A DNA stretch of 33,252 nt from Clostridia bacterium (GTDB taxonomy: Bacteria; Bacillota; Clostridia; Oscillospirales; Acutalibacteraceae). The translations under genes were made by a program, and so were the position numbers. How positions within the stretch are numbered: the first letter of the stretch is position 1; each line of letters begins with the position of its first letter. The stretch is taken from positions 1 through 33,252 of the forward strand of contig JAFTRF010000300.1 in the NCBI GenBank assembly GCA_017462405.1. The letters run 5' to 3'. Below are positions 1 through 33,252 of the stretch, piece after piece. Under the pieces are notes generated by a model, which was not told where the DNA came from, ran no database searches, and saw only the letters and a program-made list of their open reading frames with translations.

Positions 1-740
1 TCCTTCAGCCGGCGGGCAGTTTTTGCGACATTGCCGAACAGCCCCGACGGATCGAGGTCATCCAGACACAGCGTGATCCAGCACTCCTGCGCCTGCGCTG
101 TCACCTGTTCGAGCACTTCAAATTCCTGCGCCGTAAAGCCCTTGAACGCATCGAGGATCACCGTCCGGCCCCGGAAAAAGTCGTGACGGGTCAGCTGCTG
201 CGCCAACCGGGTCAGGTCATCCAGCGGGTCGGTAAACTGCGTAGCCACCAGCGCGTCGTAGGTACCCAGAATCAGCCCCAGTTCCTTCATTTTCAGCTGC
301 AGCGTGCCGCTTGTCCGTCCGGCGGCCTCCGCCAGTTTGTCCGGCGACACCGCGCCCATTTTGCACGCGGAGGACATCGACAGCAGCATTTCGATGAATT
401 CGCTGCTGTCCGCCGCCCGACGGTACAGTTCCAGCCGGTCCTTGACCTGCTCCATCGCCATGCTCATGAACAGCGCACGGCCGGTGTCGTCCAGCCGCCG
501 CCCGGCAAAGCCGCCGTATTCGCGCCCGACCCGGTCGCACAGACGGGTGAAGCTCAGTACCTCCGCCCGGCGCACGTCCTTGGGGCCCAGCCGGTGCAGC
601 AGATCCCGCTCGCACTCAAACGAGCCCTGTTCCGGCACCAGTACCATGACCTCGCCGCCGTTTTGGACGATTTCACAGGCCAATGTACGGGCATATTCGG
701 TTTTGCCGCTTCCGGCACGGCCGAAAATCAAATGTAGCAT
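1..740 (-). CDS. addB: ATP-dependent helicase/nuclease subunit B, AddB (3' part cut by window edge)
   Basis: This is the N-terminal 246 residues of an AddB-like protein; the frame is open to base 1, so the C-terminal nuclease and iron-sulfur part lies outside the window. AddB works with AddA to process double-strand breaks for recombination. Residues 6-13 read GRAGSGKT, the Walker A form usual in AddB, followed near residue 37 by VPEQGSFECER, close to the AddB consensus VPEQYSFETER, and by a helicase-like ILDAFKGFTAQE stretch. The ATG at 740 is preferred because AAGGAG stands 9 bases upstream; the ATG at 747 is out of frame and too close. addA would be expected next, off the left edge. Identification rests on motifs, not a search. 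Confidence 0.88.
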   Translation of the reverse strand, partial: MLHLIFGRAGSGKTEYARTLACEIVQNGGEVMVLVPEQGSFECERDLLHRLGPKDVRRAEVLSFTRLCDRVGREYGGFAGRRLDDTGRALFMSMAMEQVKDRLELYRRAADSSEFIEMLLSMSSACKMGAVSPDKLAEAAGRTSGTLQLKMKELGLILGTYDALVATQFTDPLDDLTRLAQQLTRHDFFRGRTVILDAFKGFTAQEFEVLEQVTAQAQECWITLCLDDLDPSGLFGNVAKTARRLK

Positions 741-775
741 ACGGCATTACTCCTTGTATTTATAATATTTTTGAA

Positions 776-802
776 CGGTGGACTTTTCCCCATTTTCCAC
801 CG
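776..802. other. Inverted repeat in the addB leader
   Basis: Seven-base arms cggtgga (776-782) and tccaccg (796-802) flank a 13-base loop in the untranslated leader of addB. The 9-mer ATTTTCCAC occurs inside it (792-800) and again at 870-878. It could be a leader hairpin or an operator; nothing decides between them. Apart from this and the promoter, 741-1019 holds no convincing gene. Confidence 0.3.
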
Positions 803-938
803 AGTTTTCAACCATTTGTATAATGTCGCCGTAAAAGTGCGCTGTTTTTTCTTGTCTTTGCAAGGTTGGATTTTCCACTTTTCTTCGTTGGATTGTGGAG
901 AATCCGGCGTTGTTTTTTTACGGCGCATCCTGCTTTTT

Positions 939-967
939 ATTATAGCAGAATCGTCAACACATTTCCA
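939..967 (-). promoter_or_regulatory. Putative addB promoter
   Basis: On the minus strand TATAAT (939-944) is preceded by TGC, an extended -10. A weak -35 (TGGAAA) stands 17 bases further upstream. Transcription would start near 932, about 190 bases before addB. Confidence 0.5.
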
Positions 968-974
968 CCGGAAA

Positions 975-1004
975 AAGAAAAAGCACCGGATGTGCCGGTG
1001 CTTT
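975..1004 (-). terminator. Terminator of the alpha/beta hydrolase gene
   Basis: Ten-base perfect stem (980-989 with 995-1004, loop 5) followed on the minus strand by a T-rich tract at 971-980. It lies just after the stop at 1020 and abuts the addB promoter. Confidence 0.85.
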
Positions 1005-1019
1005 GGGGAAAATACGTTT

Positions 1020-1877
1020 TTATTTCCCGATGGTCTTGTTGAACAAAAACGCTACGGCATGGTCGATCCACTCCGCCGGGTAATACGGCTGGTTCGCCGG
1101 GTATGCGTCGGATGTCACGTGATTTGCCAGACACAGTCCGTGACCGCCTTGCGGATAAATATGTACCTCGCAGGGGATCTTGTGGTCGGCCATCGTCTTG
1201 GCAAACAGCAGCGGACCCTGTACCGGAACCGACGGATCGCTGAACGTGTGCCAGATGAACGCAGGCGGCGTGTGGGCACCGATCTGATTTTCCAGCGACA
1301 GCATCTCCAGCATTTCCTCGGTCATGTTCTTGTCGCCCAGCAGTGCCGCATAGGAGCCGCGGTGATAAGGCCGCTTGCTGGTCAGCACCGCATAGCACAG
1401 GAAAAATTTATCGGGGCGATACTTCGTCCGGTCACCGGGCAGATACGGGTCCATCACGCTGTGGTTCCACATGGTTCCGGTGCAGCCGCACAGATGTCCG
1501 CCGGCAGAAAAGCCCAGCGTGGCGATATTCTCCGGGTCAATGCCCAGCTCGGCGGCATGGTCGCGGAGATAGCCCACCGCCAGCAGGCCCTCGGCCAATG
1601 CCTGTGGCCAGCGCACCATTTTTTCGGTGCATTTGTGCTTGGTGCTGTACCATACGACCGCCGCCACAGCGCCCTCCGCCACAAATTTCAGCGCGATGGG
1701 TTCGGCTTCGCCGTCGTAGGTGATGCAGTAGGCACCGCCGGGGAAAATCACCACCGCCGGGCGGTTTTTGTTGATGTGCAGGTCCAGCCCGTTGGAGGGC
1801 GCATAGACCGTCATATACGCATCGTAGTCGCCTTTGCCGGTGGTTTCCACCTGCAGCGGAATGTCAAAGCATTTCAT
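1020..1877 (-). CDS. Alpha/beta hydrolase, esterase/acetylxylan-esterase-like
   Basis: A 285-aa alpha/beta-hydrolase of the small carbohydrate-esterase-like group (often annotated BD-FAE or endo-1,4-beta-xylanase-like). Visible are the oxyanion-hole segment VIFPGGAY near residue 44, the nucleophile elbow GFSAGGH, an acid-loop Asp in FSDPSVPV, and a terminal His in PQGGHGL, so the catalytic triad looks complete. No signal peptide is seen, so it is probably cytoplasmic and may remove acyl groups from imported sugars; the substrate is not known. I start at the ATG at 1877 (AAAGGAG 11 bases upstream) because the longer frame would run through the asnS terminator. It stands alone between two terminators, 75 bp after asnS. 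Confidence 0.85.
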   Translation of the reverse strand: MKCFDIPLQVETTGKGDYDAYMTVYAPSNGLDLHINKNRPAVVIFPGGAYCITYDGEAEPIALKFVAEGAVAAVVWYSTKHKCTEKMVRWPQALAEGLLAVGYLRDHAAELGIDPENIATLGFSAGGHLCGCTGTMWNHSVMDPYLPGDRTKYRPDKFFLCYAVLTSKRPYHRGSYAALLGDKNMTEEMLEMLSLENQIGAHTPPAFIWHTFSDPSVPVQGPLLFAKTMADHKIPCEVHIYPQGGHGLCLANHVTSDAYPANQPYYPAEWIDHAVAFLFNKTIGK

Positions 1878-1902
1878 GTTATCGTGCGCTCCTTTCATAA
1901 AT

Positions 1903-1936
1903 ACAAAAGCCCCGCCGCAGGGGAATACGGCAGGGC
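1903..1936 (-). terminator. asnS terminator
   Basis: Nine-base stem (1909-1917 with 1928-1936, one G-U pair), then TTTT on the minus strand, 16 bases past the asnS stop. Confidence 0.8.
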
Positions 1937-1952
1937 ATACGATCAAAAACAA

Positions 1953-3344
1953 TCAGAATTCGCAGTTGGAGGGGGTGCGGGGGAACGGAACCACGTCACG
2001 GATGTTGTCCACGCCGGTCAGGAAGATCAGCAGGCGCTCGAAGCCCATACCGAAACCGGAGTGTACGCAGCCGCCGTACTTCCGCAGATCCAGATACCAG
2101 CCCAGACCGTCCTTGCCGGTGGGGATGTGCATCTCGTCCATACGGGCCTTCAGCACGTCGTAGCGCTCTTCACGCTGGCTGCCGCCCATCAGCTCACCGG
2201 AGCCCTGTACCAGCAGGTCCACAGCCGCCACGGTCTTGCCGTCTTCGTTGCGGCGCATATAGAACGACTTGATGTCCTTGGGCCAGTTGTACACAAAGCA
2301 GGGGGACTTGAAGTATTCCTCGGTGAGGTACTTCTCGTGCTCCTTGGCGGTATCTTCGCCGTACTTCGGCTCGTTGTCGAACTTCTTCTTGGCATGGCGC
2401 TCACGCAGGATGGTAATGGCCTCCTCGTGGGATACGCGGGCGATCTTGCTGTTCACCAGTGCCTCCAGCTTGCTGCGCAGGGGCGTCTTGGTGTACTGCT
2501 CCAGGAATGCCAGTTCTTCGGCACCCTTTTCCATCACGTCGCGGACGATATACTTCAGGAAATCTTCTTCCACATCCATCAGCTGATGCAGGTCGCAGAA
2601 TGCGATCTCCGGCTCAATCATCCAGAACTCGGCAGCGTGGGTCTTGGTGTTGGAATTTTCTGCACGGAAAGTCGGGCCAAAGGTGTACACCCGCTTGAAG
2701 CCCATGGCGTAAATTTCGGCTTCCAGCTGACCGGTCACGGCCAGACAGGTCTTCTTGCCGAAAAAGTCACGGCTGTAATCCACCTTGCCGCTGATTTTCT
2801 CCACATCCAGCGTAGTGACCTGGAAGGTCTGACCGGCACCCTCGGCGTCGTTGCCGGTAATCAGGGGCGTGTGTACATACACATAGCCGCGGCTCTGGAA
2901 ATAATCGTGGATGGCCGCCGCCGCCAGATTGCGGATGCGGAACACCGACTGGAACAGCTTGGTACGCGGACGCAGGTATGCGATTTCACGCAGATACTCC
3001 AGCGAATGCTTCTTGGGCTGCAGGGGGTAATCCTCGGTGGAAGCGCCCTCCAGCACCAGCTCCGTTGCCTTCAGCTCGTACGCCTGATTCTTGCCCTGCG
3101 ACTTGACCAGCGTACCGGTCACGCGGATGGCCGAGCCGATGAACCACTTCTGCACTTCTTCAAAATTGGGCAGGTCATTTTCATATACGATCTGCAGGTC
3201 CCGCAGCATCGTGCCGTCGTAAAAATTGATGAAGCCGAAGCTCTTCTGACGGCGGTGATTCCGCACCCAGCCCTGCAGCGTGATCTGCTGGTCCAGGAAC
3301 TGCTCCGGTGCGGCGAATACGTCTTTCAAATCCAAAATGGTCAT
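1953..3344 (-). CDS. asnS: Asparagine--tRNA ligase
   Basis: A 463-aa class IIb aminoacyl-tRNA synthetase that charges tRNA-Asn. The N-terminal OB-fold anticodon-binding domain (roughly residues 1-100) includes LQGWVRNHRRQKSFGFINFYDG. The catalytic core has motif 2 (FRAENSNTKTHAAEFWMIEPE), where the EF-to-MIE context and lack of an Asp-type insertion favour Asn over Asp, and motif 3 at the C-terminus (GFGMGFERLLIFLTG). The protein ends in RTPSNCEF, close to the usual AsnRS ending. The ATG at 3344 has AAAGGAAG upstream. It is divergent from fba and has its own promoter. I see no T-box in the short leader. Confidence 0.97.
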   Translation of the reverse strand: MTILDLKDVFAAPEQFLDQQITLQGWVRNHRRQKSFGFINFYDGTMLRDLQIVYENDLPNFEEVQKWFIGSAIRVTGTLVKSQGKNQAYELKATELVLEGASTEDYPLQPKKHSLEYLREIAYLRPRTKLFQSVFRIRNLAAAAIHDYFQSRGYVYVHTPLITGNDAEGAGQTFQVTTLDVEKISGKVDYSRDFFGKKTCLAVTGQLEAEIYAMGFKRVYTFGPTFRAENSNTKTHAAEFWMIEPEIAFCDLHQLMDVEEDFLKYIVRDVMEKGAEELAFLEQYTKTPLRSKLEALVNSKIARVSHEEAITILRERHAKKKFDNEPKYGEDTAKEHEKYLTEEYFKSPCFVYNWPKDIKSFYMRRNEDGKTVAAVDLLVQGSGELMGGSQREERYDVLKARMDEMHIPTGKDGLGWYLDLRKYGGCVHSGFGMGFERLLIFLTGVDNIRDVVPFPRTPSNCEF

Positions 3345-3388
3345 ATGATGCGCTTCCTTTCTGCTGAAGCTAAAAAGTCTCTTTTATT

Positions 3389-3417
3389 AGTTTACCAAGT
3401 TGCACCCCTAAAGTCAA
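3389..3417 (-). promoter_or_regulatory. asnS promoter
   Basis: TTGACT (3412-3417) and TAAACT (3389-3394) on the minus strand with a 17-base spacer, 45 bases upstream of the asnS start. Confidence 0.8.
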
Positions 3418-3477
3418 GCAAAAAGCCTTTTCTGCATCAAAAAAACGATTCCCCGGCAAAAGTATGGGCTCCTGCTC

Positions 3478-3506
3478 TTGATTTTTGCGCCCGTATCCGT
3501 TACAAT
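3478..3506 (+). promoter_or_regulatory. fba promoter
   Basis: TTGATT (3478-3483) and TACAAT (3501-3506) with a 17-base spacer, 61 bases upstream of the fba start. It is back to back with the asnS promoter. Confidence 0.85.
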
Positions 3507-3567
3507 AGAGATAAGTGCGAAGGTATATCCGATGCCAAGGCAAAAAAATACATGGAGGTATGGAATC

Positions 3568-4431
3568 ATGTTAGTATCTGCAAAAGAAATGCTCACCAAG
3601 GCCAAGGCCGGCCACTATGCGGTGGGTCAGTTCAACATCAACAATCTGGAGTGGACCAAGGCCATTCTGCAGACCGCTCAGGAGTGCAACTCCCCGGTCA
3701 TCCTCGGTGTGTCTGAGGGCGCAGGCAAGTACATGTGCGGCTTCAAGACCGTTGCCGCTATGGTCAAGGCCATGGTCGAGAATCTGAAGATCACCGTGCC
3801 GGTGGCTCTGCATCTGGACCACGGCAGCTATGAAGGTGCCAAGGCCTGCATCGAGGCTGGCTTCTCCTCCATCATGTTCGACGGCTCTCACTATGCCATC
3901 GATGAAAACGTTGCCAAGACCACTGAGCTGGTTGCCATCTGCGAAGAAAAGGGCATCTCCATCGAGGCTGAGGTTGGTGCCATCGGCGGCGAGGAAGACG
4001 GCGTTGTGGGTGCCGGCGAGTGCGCTGATCCCAACGAGTGCAAGATGATCGCCGATCTGGGCGTGACCATGCTGGCTGCCGGCATCGGCAACATCCACGG
4101 CAAGTATCCGGCAAACTGGGCTGGCCTGTCCTTCGAGACGCTGGCTGCAGTGCAGGAGAAGACCGGCGCAATGCCGCTGGTGCTGCACGGCGGTACCGGT
4201 ATCCCCGCCGAGCAGATCAAGAAGGCCATCGATCTGGGCGTGTCCAAGATCAACGTGAACACCGAGTGCCAGCTGGCTTTCGCCGCTGCTACCCGCGCAT
4301 ACGTTGAGGCCGGCAAGGACCTGAAGGGCAAGGGCTTCGACCCCCGCAAGCTGCTGGCTCCCGGTGTGGAAGCCATCAAGGCAACCGTAAAGGAAAAGAT
4401 GGAACTGTTCGGTTCCGTCAACAAGGCTTGA
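3568..4431 (+). CDS. fba: Class II fructose-bisphosphate aldolase
   Basis: A 287-aa zinc-dependent aldolase that cleaves fructose 1,6-bisphosphate to DHAP and glyceraldehyde 3-phosphate. HLDHG at residues 82-86 carries the catalytic Asp (D84) and a zinc His (H85). EAEVGAIGG, GNIHGKYP and LVLHGGTGIP supply further metal and phosphate contacts, and INVNTE is the C-terminal phosphate-binding strand. Length is normal for the family. The start at 3568 is set by GGAGG at 3554-3558; the frame is open further upstream but that would cross the promoter. Codon use is strongly biased (CTG, GGC, AAG), as expected for a highly expressed glycolytic gene. Single-gene unit with its own promoter and terminator. 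Confidence 0.97.
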   Translation: MLVSAKEMLTKAKAGHYAVGQFNINNLEWTKAILQTAQECNSPVILGVSEGAGKYMCGFKTVAAMVKAMVENLKITVPVALHLDHGSYEGAKACIEAGFSSIMFDGSHYAIDENVAKTTELVAICEEKGISIEAEVGAIGGEEDGVVGAGECADPNECKMIADLGVTMLAAGIGNIHGKYPANWAGLSFETLAAVQEKTGAMPLVLHGGTGIPAEQIKKAIDLGVSKINVNTECQLAFAAATRAYVEAGKDLKGKGFDPRKLLAPGVEAIKATVKEKMELFGSVNKA

Positions 4432-4446
4432 TCGCTGATTTTTTCG

Positions 4447-4476
4447 GCGGCTCCGCTTCGGCGGGGCCGCTTTTTT
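4447..4476 (+). terminator. fba terminator
   Basis: Ten-base GC-rich stem (4447-4456 with 4461-4470, one G-U) with a TTCG tetraloop and six T residues. Confidence 0.93.
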
Positions 4477-4480
4477 GTGC

Positions 4481-4517
4481 AAAAAAATGCTGTGCACCCG
4501 TTGGAACGGAGCACAGC
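4481..4517 (-). terminator. Terminator of the LytTR-DUF3021 operon
   Basis: Seven-base stem (4489-4495 with 4511-4517) with an additional inner pairing, followed on the minus strand by seven T residues (4481-4487). It is convergent with the fba terminator. The 80 bases between it and the DUF3021 stop hold nothing else I can name. Confidence 0.8.
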
Positions 4518-4598
4518 GTCTTCCCGTTTTTCGCCTGTGCGGCGGGCAGTTCCTTTTTGTGCCGATATCCTGTGTATCTTCGTCTGACCGTATCGTCC

Positions 4599-5021
4599 TT
4601 ACTTCTTTTTCAGTTGCGCGTTCAGTTTCGCCGTGGAACGGCGGATCATCAGATAAATGATGCCCCAGATGATTGCATAGGCAGTAATGAAAATCGCCGT
4701 AAAAACTGCAACGGCGATCCACTGAGAAGCCAGCCAGCCATTGACCAGATAGGTCAGGATATACGCCGCATACAGCACCAGTCCATGAATCAAAATAGCC
4801 CAGCACAGCGGCAGCCGCTCGATCTGATAGATCACACCGATGCCGCCGGCCAGAAAGGCCAGCACCGTAACGGTCAGGATGCCCTTGCAGACCGCACCGG
4901 GCGAAAGCGTATCCGCCACGCCCGTGGCCCCCAGCACACCGTAAATGATGGCCAGCACCACCGGCCCGCCGGACGCTGTCAGCAATCCGCGCATGATGAA
5001 ATTTTTGATGTGTTCTTTCAT
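4599..5021 (-). CDS. DUF3021 membrane protein, probable partner of the LytTR regulator
   Basis: A 140-aa integral membrane protein with four hydrophobic segments (about residues 17-35, 46-64, 73-93, 101-126) and a basic C-terminus ending in KLNAQLKKK. Length, four-helix layout and position next to a LytTR gene match the DUF3021 family. In streptococcal LytTR regulatory systems small membrane proteins encoded beside the regulator hold it inactive; that role here is inferred from arrangement. Its start ATG overlaps the regulator's stop by 4 bases (ATGA), so the two are translationally coupled. Confidence 0.85.
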   Translation of the reverse strand: MKEHIKNFIMRGLLTASGGPVVLAIIYGVLGATGVADTLSPGAVCKGILTVTVLAFLAGGIGVIYQIERLPLCWAILIHGLVLYAAYILTYLVNGWLASQWIAVAVFTAIFITAYAIIWGIIYLMIRRSTAKLNAQLKKK

Positions 5022-5461
5022 TTTGCATCAAACCTCCTCCGGATCTCGGCAAAGCACCGCCGGGACACATACTCCGTATAGCCGCACTTGAATACCGCAT
5101 TCACGCCACCGGAATACGTTGCCGCAAAACGCTCGATCCGACGCTCGTTGGCCAGCGCGGACTTGTTGATGCGGATAAAGTATGCAGGCAGCATTTTCTC
5201 CAGTTCATACAGCCGCTGCTTCAGCCGCAGCTGCGCGCCGGTGGTGTCGATGGCATACGTCCTGCCGTCAATGGTGACGATGCACTCGATCCGGGTCAGC
5301 GGCAACGGCACGGTGTCGTCCTCGGTATATGCGATGATTTTGTCTGCACCAGTGTACTGCATCACCAGCGTCTCGATTTTGTCCGTCAGCACCGAGCGTT
5401 CATGCACTGTTGCCACGATTTCTTCTTCTTTGTCCCGGTCAATACACAGCCGGAATTTCAT
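5018..5461 (-). CDS. LytTR-family DNA-binding transcriptional regulator
   Basis: A 147-aa protein with a C-terminal LytTR domain (about residues 50-145) and no receiver domain. Typical LytTR features are the strand pair IDGRTYAIDTTGAQLRLKQ, the helix LYELEKMLPAYFIRINKSALANERRI and the final strand near residue 125. These proteins bind direct repeats with a 12-13 bp spacer, and such a site lies upstream of its promoter (5679-5708). The ATG at 5461 is chosen because GGAGG stands 8 bases upstream; the longer frame start has no good site. It is co-transcribed with the DUF3021 gene. Probably autoregulated and also controlling the divergent gene at 5806. Confidence 0.92.
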   Translation of the reverse strand: MKFRLCIDRDKEEEIVATVHERSVLTDKIETLVMQYTGADKIIAYTEDDTVPLPLTRIECIVTIDGRTYAIDTTGAQLRLKQRLYELEKMLPAYFIRINKSALANERRIERFAATYSGGVNAVFKCGYTEYVSRRCFAEIRRRFDAK

Positions 5462-5518
5462 GACTTCGCCCTCCTGTCGCAATGTGGTCATCTTAAGGCT
5501 GAGCGATACCGCCAGCTT

Positions 5519-5561
5519 CTAACCTCTTCCGGCTCGCCGCAGGCGAGTCGGAAGAGGTTAG
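5519..5561. repeat. Long hairpin and repeat copy in the LytTR leader
   Basis: A 20-bp inverted repeat (5519-5538 with 5542-5561, one G-U, 3-base loop) lies in the untranslated leader of the LytTR operon. It has no T-tract, so it is not an ordinary terminator. Just beyond it, 5582-5597 is a 16-mer (cttaagttgacagcat) that recurs at 10414-10429, linking this stretch to the palindromic repeat region there. Confidence 0.75.
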
Positions 5562-5640
5562 AGACTGCGGCTGCACAGTTACTTAAGTTGACAGCATCGC
5601 CCCCTGCTCAAAATACGCATAATTGATTTTCTGTGTTTAC

Positions 5641-5646
5641 AGTATA
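5641..5646 (-). promoter_or_regulatory. -10 element of the LytTR operon
   Basis: On the minus strand TATACT preceded by TGC (extended -10). No good -35 is present at 17 bases, which fits a promoter that needs an activator; the LytTR site is centred about 60 bases upstream of the expected start. Confidence 0.6.
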
Positions 5647-5678
5647 GCACAGAAAAACACCCAAGGGAAGCACCGCGC

Positions 5679-5708
5679 TTCAACGGTCATTTTCCGGCAA
5701 TAAACGGT
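5679..5708. promoter_or_regulatory. LytTR operator (two direct repeats)
   Basis: Read on the minus strand, ACCGTTTAT (5700-5708) and ACCGTTGAA (5679-5687) are separated by 12 bases. The known LytTR half-site is [TA][AC][CA]GTTN[AG][TG]; the first matches 9/9 and the second 8/9. Around them a longer core, acggtcatttt on the plus strand, is repeated with a 21-bp period, two helical turns. The site lies between the divergent promoters of the LytTR operon and the gene at 5806. Confidence 0.82.
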
Positions 5709-5737
5709 CATTTTGCAGAAAAATTAAGATCGATAAC

Positions 5738-5766
5738 TTGACTTATCCTTTAAGATATGCTATAAT
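5738..5766 (+). promoter_or_regulatory. Promoter of the membrane TPR/NPCBM-like gene
   Basis: TTGACT (5738-5743), 17-base spacer, TATAAT (5761-5766) with extended TGC. Near consensus, 30 bases from the LytTR operator. Confidence 0.9.
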
Positions 5767-5805
5767 TATCGTAAAAGATAATTCATTCCGAAGGAGCGTG
5801 ATTTT

Positions 5806-7221
5806 ATGTTTCGTTCTGCTCACACACCGGGCTCTGCCCCACATACAGCTCATTCCCTTCGGCGGAAGTGCATCTGGATATCCGTAGCCGCGGTGGTACT
5901 GTTCTGCGCTGTCCTGCTGGTACGGAAATATGTGCAGCTGAACCGGGACGTGCCGTCTATTGTGTACGGAAGCTTCAATACCGCACAGGTCACGGAATGG
6001 TACGAGCAGTGGGTCGCCCACGATCCCATTGCCAACCGTATTGTTGCCGTCCATGCAGAAATTGCGCTGGAAGCCCAGCAAGCGGCCATTCTGGATGATA
6101 TCAACGGCCACTACAAGTACTTCCGGCAAATTGCCTTTTATGCCGGGTGCGGCGGGTCCCTGCAAAAGATGGTGTCCCGTCATGTGGCAGACACCGTGGA
6201 TGAGTTGTATGCACGGAGCAATCCGGCCACCGGAGAATACCATGAGGATGGTTTTGTTCTGCTGAAGGAATTTCAGAAATATCCGCTGACTCCGGATGCA
6301 CAGCGCAAGGTCGCATCCGCACTGGAAGAATTTTCGCTGGACCGCACCTACGACCGCAGTGTGCGGTTCTACGGGCAAGGCGATCTGGACGGCGCACTGG
6401 ATGAATTGCGTCCGCTGCTGGAAAAAGTGCCGGATTACCGGGATGCCGCTGAACTGTTTCCGAAGTGGCAGGCGGAATATCTGGAACAAGTACGTGCGGA
6501 TATTACGGATGCCTTATCCCGGCAAAAATACAACTACGCCACGTCTACCTTGTATTTTGCAACGGCCCGGCTGCACGACGCTCCCGGATTCCCGGAATTT
6601 GCACAGCAGGTATTGGCCGAATACCGTGCCTATGTGGAACCCATCATCGAACCGCTGCTTCGGCAAAGCCTTGCCCGCGAAGGCTACCGCGGGTCATTTG
6701 CACTGTCTACCTCCATATCTCATGCCGCACTGGTTGCACCGGAAGATGCTTTCTTCGCAAAATGGAATCAGCTGATCCGCAAAAGCAGATACGCCGTCCC
6801 GCGGCTCGTGATCACACGTTCACCGGAAATTCTCGCCACGCACGCAACGCCGGGCACTTTCCGGGACAACTGCGGCAATACGTATGACACATTGAACCTG
6901 TACAGAACGTCGGGCAGCGGACAGCTGTATACAAAGGTGGATTTTAATACCGATCGTCTGTACGGTACCATCGCCGTAGCAGAAGGCAGCGGCAATGGCA
7001 CCGCCCTTGTCGAAGTGCTTCGCAACAATGAAGTTTTGTATCGTCAGACACTTCATGCATCTTCTCCGCCATCTCCACTGGATGTGGAAGTATATCTCCA
7101 GACAAACGGCTCCTTCAATGTCACCATCCGCATCACCCAGACCGGCAGTGAACCGCTATCTTTGCTGCTGCATGATATGTATTTCACCGAAACCGACCGA
7201 AACTCCTGTATTATACAATAA
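5806..7221 (+). CDS. Membrane-anchored protein with TPR-like and NPCBM-like parts, function unknown
   Basis: A 471-aa protein. Residues 22-41 form one membrane helix after a basic N-terminus, so the rest is probably extracytoplasmic. The middle is helical; residues about 190-225 (GDLDGALDELRPLLEKVPDYRDAAEL, in part) look like a TPR-type repeat. The C-terminal ~120 residues (after DNCGNTYDTLNLY) are beta-rich and resemble the NPCBM carbohydrate-binding fold, an inference from pattern. No catalytic motif is visible. AAGGAG at 5791-5796 is 9 bases before the ATG. It is divergent from the LytTR-DUF3021 pair and shares its operator region, so it is the best candidate target of that regulator. Confidence 0.8.
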   Translation: MFRSAHTPGSAPHTAHSLRRKCIWISVAAVVLFCAVLLVRKYVQLNRDVPSIVYGSFNTAQVTEWYEQWVAHDPIANRIVAVHAEIALEAQQAAILDDINGHYKYFRQIAFYAGCGGSLQKMVSRHVADTVDELYARSNPATGEYHEDGFVLLKEFQKYPLTPDAQRKVASALEEFSLDRTYDRSVRFYGQGDLDGALDELRPLLEKVPDYRDAAELFPKWQAEYLEQVRADITDALSRQKYNYATSTLYFATARLHDAPGFPEFAQQVLAEYRAYVEPIIEPLLRQSLAREGYRGSFALSTSISHAALVAPEDAFFAKWNQLIRKSRYAVPRLVITRSPEILATHATPGTFRDNCGNTYDTLNLYRTSGSGQLYTKVDFNTDRLYGTIAVAEGSGNGTALVEVLRNNEVLYRQTLHASSPPSPLDVEVYLQTNGSFNVTIRITQTGSEPLSLLLHDMYFTETDRNSCIIQ

Positions 7222-7232
7222 TATCGTACAAA

Positions 7233-7266
7233 AAAACGGGTCTGCCGCCATCGGACAGACCCGTTT
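7233..7266. terminator. Bidirectional terminator
   Basis: Twelve-base perfect stem (7233-7244 with 7255-7266) with T-tracts on both strands, between the convergent genes at 5806 and 7271. Confidence 0.93.
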
Positions 7267-7270
7267 TACA

Positions 7271-7741
7271 TTACGATGAAGTATGTCTGGATACATATAT
7301 GCTGCGGAAGATCGCCCGAAGCAGCAGCATCAGCAGAATGCCCGTCAGCGCACCTGCGCTGTCCAGCAGCACATCGGACAACTGGCCGCTACGCCCCTCC
7401 ACGAAACGCTGCAGCAGTTCATCGGCCGTCGCCGTGATTGCAGCAGTCCCCCACGCTTTGCTCCACGCACTCCGCGCCGGAATCGTGCAGAAATATCCGT
7501 ACCACAGCGCACCCAGTAGGAAATACTCCGCAAAATGAGCGCATTTCCGGATAAAGTGGTGCAGTGCATCCCACTGCACCGGAGGGAGTTCATCCAGTCC
7601 CAGCAGCGCCAGCAGCCGTGCCAGCGTCCCCATGCTGATTTTATTGGAATCGTCCGCCGTGTTCAGTGACAGGGCAAAAATGACCGCCGTCCACAGTACC
7701 GCCAGCGTCAGCCATACAAATTTACTTCTGAACTTTACCAT
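7271..7741 (-). CDS. VanZ-like family membrane protein
   Basis: A 156-aa protein of the VanZ-like family: an N-terminal membrane helix (residues 9-27), the conserved segment HFIRKCAHFAEYFLLGALWY, and the C-terminal DELLQRF...GRSGQLSDVLLDSAG followed by a last helix. VanZ confers low teicoplanin resistance in enterococci, but most relatives are uncharacterised, so no resistance is implied. The ATG overlaps the end of the fucosidase gene by 7 bases, so expression probably depends on translational coupling; only a distant GGAG is present. Last gene of the mrp-fucosidase-VanZ run. Confidence 0.9.
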   Translation of the reverse strand: MVKFRSKFVWLTLAVLWTAVIFALSLNTADDSNKISMGTLARLLALLGLDELPPVQWDALHHFIRKCAHFAEYFLLGALWYGYFCTIPARSAWSKAWGTAAITATADELLQRFVEGRSGQLSDVLLDSAGALTGILLMLLLRAIFRSIYVSRHTSS

Positions 7742-9087
7742 TGAATGCGGAAAATCTCCGTGAAGCGGTTGTCGCAGCCCTCGGTGGGAATGGTCAGCAC
7801 CCCGTTTTCAAAGGTGTAGTCCATTGCCTTGCCGTCGGACAGGCGCACACAAGCCTGCGGCGCGGCATCGCAGCCGGTAATCACCACTTCGGCGATCCGC
7901 ACCCGCTCTTTGTTGGCGGGCAGAACGTGCGCATACCACACCTTGCCGCCATCACGGGTGGTCAGCCATGTATTGATGCGCGGCTCAATGCCCGCACCCT
8001 CGGCACCGTCCAGCACAGCCTCGCGGTGCTTTTCCATCCACGCACGGATCTCCTTGATGCGGAAATAGAAGTCGCCCGGCATCTGACCGGCGGAGTCCGG
8101 GCCTACGTTGAACAGGAAGTTACCCTTCCATGCACGGGTCATGGACATCATCGCGGTGAACCATCCCAGCGATTTGTAGGGATGGACCGTATATCCCCAG
8201 CCACCGCCGCTGAGCTGATGGCACAGTTCCCACATTCCTTCGGGGGGCGCATCCGGGAAACGGCACTCCGGTGTCACGAAGTCGCCCACCTTGCCGCCGC
8301 CGAAGAAGCGCGGATTGATGAGGATCCACGGCTGCTTGGCGCGGATCTCCTCCGGGGTAAACGGATCGGGCCAGTTCTTCGGAAACTCGCCACGGCCGTC
8401 AAACCACAGCACGTCAATATGATAGCGCTCCAGCAGTTCAAAGACTTCTCCGCGCACCTTCTGCGCATATTTTACGGCGTGTTCCGGGGGCATCTCCGTG
8501 ATGGGGCCGCGGTCGTTCAGGTCGATGTCCTTGATTTTCTCTTTGTTGGCAGTGAAATTGCGGTATTCGTGGTTGAAGTACCAATCCGGCGGCGAATAGT
8601 ACAGACCGACTTTCAGCCCCAGCTTCTGGCAGGCATCCACGAAGGGCTTGACCAGATCCCGGCCCTCCAGCGCAGAATGCACGCCGATCTCGCTGTATTT
8701 GCTCGGCCACAGGGTGTAGCCGTCGTGATGCTTGGTGGTCAGCACCGCATATTTACAGCCGAGTTCTTTGGCCTTGGCCAGCCACTTCTCCGGCTCGTAA
8801 TTATCCGCAGTAAAATTGCGCATACCCACTTCGTAATACTGCCGGGGTGTGGGACGCGGACGGGTGTTCACCTTGCCGCCCCACGGATATTCGTCGATCA
8901 TGCCCCACGACAGGTCGCAGGCACCAAACACCGACGAAATGCCGAAATGCACAAACATCCCCATGCCGGCATCCTTGAACCATGCCGCGCCGGGGTGGGT
9001 CGTGGGCACAAATTCCGCACCACCCTCAAAGTCATCCTGTACGCCAATGAGCTCGTGCTGCAACAGCGCTTCATTTTTCGTATCCAT
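7735..9087 (-). CDS. GH29-type alpha-L-fucosidase
   Basis: A 450-aa glycoside hydrolase family 29 enzyme, which releases alpha-linked fucose from glycans with retention. The N-terminal barrel shows WFKDAGMGMFVHFGISS, the KYAVLTTKHHDGYTLWPS segment that binds fucose, and DVLWFDGRGEF, whose Asp is the expected nucleophile. The C-terminal ~90 residues form a small beta domain. There is no signal peptide, so it should act on imported oligosaccharides. AAGGAA precedes the ATG at 9087. It follows mrp by 28 bases, likely the same transcript. Linkage preference cannot be told from sequence. Confidence 0.94.
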   Translation of the reverse strand: MDTKNEALLQHELIGVQDDFEGGAEFVPTTHPGAAWFKDAGMGMFVHFGISSVFGACDLSWGMIDEYPWGGKVNTRPRPTPRQYYEVGMRNFTADNYEPEKWLAKAKELGCKYAVLTTKHHDGYTLWPSKYSEIGVHSALEGRDLVKPFVDACQKLGLKVGLYYSPPDWYFNHEYRNFTANKEKIKDIDLNDRGPITEMPPEHAVKYAQKVRGEVFELLERYHIDVLWFDGRGEFPKNWPDPFTPEEIRAKQPWILINPRFFGGGKVGDFVTPECRFPDAPPEGMWELCHQLSGGGWGYTVHPYKSLGWFTAMMSMTRAWKGNFLFNVGPDSAGQMPGDFYFRIKEIRAWMEKHREAVLDGAEGAGIEPRINTWLTTRDGGKVWYAHVLPANKERVRIAEVVITGCDAAPQACVRLSDGKAMDYTFENGVLTIPTEGCDNRFTEIFRIQW

Positions 9088-9115
9088 GATAAAATTTCCT
9101 TATTATCCGTTAATT

Positions 9116-9961
9116 TCAGTCGTCAAAGCTTTTCTTCGGCTGTGCGGCGACCGCGTCGGCGGCCTCCTCCAGCCACTTGCCCTCGAAGGATTCGATCTGA
9201 CCGGCATCGCACTGTGCGGCCAGCTTCGGGGCGATGGGCAGACGACCCAGCACCTTCAGACCGTATTCCTCTGCCACTTCTTCCAGATGGCTGACACCAA
9301 ACACATGAATGTGCTTGCCGCAATCCGGGCACTCCACATAGCTCATATTTTCCACGATGCCGATGACGGGCACGTTCATCATGCCGGCCATCTTCACGGC
9401 CTTGGCCACGATGGTGGACACCAGTTCCTGCGGCGAGGTCACGATGATGATGCCGTCCACCGGCAGGGACTGGAACACCGTCAGCGGCACGTCACCGGTT
9501 CCCGGCGGCATATCCACGAACATATAGTCCACTTCGCCCCACACCACGTCCTGCCAGAACTGCTTGACGGTACCGGCAATGACCGGACCGCGCCACACTA
9601 CGGGGTCGGTGGTGTTTTCCAGCAGCAGGTTTACGGACATGGTCTTGATGCCGGTACGGGTCACGGTGGGCAGGATACCGTTTTCGTCACCCATGGCCCG
9701 CTCTTCGGTCAGACCGAATACCGTGGGAATGGACGGGCCGGTGATGTCGGCGTCCAATACGGCCGTTTCTGCACCACGGCGGCGCATCTGCACCGCCATC
9801 ATGGACGTGACCAGCGACTTGCCGACGCCGCCCTTGCCACTTACCACGGCGATCACTTTTTTAACGTTGCTCAGTTCATTCTGCGGCACCAGAAAACTCG
9901 ACGGCTTGCGGCTGGCGCAGTTTTCCTTGCAAGTGCTGCAATCGTGTGTACATTCACTCAT
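9116..9961 (-). CDS. mrp: Mrp/NBP35-family iron-sulfur cluster carrier ATPase
   Basis: A 281-aa P-loop protein of the Mrp/NBP35/ApbC family, which delivers Fe-S clusters to target proteins. The deviant Walker A SGKGGVGKS is at residues 41-49; VDMPPGTGD is the Walker B-like segment; a CPDC pair near residue 225 is the expected cluster site of the dimer. The N-terminus adds C4, C8, C11 and C15, an NBP35-like cysteine motif. The start at 9961 is set by AGGAG 9 bases upstream. Its own promoter lies at 10051-10079. No metabolic link with the following fucosidase is obvious. Confidence 0.93.
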   Translation of the reverse strand: MSECTHDCSTCKENCASRKPSSFLVPQNELSNVKKVIAVVSGKGGVGKSLVTSMMAVQMRRRGAETAVLDADITGPSIPTVFGLTEERAMGDENGILPTVTRTGIKTMSVNLLLENTTDPVVWRGPVIAGTVKQFWQDVVWGEVDYMFVDMPPGTGDVPLTVFQSLPVDGIIIVTSPQELVSTIVAKAVKMAGMMNVPVIGIVENMSYVECPDCGKHIHVFGVSHLEEVAEEYGLKVLGRLPIAPKLAAQCDAGQIESFEGKWLEEAADAVAAQPKKSFDD

Positions 9962-10050
9962 GAAAAAGATCTCCTGTTTCAAAAAATTCCCGGCGGCTGA
10001 ACCGGGTATCCGGGCTTGCTTTGTGCATTCCGCCGGAAGTATCCCTTATA

Positions 10051-10079
10051 ATGTAGCACAAAACGTCAGATTTTTCAAC
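10051..10079 (-). promoter_or_regulatory. mrp promoter
   Basis: Minus strand TTGAAA (10074-10079) and TACATT (10051-10056) with extended TGC and a 17-base spacer, 90 bases upstream of mrp. Confidence 0.65.
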
Positions 10080-10159
10080 ATCAACCGCGAAATTGTCGTA
10101 AAAAAGACGGAAACGGTCTTCCCGGCAGGTTTTGGCACGGATTGAAGCATCGACCCGTC

Positions 10160-10500
10160 CGGGGGCAATGCGGTCAACTTCAGGATTTTACAGCAGAGAT
10201 CGGCTGAGGAATCCCTCCACCATGTTCTGACGAACATGGTCCCCCTCCCTTCAGGCAAGGGAGGTATATGCTCCTCCGGAGCATACGACAGGTGGAAAGT
10301 CTTGCTGACAATTCTAACAAGCGAAAGAAATTATCCATTTGCCAAGGTCCCCCTTGCCTAAAGGGGGATGTCACGAAGTGACAGGGGGATTCGTATTTGC
10401 CATCGTACCCAGCCTTAAGTTGACAGCATTGCTCCCGGAGAGAGCTGTCGAGCAAAGCGAGACTGAGAGGGCTTTTCAGGCAAGAAAATTCCCCCGGCTG
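10160..10500. repeat. Palindromic intergenic repeat cluster
   Basis: The 696 bases between mrp and the MFS gene hold no convincing gene but at least four hairpins in a row: 10220-10239, about 10243-10263, 10267-10285 and about 10348-10368, then tgtcac/gtgaca at 10369-10383. Two parts recur elsewhere: 10414-10429 equals 5582-5597 (16/16), and 10457-10481 equals 24898-24922 (25/25), with looser similarity just before it (10432-10456 with 24871-24897). This looks like a dispersed non-coding repeat family. Open frames here on both strands are by-products of the repeats. Confidence 0.75.
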
Positions 10501-10570
10501 ACCGCACCATCTTTAAGAAGTCCGTCATCTTCCTCCTGTTTTTCATCGTGACAACAATTTGCATTTCTTC

Positions 10571-10599
10571 TTGCTTTTTCCTGTGGCGCTTTCTATAAT
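10571..10599 (+). promoter_or_regulatory. Promoter of the MFS/beta-propeller operon
   Basis: TTGCTT (10571-10576), 17-base spacer, TATAAT (10594-10599); start codon 58 bases downstream. Confidence 0.75.
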
Positions 10600-10657
10600 A
10601 GAACTATGAGATTACAACGGCACTCGCTTTACTTTACATCGGAAAGAGGTCCTGTTT

Positions 10658-11866
10658 ATGCAGCATCCGCACAAAATCAGCAATCTGCAGAAGTATTACG
10701 CCTACACCATCCTGTGGAGCATCCTGACGCTGGTGACCAGCGGCTCGGCGGCGCAGACGTTCCTGCTGGAATACGGTTTGCCGGAGGATCGGGTCACATC
10801 CTTCTTCTCCGTCATGCAGCTCATCCAGCTGGCCACCATTTTCTTCTTCTCCCGCAGCTCCGACAGCGTCAAAAGCATCACCGGCTCGCTGACCCGGTCG
10901 CACCTGATGGACCTGCCCTATCTGCTTTTGCTGACGGTGCTGTGCTTTGCCGGCTTCGGGCAAGGGACTGTGTACGGGCTGCTGCTGGTGGCAGGCTGCA
11001 TCTTCAGCGTCTCCGTTGGGCTGAACAATGTGCTGTCCTATAAACTGCCCTACCAGATCATTGATATGCACGACTACGCCCGGTTTTTATCCGTTTCCGG
11101 TGCGCTGGGCGGCATCTGCGCCGTCATTTTCTCGGTGCTCTCCCACTACACGCAACTGTCGCTGGGGTATTTCCCGGCCATGCGGCTGATTTATCCCATC
11201 GCATTGATTTTGTGGGCACTGTTCATGTTCTCCACCGCCACCATGAAGGAGCATCCCCCGGCGGCCCCGATCCAGAAAAAGGACCGCATCAATCTGCTGG
11301 CCTACAAGCCGTTCACGACGCTGATCCTGCCGAACGTGGCACGGGGCTTCTGTCAGGGCATGGTGAATATGTCCGTGGCCATCGGCTATTATACCGGGCA
11401 GATCGACGCACATTCCGCCAACTACGTCATCATCATCACCCATGTGCTGACCATCGTGGGGTCGTATTTCTTCTCCGTCATCACAAAGCACTTCAGCGAC
11501 CGCCGTCTGCTGCTGGCGTGCAGCATCGGCATCGCCGCTACCCTGCCGTTCCTGGCGATGGGCGGCACGACCGGTTTTCTGCTCGTGTACGCGGTGCTGT
11601 ATTTCTTCGTGCTGATTTTGAACAATGCCGTACCTTTTACGCTGACCCGCGTGATTGATTATAAGGTCATGGGTCAGTATTCCGCCGGACGGATGCTGCT
11701 CAATACGCTGGGCAACTCGCTGGCCGGATTTCTGTGCGTCCCCATGTTCCGTGTGATGGGTGTAATTCCCGCACTGGCATTGTCCGGCGGACTGCAGCTG
11801 CTGTCCGGCATCGGATATTATATTGTACTGACCCGCATGAAAAAAGCGAAGGAGGCTTCCGTATGA
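10658..11866 (+). CDS. Major facilitator superfamily transporter
   Basis: A 402-aa polytopic membrane protein with about 12 hydrophobic segments in two halves, split by a charged cytoplasmic loop near residues 190-212 (MKEHPPAAPIQKKDR). Layout and length fit the MFS, of the general type found with glycoside hydrolases. The substrate is unknown; coupling to the next gene suggests a sugar or glycoside. AGAGG lies upstream of the ATG at 10658. The stop overlaps the next start (ATGA). Confidence 0.85.
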   Translation: MQHPHKISNLQKYYAYTILWSILTLVTSGSAAQTFLLEYGLPEDRVTSFFSVMQLIQLATIFFFSRSSDSVKSITGSLTRSHLMDLPYLLLLTVLCFAGFGQGTVYGLLLVAGCIFSVSVGLNNVLSYKLPYQIIDMHDYARFLSVSGALGGICAVIFSVLSHYTQLSLGYFPAMRLIYPIALILWALFMFSTATMKEHPPAAPIQKKDRINLLAYKPFTTLILPNVARGFCQGMVNMSVAIGYYTGQIDAHSANYVIIITHVLTIVGSYFFSVITKHFSDRRLLLACSIGIAATLPFLAMGGTTGFLLVYAVLYFFVLILNNAVPFTLTRVIDYKVMGQYSAGRMLLNTLGNSLAGFLCVPMFRVMGVIPALALSGGLQLLSGIGYYIVLTRMKKAKEASV

Positions 11867-13326
11867 GCAAACGATTTCTGTGCTGGGATACCGCCGGCAT
11901 GGCGCAAAACCGTGGTGTGCAGGTCGTCCCCCACAAGCCCGAAAAGAAAGACCTCGCCCTGATTTGCGACAACGAATGGGAAGGCGTTCACAATGGCTAC
12001 GGCAGCATCGTACAGGTGGGCGACACCGTCCGGCTGTATTACCGTGCCGACCCCACCCGGCATCTGACGGACACGAAAACGATGTCTCCCGGCCGGGCAA
12101 CCATCTGCGTGGCAGAAAGCCGGGACGGCGGACGCACGTTCCGGAAGCCCTGCATCGGCAAATACGAATACAACGGCAGTAAATGCAACAACATCGTGTA
12201 CGACCAGCAGCGCCACGGCAAAGCCATTGACAATTTTTCCGTGTTTTACGACACCAATCCGGACTGTCCGGCAAATGAGAAATTCAAGGCGCTGTCGGAG
12301 CGGAACTACGGCCCGTCCAACGGCGGCGTGAAGCTGATTTACTTTGCCAGTGCCGACGGCTACGACTTCCGGGAAATCGGGCCTCTGCCCATCCGCGGCA
12401 CGTTTGACACCTACAACGTCACCTTCTGGGATGCGGAAACGAAACAATATTTTCTGTATTACCGGGGATTCCACGGCAAGGCCGACGGCGAAGACCACCT
12501 GCGCTGGGCGCTCGTGAAGCCCGACGATATCCGGGACATCCGGGTCGCTACTTCGCCCGATTTCCGGACGTGGACCGAGCATGGCCGCATCGCCTTTGAA
12601 GAAGGTCAGGCCGACACCCCCATGTACACCAACCAGATCACGAAATATTTCCGCAGCACCGACACGTTCATCGGCTTTCCGGTGCGCTACAATGACCGCG
12701 CCGCAGAAAAACGCAACTTCGATTTCATGCCGCTGGCCGACCGGCACCGCCGCATCACGGAACTGTGGGGACGGGAAGGTACCGCCGTGACCGATTGCAC
12801 CATCATGACCTCACACGACGGCTTCACCTTTGACCGCCGGGACGAAGCATTCATGACCCCCGGCCCGGAAAGCCGCACCAACTGGTGGTACGGCAACTGC
12901 TACACCGTGTATGGTCTGCTGGAAACACAGGCAGACGAAGACGGCGCGCCCAATGAGATGTCGTTCTACATGGGCGAAAATTACCGCATCAAGAACGTGA
13001 ACTTCCGCCGGTACACCCTGCGGCTGGACGGCTTCTTCTCGTGGTATGCCCCGTACAAGGGCGGCGAGGTGCTGAGCAAAGCGGTGACGGTGAATGGCGA
13101 CACGCTGAAAGTGAATTTTGCTACCTCGGCCGTGGGCGGCATGACGGTAGAACTGTGCGATGAAAGCGGCACACCGCTGGAGGGGTATGCGTCGTATGTG
13201 CTGTTCGGTGACAGCGTGGACCGCCCCGTAGAGTTTGAGCAGCCGCTGTCTGCACTGGCAGGACAGACCGTCCGGCTGAAGATCCGGCTCAGTGATGCCC
13301 ATTTGTACTCGTTTGTGTTTGAATAA
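11863..13326 (+). CDS. Beta-propeller glycosidase-like protein (GH32/GH43-type fold)
   Basis: A 487-aa soluble protein without signal peptide. Residues 1-380 show repeated blade-like segments typical of five-bladed propeller glycosidases: GSIVQVGDTVRLYYRAD, ISDGRTF-like SRDGGRTFRKP, VTFWDAETKQYFLYYRGFH, ATSPDFRTWTEHGRI, SHDGFTFDRRDEAF. Acidic residues that could be catalytic occur (for example E40, D121), but I cannot assign them. The C-terminal ~100 residues are a beta sandwich-like tail. The ATG at 11863 has GGAGG 8 bases upstream and overlaps the MFS stop by 4 bases, so a longer frame start inside the MFS gene is rejected. It probably cleaves what the transporter brings in; the family is uncertain. 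Confidence 0.75.
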   Translation: MSKRFLCWDTAGMAQNRGVQVVPHKPEKKDLALICDNEWEGVHNGYGSIVQVGDTVRLYYRADPTRHLTDTKTMSPGRATICVAESRDGGRTFRKPCIGKYEYNGSKCNNIVYDQQRHGKAIDNFSVFYDTNPDCPANEKFKALSERNYGPSNGGVKLIYFASADGYDFREIGPLPIRGTFDTYNVTFWDAETKQYFLYYRGFHGKADGEDHLRWALVKPDDIRDIRVATSPDFRTWTEHGRIAFEEGQADTPMYTNQITKYFRSTDTFIGFPVRYNDRAAEKRNFDFMPLADRHRRITELWGREGTAVTDCTIMTSHDGFTFDRRDEAFMTPGPESRTNWWYGNCYTVYGLLETQADEDGAPNEMSFYMGENYRIKNVNFRRYTLRLDGFFSWYAPYKGGEVLSKAVTVNGDTLKVNFATSAVGGMTVELCDESGTPLEGYASYVLFGDSVDRPVEFEQPLSALAGQTVRLKIRLSDAHLYSFVFE

Positions 13327-13330
13327 AGCA

Positions 13331-13367
13331 AAAAAAGCCTTGTGGCGGATCGCCGCAAGGCTTTTTT
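13331..13367. terminator. Bidirectional terminator
   Basis: Twelve-base stem (13331-13342 with 13356-13367) with A/T tracts on both sides, between the convergent propeller gene and nagA. Confidence 0.93.
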
Positions 13368-13381
13368 ATTGCAAAATATTT

Positions 13382-14512
13382 TTATCGCAGTGCCCGGCCG
13401 CCGACGAAGACCCGCCGCACGAAATAATCGGGACTCAGCAGCAGAATGTCTGCCCGCTTGCCGCGCGCCAGACTGCCCACTTTATTGTCGATGCCCACCG
13501 TCCGCGCAGGAGTCAGGGACGCCGCCTTGAACGCCAGTTCCGGACGCACGCCAAACGCGATCGCGCGGCGCACGCACTCCATCAGCGTCGTACACGACCC
13601 GGCAATGGTGCCGTTGTCCAGTTCGGCGCGCCCATCCCGGATGGTGATGCGGTTGCCCGCCACATCCAGCGCCTGTGCGCCCTCCGGCTGACCGGTAATG
13701 AGCAGGCTGTCGCTGATGAGCGCCACACGGTCGCCCATCATGGCGAACGTGGAGCGTACAATGGCCGGGTGAATGTGCCGCCCGTCGCAGATCAGCTCGG
13801 CGGTCACACCGGGCGTATCCCACACCGCACCCACGACTCCGGGCGCACGATGCGTCGCACCGGTCATGCCGTTGTACAGGTGGGTGGCATCACACGCGCC
13901 GGCTTCAAAGGCACGGCGGGTGGTGTCATAATCTGCGCCGGTATGCCCTACGGCAACTGCCGTACGCTGACCGACCCACTTGATAAATTCCAGCGCACCG
14001 GGCACTTCCGGTGCTACGGCAATCAGCCGCACCAGCCCGTCCCGGTTCCACTGGGTAAACAGCGCCTTGTCCGGGGGAATGATCCACTCCGGCGGCTGGG
14101 CGCCGCACTTGGTTTTACTGAAAAACGGTCCCTCCAGATGGACACCGGGCACATACGATGCGTCCGGCAGGGGATTGGCGCGGTATGCCCGCACCTGCTC
14201 CATTGCCCGTTCGATCATATCGGGCGTCATGGTCATCATGGTCGGCAGCACCGTCGTCACGCCCCGGCGGGCTTCAAACTGCAGGGCTTTGCTCATATGT
14301 TCCGCATCGGCGGTGGAATAGTCTACCCCGGCCGCACCGTGGGTGTGGATGTCCACCAGTCCCGGTACCGCCAGCAGACCGGTGCAGTCTACGGTATACG
14401 GCTCGTCCGTCAGCGACAGCCCGATTTCAGAAATACGGCCGTCGGTGATGCGGATGTCGCCGCGCATCCATTCAAACTGGTCATTCAGAATCTGTGCATT
14501 CTTCAACAGCAT
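13382..14512 (-). CDS. nagA: N-acetylglucosamine-6-phosphate deacetylase
   Basis: A 376-aa amidohydrolase that converts GlcNAc-6-P to GlcN-6-P and acetate. Metal and substrate motifs are in order: GLVDIHTHGAAG (residues 51-62), GVHLEGPFF, VGHTGADY, ATHLYNGMTG and CDGRHIHP. The catalytic Asp lies in LISDSL, where most NagA have a TDA triplet. The C-terminal ADILLLS strand is usual for the family. The start at 14512 has GGAGG 9 bases upstream and lies inside the 3' end of the PocR-AraC gene (32-base overlap), so the regulator and nagA form one unit. No nagB is visible in the window. Confidence 0.95.
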   Translation of the reverse strand: MLLKNAQILNDQFEWMRGDIRITDGRISEIGLSLTDEPYTVDCTGLLAVPGLVDIHTHGAAGVDYSTADAEHMSKALQFEARRGVTTVLPTMMTMTPDMIERAMEQVRAYRANPLPDASYVPGVHLEGPFFSKTKCGAQPPEWIIPPDKALFTQWNRDGLVRLIAVAPEVPGALEFIKWVGQRTAVAVGHTGADYDTTRRAFEAGACDATHLYNGMTGATHRAPGVVGAVWDTPGVTAELICDGRHIHPAIVRSTFAMMGDRVALISDSLLITGQPEGAQALDVAGNRITIRDGRAELDNGTIAGSCTTLMECVRRAIAFGVRPELAFKAASLTPARTVGIDNKVGSLARGKRADILLLSPDYFVRRVFVGGRALR

Positions 14513-15350
14513 CGGTTCTGCCCTCCTTCTCCCAGAGCGCCTTGCGGTATTCCGTGGGGGTCATGCCGGTTTTCTTGCGGAACACCTTCGTAAAATAGTT
14601 CTGATTGGAAAAGCCGCACTCGGTCGAAATCTTGTTGATGCTCTGGCGGGAGTATTCCAGCATTTTCTGGGCATGCTCCACCCGTACACGCGTAATGCAC
14701 TGGTTGATGCCCTCCTGATAGCGTTCCCGGAAAGTATTGATCAGCGTGGCACGGCTGCAGAAAAACACGCTCCGCAGATGCTCCAGCGACAGCTGTTCGC
14801 GGAAATTCCGGTGAATGTACGAGCGTACTGCCGCAGGCAGGTCGGACTTGTCCGGGTTGAAGCGATTGCTCATGGAAATGTACTTGGCGCAGATGTCCAT
14901 AATATGCATACAGGACAGCATCTTGTTCGGATCCTGCAGCGGCTGTTCCTGCAGCCGCTTGTACAGCGCCGCTTCGTCCACCGCATACGGACGCGCCGCC
15001 GCCCAGACTTCCTCGCGGATGTTTTCCGGCGCACACAGGTTCTGTCCCATCATCAGATAGCCGATCAGATTGCCAAAGCTGAACAGAGGTGCCACCGCTT
15101 CGTTCATGCCGAAGCTGCACCGGTAAAAGACGATCTCACCCGTTTCTTTTGCTTTTTCGAAAGCGTGTTTGTCCGAATCCTTGCACATCTGCAATGCGCA
15201 CTCGTTGCGCTGCAATTCCGCGCAGAAGCTGCAGTGATCCGGCGGCCATGCCACCATCTCATGGAAGTGCGTGTCGTAGATGCTCAGACGCAGTCCAGAA
15301 ATGTTGTGCAGTTCCTTCAGCACCGTCAATAACTCCGTATGGTTTTCCAT
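14481..15350 (-). CDS. PocR-domain AraC-family transcriptional regulator
   Basis: A 289-aa regulator. Residues about 5-165 match the PocR sensory domain: LSIYDTHFHEMVAWP, a cysteine set C41, C44, C52 and C57, FYRCSFGMNEAVAPL and GYLMMGQNL. The C-terminal ~100 residues are an AraC double helix-turn-helix with ISTECGFSNQNYFTKVFRKKTGMTPTEYRK. PocR domains bind small metabolites (propanediol in the Salmonella prototype); here overlap with nagA and divergence from sugar-activating genes suggest an amino-sugar ligand. The ATG at 15350 has AAGGAGG 9 bases upstream, preferred over the longer frame. Likely binds the inverted 9-mers at 15387-15474. Confidence 0.92.
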   Translation of the reverse strand: MENHTELLTVLKELHNISGLRLSIYDTHFHEMVAWPPDHCSFCAELQRNECALQMCKDSDKHAFEKAKETGEIVFYRCSFGMNEAVAPLFSFGNLIGYLMMGQNLCAPENIREEVWAAARPYAVDEAALYKRLQEQPLQDPNKMLSCMHIMDICAKYISMSNRFNPDKSDLPAAVRSYIHRNFREQLSLEHLRSVFFCSRATLINTFRERYQEGINQCITRVRVEHAQKMLEYSRQSINKISTECGFSNQNYFTKVFRKKTGMTPTEYRKALWEKEGRTDAVEECTDSE

Positions 15351-15386
15351 CGATCCCGGCCTCCTTTTATTCATTCCGCAAAATCG

Positions 15387-15474
15387 GCAAACTGTGTACG
15401 ATTTTACATATTATTATACACTATTTTCTTGAAAAAAAAAAGCCCCCGGACTATAATATATGTGGACAGTTTGC
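15387..15474. promoter_or_regulatory. Divergent regulatory region with inverted operator-like repeats
   Basis: GCAAACTGTGTAC (15387-15399) and, inverted, GTGGACAGTTTGC (15462-15474) share a 9-base core GCAAACTGT. The first is just downstream of a minus-strand TATAAT (15413-15418), the second just downstream of the plus-strand TATAAT (15452-15457), a symmetrical layout. Probable binding sites of the PocR-AraC protein. Confidence 0.6.
15429..15457 (+). promoter_or_regulatory. Promoter of the nucleotidyltransferase-kinase operon
   Basis: TTGAAA (15429-15434), 17-base A-rich then C-rich spacer, TATAAT (15452-15457). Confidence 0.88.
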
Positions 15475-15506
15475 AAATTTTTTTGTTTCGAAAGGAAGAA
15501 ATTGGT

Positions 15507-16415
15507 ATGACACTGGTAATCATGGCCGCGGGTATGGGCAGCCGCTACGGCGGTCTGAAGCAGATCGACCCCGTTGGCAAGAACGGTGAGTTCATTCTGG
15601 ACTACTCCATTTACGACGCCATTGCCGCCGGCTTTGACAAGGTCGTATTTATCATCAAAGAGGAAAATTACAACGATTTCCGGGAAACCATCGGCCGCCG
15701 CATCGAGCGCGCCATCCATGCCGAGTATGTGTTCCAGAAATCTTCCGATATTCCGGCACCGTACACCGTACCGGCCGGCCGCACCAAGCCGTGGGGTACC
15801 GCACATGCTGTGCTGGCTGCCGCTCCGGTGGTGCACGAGAATTTCGCCGTTATCAATGCCGACGATTTCTACGGCCGTGACTCTTTCATGAAGCTGGGCG
15901 CATTCCTGAAGAATGCGGATGCCGCTGCTTCCCCCGCTCCGTACTGCATGGCAGGCTTCATCCTGAAGAACACGCTGACCGAAAACGGCCACGTGGCCCG
16001 CGGTGTGTGCGTGACCGACAACAACCAGCATCTGGTTTCTGTGACCGAGCATACCAAGATCCAGCGTATCGACGGCGAAGTCAAGTCGCTGGTCAACGAT
16101 GTATGGACGCCGCTCGACGAAAACTGCACCGTTTCCATGAACTGCTGGGGCTTCACCCCCGCCGTGTTTGACGCCATCCGCCGCGGCATGGACGCATTCT
16201 TCACCCAGCGCGTACCGCTGGATCCCATGAAGGCCGAGTATTATCTGCCGACCGTCGTCACCGAACAGCTGGAAGACAACACCTGCAACGTACAGGTGCT
16301 GCGCACCGAGTCCCGCTGGTACGGTGTGACCTACCACGCAGACAAGGCGCTGGTAGTGAAAACCATTCAGGATATGACCGATGCCGGCATTTATCCTGAG
16401 CAACTGTGGAAGTAA
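15507..16415 (+). CDS. GT-A fold sugar nucleotidyltransferase (NTP_transferase family)
   Basis: A 302-aa nucleotidyltransferase. The N-terminal MAAGMGSRYGGLKQIDPVG is the nucleotide-binding signature, with the Lys that contacts phosphate. KPWGTAHAVLAA and VINADDFYG give the sugar-nucleotide site and the metal-binding acidic pair. Placed 19 bases ahead of a NahK-type kinase, it most likely turns hexosamine 1-phosphate plus UTP into the UDP-sugar; the nucleotide and sugar are inferred. In bifidobacteria the matching step uses a GalT-like enzyme of another fold. AAAGGA stands at 15491-15496 before the ATG at 15507; the frame is open upstream but that would cover the promoter. Confidence 0.87.
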   Translation: MTLVIMAAGMGSRYGGLKQIDPVGKNGEFILDYSIYDAIAAGFDKVVFIIKEENYNDFRETIGRRIERAIHAEYVFQKSSDIPAPYTVPAGRTKPWGTAHAVLAAAPVVHENFAVINADDFYGRDSFMKLGAFLKNADAAASPAPYCMAGFILKNTLTENGHVARGVCVTDNNQHLVSVTEHTKIQRIDGEVKSLVNDVWTPLDENCTVSMNCWGFTPAVFDAIRRGMDAFFTQRVPLDPMKAEYYLPTVVTEQLEDNTCNVQVLRTESRWYGVTYHADKALVVKTIQDMTDAGIYPEQLWK

Positions 16416-16434
16416 TCCGGAAAGGACAACCGTT

Positions 16435-17529
16435 ATGAATCTGCAAAAAGCCATCAACGCCTTCGCTTTTGAGGGTACGCCGTTCTATTCCGAGCCGTTC
16501 GGCTGCGGTCTGATCAACCGCACCTACGCTATTTACTGCAAATTCGAAAACGATCCTCCCATCCGCTACATGATGCAGCGCATCAACACCCACGTGTTCA
16601 AAGACCCCGAAGGTCTGATGGAAAACATCGTGAGTGTGACCCAGTTCCTGCAGAAGCAGATCGCTGCCGAGGGCGGTGATCCCACCCGCGGCACGCTGAA
16701 TATGACCCCCACCAAGGACGGCAAGTATCTGTATGTTGACGAGGAGGGCGGCTGCTGGCGCGCCTATCGTCTGATTGAGCACGCCGTGTCCTATCAGTCC
16801 GTTGAGAATCCGGAAATCTTCCGCGAGGCCGCCCGCGCATTCGGTGACTTCCAGAAGAAGCTGTCCGCATTCCCGGCCGAGCGTCTGCACGAGACGATCC
16901 CGCAGTTCCACGACACCGCCAAGCGTTTCCGTGACTTCACCGCCGCCGTGGAGCGCAATGCCAGCGGTCGTCTGGCGCTGGTGGAAAAGGAAGTGGCCTT
17001 CATCCGCGCCCGCGAAGCCGATTGCTCCCGGATCGTGGATGCCATCGCCGCCGGCGATGTCCCGCTGCGTGTGACCCACAACGACACCAAGCTGAACAAC
17101 ATCCTGATGGATCCCGATACCGACCGCGCCGTATGCATTCTGGACCTCGACACCATCATGCCCGGTTCTGCGCTGTATGACTTTGGTGACAGCATCCGCT
17201 TCGGTGCCAGCTCCGCCGCTGAGGACGAAAAGGATCTGAGCAAGGTCTACATGAAGCTCGACCTGTTCGAAAAGTACGTCGAAGGCTTCATGGAAGGTGT
17301 GGACGGTCGCCTGACCGACGGCGAAAAGAAGCTGCTGGCCTTCTCTGCCAAGCTGCTGACGCTGGAATGCGGTATGCGCTTCCTGTCCGACTATCTGGAT
17401 GGTGACGTGTACTTCCACACCAAGTATGCCGACCACAACCTCGACCGCTGCCGGACCCAGCTGAAGCTGGTGGCCGACATGGAAGCCAAGATGGATGAAA
17501 TGGAAGCCATCGTAGCCAAGTATTGCTGA
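16435..17529 (+). CDS. nahK: N-acetylhexosamine 1-kinase-like phosphotransferase
   Basis: A 364-aa aminoglycoside-phosphotransferase-fold kinase, close in length to NahK (about 360), which phosphorylates GlcNAc/GalNAc at C1 in the lacto-N-biose pathway. Visible are the N-lobe start FGCGLINRTYAI, MMQRIN with the conserved QRIN of NahK, the catalytic loop THNDTKLNNILMD and the metal-binding LDLDTIMPG followed by YDFGDSIR. The start at 16435 is set by AAAGGA at 16421. Same transcript as the nucleotidyltransferase. Its presence suggests that free HexNAc released by GH20 or phosphorolysis is activated at C1, alongside nagA for the 6-phosphate route. Confidence 0.88.
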   Translation: MNLQKAINAFAFEGTPFYSEPFGCGLINRTYAIYCKFENDPPIRYMMQRINTHVFKDPEGLMENIVSVTQFLQKQIAAEGGDPTRGTLNMTPTKDGKYLYVDEEGGCWRAYRLIEHAVSYQSVENPEIFREAARAFGDFQKKLSAFPAERLHETIPQFHDTAKRFRDFTAAVERNASGRLALVEKEVAFIRAREADCSRIVDAIAAGDVPLRVTHNDTKLNNILMDPDTDRAVCILDLDTIMPGSALYDFGDSIRFGASSAAEDEKDLSKVYMKLDLFEKYVEGFMEGVDGRLTDGEKKLLAFSAKLLTLECGMRFLSDYLDGDVYFHTKYADHNLDRCRTQLKLVADMEAKMDEMEAIVAKYC

Positions 17530-17531
17530 GT

Positions 17532-17663
17532 TTATTCCCCGTACAGGGTGTGCAGGTCTTCCTGCGCCTCCTGAAAGGTGTCTGCGGAAAACAAAAATTT
17601 GCCTCTGGGATCAAAGACTTCGATATGGCCTCTGTGGTAAATCATTCTGCATCCGTACATCAT
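17532..17663 (-). CDS. Small conserved-looking protein, 43 aa
   Basis: A short frame on the minus strand encoding a 43-aa protein that starts MMYGCRMIYHRGHIEVFD and ends ALY-like HTLYGE. The segment RGHIEVFDPRGKFLFSADT reads as two beta strands followed by an acidic helix (FQEAQEDLHTL). AGAGGGA stands 7 bases before the ATG at 17663. Its stop is 3 bases from the nahK stop, convergent. I believe similar small proteins occur in related Clostridia, but this is from memory; function unknown. Confidence 0.65.
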   Translation of the reverse strand: MMYGCRMIYHRGHIEVFDPRGKFLFSADTFQEAQEDLHTLYGE

Positions 17664-17695
17664 TTTTGTTTCCCTCTGCTTTCACTTTGATTTTT

Positions 17696-17726
17696 CCGCC
17701 GCTTCGTCACCGGAGCGGCGGTTTTT
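17696..17726 (+). terminator. Terminator downstream of nahK
   Basis: Eight-base stem (17696-17703 with 17714-17721) plus five T residues on the plus strand. It is 166 bases past nahK, so the message would cross the small antisense gene. Confidence 0.75.
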
Positions 17727-17760
17727 GTTTTCTGAATACATGATAACAGATATGATGTAC

Positions 17761-17790
17761 GATATGCCGGACCGATTTTTCCGACATATC
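17761..17790. promoter_or_regulatory. Inverted repeat upstream of the Cys/Gly-rich protein promoter
   Basis: Ten-base arms gatatgccgg and ccgacatatc (one mismatch) around a 10-base loop, 30 bases upstream of the -35 element. Operator-like; regulator unknown. Confidence 0.4.
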
Positions 17791-17820
17791 GGCAAAGCCC
17801 GGCAAAATCCGTCGTTTTAT

Positions 17821-17849
17821 TTGCTTTTGTATATCCGCTGTGCTATAAT
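17821..17849 (+). promoter_or_regulatory. Promoter of the Cys/Gly-rich membrane protein gene
   Basis: TTGCTT (17821-17826), 17-base spacer, TATAAT (17844-17849) with extended TGC. Confidence 0.8.
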
Positions 17850-17881
17850 GAAACCAACAACACGATGCAGGAGGGCTTACA

Positions 17882-18835
17882 ATGGGACAATGTGAATATG
17901 CCGACGGTTTTCTGGACGGTTATCATTGCAAAAATCACAACAACGACAAGGTTCCGCGAGATATGGTGGAATACTACTGCACGATGTATACGCAGTGTAG
18001 CCACTGCCCATGGCGCGGCGGTGACGATGGCCCGCGATTGAGGGATCAGCGGGAGGCAGACCGGCAGGCACAGGAAGCGCGGGATGAGGCAGACCGGCAG
18101 GCAAAGGCCCGCCTGCAGCATGATGCGTATGACTACAGCGAAAATTCTTCCGACGGCAACGGCAGTATCAGCGGCGGCGGTGGTGGTGGCATCAGCGGCG
18201 GCGGCGGTGGTGGTGGAAGTCTCGGCTGTTCCGGATGGTCAAGCTTTCTTCTGTTCCTGATTCTGTGCGCCGCCGTATTTTTGCTTGTGTGGCTGGGTGA
18301 TTTATTCGGCTGGCTCGGTCCATGGGCCACGATGCGGGTTCCCCCTGCTGCAGTAACCGAGGATCTGCGCCTGTATTCCATTTCCATGGATTCCGGGCAT
18401 TATTTTGAGGTCCGCTCGGAGAAATTCAAAGACGACGGTTCCTGCTCCCTGCGTACGGAATATCGGTTCAATGAGGTTTATCTGGAGCAGGACAAGGCCT
18501 CCGTGTGGATCGGTCAGTGTGATTTGCTGGCGCTGAATACCGGCATCGTCTATGACTACACCTATGAGGAAGCCGAAGCGCTGATGCTGCGTCCCCTGCT
18601 GATCCAGCTGCAGGACACGGCGAAAGTCCCGCTGGACGGCCTGATGATGGAGATTTTTGATGCACGGGGTACGGAACTGCCCTGGATTGCGCTGGGGGAC
18701 GGTCTGTATGCCGTATTTCTGCCCAATGACGCCGCCGATCAATCGCTGACCTTACAGGCCGCCGGATACCTTGACCGGCACATCCCGTTCAAGGGCGATG
18801 CGCGGCTCAGTAAAGTGATCGTGACGATGGCATAA
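17882..18835 (+). CDS. Membrane protein with N-terminal Cys/His cluster and Gly-rich linker, unknown function
   Basis: A 317-aa protein I do not recognise. Residues 1-44 carry C4, C16, H19, C33, C39, H41 and C42, which could bind zinc. Residues 50-80 are a charged helix with an internal repeat (DNA repeat of 18 bases at 18053 and 18086, period 33). Residues 95-113 are a Gly run (ISGGGGGGISGGGGGGGS). A membrane helix follows (about 118-144), then a ~170-residue beta-rich domain, probably outside. The layout suggests a cytoplasmic metal-binding head linked to an exposed domain. AGGAGG precedes the ATG. It is followed after 13 bases by a lipoprotein gene. Confidence 0.8.
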   Translation: MGQCEYADGFLDGYHCKNHNNDKVPRDMVEYYCTMYTQCSHCPWRGGDDGPRLRDQREADRQAQEARDEADRQAKARLQHDAYDYSENSSDGNGSISGGGGGGISGGGGGGGSLGCSGWSSFLLFLILCAAVFLLVWLGDLFGWLGPWATMRVPPAAVTEDLRLYSISMDSGHYFEVRSEKFKDDGSCSLRTEYRFNEVYLEQDKASVWIGQCDLLALNTGIVYDYTYEEAEALMLRPLLIQLQDTAKVPLDGLMMEIFDARGTELPWIALGDGLYAVFLPNDAADQSLTLQAAGYLDRHIPFKGDARLSKVIVTMA

Positions 18836-18848
18836 AGCGGAGGACGAT

Positions 18849-19298
18849 ATGAAAAAGATTTTTGCATTGCTTTTGATCGCGCTGATGATGTTGTCGTGCG
18901 TCGGCTGCAGCCGCAGCGACGGCAAAGACGACAACGAGTCCGATGTGGAAACCGTAGACATCGGTGACAGCCGTTTTCTGATCGTGGAACTGGAGGGCAG
19001 CGGCGCCAATACGGCCCCCGTCGAGCTTTACCGCGTTGAAAAGTCCGGTGACAGCTATGCGGATGCCGAAGCCTGTCCGATCACGCACGACGGCGGGTTC
19101 CGCTACTATGCCCTGCTGCCGGCCGGCGGTACCTATCAACTGTATGTGACCCGCCCGGACGGACAGCGGCTCACCCGCCTGATCGTATTTGAGGACAGTC
19201 AGGTCTGCAGCATTCATATGTCACTGGATGCCAAGGACAACGGGAATTACCGCCCGCTGTGGCCCGAAACCCCGCACAATAATCCTGAACCAAACTAA
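18849..19298 (+). CDS. Putative lipoprotein
   Basis: A 149-aa secreted protein with a lipoprotein signal: basic MKK, hydrophobic stretch, lipobox CVGC with Cys20 as the lipidated residue, followed by an acidic linker. The mature part (about 40-130) looks like a small beta-sandwich (TAPVELYRVEK, GGTYQLYVTRPDGQRL). GGAGG precedes the start. Co-transcribed with the Cys/Gly-rich membrane protein; possibly they meet at the outer face of the membrane. No family recognised. Confidence 0.83.
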   Translation: MKKIFALLLIALMMLSCVGCSRSDGKDDNESDVETVDIGDSRFLIVELEGSGANTAPVELYRVEKSGDSYADAEACPITHDGGFRYYALLPAGGTYQLYVTRPDGQRLTRLIVFEDSQVCSIHMSLDAKDNGNYRPLWPETPHNNPEPN

Positions 19299-19301
19299 AA
19301 T

Positions 19302-19341
19302 ACACCGCCGCAAACCGGACTTTCCCGGCCTGCGGCGGTGT
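19302..19341. terminator. Bidirectional terminator, copy 1 of a repeated hairpin
   Basis: Eleven-base stem (19302-19312 with 19331-19341) with inner pairing, between convergent genes. Nearly identical to the hairpin at 20676-20715. Confidence 0.85.
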
Positions 19342-19360
19342 ACTTATTCATTTTGCAATT

Positions 19361-20428
19361 TTATTTGCTCAGTACCTTGATTCGGACATCCACTCCACGG
19401 AGCCAGTCAAGTGCATCATCGTCATCCACTTCCAGTGTACCGTCGCAGTACAGAATCATATTCCATTCCGGCGTAATCTGGTCTGCATTGGCCGTACTTT
19501 TCAGCGTATCGGGCTTGCGCTCCGATGTGATTTCCCCATCCCAGAACACCAGTGTACCATCTGCTTTCGCATAGCAGCCGCTGTCGGGGAACAGCCGGAC
19601 TACTTGTGTGTCTCTGATCGCAGTCTCCGCGATTTCCGTTGTCCCGCGTTTGAGCGTGGTTTCCATCAAGGTGCCATCTTCCAGCAGGAACAAATACCCG
19701 TAGTATTCTCCACCATCTGCTGCTACTGCGCTTTTCTCACACAGTATAACTGTTTTCGGTGCCTGGTTGTTGGTCACCACCGCCGTTGCTTTTCCATCCG
19801 CCGTAACTACGCCGTTACCATTCACCAAGGCATCGGATTTTGCTGCCGATACATTCCAACCGAAGTAATACACATTGCCGTCGGTCGTAGCAAAGCCGTA
19901 GCCACCATCGGTATACACACTTCGGCGGCCGCCGAAGATGACCGACACCTTTTTCCCACTGAGCTGTTCTTCGATGCTCTGCCAGCGTCCGGCCAGATCA
20001 ATGCGGTTGATTCCACCCACTTCATCTTGTGCCGGGTACGCGGTGGGGTTGTCTTTGCTTGCCGGATAACGCCTGGCCAGTTCATCCGCAGTCATATGCA
20101 GGTAGGATACCTTCCCGTCGGTCCACAGTACCCACAGTTCTTCCGTAAAGGTGTCTGTGAAAGACACGACCGATACCGCGCCCGATTTACCGTTCACGGT
20201 TTTCGCAGCACTGACCCATTCCATAAACTGTGGATTGATGTGAAGCTTACCGTCCGGATCAATATAGGCATATTGGCAGATGGTGTGGTGGTTCCACGCC
20301 TCGTTGATGGTCAAGCGAATGCTTTCCGGCAGCTGCGAGGAAAGGGTGCCGCTTTCCTGTGTACAGGAGGTCAGAAACAGCAGTGCGGACAAGAGCAATA
20401 TGAATATTTTTCGCTTTGAATATCTCAT
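19361..20428 (-). CDS. Repeat-containing sensor-like lipoprotein, paralog of the anti-sigma protein's outer part
   Basis: A 355-aa lipoprotein: MRYSKRKIF, hydrophobic segment, lipobox LTSC with Cys22. The mature part has repeated strand-turn units of the form GYGFATTDGNVYYFGWN, LFLLEDGTLMETT, CYAKADGTLVFWDG and NMILYCDGTLEVDD, recalling RCC1-type propeller blades. Its whole length aligns by eye with residues about 235-600 of the 616-aa protein at 27444-29294 (for example ELWVLWTDGKVSYLHMT against ELWILWEDYTITYLHTT). The start at 20428 is set by AAGGGGA 9 bases upstream. Function unknown; a ligand- or envelope-sensing role is inferred only from the paralog. Confidence 0.82.
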   Translation of the reverse strand: MRYSKRKIFILLLSALLFLTSCTQESGTLSSQLPESIRLTINEAWNHHTICQYAYIDPDGKLHINPQFMEWVSAAKTVNGKSGAVSVVSFTDTFTEELWVLWTDGKVSYLHMTADELARRYPASKDNPTAYPAQDEVGGINRIDLAGRWQSIEEQLSGKKVSVIFGGRRSVYTDGGYGFATTDGNVYYFGWNVSAAKSDALVNGNGVVTADGKATAVVTNNQAPKTVILCEKSAVAADGGEYYGYLFLLEDGTLMETTLKRGTTEIAETAIRDTQVVRLFPDSGCYAKADGTLVFWDGEITSERKPDTLKSTANADQITPEWNMILYCDGTLEVDDDDALDWLRGVDVRIKVLSK

Positions 20429-20530
20429 GAACTTATCCCCTTTACACACAATTCAGTACGAAGCACAAACAAATGATTCACCATCTCCGGATATGTTGAA
20501 AAATCTCTCACGCTTCATAACTTTATATAA

Positions 20531-20559
20531 ATAATACACTTTTTACCATTCTATAACAA
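20531..20559 (-). promoter_or_regulatory. Promoter of the sensor-like lipoprotein
   Basis: Minus strand TTGTTA (20554-20559), 17-base spacer, TATTAT (20531-20536). The rest of 20429-20675 is AT-rich and shows no gene. Confidence 0.7.
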
Positions 20560-20670
20560 GTGAAATTCTACACAAGAAAAAAAATTATTTTCGTACAGTA
20601 TTTTTGTCCCTTTTTTTAGATTTCCATCCCTGTGTGACATTTTTGTAAAATAATGGTATGTTTTGTGTGA

Positions 20671-20715
20671 AAAATACACCGCCTCAAACCGGAATTTTCC
20701 GGCCTGCGGCGGTGT
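20671..20715 (-). terminator. Terminator of the purF-like/XRE unit, copy 2 of the repeated hairpin
   Basis: Eleven-base stem (20676-20686 with 20705-20715, one mismatch) plus T-tract on the minus strand at 20671-20675. Differs from copy 1 at only a few positions. Confidence 0.8.
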
Positions 20716-20723
20716 TTGTTTTA

Positions 20724-20966
20724 TCAATGAATTTCCTGTTCCAGATGCCGGAACAATTCCGAGTGAAAAAAGTCCTCGATGGTGATTTCCAGTCCATCGC
20801 ACAATTTTTTCACGGTAGATACGGTGGTACTGTTGTTTCTTCCGCTGACGATGTTGTTGACTGTAGATTGCGTGACTCCACTCAGTGTGCTCAATTTATT
20901 GACGCTGATATTCCGTTCCCGGCACAATTCCAGAATGCGTTCTTTTACTGCTTCACCGATATACAT
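20724..20966 (-). CDS. Small XRE-family helix-turn-helix regulator
   Basis: An 80-aa protein made of a single Cro/C1-type helix-turn-helix: ERNISVNKLSTLSGVTQSTVNNIVSG is the recognition pair (about residues 18-43), followed by VSTVKKLCDGLEITIEDFF, the usual end of such domains. There is no sensor domain. The ATG at 20966 has only a weak purine-rich site. It starts 12 bases after the purF-like stop, so it is probably read from the same message. Target unknown. Confidence 0.88.
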   Translation of the reverse strand: MYIGEAVKERILELCRERNISVNKLSTLSGVTQSTVNNIVSGRNNSTTVSTVKKLCDGLEITIEDFFHSELFRHLEQEIH

Positions 20967-20978
20967 TCGTTTTATCTA

Positions 20979-22391
20979 TTATTCTTCGCCGTTCCAGCAG
21001 TAGGTACACATCTTCGACGGGTCGATGCCGATGGCCTCCAGCATATCATCCAGCCGGTGATACTTCAGCGAGGTGAAGTTCAGCTTCTCGCAGATGGCAT
21101 CCACCATCCGATGATACTTTTCGCTGTCCGGGTCGGCATACTCGCGCAGCACATCGTCGGACACGTCGCCGCCCTCCAGTTCCCGGATGACCCGGCGGGT
21201 GATCAGTTCCATCTCGGAACCGGAACGGGAAAAGCTCAGGTACTTGCACCCGAACAGCAGCGGCGGGCAGGCCGGACGGATATGCACTTCCTTGGCACCG
21301 CTTTCGTACAAAAACTGCGTCGTTTCCGACAACTGCGTGCCGCGCACGATGGAGTCGTCGATCAGCAGCATCTTCTTGTCCTTGATGAGATCGTGAATCG
21401 GCAGCAGCTTCATCTTGGCGATCATCTGCCGCTTGCTCTGATGCGTCGGCATAAAGGACCGGGGCCACGTAGGCGTATACTTGATGAACGGCCGGGTATA
21501 CATGATGCCCGATTCGTGGGCATAGCCCATCGCGTGCGGCACACCGGAGTCCGGCACACCGGCCACGATGTCCGGCTGCACATGATCGCGCCGCGCCAGC
21601 GCACGGCCACATTCATACCGCGCTACCTCGACGTTCACGCCTTCATAGGAAGATGCCGGATAACCGTAATAAATCCACAGGAAAGTGCAGATCTTCATGT
21701 CCTTGCCGGGCTGTACCAGCGTCTTCAGTCCGTCACTGTCCATGACGGCGATCTCGCCGGGGCCCAGTTCCTTGTAATCGTGATACCCCAGATTCAGGTA
21801 TGCAAAACTTTCGAAGCTGAAGCACATAGCATCGCTTTTGCGTCCGACCACGATCGGGGTCCGGCCCAGCTTGTCGCGGGCGGCATAAATGCCCTTCGGG
21901 GTCAGCACCAGCATACTGATCGAACCGTCAATTTTATCCTGCGCGTAGCGGATGCCCTCAACCAGATTCTCTTTCTGGTTGATCAGCGAAGCTACCAGCT
22001 CCGTGGGGTTGATGTCGCCGTTGCTCATGGCGAAGAAGTGGATGTTGTGTTCATCCATGATTTCCTTGGTCAGCGCCTCAATGTTGTTGATCTTGCCCAC
22101 CGTGGTGATGGCGAACTGACCGTGATGCGACCGCACATACAGCGGTTGTGCCTCAAAATCCGAAATACAGCCGATGCCCATCGTACCGCGCATACTCTGC
22201 GCTTCACTGCTGAACTTCGTCCGGAACGGAGAATTGGAAATATTGTGAATGGCCTTATCAATGACATTGATCTCGGAATCATATACCGCCATACCTGCGC
22301 GGCGCGTGCCGAGATGGGAATGATAGTCCACGCCGTAAAACAAATCAAAAACGCAGTCCTCCTGCGAAACTACACCGAAAAAACCGCCCAT
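20979..22391 (-). CDS. Amidophosphoribosyltransferase paralog lacking the catalytic N-terminal cysteine
   Basis: A 470-aa PurF-family protein. PurF makes phosphoribosylamine from PRPP and glutamine. The PRPP site MLLIDDSIVRGTQ is intact, as are Cys residues expected for the Fe-S cluster (ICTFLWIYYGYP, RPACPPLLFGCKY and C-terminal MCTYC). But the protein begins MGGFFGVVS where active PurF exposes Cys in CGVFG; the first Cys is residue 13. The start is firm (AAAGGAG 8 bases upstream), so glutamine hydrolysis should be lost. It may use ammonia, have another amide source, or do something else. No other pur gene is adjacent. Confidence 0.85.
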   Translation of the reverse strand: MGGFFGVVSQEDCVFDLFYGVDYHSHLGTRRAGMAVYDSEINVIDKAIHNISNSPFRTKFSSEAQSMRGTMGIGCISDFEAQPLYVRSHHGQFAITTVGKINNIEALTKEIMDEHNIHFFAMSNGDINPTELVASLINQKENLVEGIRYAQDKIDGSISMLVLTPKGIYAARDKLGRTPIVVGRKSDAMCFSFESFAYLNLGYHDYKELGPGEIAVMDSDGLKTLVQPGKDMKICTFLWIYYGYPASSYEGVNVEVARYECGRALARRDHVQPDIVAGVPDSGVPHAMGYAHESGIMYTRPFIKYTPTWPRSFMPTHQSKRQMIAKMKLLPIHDLIKDKKMLLIDDSIVRGTQLSETTQFLYESGAKEVHIRPACPPLLFGCKYLSFSRSGSEMELITRRVIRELEGGDVSDDVLREYADPDSEKYHRMVDAICEKLNFTSLKYHRLDDMLEAIGIDPSKMCTYCWNGEE

Positions 22392-22445
22392 AAAAAATGC
22401 TCCTTTGCGCGTCCTGCGCTGCTTTTGCTATCTGGTCTATGCTAT

Positions 22446-22473
22446 ATTATAGCGCAATCGCGTGAAAGTTCAA
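22446..22473 (-). promoter_or_regulatory. Promoter of the purF-like gene
   Basis: Minus strand TTGAAC (22468-22473), 16-base spacer, TATAAT (22446-22451). Confidence 0.75.
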
Positions 22474-22519
22474 GACGAAAATACTCACAAAAATAAGCAA
22501 AAAAAATCCCCATAAAATG

Positions 22520-22545
22520 AAAAAAACAGCACATTTACTGTGCTG
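22520..22545 (-). terminator. tRNA operon terminator
   Basis: Seven-base perfect stem (22527-22533 with 22539-22545) and seven T residues on the minus strand. Confidence 0.92.
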
Positions 22546-22559
22546 CTTCTGTCATCAAC

Positions 22560-22636
22560 TGGTGGACACGAGGGGACTCGAACCCATGACCTCTCGCGTG
22601 TGAGGCGAGCGCTCTAACCAGCTGAGCTACGCGTCC
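22560..22636 (-). tRNA. tRNA-Val (anticodon CAC)
   Basis: Cloverleaf on the minus strand, 77 bases with encoded CCA. Anticodon stem CTCGC/GCGAG with loop CTCACAC gives CAC. Acceptor stem has one G-U. The T stem (ATGGG/CCCCT) has one T-C mismatch. Confidence 0.95.
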
Positions 22637-22641
22637 ATATT

Positions 22642-22716
22642 TGGTGACCCGGACGAGAATCGAACTCGTGTTACCGCCGTGAAAGGGCGGTGTCTTAACC
22701 GCTTGACCACCGGGCC
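22642..22716 (-). tRNA. tRNA-Glu (anticodon TTC)
   Basis: Minus strand, 75 bases with encoded CCA. Anticodon loop CTTTCAC gives TTC; T loop TTCGATT; acceptor stem GGCCCGG with CCGGGTC. Confidence 0.96.
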
Positions 22717-22721
22717 ATATG

Positions 22722-22798
22722 TGGTAGCGGTAGTCGGACTTGAACCAACGACACTTCGGGTATGAACCGAATGCTCTAGCCAGCTGAGCTATACCGCC
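22722..22798 (-). tRNA. tRNA-Met, elongator type (anticodon CAT)
   Basis: Minus strand, 77 bases with encoded CCA. Anticodon stem TTCGG/CCGAA with loop TTCATAC. The three G-C pairs of initiator tRNA are absent and the body resembles elongator tRNA-Met. First gene of the Met-Glu-Val operon. Confidence 0.94.
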
Positions 22799-22848
22799 AC
22801 ATTTATGCTCCGTTTGACTTTCTTTCGTCTGTCTCACAGCGCCTCTAT

Positions 22849-22877
22849 AGTATATCGCATGAATTCTGATTTGTCAA
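22849..22877 (-). promoter_or_regulatory. tRNA operon promoter
   Basis: Minus strand TTGACA (22872-22877), 17-base spacer, TATACT (22849-22854); near consensus, as expected for stable RNA. Confidence 0.93.
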
Positions 22878-22957
22878 CCCCTTTTTTCAAATTTTTTCGT
22901 TTTTTTTGAGATTTTTTTCGGGCGGTTGAAACAGCGTTGTTCTTGTGCTATGATAAG

Positions 22958-22983
22958 AAAACCGGGGACGCATCCCCGGTTTT
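22958..22983. terminator. Terminator of the GH20 gene
   Basis: Eleven-base perfect stem (22958-22968 with 22973-22983) with a 4-base loop ending in TTTT, 28 bases after the stop. Confidence 0.88.
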
Positions 22984-23010
22984 CTGTCGTTGTATCCGTA
23001 TAAAAAGCAA

Positions 23011-24627
23011 TCAGATCACCGAGGCCGAAATCATTTCTGCCCACGAGCAGACGCAGGTGTCCCGGAGTGGCAGCAGCCCCTCCTCCAGTTCATCAATGCG
23101 GTCGGTCTTTCCGTCGGCGTAATCCAGCAGGCGGTCACGGCAATGCTCCAGCCGGCGGCTCAGACCGCCCAGACGGGCATCCTGTATCTCAAAGCCGTAG
23201 GGTTTGTTGACCGTGAACCACTGATGGCGGTACTGCTCGTAGAAAATCTGCAGACGGTCGAGGCATTCGTTGTAGTCCTCCTCTGCCAGCTTCCGCAGAT
23301 CGTCCCGGTCACCCAGATGATACAGACGGCGGGTTTTCTTTGCCAGATTGTACTTGACTTCCATCACGTCCACCAACGATGCCGCCGCTTCAAACAGAAA
23401 TCCGCGGTGTTTGCTTTCCGCCGCACGGCGATGGAGCCGCTCCGCAAAGTCTGCGATGCGCGCTTCGTCCACTTCCGGTATATTGGCACTCATGGTACCG
23501 TAGAACACGTCATCGTACAGGTGTGTCTTGGCATAGTTGCAGGCACTGCGCTGGAAGAACGGCGATTCCACCGGCACATCCTCCCCGAAAATGTAATTGG
23601 GCAGGTCCAGATCCATCATCGCATCAAAATCTTCGCCGGTGATGGCACGGAATTTCGCTTTCATCTCCGCTTCGCTGAGATCATCGCCCAGCGCCGCAAT
23701 ATGCATCAGCGCGGGCAGAACGGACTCGTACGGACATTCGCCGCCGTTGTCGCCCCACAGGCAGAAAAATGCCTGACGCACCCCGTTTTCGATGCAACAC
23801 GGAATCGCCACGGCATTGCGGCGCATACTGTACCGGTTGTGGGGGGTAAAATTGTTCCACGTCCACGCACCGCCGGAAAACCAGACGTTGTCTGTCAGCT
23901 TCTGCGTGGAACGCATCATGGCATTGTACTGCACGGGGTTGGTGCAGAAGTAATCCCAGTACACCATCCCGCAGTGTGGCGGCACCTGTGCCAACAGCTC
24001 CGCCGGAAACTCACGTTCCTCCGTGCTGCTGAACACGCCGGGACTCATGCTGAAAAACAGGTCATTGGCCATCATGATCTCAAAGCCGTATTTTTTCGCA
24101 ATGTCGTTCACCCGGTTGAGATGGCGCATCAGCAATTCGTACGAATCTGCCGCGCCGTGACGGTCGCGGTACACGCCCAGTCCGATGTGGTGCGCTTCGT
24201 CCATGCCGATGTGCAGGCGGCGCCCGGAGAACACCTTGGCCACCGACGCGATCATCCGCTCGATGAGTTCATAAGTCTTCGGCTCGTCCACCAGCAGGAT
24301 GTCCTCAATGTCGAATACTTTATGGCGGTAGGCACGCCACCGTTTCAGCGACCCCAGATGCGCCAGCGTCTGAATGCAGGGGATCAGCTCGATGCCCACC
24401 GAACGGGCATAGCCATCCAGTTCCCGCAGTTCATCGGCGGTGTAGCGACCCCGCTTATACCCGAAATACGGCTCGTCCTCTACTTCGTAGGTATCCTCCG
24501 TGTAGAGCATGGCCATGTTGTAGCCCATTTTTGCAATCGCATCAAAGAACTGCTTCAGCCGCGCCACATTCGGCAGCGAGTCACGGGAGCAGTCGATCAT
24601 CACACCCAACGTATCAAAATGCTTCAT
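23011..24627 (-). CDS. GH20-like beta-N-acetylhexosaminidase
   Basis: A 538-aa glycoside hydrolase with a family 20-type barrel starting directly at the N-terminus (MKHFDTLGVMIDCSRDS). The catalytic pair is D143-E144 in RRLHIGMDEAHHIG; in GH20 the Glu is the acid/base and the Asp orients the substrate acetamido group. MLYTEDTYEVEDEPYFGY and IPCIQTLAHLG are further barrel-strand signatures. The C-terminal ~180 residues are helical. No signal peptide: it should release GlcNAc or GalNAc from imported oligosaccharides, feeding nagA and nahK. The start at 24627 has AAGGAGG 8 bases upstream. Monocistronic. Confidence 0.9.
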   Translation of the reverse strand: MKHFDTLGVMIDCSRDSLPNVARLKQFFDAIAKMGYNMAMLYTEDTYEVEDEPYFGYKRGRYTADELRELDGYARSVGIELIPCIQTLAHLGSLKRWRAYRHKVFDIEDILLVDEPKTYELIERMIASVAKVFSGRRLHIGMDEAHHIGLGVYRDRHGAADSYELLMRHLNRVNDIAKKYGFEIMMANDLFFSMSPGVFSSTEEREFPAELLAQVPPHCGMVYWDYFCTNPVQYNAMMRSTQKLTDNVWFSGGAWTWNNFTPHNRYSMRRNAVAIPCCIENGVRQAFFCLWGDNGGECPYESVLPALMHIAALGDDLSEAEMKAKFRAITGEDFDAMMDLDLPNYIFGEDVPVESPFFQRSACNYAKTHLYDDVFYGTMSANIPEVDEARIADFAERLHRRAAESKHRGFLFEAAASLVDVMEVKYNLAKKTRRLYHLGDRDDLRKLAEEDYNECLDRLQIFYEQYRHQWFTVNKPYGFEIQDARLGGLSRRLEHCRDRLLDYADGKTDRIDELEEGLLPLRDTCVCSWAEMISASVI

Positions 24628-24658
24628 GGAAATGCCTCCTTGCGGAAAGGTTTTTCTA

Positions 24659-24687
24659 ATTTTACCAAAAATTATGTTATAAGTCAA
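24659..24687 (-). promoter_or_regulatory. GH20 gene promoter
   Basis: Minus strand TTGACT (24682-24687), 17-base spacer, TAAAAT (24659-24664), 32 bases before the start codon. Confidence 0.88.
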
Positions 24688-24695
24688 TCCCAAAC

Positions 24696-24730
24696 AAAAA
24701 ATGCACCCGGTGGTCTGTACCGCCGGATGC
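24696..24730 (-). terminator. Terminator of the EIIC-like gene
   Basis: Eleven-base stem with one wobble and one mismatch (24703-24713 with 24720-24730) then six T residues on the minus strand. It stands beyond the repeat region, 225 bases after the stop. Confidence 0.7.
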
Positions 24731-24740
24731 GTTTGAAATG

Positions 24741-24945
24741 GAGGCAATGTTGTCAGGTTGAGTAGGCCCTCTCCGTCAGCCCGTAGGCAGCGTTATCGAA
24801 GATAATGCGGACACCTCTCCCGGAGGGAGGGGCAAGGGGCTTTGCAGAGTTTCAGACCTGTTTCTTGGCTCTCCCTCCGGGAGAGCTGGCGAGCGTAGCG
24901 AGACTGAGAGGGCTTTTCAGGCGTGTCACGCCACCCAAAGCGTCC
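24741..24945. repeat. Palindromic intergenic repeat, third copy
   Basis: Non-coding stretch with hairpins such as ctcccggaggga near 24817 and ctccctccgggag at 24871-24883. Its 24898-24922 part is identical over 25 bases to 10457-10481, and the flank before it is similar. Same dispersed family as the region near 10160-10500. Confidence 0.75.
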
Positions 24946-24954
24946 CCATCTCCC

Positions 24955-26034
24955 TTACAGGTCCAGCTTCATGTCGCCTTTGCGGATCCAGCCCAGTTTG
25001 CGGAACCACTCGGAGAATGCCAGCGACAGCACCGCAGGCAGAATGAAATGCATCAGCGCGATCTGCAGCAGAACCATCCACGGCTCCATGCCGCCCTGCA
25101 CCATCGTCTCATATGCCATGATGGGGCCTACCAGACCGGCAGTGCCCATGCCCGCACCCGTCGCATTGCTGGTCATGCCCAGCACCACCGTAGACACCGG
25201 GCCAAGAATAGCGGAGGTCAGGATCGCCGGGAGCCAGATGACCGGGCGGCGCATGATATTGGCCACCTGCAGCATGCTGGTGCCAAGTCCCTGTGCCATG
25301 AATCCGCCGAATTTATTTTCGCGCCAGCTGGCCACCGCAAAGCCGATCATGTTTGCACAGCAGCCCACCGTCGCCGCGCCCGCCGCAATGCCGGACAGGT
25401 TCAGCACCACACCGACGGCGGCAGAGCTGATGGGCAGCGTCAGGATCATACCCATCAGGACGGAAACGATCACGCCCATCAGAACCGGCTGCTGCTCGGT
25501 ACCCCAGTTTACCAGTGCGCCCAGTCCCGTCATGAACGTGGAGATGGGCGGCCCGATCAGCAGACCCACGGCACCGCCGGACAGAATGGATACCATCGGC
25601 GTGACGATGATGTCGATTTTGGTCTTGCCCGCCACCAGACGGCCCGCTTCTACGGCCACCATCGCAGCAATGAATGCACCCAGCGGTTCACCCGGTCCGG
25701 CCAGCGTCACCACGCCGCCGGCAAAAAACGTACCCGCCAGAATCTTGGCGGCAAATGCGCCCACCATACCGGCCGTTGCCGCCGACAGCAGCACATACAC
25801 CGGGGCTTTCAGCCGCTGTGCCACACCGATGCCGATGCCGGCGCCGGTCACAGCCGATGCCGCTTTGCCCATCAGCACGATGGCCTCACCCACCGTGCCG
25901 GGGATCATTGCACCGATCTGCGCCAGAATGGTACCGATGATCAGCGTTGCAAACAGCCCGGAGGCCATACCGCTCATGCCTTCAATAAAAATGTGGTGCA
26001 GTACCCGCACGACCGGGTTTTGTTTCTTACTCAT
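24955..26034 (-). CDS. PTS EIIC-type membrane protein of the PfoR-like group
   Basis: A 359-aa very hydrophobic protein with about nine or ten membrane segments, rich in Gly and Ala. It fits the PTS_EIIC_2 family, which includes clostridial PfoR proteins: HHIFIEGMSGMASGLFATLIIGTILAQIG at the N-terminus and the central TPMVSILSGGAVGLLIGPPI are characteristic. No EIIA or EIIB domain or gene is nearby, so phosphotransfer cannot be assumed. AAAGGAG stands 9 bases before the ATG. Monocistronic, divergent from the methyltransferase gene. Substrate unknown. Confidence 0.85.
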   Translation of the reverse strand: MSKKQNPVVRVLHHIFIEGMSGMASGLFATLIIGTILAQIGAMIPGTVGEAIVLMGKAASAVTGAGIGIGVAQRLKAPVYVLLSAATAGMVGAFAAKILAGTFFAGGVVTLAGPGEPLGAFIAAMVAVEAGRLVAGKTKIDIIVTPMVSILSGGAVGLLIGPPISTFMTGLGALVNWGTEQQPVLMGVIVSVLMGMILTLPISSAAVGVVLNLSGIAAGAATVGCCANMIGFAVASWRENKFGGFMAQGLGTSMLQVANIMRRPVIWLPAILTSAILGPVSTVVLGMTSNATGAGMGTAGLVGPIMAYETMVQGGMEPWMVLLQIALMHFILPAVLSLAFSEWFRKLGWIRKGDMKLDL

Positions 26035-26179
26035 GTTTATTTCTCCTTTACACCCGTCTTTCTATGTGTCTTGACATATTATACGCTTTTTCAGGACTTT
26101 TGTATAGTCTCTGCTTCTACAATCTTTTCCGGAGATTTGCCCGGAATTTCGATATTTTGAACAAGAGGATGTGTTTTTT

Positions 26180-26767
26180 ATGAATCCACAAGCATTCAAC
26201 CACGGTTTTCCCTTTAACAGTCTGGGCATGACCCATCGTTTCGCCGCCGAGGTGGTTCGTCCGGGCGACCTGTGCATTGATGCCACCGCCGGGCGCGGGC
26301 GGGACACCGCCTTTTTGTGCGGGCTGGTCGGTCCCTCCGGACGGGTGCTGGCATTTGACATCCAGCCGGAGGCTGTTGCCGCCACCCGGACGCTGCTGGA
26401 TGAAAAGGGGCTGACGCAGGCCGAGGTATACTGCGACAGCCATCACAACATGATGCAGTACGCTGCTCCCGGCACCGTCCGCTGCATTCTGTTCAACTTC
26501 GGCTGGCTGCCCGGCGGCGACCACGCCTGCTACACCCGGCCGGAGACCAGCATCCCCGCCATCGAGGCCGGATTGGAGCTGCTGATGGAGGACGGGCTGA
26601 TGAGCCTGTGCATTTATTCCGGTGGAGTCAACGGCTACGGCGAACGGGACGCCATCCTGCAGTACGTGGAAACCATCGATCCCAAGCGGTACACGGTCAT
26701 CACCACACGGTTCGCCAACCGCACCGGCGACCCGCCGATCCCGGTGTTTATTGTCAAGCGCGGATAA
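26180..26767 (+). CDS. mnmM: Class I SAM-dependent methyltransferase, MnmM/YtqB family
   Basis: A 195-aa methyltransferase of the rRNA_methylase (YtqB) family; the Bacillus member MnmM methylates the wobble uridine nm5(s2)U34 in tRNA. The SAM loop is DATAGRGRDTAFL (about residues 34-46), the acidic strand-2 end is AFDIQPEAV, and the family hallmark FNFGWLPGGDH is present. The C-terminal PPIPVFIVKRG is usual too. I take the ATG at 26180, because AAGAGG lies 11 bases before it while the in-frame GTG at 26171 is too close to that site. Single gene with its own terminator. Confidence 0.92.
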   Translation: MNPQAFNHGFPFNSLGMTHRFAAEVVRPGDLCIDATAGRGRDTAFLCGLVGPSGRVLAFDIQPEAVAATRTLLDEKGLTQAEVYCDSHHNMMQYAAPGTVRCILFNFGWLPGGDHACYTRPETSIPAIEAGLELLMEDGLMSLCIYSGGVNGYGERDAILQYVETIDPKRYTVITTRFANRTGDPPIPVFIVKRG

Positions 26768-26807
26768 AAAAAGCCGATGCGCAGTATGCTCTGCACATCG
26801 GCTTTTT
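26768..26807. terminator. Bidirectional terminator
   Basis: Twelve-base stem (26768-26779 with 26796-26807) with A/T tracts on both sides, between convergent genes. Confidence 0.9.
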
Positions 26808-26810
26808 GCG

Positions 26811-27281
26811 TTATTTCGATTTCGTCTGCAGACGCCACATCGACTCGCCTGCCGCACCGTCGGTGTAGATCACGATCAGATTGCCCACGGCGAAATCCGT
26901 CATTTCGGCCGTCTTCCACGAACTGCCCGAAGGGATGAACAGCGGCACGCTGTCCTTCAGCGTATGCGTCTTCGTGTCCGTGGTGGGGGTATACTGATCC
27001 ATGGGAAATTCCTGCATCACCAGATACGAAGTCACCTTGGAGGAGGAACTATCCTCCGGCTGGGAGGTTTCATCCTTCCGGTACACCTGAATGGTGATGG
27101 TCCGGCCGTCAATTTCCTTGATGATGCCGACAATGGGGTCTTTCTTTTCCACGATTTCCGCCGAGGCTACACCGCCGCCGGCACCGTTGGCGATGAATCC
27201 GCGCAGATCGCAGCCGGTCAGCATCACACACAGCATCAGAACCAGCATCAGCAGACCCGCCGTTTTCAGAGATTTCTTCAT
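26811..27281 (-). CDS. Putative lipoprotein of unknown function
   Basis: A 156-aa lipoprotein: MKKSLK, hydrophobic segment, lipobox LTGC with the Cys near residue 23. The mature part begins with a Gly-rich linker and a strand-rich stretch VGIIKEIDGRTITIQVYRKDE, a pattern seen in small OB-like lipoproteins that may modulate or bind metal or peptide; no function can be assigned. The second ATG (27281) gives a 9-base gap to GGAG, the first (27287) only 3, so I use 27281. Own promoter at 27342-27370. Confidence 0.82.
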   Translation of the reverse strand: MKKSLKTAGLLMLVLMLCVMLTGCDLRGFIANGAGGGVASAEIVEKKDPIVGIIKEIDGRTITIQVYRKDETSQPEDSSSSKVTSYLVMQEFPMDQYTPTTDTKTHTLKDSVPLFIPSGSSWKTAEMTDFAVGNLIVIYTDGAAGESMWRLQTKSK

Positions 27282-27341
27282 ATTCATGGACTCCTTTCCC
27301 ATGGAATGGGTAATTTTTTCATTCGGTACGCTCTGATTTCT

Positions 27342-27370
27342 ATTATAAGCCAAATCCATGAAAAAATCAA
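27342..27370 (-). promoter_or_regulatory. Lipoprotein gene promoter
   Basis: Minus strand TTGATT (27365-27370), 17-base spacer, TATAAT (27342-27347). Confidence 0.88.
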
Positions 27371-27443
27371 CGGGGAAAATGGAAATCGCACCATCGGAAA
27401 TGCAAAAGTGACGAAAACGCAAGATTGTCTTCTCTGAATCCCC

Positions 27444-29294
27444 TTATGTTCCCTCCGGCACCGGTACGGTGTTGATTTCCGGCACAGACGGATGGGCTTT
27501 CAGAAAGATGGTGGACAGCACCCGCACTTTCTCTACGGCAGACAGCCATTCCAGCTCTGGCACATCTGCCGGATACTGAAGCGTCCCATCCTTGTATACG
27601 ACCACCAGTTCCTGCGTGACCTGATCGACCTCGCCGCCTTCTTTCAGCGTGATCTCATCCGGTCCGTCCACAAATTCCGCATAACGCACCAGCCGGTTGT
27701 CCACCGTCAGCCCGTAACCCGCCTCCGGGAAAATCCGGACGTACTGCTCGTCCAGCGCCCGGTAGAGCATCTGGATTTCCAGATCCGTTTTGTATTCCAT
27801 CCCCGGTCGGATTTCCATATTCGATTTGATCTCCAGCCGGCCATCGGTTTTCAGGATCACATAATCTGCCGCCTGCACGATTTTTTCGCCGTTGGACCAA
27901 AGGTTCCTCCGCAGGAGCGAACCATTCCCCAGCCTTCGAATCTCCTCCACACCGTAGCGCAGCTGTACCCGATTCTGACCGGCGCTTGCAATAAAGTATT
28001 CGCCGGCCTGCGCCTTCAGCGAAATATATTCCGTTTTGCTGTTATGCGCCGTGTCCGGCTTGCCGGTGTACATTTCAATGGCATACGTCGGAGTCGGAAA
28101 GTAAATCAATGTACCATCCGTCATCAGCATGCCGTAGCTGCCGTTTGCCGTGGGACCGTTACCAAACAGCCATTCCGCTTTCTGGTCTTTCAGCAGGGCA
28201 TCCCAGCAGCGCCAGCGCATCAGCTGTTCCTCCCGCGCCTGCCATTTGTCATTCACAAAATAATCGTATTCATGCAACGGCGGAGCGTCGTCGAACCCCC
28301 AAGACGGCTCAACAATCAGTTCCGGTTCCTTGCTGTGCTGATATTTTTCCCGGAACGCTTCTTCGGTCGTGTGGAGATACGTGATGGTGTAATCCTCCCA
28401 CAAGATCCACAGCTCCTGCGGTCCGTCCGGGTTGTCCGCTGTCCATACGGATATGGCGCCATATTTCCCCTCATACTGCGCCGCCTCAGGCACCTCCGCC
28501 AAAAAGTCCGGATTGAAATAGAGACGCCCGGCGTCGAGGCACGCATTGCGGCAGATGGTCTGATAATTCCACTTCGGGTCAAAAGTCAGGTTCAGGTCTT
28601 TGTATTCCTTTTCGCCGTCCGGATTTTTCAACGAATCCTCCGGCACCAGACTTTCGGCCAGCGCGACTGCATCCAGCGCCACGGCGCTTTCGCCTTCCAG
28701 CTGGAGAATGAACAGATATTCGTTCGTAACCCACACCAGCACGTCATTCTGATCCCATTTGCTCCGGTAGCCGACGTATTCTCCGATCCGGACCGTTTCC
28801 CACGTACCGCTGGAAGGCGTTCTGCTCGATGACACCGAGAAGGTTCTCTGCCGCAAGGTCACCGCGTGTCCTTCCCACGTTTCCCACCGTTGTTCCATGT
28901 ACGTTTCGGTAATCCAGTTACCATAATTGTCCATTTGTCCGCCGGGTCTTCTGTGTACCAGATGGAATTTTTCCGGCAGCGCAGCCGGGGTATAGATCGT
29001 TTCCAGTTCATCGGGTGCGGGATCCTCCAGCATGTGGGTCAGCACCCAAAAGCCATACCAGTTATTGTTCTGTTTTTCGTAGCGCAGAAGCGGCTGATTA
29101 GGGCGAATCGCCTCTACCGTAATCACCGAGGTGAAAAACACCACCAGCACCGCCGGCAATACCGCCGCGCGCCTCCACATTGCACCGCCCCACACAGACC
29201 GGGCCTCCGCTTTGGGTGCCATGGCTTTGTCGCATTCCGCGATGTATTTATCGTCGATTTCTCCGATGTATTGCAACAGTTCCGTTTTCTTCAT
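27444..29294 (-). CDS. Membrane anti-sigma-factor-like protein with DUF4367-like and repeat-sensor domains
   Basis: A 616-aa protein with a short cytoplasmic N-terminus (YIGEIDDKYIAECDKAM, about residues 1-40) like those of ECF anti-sigma factors, one membrane helix (43-62), and a large outer part. Residues about 80-215 (TIYTPAALPEKFHLV..., GYRSKWDQNDVLVWVTNEYLFILQLEG) resemble DUF4367, a domain common in clostridial anti-sigma factors. Residues about 235-600 repeat the fold of the lipoprotein at 19361-20428 (ELWILWEDYTITYLHTT, GSYGMLMTDGTLIYF, YVRIFPEAGYGLTVDNRL). Its ATG overlaps the sigma stop by 4 bases. Likely holds the sigma factor until an envelope signal is sensed; this role is inferred. 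Confidence 0.82.
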   Translation of the reverse strand: MKKTELLQYIGEIDDKYIAECDKAMAPKAEARSVWGGAMWRRAAVLPAVLVVFFTSVITVEAIRPNQPLLRYEKQNNNWYGFWVLTHMLEDPAPDELETIYTPAALPEKFHLVHRRPGGQMDNYGNWITETYMEQRWETWEGHAVTLRQRTFSVSSSRTPSSGTWETVRIGEYVGYRSKWDQNDVLVWVTNEYLFILQLEGESAVALDAVALAESLVPEDSLKNPDGEKEYKDLNLTFDPKWNYQTICRNACLDAGRLYFNPDFLAEVPEAAQYEGKYGAISVWTADNPDGPQELWILWEDYTITYLHTTEEAFREKYQHSKEPELIVEPSWGFDDAPPLHEYDYFVNDKWQAREEQLMRWRCWDALLKDQKAEWLFGNGPTANGSYGMLMTDGTLIYFPTPTYAIEMYTGKPDTAHNSKTEYISLKAQAGEYFIASAGQNRVQLRYGVEEIRRLGNGSLLRRNLWSNGEKIVQAADYVILKTDGRLEIKSNMEIRPGMEYKTDLEIQMLYRALDEQYVRIFPEAGYGLTVDNRLVRYAEFVDGPDEITLKEGGEVDQVTQELVVVYKDGTLQYPADVPELEWLSAVEKVRVLSTIFLKAHPSVPEINTVPVPEGT

Positions 29295-29851
29295 GGCACG
29301 ATCCCCTCCTTCTGCAGACGCACTCTCAGATCTTTCCGCACGCGGAACAGGATGCTCTTGACTTTGCTCTCGCTCAACCCCAGCCGCTGTGCAATTTCCT
29401 CAATGGAATACAGATGCCAGTACCGCGCTACGAACACCACCCGCTTTTCTTTGGGCAATCCGCCCACAAAGCGGTTCAGCAGCCGGAGCAAGGCGTTCTC
29501 GTCCACCTGCATTTCCACCGTTTCGCTGCCGGCAACCACCCCGCCCAGTTCCTCCAGCGATACCTCCGCCTGTCCGCCGCCGCGCTTCTGCGCATTGCGC
29601 TTGTCCAGCCGGTTCAGCGCCAGATTCCGCGTGATGCGCCCCAAAAAGCATTTCAGACTTTGCGGGCGTGTCGGCGGCATCTGATTCCACGCTTTCAGAT
29701 ACGTATCGTTCACGCACTCCTCCGAGTCCCATACGTCCTGCAGGATCCGCATCGCAATTTCCTTGCAGTAGCCGCCGTATTGTTGTCCGGTCGCCGTGAT
29801 CGCTTCTTCCGAACGCGCAAAATACAGATTGATGATCTGTTCATCGGTCAT
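29291..29851 (-). CDS. ECF-type RNA polymerase sigma factor
   Basis: A 186-aa sigma-70 family protein with region 2 (MTDEQIINLYFARSEEAI... to DVWDSEECVNDTYLKAWNQMPP, where DxWDxEECVNDT is typical of a clostridial ECF group) and region 4 (LPKEKRVVFVARYWHLYSIEEIAQRLGLSESKVKSILFRVRKDLRVRL). No region 1 or 3. AAGGAGG stands 9 bases upstream of the ATG at 29851. It overlaps the following anti-sigma-like gene, the standard arrangement for an ECF pair, and is likely to control its own promoter (29892-29917). Confidence 0.94.
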   Translation of the reverse strand: MTDEQIINLYFARSEEAITATGQQYGGYCKEIAMRILQDVWDSEECVNDTYLKAWNQMPPTRPQSLKCFLGRITRNLALNRLDKRNAQKRGGGQAEVSLEELGGVVAGSETVEMQVDENALLRLLNRFVGGLPKEKRVVFVARYWHLYSIEEIAQRLGLSESKVKSILFRVRKDLRVRLQKEGIVP

Positions 29852-29890
29852 GCTTGTCCCCTCCTTTTGATGGATCTCTCCTGCTTATAC

Positions 29891-29917
29891 AGACCGGATT
29901 TTTCCATAGCGGTTGCA
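29891..29917 (-). promoter_or_regulatory. Putative autoregulated ECF promoter
   Basis: Minus strand TGCAACC (29911-29917), 16-base spacer, GTCT (29891-29894). This resembles ECF promoters of the AAC/GTC type. A TATAAG just after it could serve sigma-A but has no good -35. Confidence 0.45.
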
Positions 29918-29920
29918 CGA

Positions 29921-29958
29921 AAAACGAAAAAAGCGGAGAGAACTTGTCTCCCCGCTTT
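29921..29958 (-). terminator. Rnf operon terminator
   Basis: Stem 29930-29941 with 29947-29958 (two wobble or weak pairs), then a T-rich tract on the minus strand, 8 bases after rnfB. Confidence 0.85.
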
Positions 29959-29965
29959 CGCGCAA

Positions 29966-30769
29966 TTATTTCTCAAACGGACGCACCGGAACAATGCAGT
30001 GCTGGGGGCAGACGCTTTCGCATTTGCCGCAGCCGGTACATTTTGCCGGATCCACGGAAGCCAGATTGTTGACCACCTTGATGGCACCGGCTTCGCAATT
30101 CTTCTGACACTTCATACAGCCGATGCAGCCTGCGGTGCAGACCTTGCGGGTGATGGCACCCTTGTCCTTGTTGGAACAGCGCACCATTGCGATCGCATCG
30201 TTGGGCACGATGGCGATCAGCTGCTTGGGGCAGGCCTTCGCACACTTGCCGCAGGCGATGCACTTGTCAGGGTCTACGTGGGCAATGCCGTTGCACACGG
30301 AAATGGCACCTTCGGGGCAGACCGCCGCGCAATCACCGAAGCCGATGCAGCCGTACGAGCAGCTGCCCGGACCGCGGAACATCTGAACCGCCGCCGCACA
30401 GGTGCGGATGCCGTCGTATTCCATCCGGTCGGAGGTCCGCTCACAGGTACCCATGCAGCGCACGACCGCCGTCTTGGGCTGCACGTCCACAGCTTCTGTG
30501 CCGAGGATGGCTGCAATGGCTACTGCGGCATCCTTGCCGCCGGGTGCGCACAGACCGGGCTGTGCTTCGCCCTTGGCCAGTGCCGCCGCATAACCGGAGC
30601 AACCGGAGAAGCCACAGGCACCGCAGTTGGCACCGGGCAGGGCCGCCTCGATGGCTTCGGCCTTTTCATCCACCGGCACCGCCATCAGCACAGATGCGAT
30701 GGCCAGACCCGCACCGGCCACCAGACCGATGCCGGACACCAGCAAAATTGCCAGTACAATGGGATTCAT
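29966..30769 (-). CDS. rnfB: Rnf complex subunit RnfB (ferredoxin-type)
   Basis: A 267-aa iron-sulfur protein, the electron entry subunit of the Rnf ferredoxin:NAD+ oxidoreductase. A membrane anchor (residues 3-30) leads to the four-Cys domain CGACGFSGC...C near residues 47-75. Then come ferredoxin-type cluster motifs: CSYGCIGFGDCAAVCP, CIACGKCAKACP, CTAGCIGCMKCQKNC and CTGCGKCESVCP. The number of clusters fits the longer clostridial RnfB. AAAGGAG precedes the start. Last gene of the operon. Confidence 0.95.
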   Translation of the reverse strand: MNPIVLAILLVSGIGLVAGAGLAIASVLMAVPVDEKAEAIEAALPGANCGACGFSGCSGYAAALAKGEAQPGLCAPGGKDAAVAIAAILGTEAVDVQPKTAVVRCMGTCERTSDRMEYDGIRTCAAAVQMFRGPGSCSYGCIGFGDCAAVCPEGAISVCNGIAHVDPDKCIACGKCAKACPKQLIAIVPNDAIAMVRCSNKDKGAITRKVCTAGCIGCMKCQKNCEAGAIKVVNNLASVDPAKCTGCGKCESVCPQHCIVPVRPFEK

Positions 30770-30788
30770 ACTTCAACCGCTCCTTTCC

Positions 30789-31403
30789 TCAGGCGAACAG
30801 ACCGTCCACCACGCCCTGGAAGCCCAGGAACGACACTGCCAGCAGCGATGCGGCGATCAGCGTAATGGGCAGTCCGCGCAGGGACTTGGGGATGTCGCAG
30901 GTTTCCAGCCGGCCGCGTACACCGGCGAACAGCACCATCGCCAGCATAAAGCCCAGACCGGAGCCAAATGCGTTGACCAGCGCGTGCGCATAGCCGTAGG
31001 AGGCCGTTTCTTCCGCCTTGGTGATGACCAGCATCGTCACGCCCAGCACGGCGCAGTTGGTGGTGATCAGCGGCAGATAAATGCCCAGCGCATTGTACAG
31101 GGACGGGACGAATTTCTTCAGGAAAATTTCGATGAGCTGCACCAGCGCGGCGATGATGAGGATATACACCACCGTCTGCAGGTATTCCAGTTCATTGGGC
31201 ACCAGTACGTAATAGTAAATGGGCCACGTCACCGCCGTGGACAGCACCATGACGAAGGTCACGGCCGCACTCATGCCAACTGCGGTGTTCAGCTTCTTGG
31301 ACACGCCCAGGAACGGACAGATGCCCAGAAACTTGCACAGGATGTAGTTTTCCGTCAGGATGGCTGCCAGAAAGACCGCCACCAACGATTTAAGCATTTC
31401 CAT
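30789..31403 (-). CDS. rnfA: Rnf complex subunit RnfA
   Basis: A 204-aa membrane protein with six hydrophobic segments. RnfA pairs with RnfE to form the inverted six-helix core that holds a [2Fe-2S] cluster in the membrane; the Cys in ENYILCKFLGICPFLG and in LPLITTNCAVLG are the expected ligands. The start at 31403 has AAGGAGG 9 bases upstream and overlaps the rnfE end by 14 bases, so a longer start is not needed. 19 bases separate it from rnfB. Confidence 0.96.
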   Translation of the reverse strand: MEMLKSLVAVFLAAILTENYILCKFLGICPFLGVSKKLNTAVGMSAAVTFVMVLSTAVTWPIYYYVLVPNELEYLQTVVYILIIAALVQLIEIFLKKFVPSLYNALGIYLPLITTNCAVLGVTMLVITKAEETASYGYAHALVNAFGSGLGFMLAMVLFAGVRGRLETCDIPKSLRGLPITLIAASLLAVSFLGFQGVVDGLFA

Positions 31404-32091
31404 TGTCAGCCACCTCCTTGGATGCACATTCGGTTTTGCTGCACTTGTCCTTCATCGGGCAGCCGCCGCAGCCTGCGGTCTGCTTTTCGCCGTCCTCGCC
31501 GGCCAGCTTGTTGGCCAGTGCCACCAGCAGACCGAATACGAAGAAGCCGCCGGGAGCCAGTACGAAGATCAGCATGGGTTCCACCACGCCGAAAGTTACG
31601 TCGATGCCAAACCACGTGCCCGCACCCAGAATTTCACGGATGGAGCCCATGAGCAGCAGTGCGCAGGTAAAGCCCACGCCCATGCCCAGACCGTCCATGA
31701 TGGAGGGCAGGACCTTGTTTTTGCTGGCGAACATTTCTGCACGGCCGAGAATGATGCAGTTCACCACGATCAGCGGCAGATAAATGCCCAGCGCTTCGTC
31801 CAGTGCCGGTGCAAACGCCTTGACGATCATCTGCACCATCGACACAAAGCCGGCGATGATGGTGATATAGGCCGGGATGCGCACCTTGTCCGGAATGACG
31901 TTCCGCAGCAGCGAAATGACCGCATTGGAGCAGATCAGCACCAGCGTAGCCGCCGCACCCATGCCGATGGCGTTGCTGGCCGCGGTAGTGACTGCCAGCG
32001 TGGGGCAGGTACCCAGCACCAGCCGCAGTACGGGGTTTTCTTTGATGATACCTTTGGAAAATTCGTGGAACAGACCGTTTTTCTTTTTCAT
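31390..32091 (-). CDS. rnfE: Rnf complex subunit RnfE with Cys-rich C-terminal tail
   Basis: A 233-aa membrane protein. The core is standard RnfE: ENPVLRLVLGTCPTLAVT and IYLPLIVVNCIILGRAE carry the cluster Cys residues, and APGGFFVFGLLVAL is the last helix. After it a soluble tail of about 35 residues contains CGGCPMKDKCSKTEC, spacing C-x2-C-x5-C-x4-C, which could bind a further metal centre. The ATG at 32091 follows the rnfG stop by one base. Confidence 0.95.
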   Translation of the reverse strand: MKKKNGLFHEFSKGIIKENPVLRLVLGTCPTLAVTTAASNAIGMGAAATLVLICSNAVISLLRNVIPDKVRIPAYITIIAGFVSMVQMIVKAFAPALDEALGIYLPLIVVNCIILGRAEMFASKNKVLPSIMDGLGMGVGFTCALLLMGSIREILGAGTWFGIDVTFGVVEPMLIFVLAPGGFFVFGLLVALANKLAGEDGEKQTAGCGGCPMKDKCSKTECASKEVADNGNA

Positions 32092-32092
32092 G

Positions 32093-32659
32093 TCAGTTCT
32101 CCGCTCCTTCCTGTGCGCGGAAAATGGTGACCGCGTCGTTGACCGCCTTGACCACCGCGTTGGAGCTGATGGTGGCGCTGGAAATCGCCTCGATGCCGCC
32201 TTCCGCCGGGGCTGCCGTACCGAACTTGTACACCGTATACTTGTTGTTGCCGGGGATCATGCCCAGAAACTGCCCCCAGAAGCTTTCCTTGGTGCAGTTG
32301 GCGCCCAGACCAACGGTTTCGTTGTGGCTGAGGATGCTCACGCCGGTCACTTCGCCGGTGACAGCGATGCCGGTCATCACGCGCACCTTGCCGCCGTAGC
32401 CGCTGGTTTCCGTAATGATGACGTAACCGGCCTTGGCACCGTCGGCATCCTTGCCGATGTACAGCGTATCGCTGAGGGCTTCAAAGCTTTCTGCCGTGGT
32501 CAGCACCTCGGCGCGGGCACTCTGCTCCGCTTCTGCCGCCAGCTGTGCAATGCGCTCCTTGGTCAGTGCATCCACACCTCCCAGACCAGCGGTAACGATC
32601 AGACAGATGATCATCAGGGTCAGGGCCGGGCGCAGAATGGTTTTCAGATCCAGTTTCAT
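32093..32659 (-). CDS. rnfG: Rnf complex subunit RnfG (covalent FMN)
   Basis: A 188-aa protein with one N-terminal membrane helix (about 9-30) and an outward FMN-binding domain. SILSHNETVGLGANC and AISSATISSNAVV are the family signatures; the Thr in SSATIS is the expected site of phosphoester-linked FMN. The ATG overlaps the rnfD stop by 4 bases. Confidence 0.95.
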   Translation of the reverse strand: MKLDLKTILRPALTLMIICLIVTAGLGGVDALTKERIAQLAAEAEQSARAEVLTTAESFEALSDTLYIGKDADGAKAGYVIITETSGYGGKVRVMTGIAVTGEVTGVSILSHNETVGLGANCTKESFWGQFLGMIPGNNKYTVYKFGTAAPAEGGIEAISSATISSNAVVKAVNDAVTIFRAQEGAEN

Positions 32660-33252
32660 GCCGCCTTGCCCCCTTTCTTCAGCGTGCCAAACGCCTTGGG
32701 ACGGGTCAGGTCCTCGATGTGCGGCACCAGTACGTTCATCAGCACGATGGCGTAGGACACACCCTCCGACAGCGCGCCAAACTGGCGGATGATGACCGTG
32801 ATCAGACCACAGCCGATGCCGAACACCCAGCGGCCGGCCGGGGTCACGGGCGAGGTAGTGTAGTCCGTTGCCATGAAGATGGCGCCGAGCATCACACCGC
32901 CGGTCATAACGGCTGCCAGCGGATCGCCGCCCAGCAGGAGGGTCATCAGTGCCACCGTACCGATAAAGGTCAGCGGGATCACTGGGGAAATCACCCGGCG
33001 CATCAGCAGATAGGCAAAGCCGATCAGCAGCGCCAGCACGCAGGTTTCACCGATGCAGCCGCCGTGGATGCCCAGAAACAGCCGCAGGTTGCTGACTTCC
33101 TCGCCCCGGCCCAGCTGGACCAGCGGAGTTGCCGAGGTCACGGCATCCACCACGGAGGACGATTTATAGTAGAACGGCTCCACCCAGTTGGACATGGCCG
33201 CCGGGAAGCTCACCAGCAGAATCACACGCGCCGTGGCCGCCGGGTTCACGAA
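32656..33252 (-). CDS. rnfD: Rnf complex subunit RnfD (5' part beyond window edge)
   Basis: The C-terminal ~198 residues of RnfD; the frame is open through base 33252 (FVNPAATARV...), so the start and rnfC lie to the right. DAVTSATPLVQL contains the Thr expected to carry FMN. Five or so membrane segments follow (for example VALMTLLLGGDPLAAVMTGG and FMATDYTTSPVTPAGRWVFG, both typical of RnfD). Order on the minus strand is D-G-E-A-B, the usual clostridial arrangement. Confidence 0.95.
   Translation of the reverse strand, partial: FVNPAATARVILLVSFPAAMSNWVEPFYYKSSSVVDAVTSATPLVQLGRGEEVSNLRLFLGIHGGCIGETCVLALLIGFAYLLMRRVISPVIPLTFIGTVALMTLLLGGDPLAAVMTGGVMLGAIFMATDYTTSPVTPAGRWVFGIGCGLITVIIRQFGALSEGVSYAIVLMNVLVPHIEDLTRPKAFGTLKKGGKAA

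Follow-up and report, generated by a model that had tools for sequence, protein, structure and literature searches.

A LytTR-DUF3021 regulatory pair with a conserved operator in gut Clostridia, and an ABC-2 exporter as its probable target in trans

The stretch of DNA analyzed here, referred to as the window, covers 33,252 nucleotides of contig JAFTRF010000300.1 from a Clostridia bacterium (assembly GCA_017462405.1). On its minus strand lies a small operon for a LytTR regulator and a DUF3021 membrane protein, preceded by a candidate operator and facing a divergent gene, with the following features:

4599-5021, minus strand: DUF3021 membrane protein, 140 aa (Pfam PF11457, 3e-22)
5018-5461, minus strand: LytTR regulator, 147 aa, without a receiver domain (Pfam PF04397, 7e-14)
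5479-5601, minus strand: copy of a palindromic, MITE-like repeat in the leader, including a hairpin at 5518-5562
5641-5649, minus strand: extended -10 of the LytTR-DUF3021 operon, TGCTATACT, 29 nt downstream of the operator
5679-5687, minus strand: proximal LytTR half-site, ACCGTTGAA, 8/9 to WMMGTTNRK, with ACCGnT kept at orthologues
5700-5708, minus strand: distal LytTR half-site, ACCGTTTAT, 9/9 to WMMGTTNRK, with nCCGTTnA kept at orthologues
5738-5766, plus strand: near-consensus divergent promoter, TTGACT-17-TATAAT, its -35 lying 29 bp from the operator
5806-7221, plus strand: divergent gene, an orphan of 471 aa with an N-terminal membrane anchor

The two coding regions overlap in the ATGA at 5018-5021, where the LytTR stop meets the DUF3021 start, and we placed the LytTR start at ATG 5461 rather than at 5491 because an AGGAGG stands at 5475-5470. 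Most orthologues of the regulator (52-67% identity) align from residue 1, and LytTR is the sole domain that Pfam detects in the 147-aa protein. No histidine kinase partner was found in the locus, going by the list of open reading frames and Pfam searches of the neighboring genes, and the layout first proposed for this locus, that of a LytTR Regulatory System (LRS) with a regulator and a membrane partner, is upheld. The defining features that sequence can test are all present: the regulator lacks a receiver, DUF3021 (DUF2154 being the alternative) is encoded directly downstream, and 9-bp direct repeats with a gap of 12 bp (11-13 bp by definition) lie ~10 bp upstream of the -35 region. On that footing the pair is an LRS. 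The preliminary description had also taken DUF3021 for a different membrane family from that of the streptococcal systems, and this was mistaken, as DUF3021 is a founding family and one of the two membrane domains named for the LRS of S. mutans (PMC6193735). The membrane proteins of S. mutans have been shown to inhibit expression of their own operons (PMC6193735), and the DUF3021 protein is probably the inhibitor or sensor partner of LytTR. Elsewhere in the genome (G000), the only other LytTR protein is encoded on contig C284 (L001), as a receiver-LytTR protein beside a kinase gene, AgrA/AgrC-like by sequence. The end of the window (29966-33249, minus strand) holds what its translations suggest is an Rnf complex-like operon (RnfB, A, E, G, D).

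The direct repeat ahead of the pair (5679-5708, minus strand) has a 9-12-9 layout, and the positions of its half-sites, their 12-bp spacing and their consensus matches were confirmed. The same is true of the operon promoter with only an extended -10, and of the divergent promoter, whose hexamers occupy 5738-5743 and 5761-5766. No good -35 was found for the LytTR-DUF3021 promoter; the 29 nt between repeat and extended -10 amount to 10 bp, a hexamer and 13 bp. The window holds no other pair of half-sites 12 bp apart that fits the consensus at 17 or more of the 18 positions. Since Markov shuffles of the window yield ~0.2 such sites by chance, the match to the consensus taken alone is only mildly unusual, and is suggestive rather than strong evidence for an operator.

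The operator can be assessed by comparison. When 84,980 species genomes were searched for the LytTR protein, 54 orthologous loci were obtained at the 52-67% identity given above, mostly in metagenome-assembled genomes (MAGs) from ruminant guts that belong to Oscillospiraceae and other Clostridia, and at every one of the 54 LytTR is followed by DUF3021. LytTR is the first gene at 32 loci, and in 32/32 it is preceded by direct repeats that follow nCCGTTnA-12-ACCGnT, usually 86-101 bp 5' of the start codon, with a weak first half-site at L050 and L063. The repeats are therefore conserved upstream of orthologous pairs, whereas a lack of such conservation was what the preliminary description had named as refuting its proposal. 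A TGnTAnnnT lies exactly 29 or 30 nt downstream of the repeat at 30 of these 32 loci, and a pattern for the complete signature matched once in the reversed control of ~447 kb, made up of all these loci and the window. With the published consensus alone, many of the orthologous sites are poorly told from shuffles; it is geometry and conservation, not the consensus match, that carry the weight for the predicted operator, and the comparison across orthologues makes it secure. In a broader set of relatives DUF3021 is present in 25/98 genomes, and a LytTR gene adjoins it at 27/30 of the DUF3021 loci fetched, many of them with similar repeats.

It should be considered whether the repeats are instead bound by the receiver-LytTR response regulator on C284, which at least supplies the genome with a second LytTR domain. 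That gene belongs to what its sequence marks as an AgrA/AgrC-like pair, however, and it is the LytTR-DUF3021 pair that the operator accompanies from genome to genome, making this reading highly improbable.

The operator lies between two start codons, and the divergent gene had accordingly been put forward as a new candidate target. A reading in which the common operator mainly controls 5806-7221 draws on this position and on the near-consensus divergent promoter, but such a promoter would need no activator, its -35 is 29 bp away rather than ~10, and across orthologues the operator keeps a fixed spacing relative to the LytTR promoter. Neither Pfam nor NCBIfam gave an accepted match for the 471-aa protein, which has a single distant relative (21% identity) among 97 other genomes searched, and no homologue was present beside any orthologous LytTR locus examined. 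The divergent gene was rejected as a conserved target on this non-conservation, and control of it as the main role of the operator appears improbable. The gene is most plausibly a bystander outside the system, with a local effect of the operator conceivable in this one genome.

A different target is indicated by the loci at which LytTR is not the first gene. There are 21 of these, and in all of them an ABC ATPase-permease pair (ABC ATPase and ABC-2 permease, ~242-255 aa each) precedes LytTR in one operon. The repeat and a TGnTA-type promoter stand ahead of the ATPase gene, ~1.57 kb 5' of LytTR, in 21/21 when the relaxed pattern is included.

The genome of the window (2.16 Mb, 72% complete, 3.8% contamination) was also scanned. 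A genome scan for the 30-bp site, which had been suggested as a check, was uninformative by itself, giving 14 matches with 3 mismatches allowed against 13 in the reversed control; with the 29-nt spacing and the -10 added, it led to a site on contig C72. This pattern of half-sites, 29 nt and -10 has three perfect matches, in the window, on C72 and on C274, and the version with 30-nt spacing has no match. The C274 match (CCGGTGCAG...) was discounted, being unlike the operator despite its perfect fit to the pattern. On C72 the sequence is ACCGTTTAC-12-ACCGTTCAG-29-TGCTATACT, its -10 being identical to that of the window; an ABC ATPase gene begins, with ATG, 40 nt beyond the end of this -10 and is followed by a permease gene. 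With the permeases of the fused operons the C72 permease shares 61-72% identity, which marks the C72 exporter as the orthologue of theirs, in a genome to which binning alone ties both C72 and C188.

We extended the exporter search to the 33 genomes with the LytTR-first arrangement, own genome included. It returned 19 permease loci in 18 genomes; the other 15/33, all MAGs, gave no exporter match. At three loci (L135, L138 and L143, on the contigs of L075, L033 and L049) the exporter lies directly 3' of DUF3021 in the same operon. Sixteen exporter loci are unlinked, and the full signature stands ahead of the ATPase gene in 12 of them by the strict pattern, with 0 in the reversed control. Three more match the relaxed pattern (L132 and L144 well, L133 weakly), and L142 is an exporter locus without a site by either pattern. 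The same target is indicated twice, independently: by the fused operons of sister lineages and by the common operator of genomes in which the genes are split. A DrrAB-like ABC-2 exporter is, on this well-supported comparison, the probable conserved target, and in this genome it would be a target in trans.

The model that we favor, and hold with considerable confidence, is an LRS in which a DUF3021-inhibited LytTR activates its own operon and the exporter operon on C72. It draws on observed domains, operon overlap, operator, promoter geometry, conservation and the same site before the exporter; the inhibition by DUF3021, the sign of regulation, the signal and the cargo are what we infer. DUF3021 in the membrane would keep LytTR inactive until an envelope signal frees it, and the freed regulator would then bind both direct repeats. 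Because these sit ~10 bp 5' of the -35 region of a promoter with only an extended -10, LytTR would be expected to activate its own operon, giving positive feedback by activation rather than repression, and would likewise activate the exporter operon of ATPase and permease, whose operator and promoter have a common architecture with its own. Geometry alone does not give the sign of regulation, and LytTR might conversely repress its own operon, with DUF3021 as co-repressor or sink. A binding site upstream of a promoter with no -35 is, however, in keeping with activation, and five of five LRS of S. mutans are autoactivating and restrained by their membrane protein (PMC6193735), so we regard repression as quite improbable.

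The leader of the operon is abnormally long owing to a repeated palindromic element that was missed in the preliminary description. From -10 to LytTR start it measures 179 nt, against about 18-33 nt at orthologues (L036 excepted), an element of ~120 bp being inserted between the promoter and the LytTR start. The same genome has about ten further copies, full or partial (on G000 contigs C216, C236, C46, C290, C310, C176, C194, C35, C130 and C128), and none was found in 59 relatives. The element measures ~120-240 bp, with ends near GTCAACTTAAG and CTTAAGTTGAC and inner stems of CTTCCCC..GGGGAAG; full copies of ~240 bp carry two inner stem modules, and the window copy is an internally deleted form. 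A target-site duplication was looked for, and the sequences CACAG and GACAG flanking the insert hint at one; as the repeated core does not extend over ~30 additional bases (5602-5631), we do not claim it. Folding of the leader RNA gives -87 kcal/mol (z = -5.9). A terminator role for the large hairpin was considered and rejected, as no T-run follows it and it is part of the repeated element. The inserted element could disturb expression of this LytTR-DUF3021 copy. At the close orthologue L036 the operator is displaced to -163 and the leader has been lengthened independently, with another hairpin (ACCATGATTGCG..GCAATCATGGT) between -10 and LytTR, within ~95 bp upstream of position 4001.

A broader reading, which we put forward tentatively and consider somewhat doubtful as a whole, is that one LRS clade in gut Oscillospiraceae and related Clostridia represents a compact regulon of itself and one ABC-2 exporter. 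It would have been repeatedly fused and split (ABC-LytTR-DUF3021, LytTR-DUF3021-ABC or unlinked), with operator and promoter nearly always kept. The membrane protein may sense the substrate or activity of the exporter, and with the mobile palindromic element in the leader this genome may have gained control of the feedback at the RNA level as well. It was in 2018 that LRS were put forward as a novel sensory class, and the functional work that we found concerns S. mutans. Here, a large set of LytTR-DUF3021 pairs in gut bacteria offers a sharp, alignable operator and a specific ABC-2 exporter target, the exporter operon being joined to the regulator genes in some genomes and, it appears, controlled at a distance in others. 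The question of what LRS sense thereby becomes directly testable through exporter induction.

Compared with known systems, the exporter resembles the ABC-2 drug exporters of the DrrAB type, in that drrA is the best NCBIfam match of the ATPase and the permease matches ABC2_membrane, although both score below the curated drr cut-offs. The S. aureus pair SACOL_RS12395/RS12400, described from sequence only, is likewise a two-gene LytTR-DUF3021 operon with LRS repeats (PMC6193735). The LRS of S. mutans (HdrRM, BrsRM, SMU_433/434 and SMU_1070c/1069c) share with the present pair a receiver-less LytTR protein with the membrane partner directly downstream, and 9-bp direct repeats with a 12-bp gap ~10 bp upstream of -35, often with an extended -10; HdrR was shown there to activate its own operon via the repeats (PMC6193735). 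Both the membrane family and the exporter link have precedents, because that work names DUF3021 and reports two of five S. mutans LRS types as co-transcribed with ABC transporter genes (PMC6193735). The repeat consensus differs, being nCCGTTnA / ACCGnT here and ACCnCTTAT in S. mutans (PMC6193735), and so do the hosts, which here are gut Oscillospiraceae and other Clostridia. The exporter operon in this genome is, unlike those of S. mutans, unlinked and apparently controlled in trans, and the leader carries a repeat element. What is new is thus the clade-wide operator, the exporter as a probable trans target here and in about a dozen other genomes, and the leader insert.
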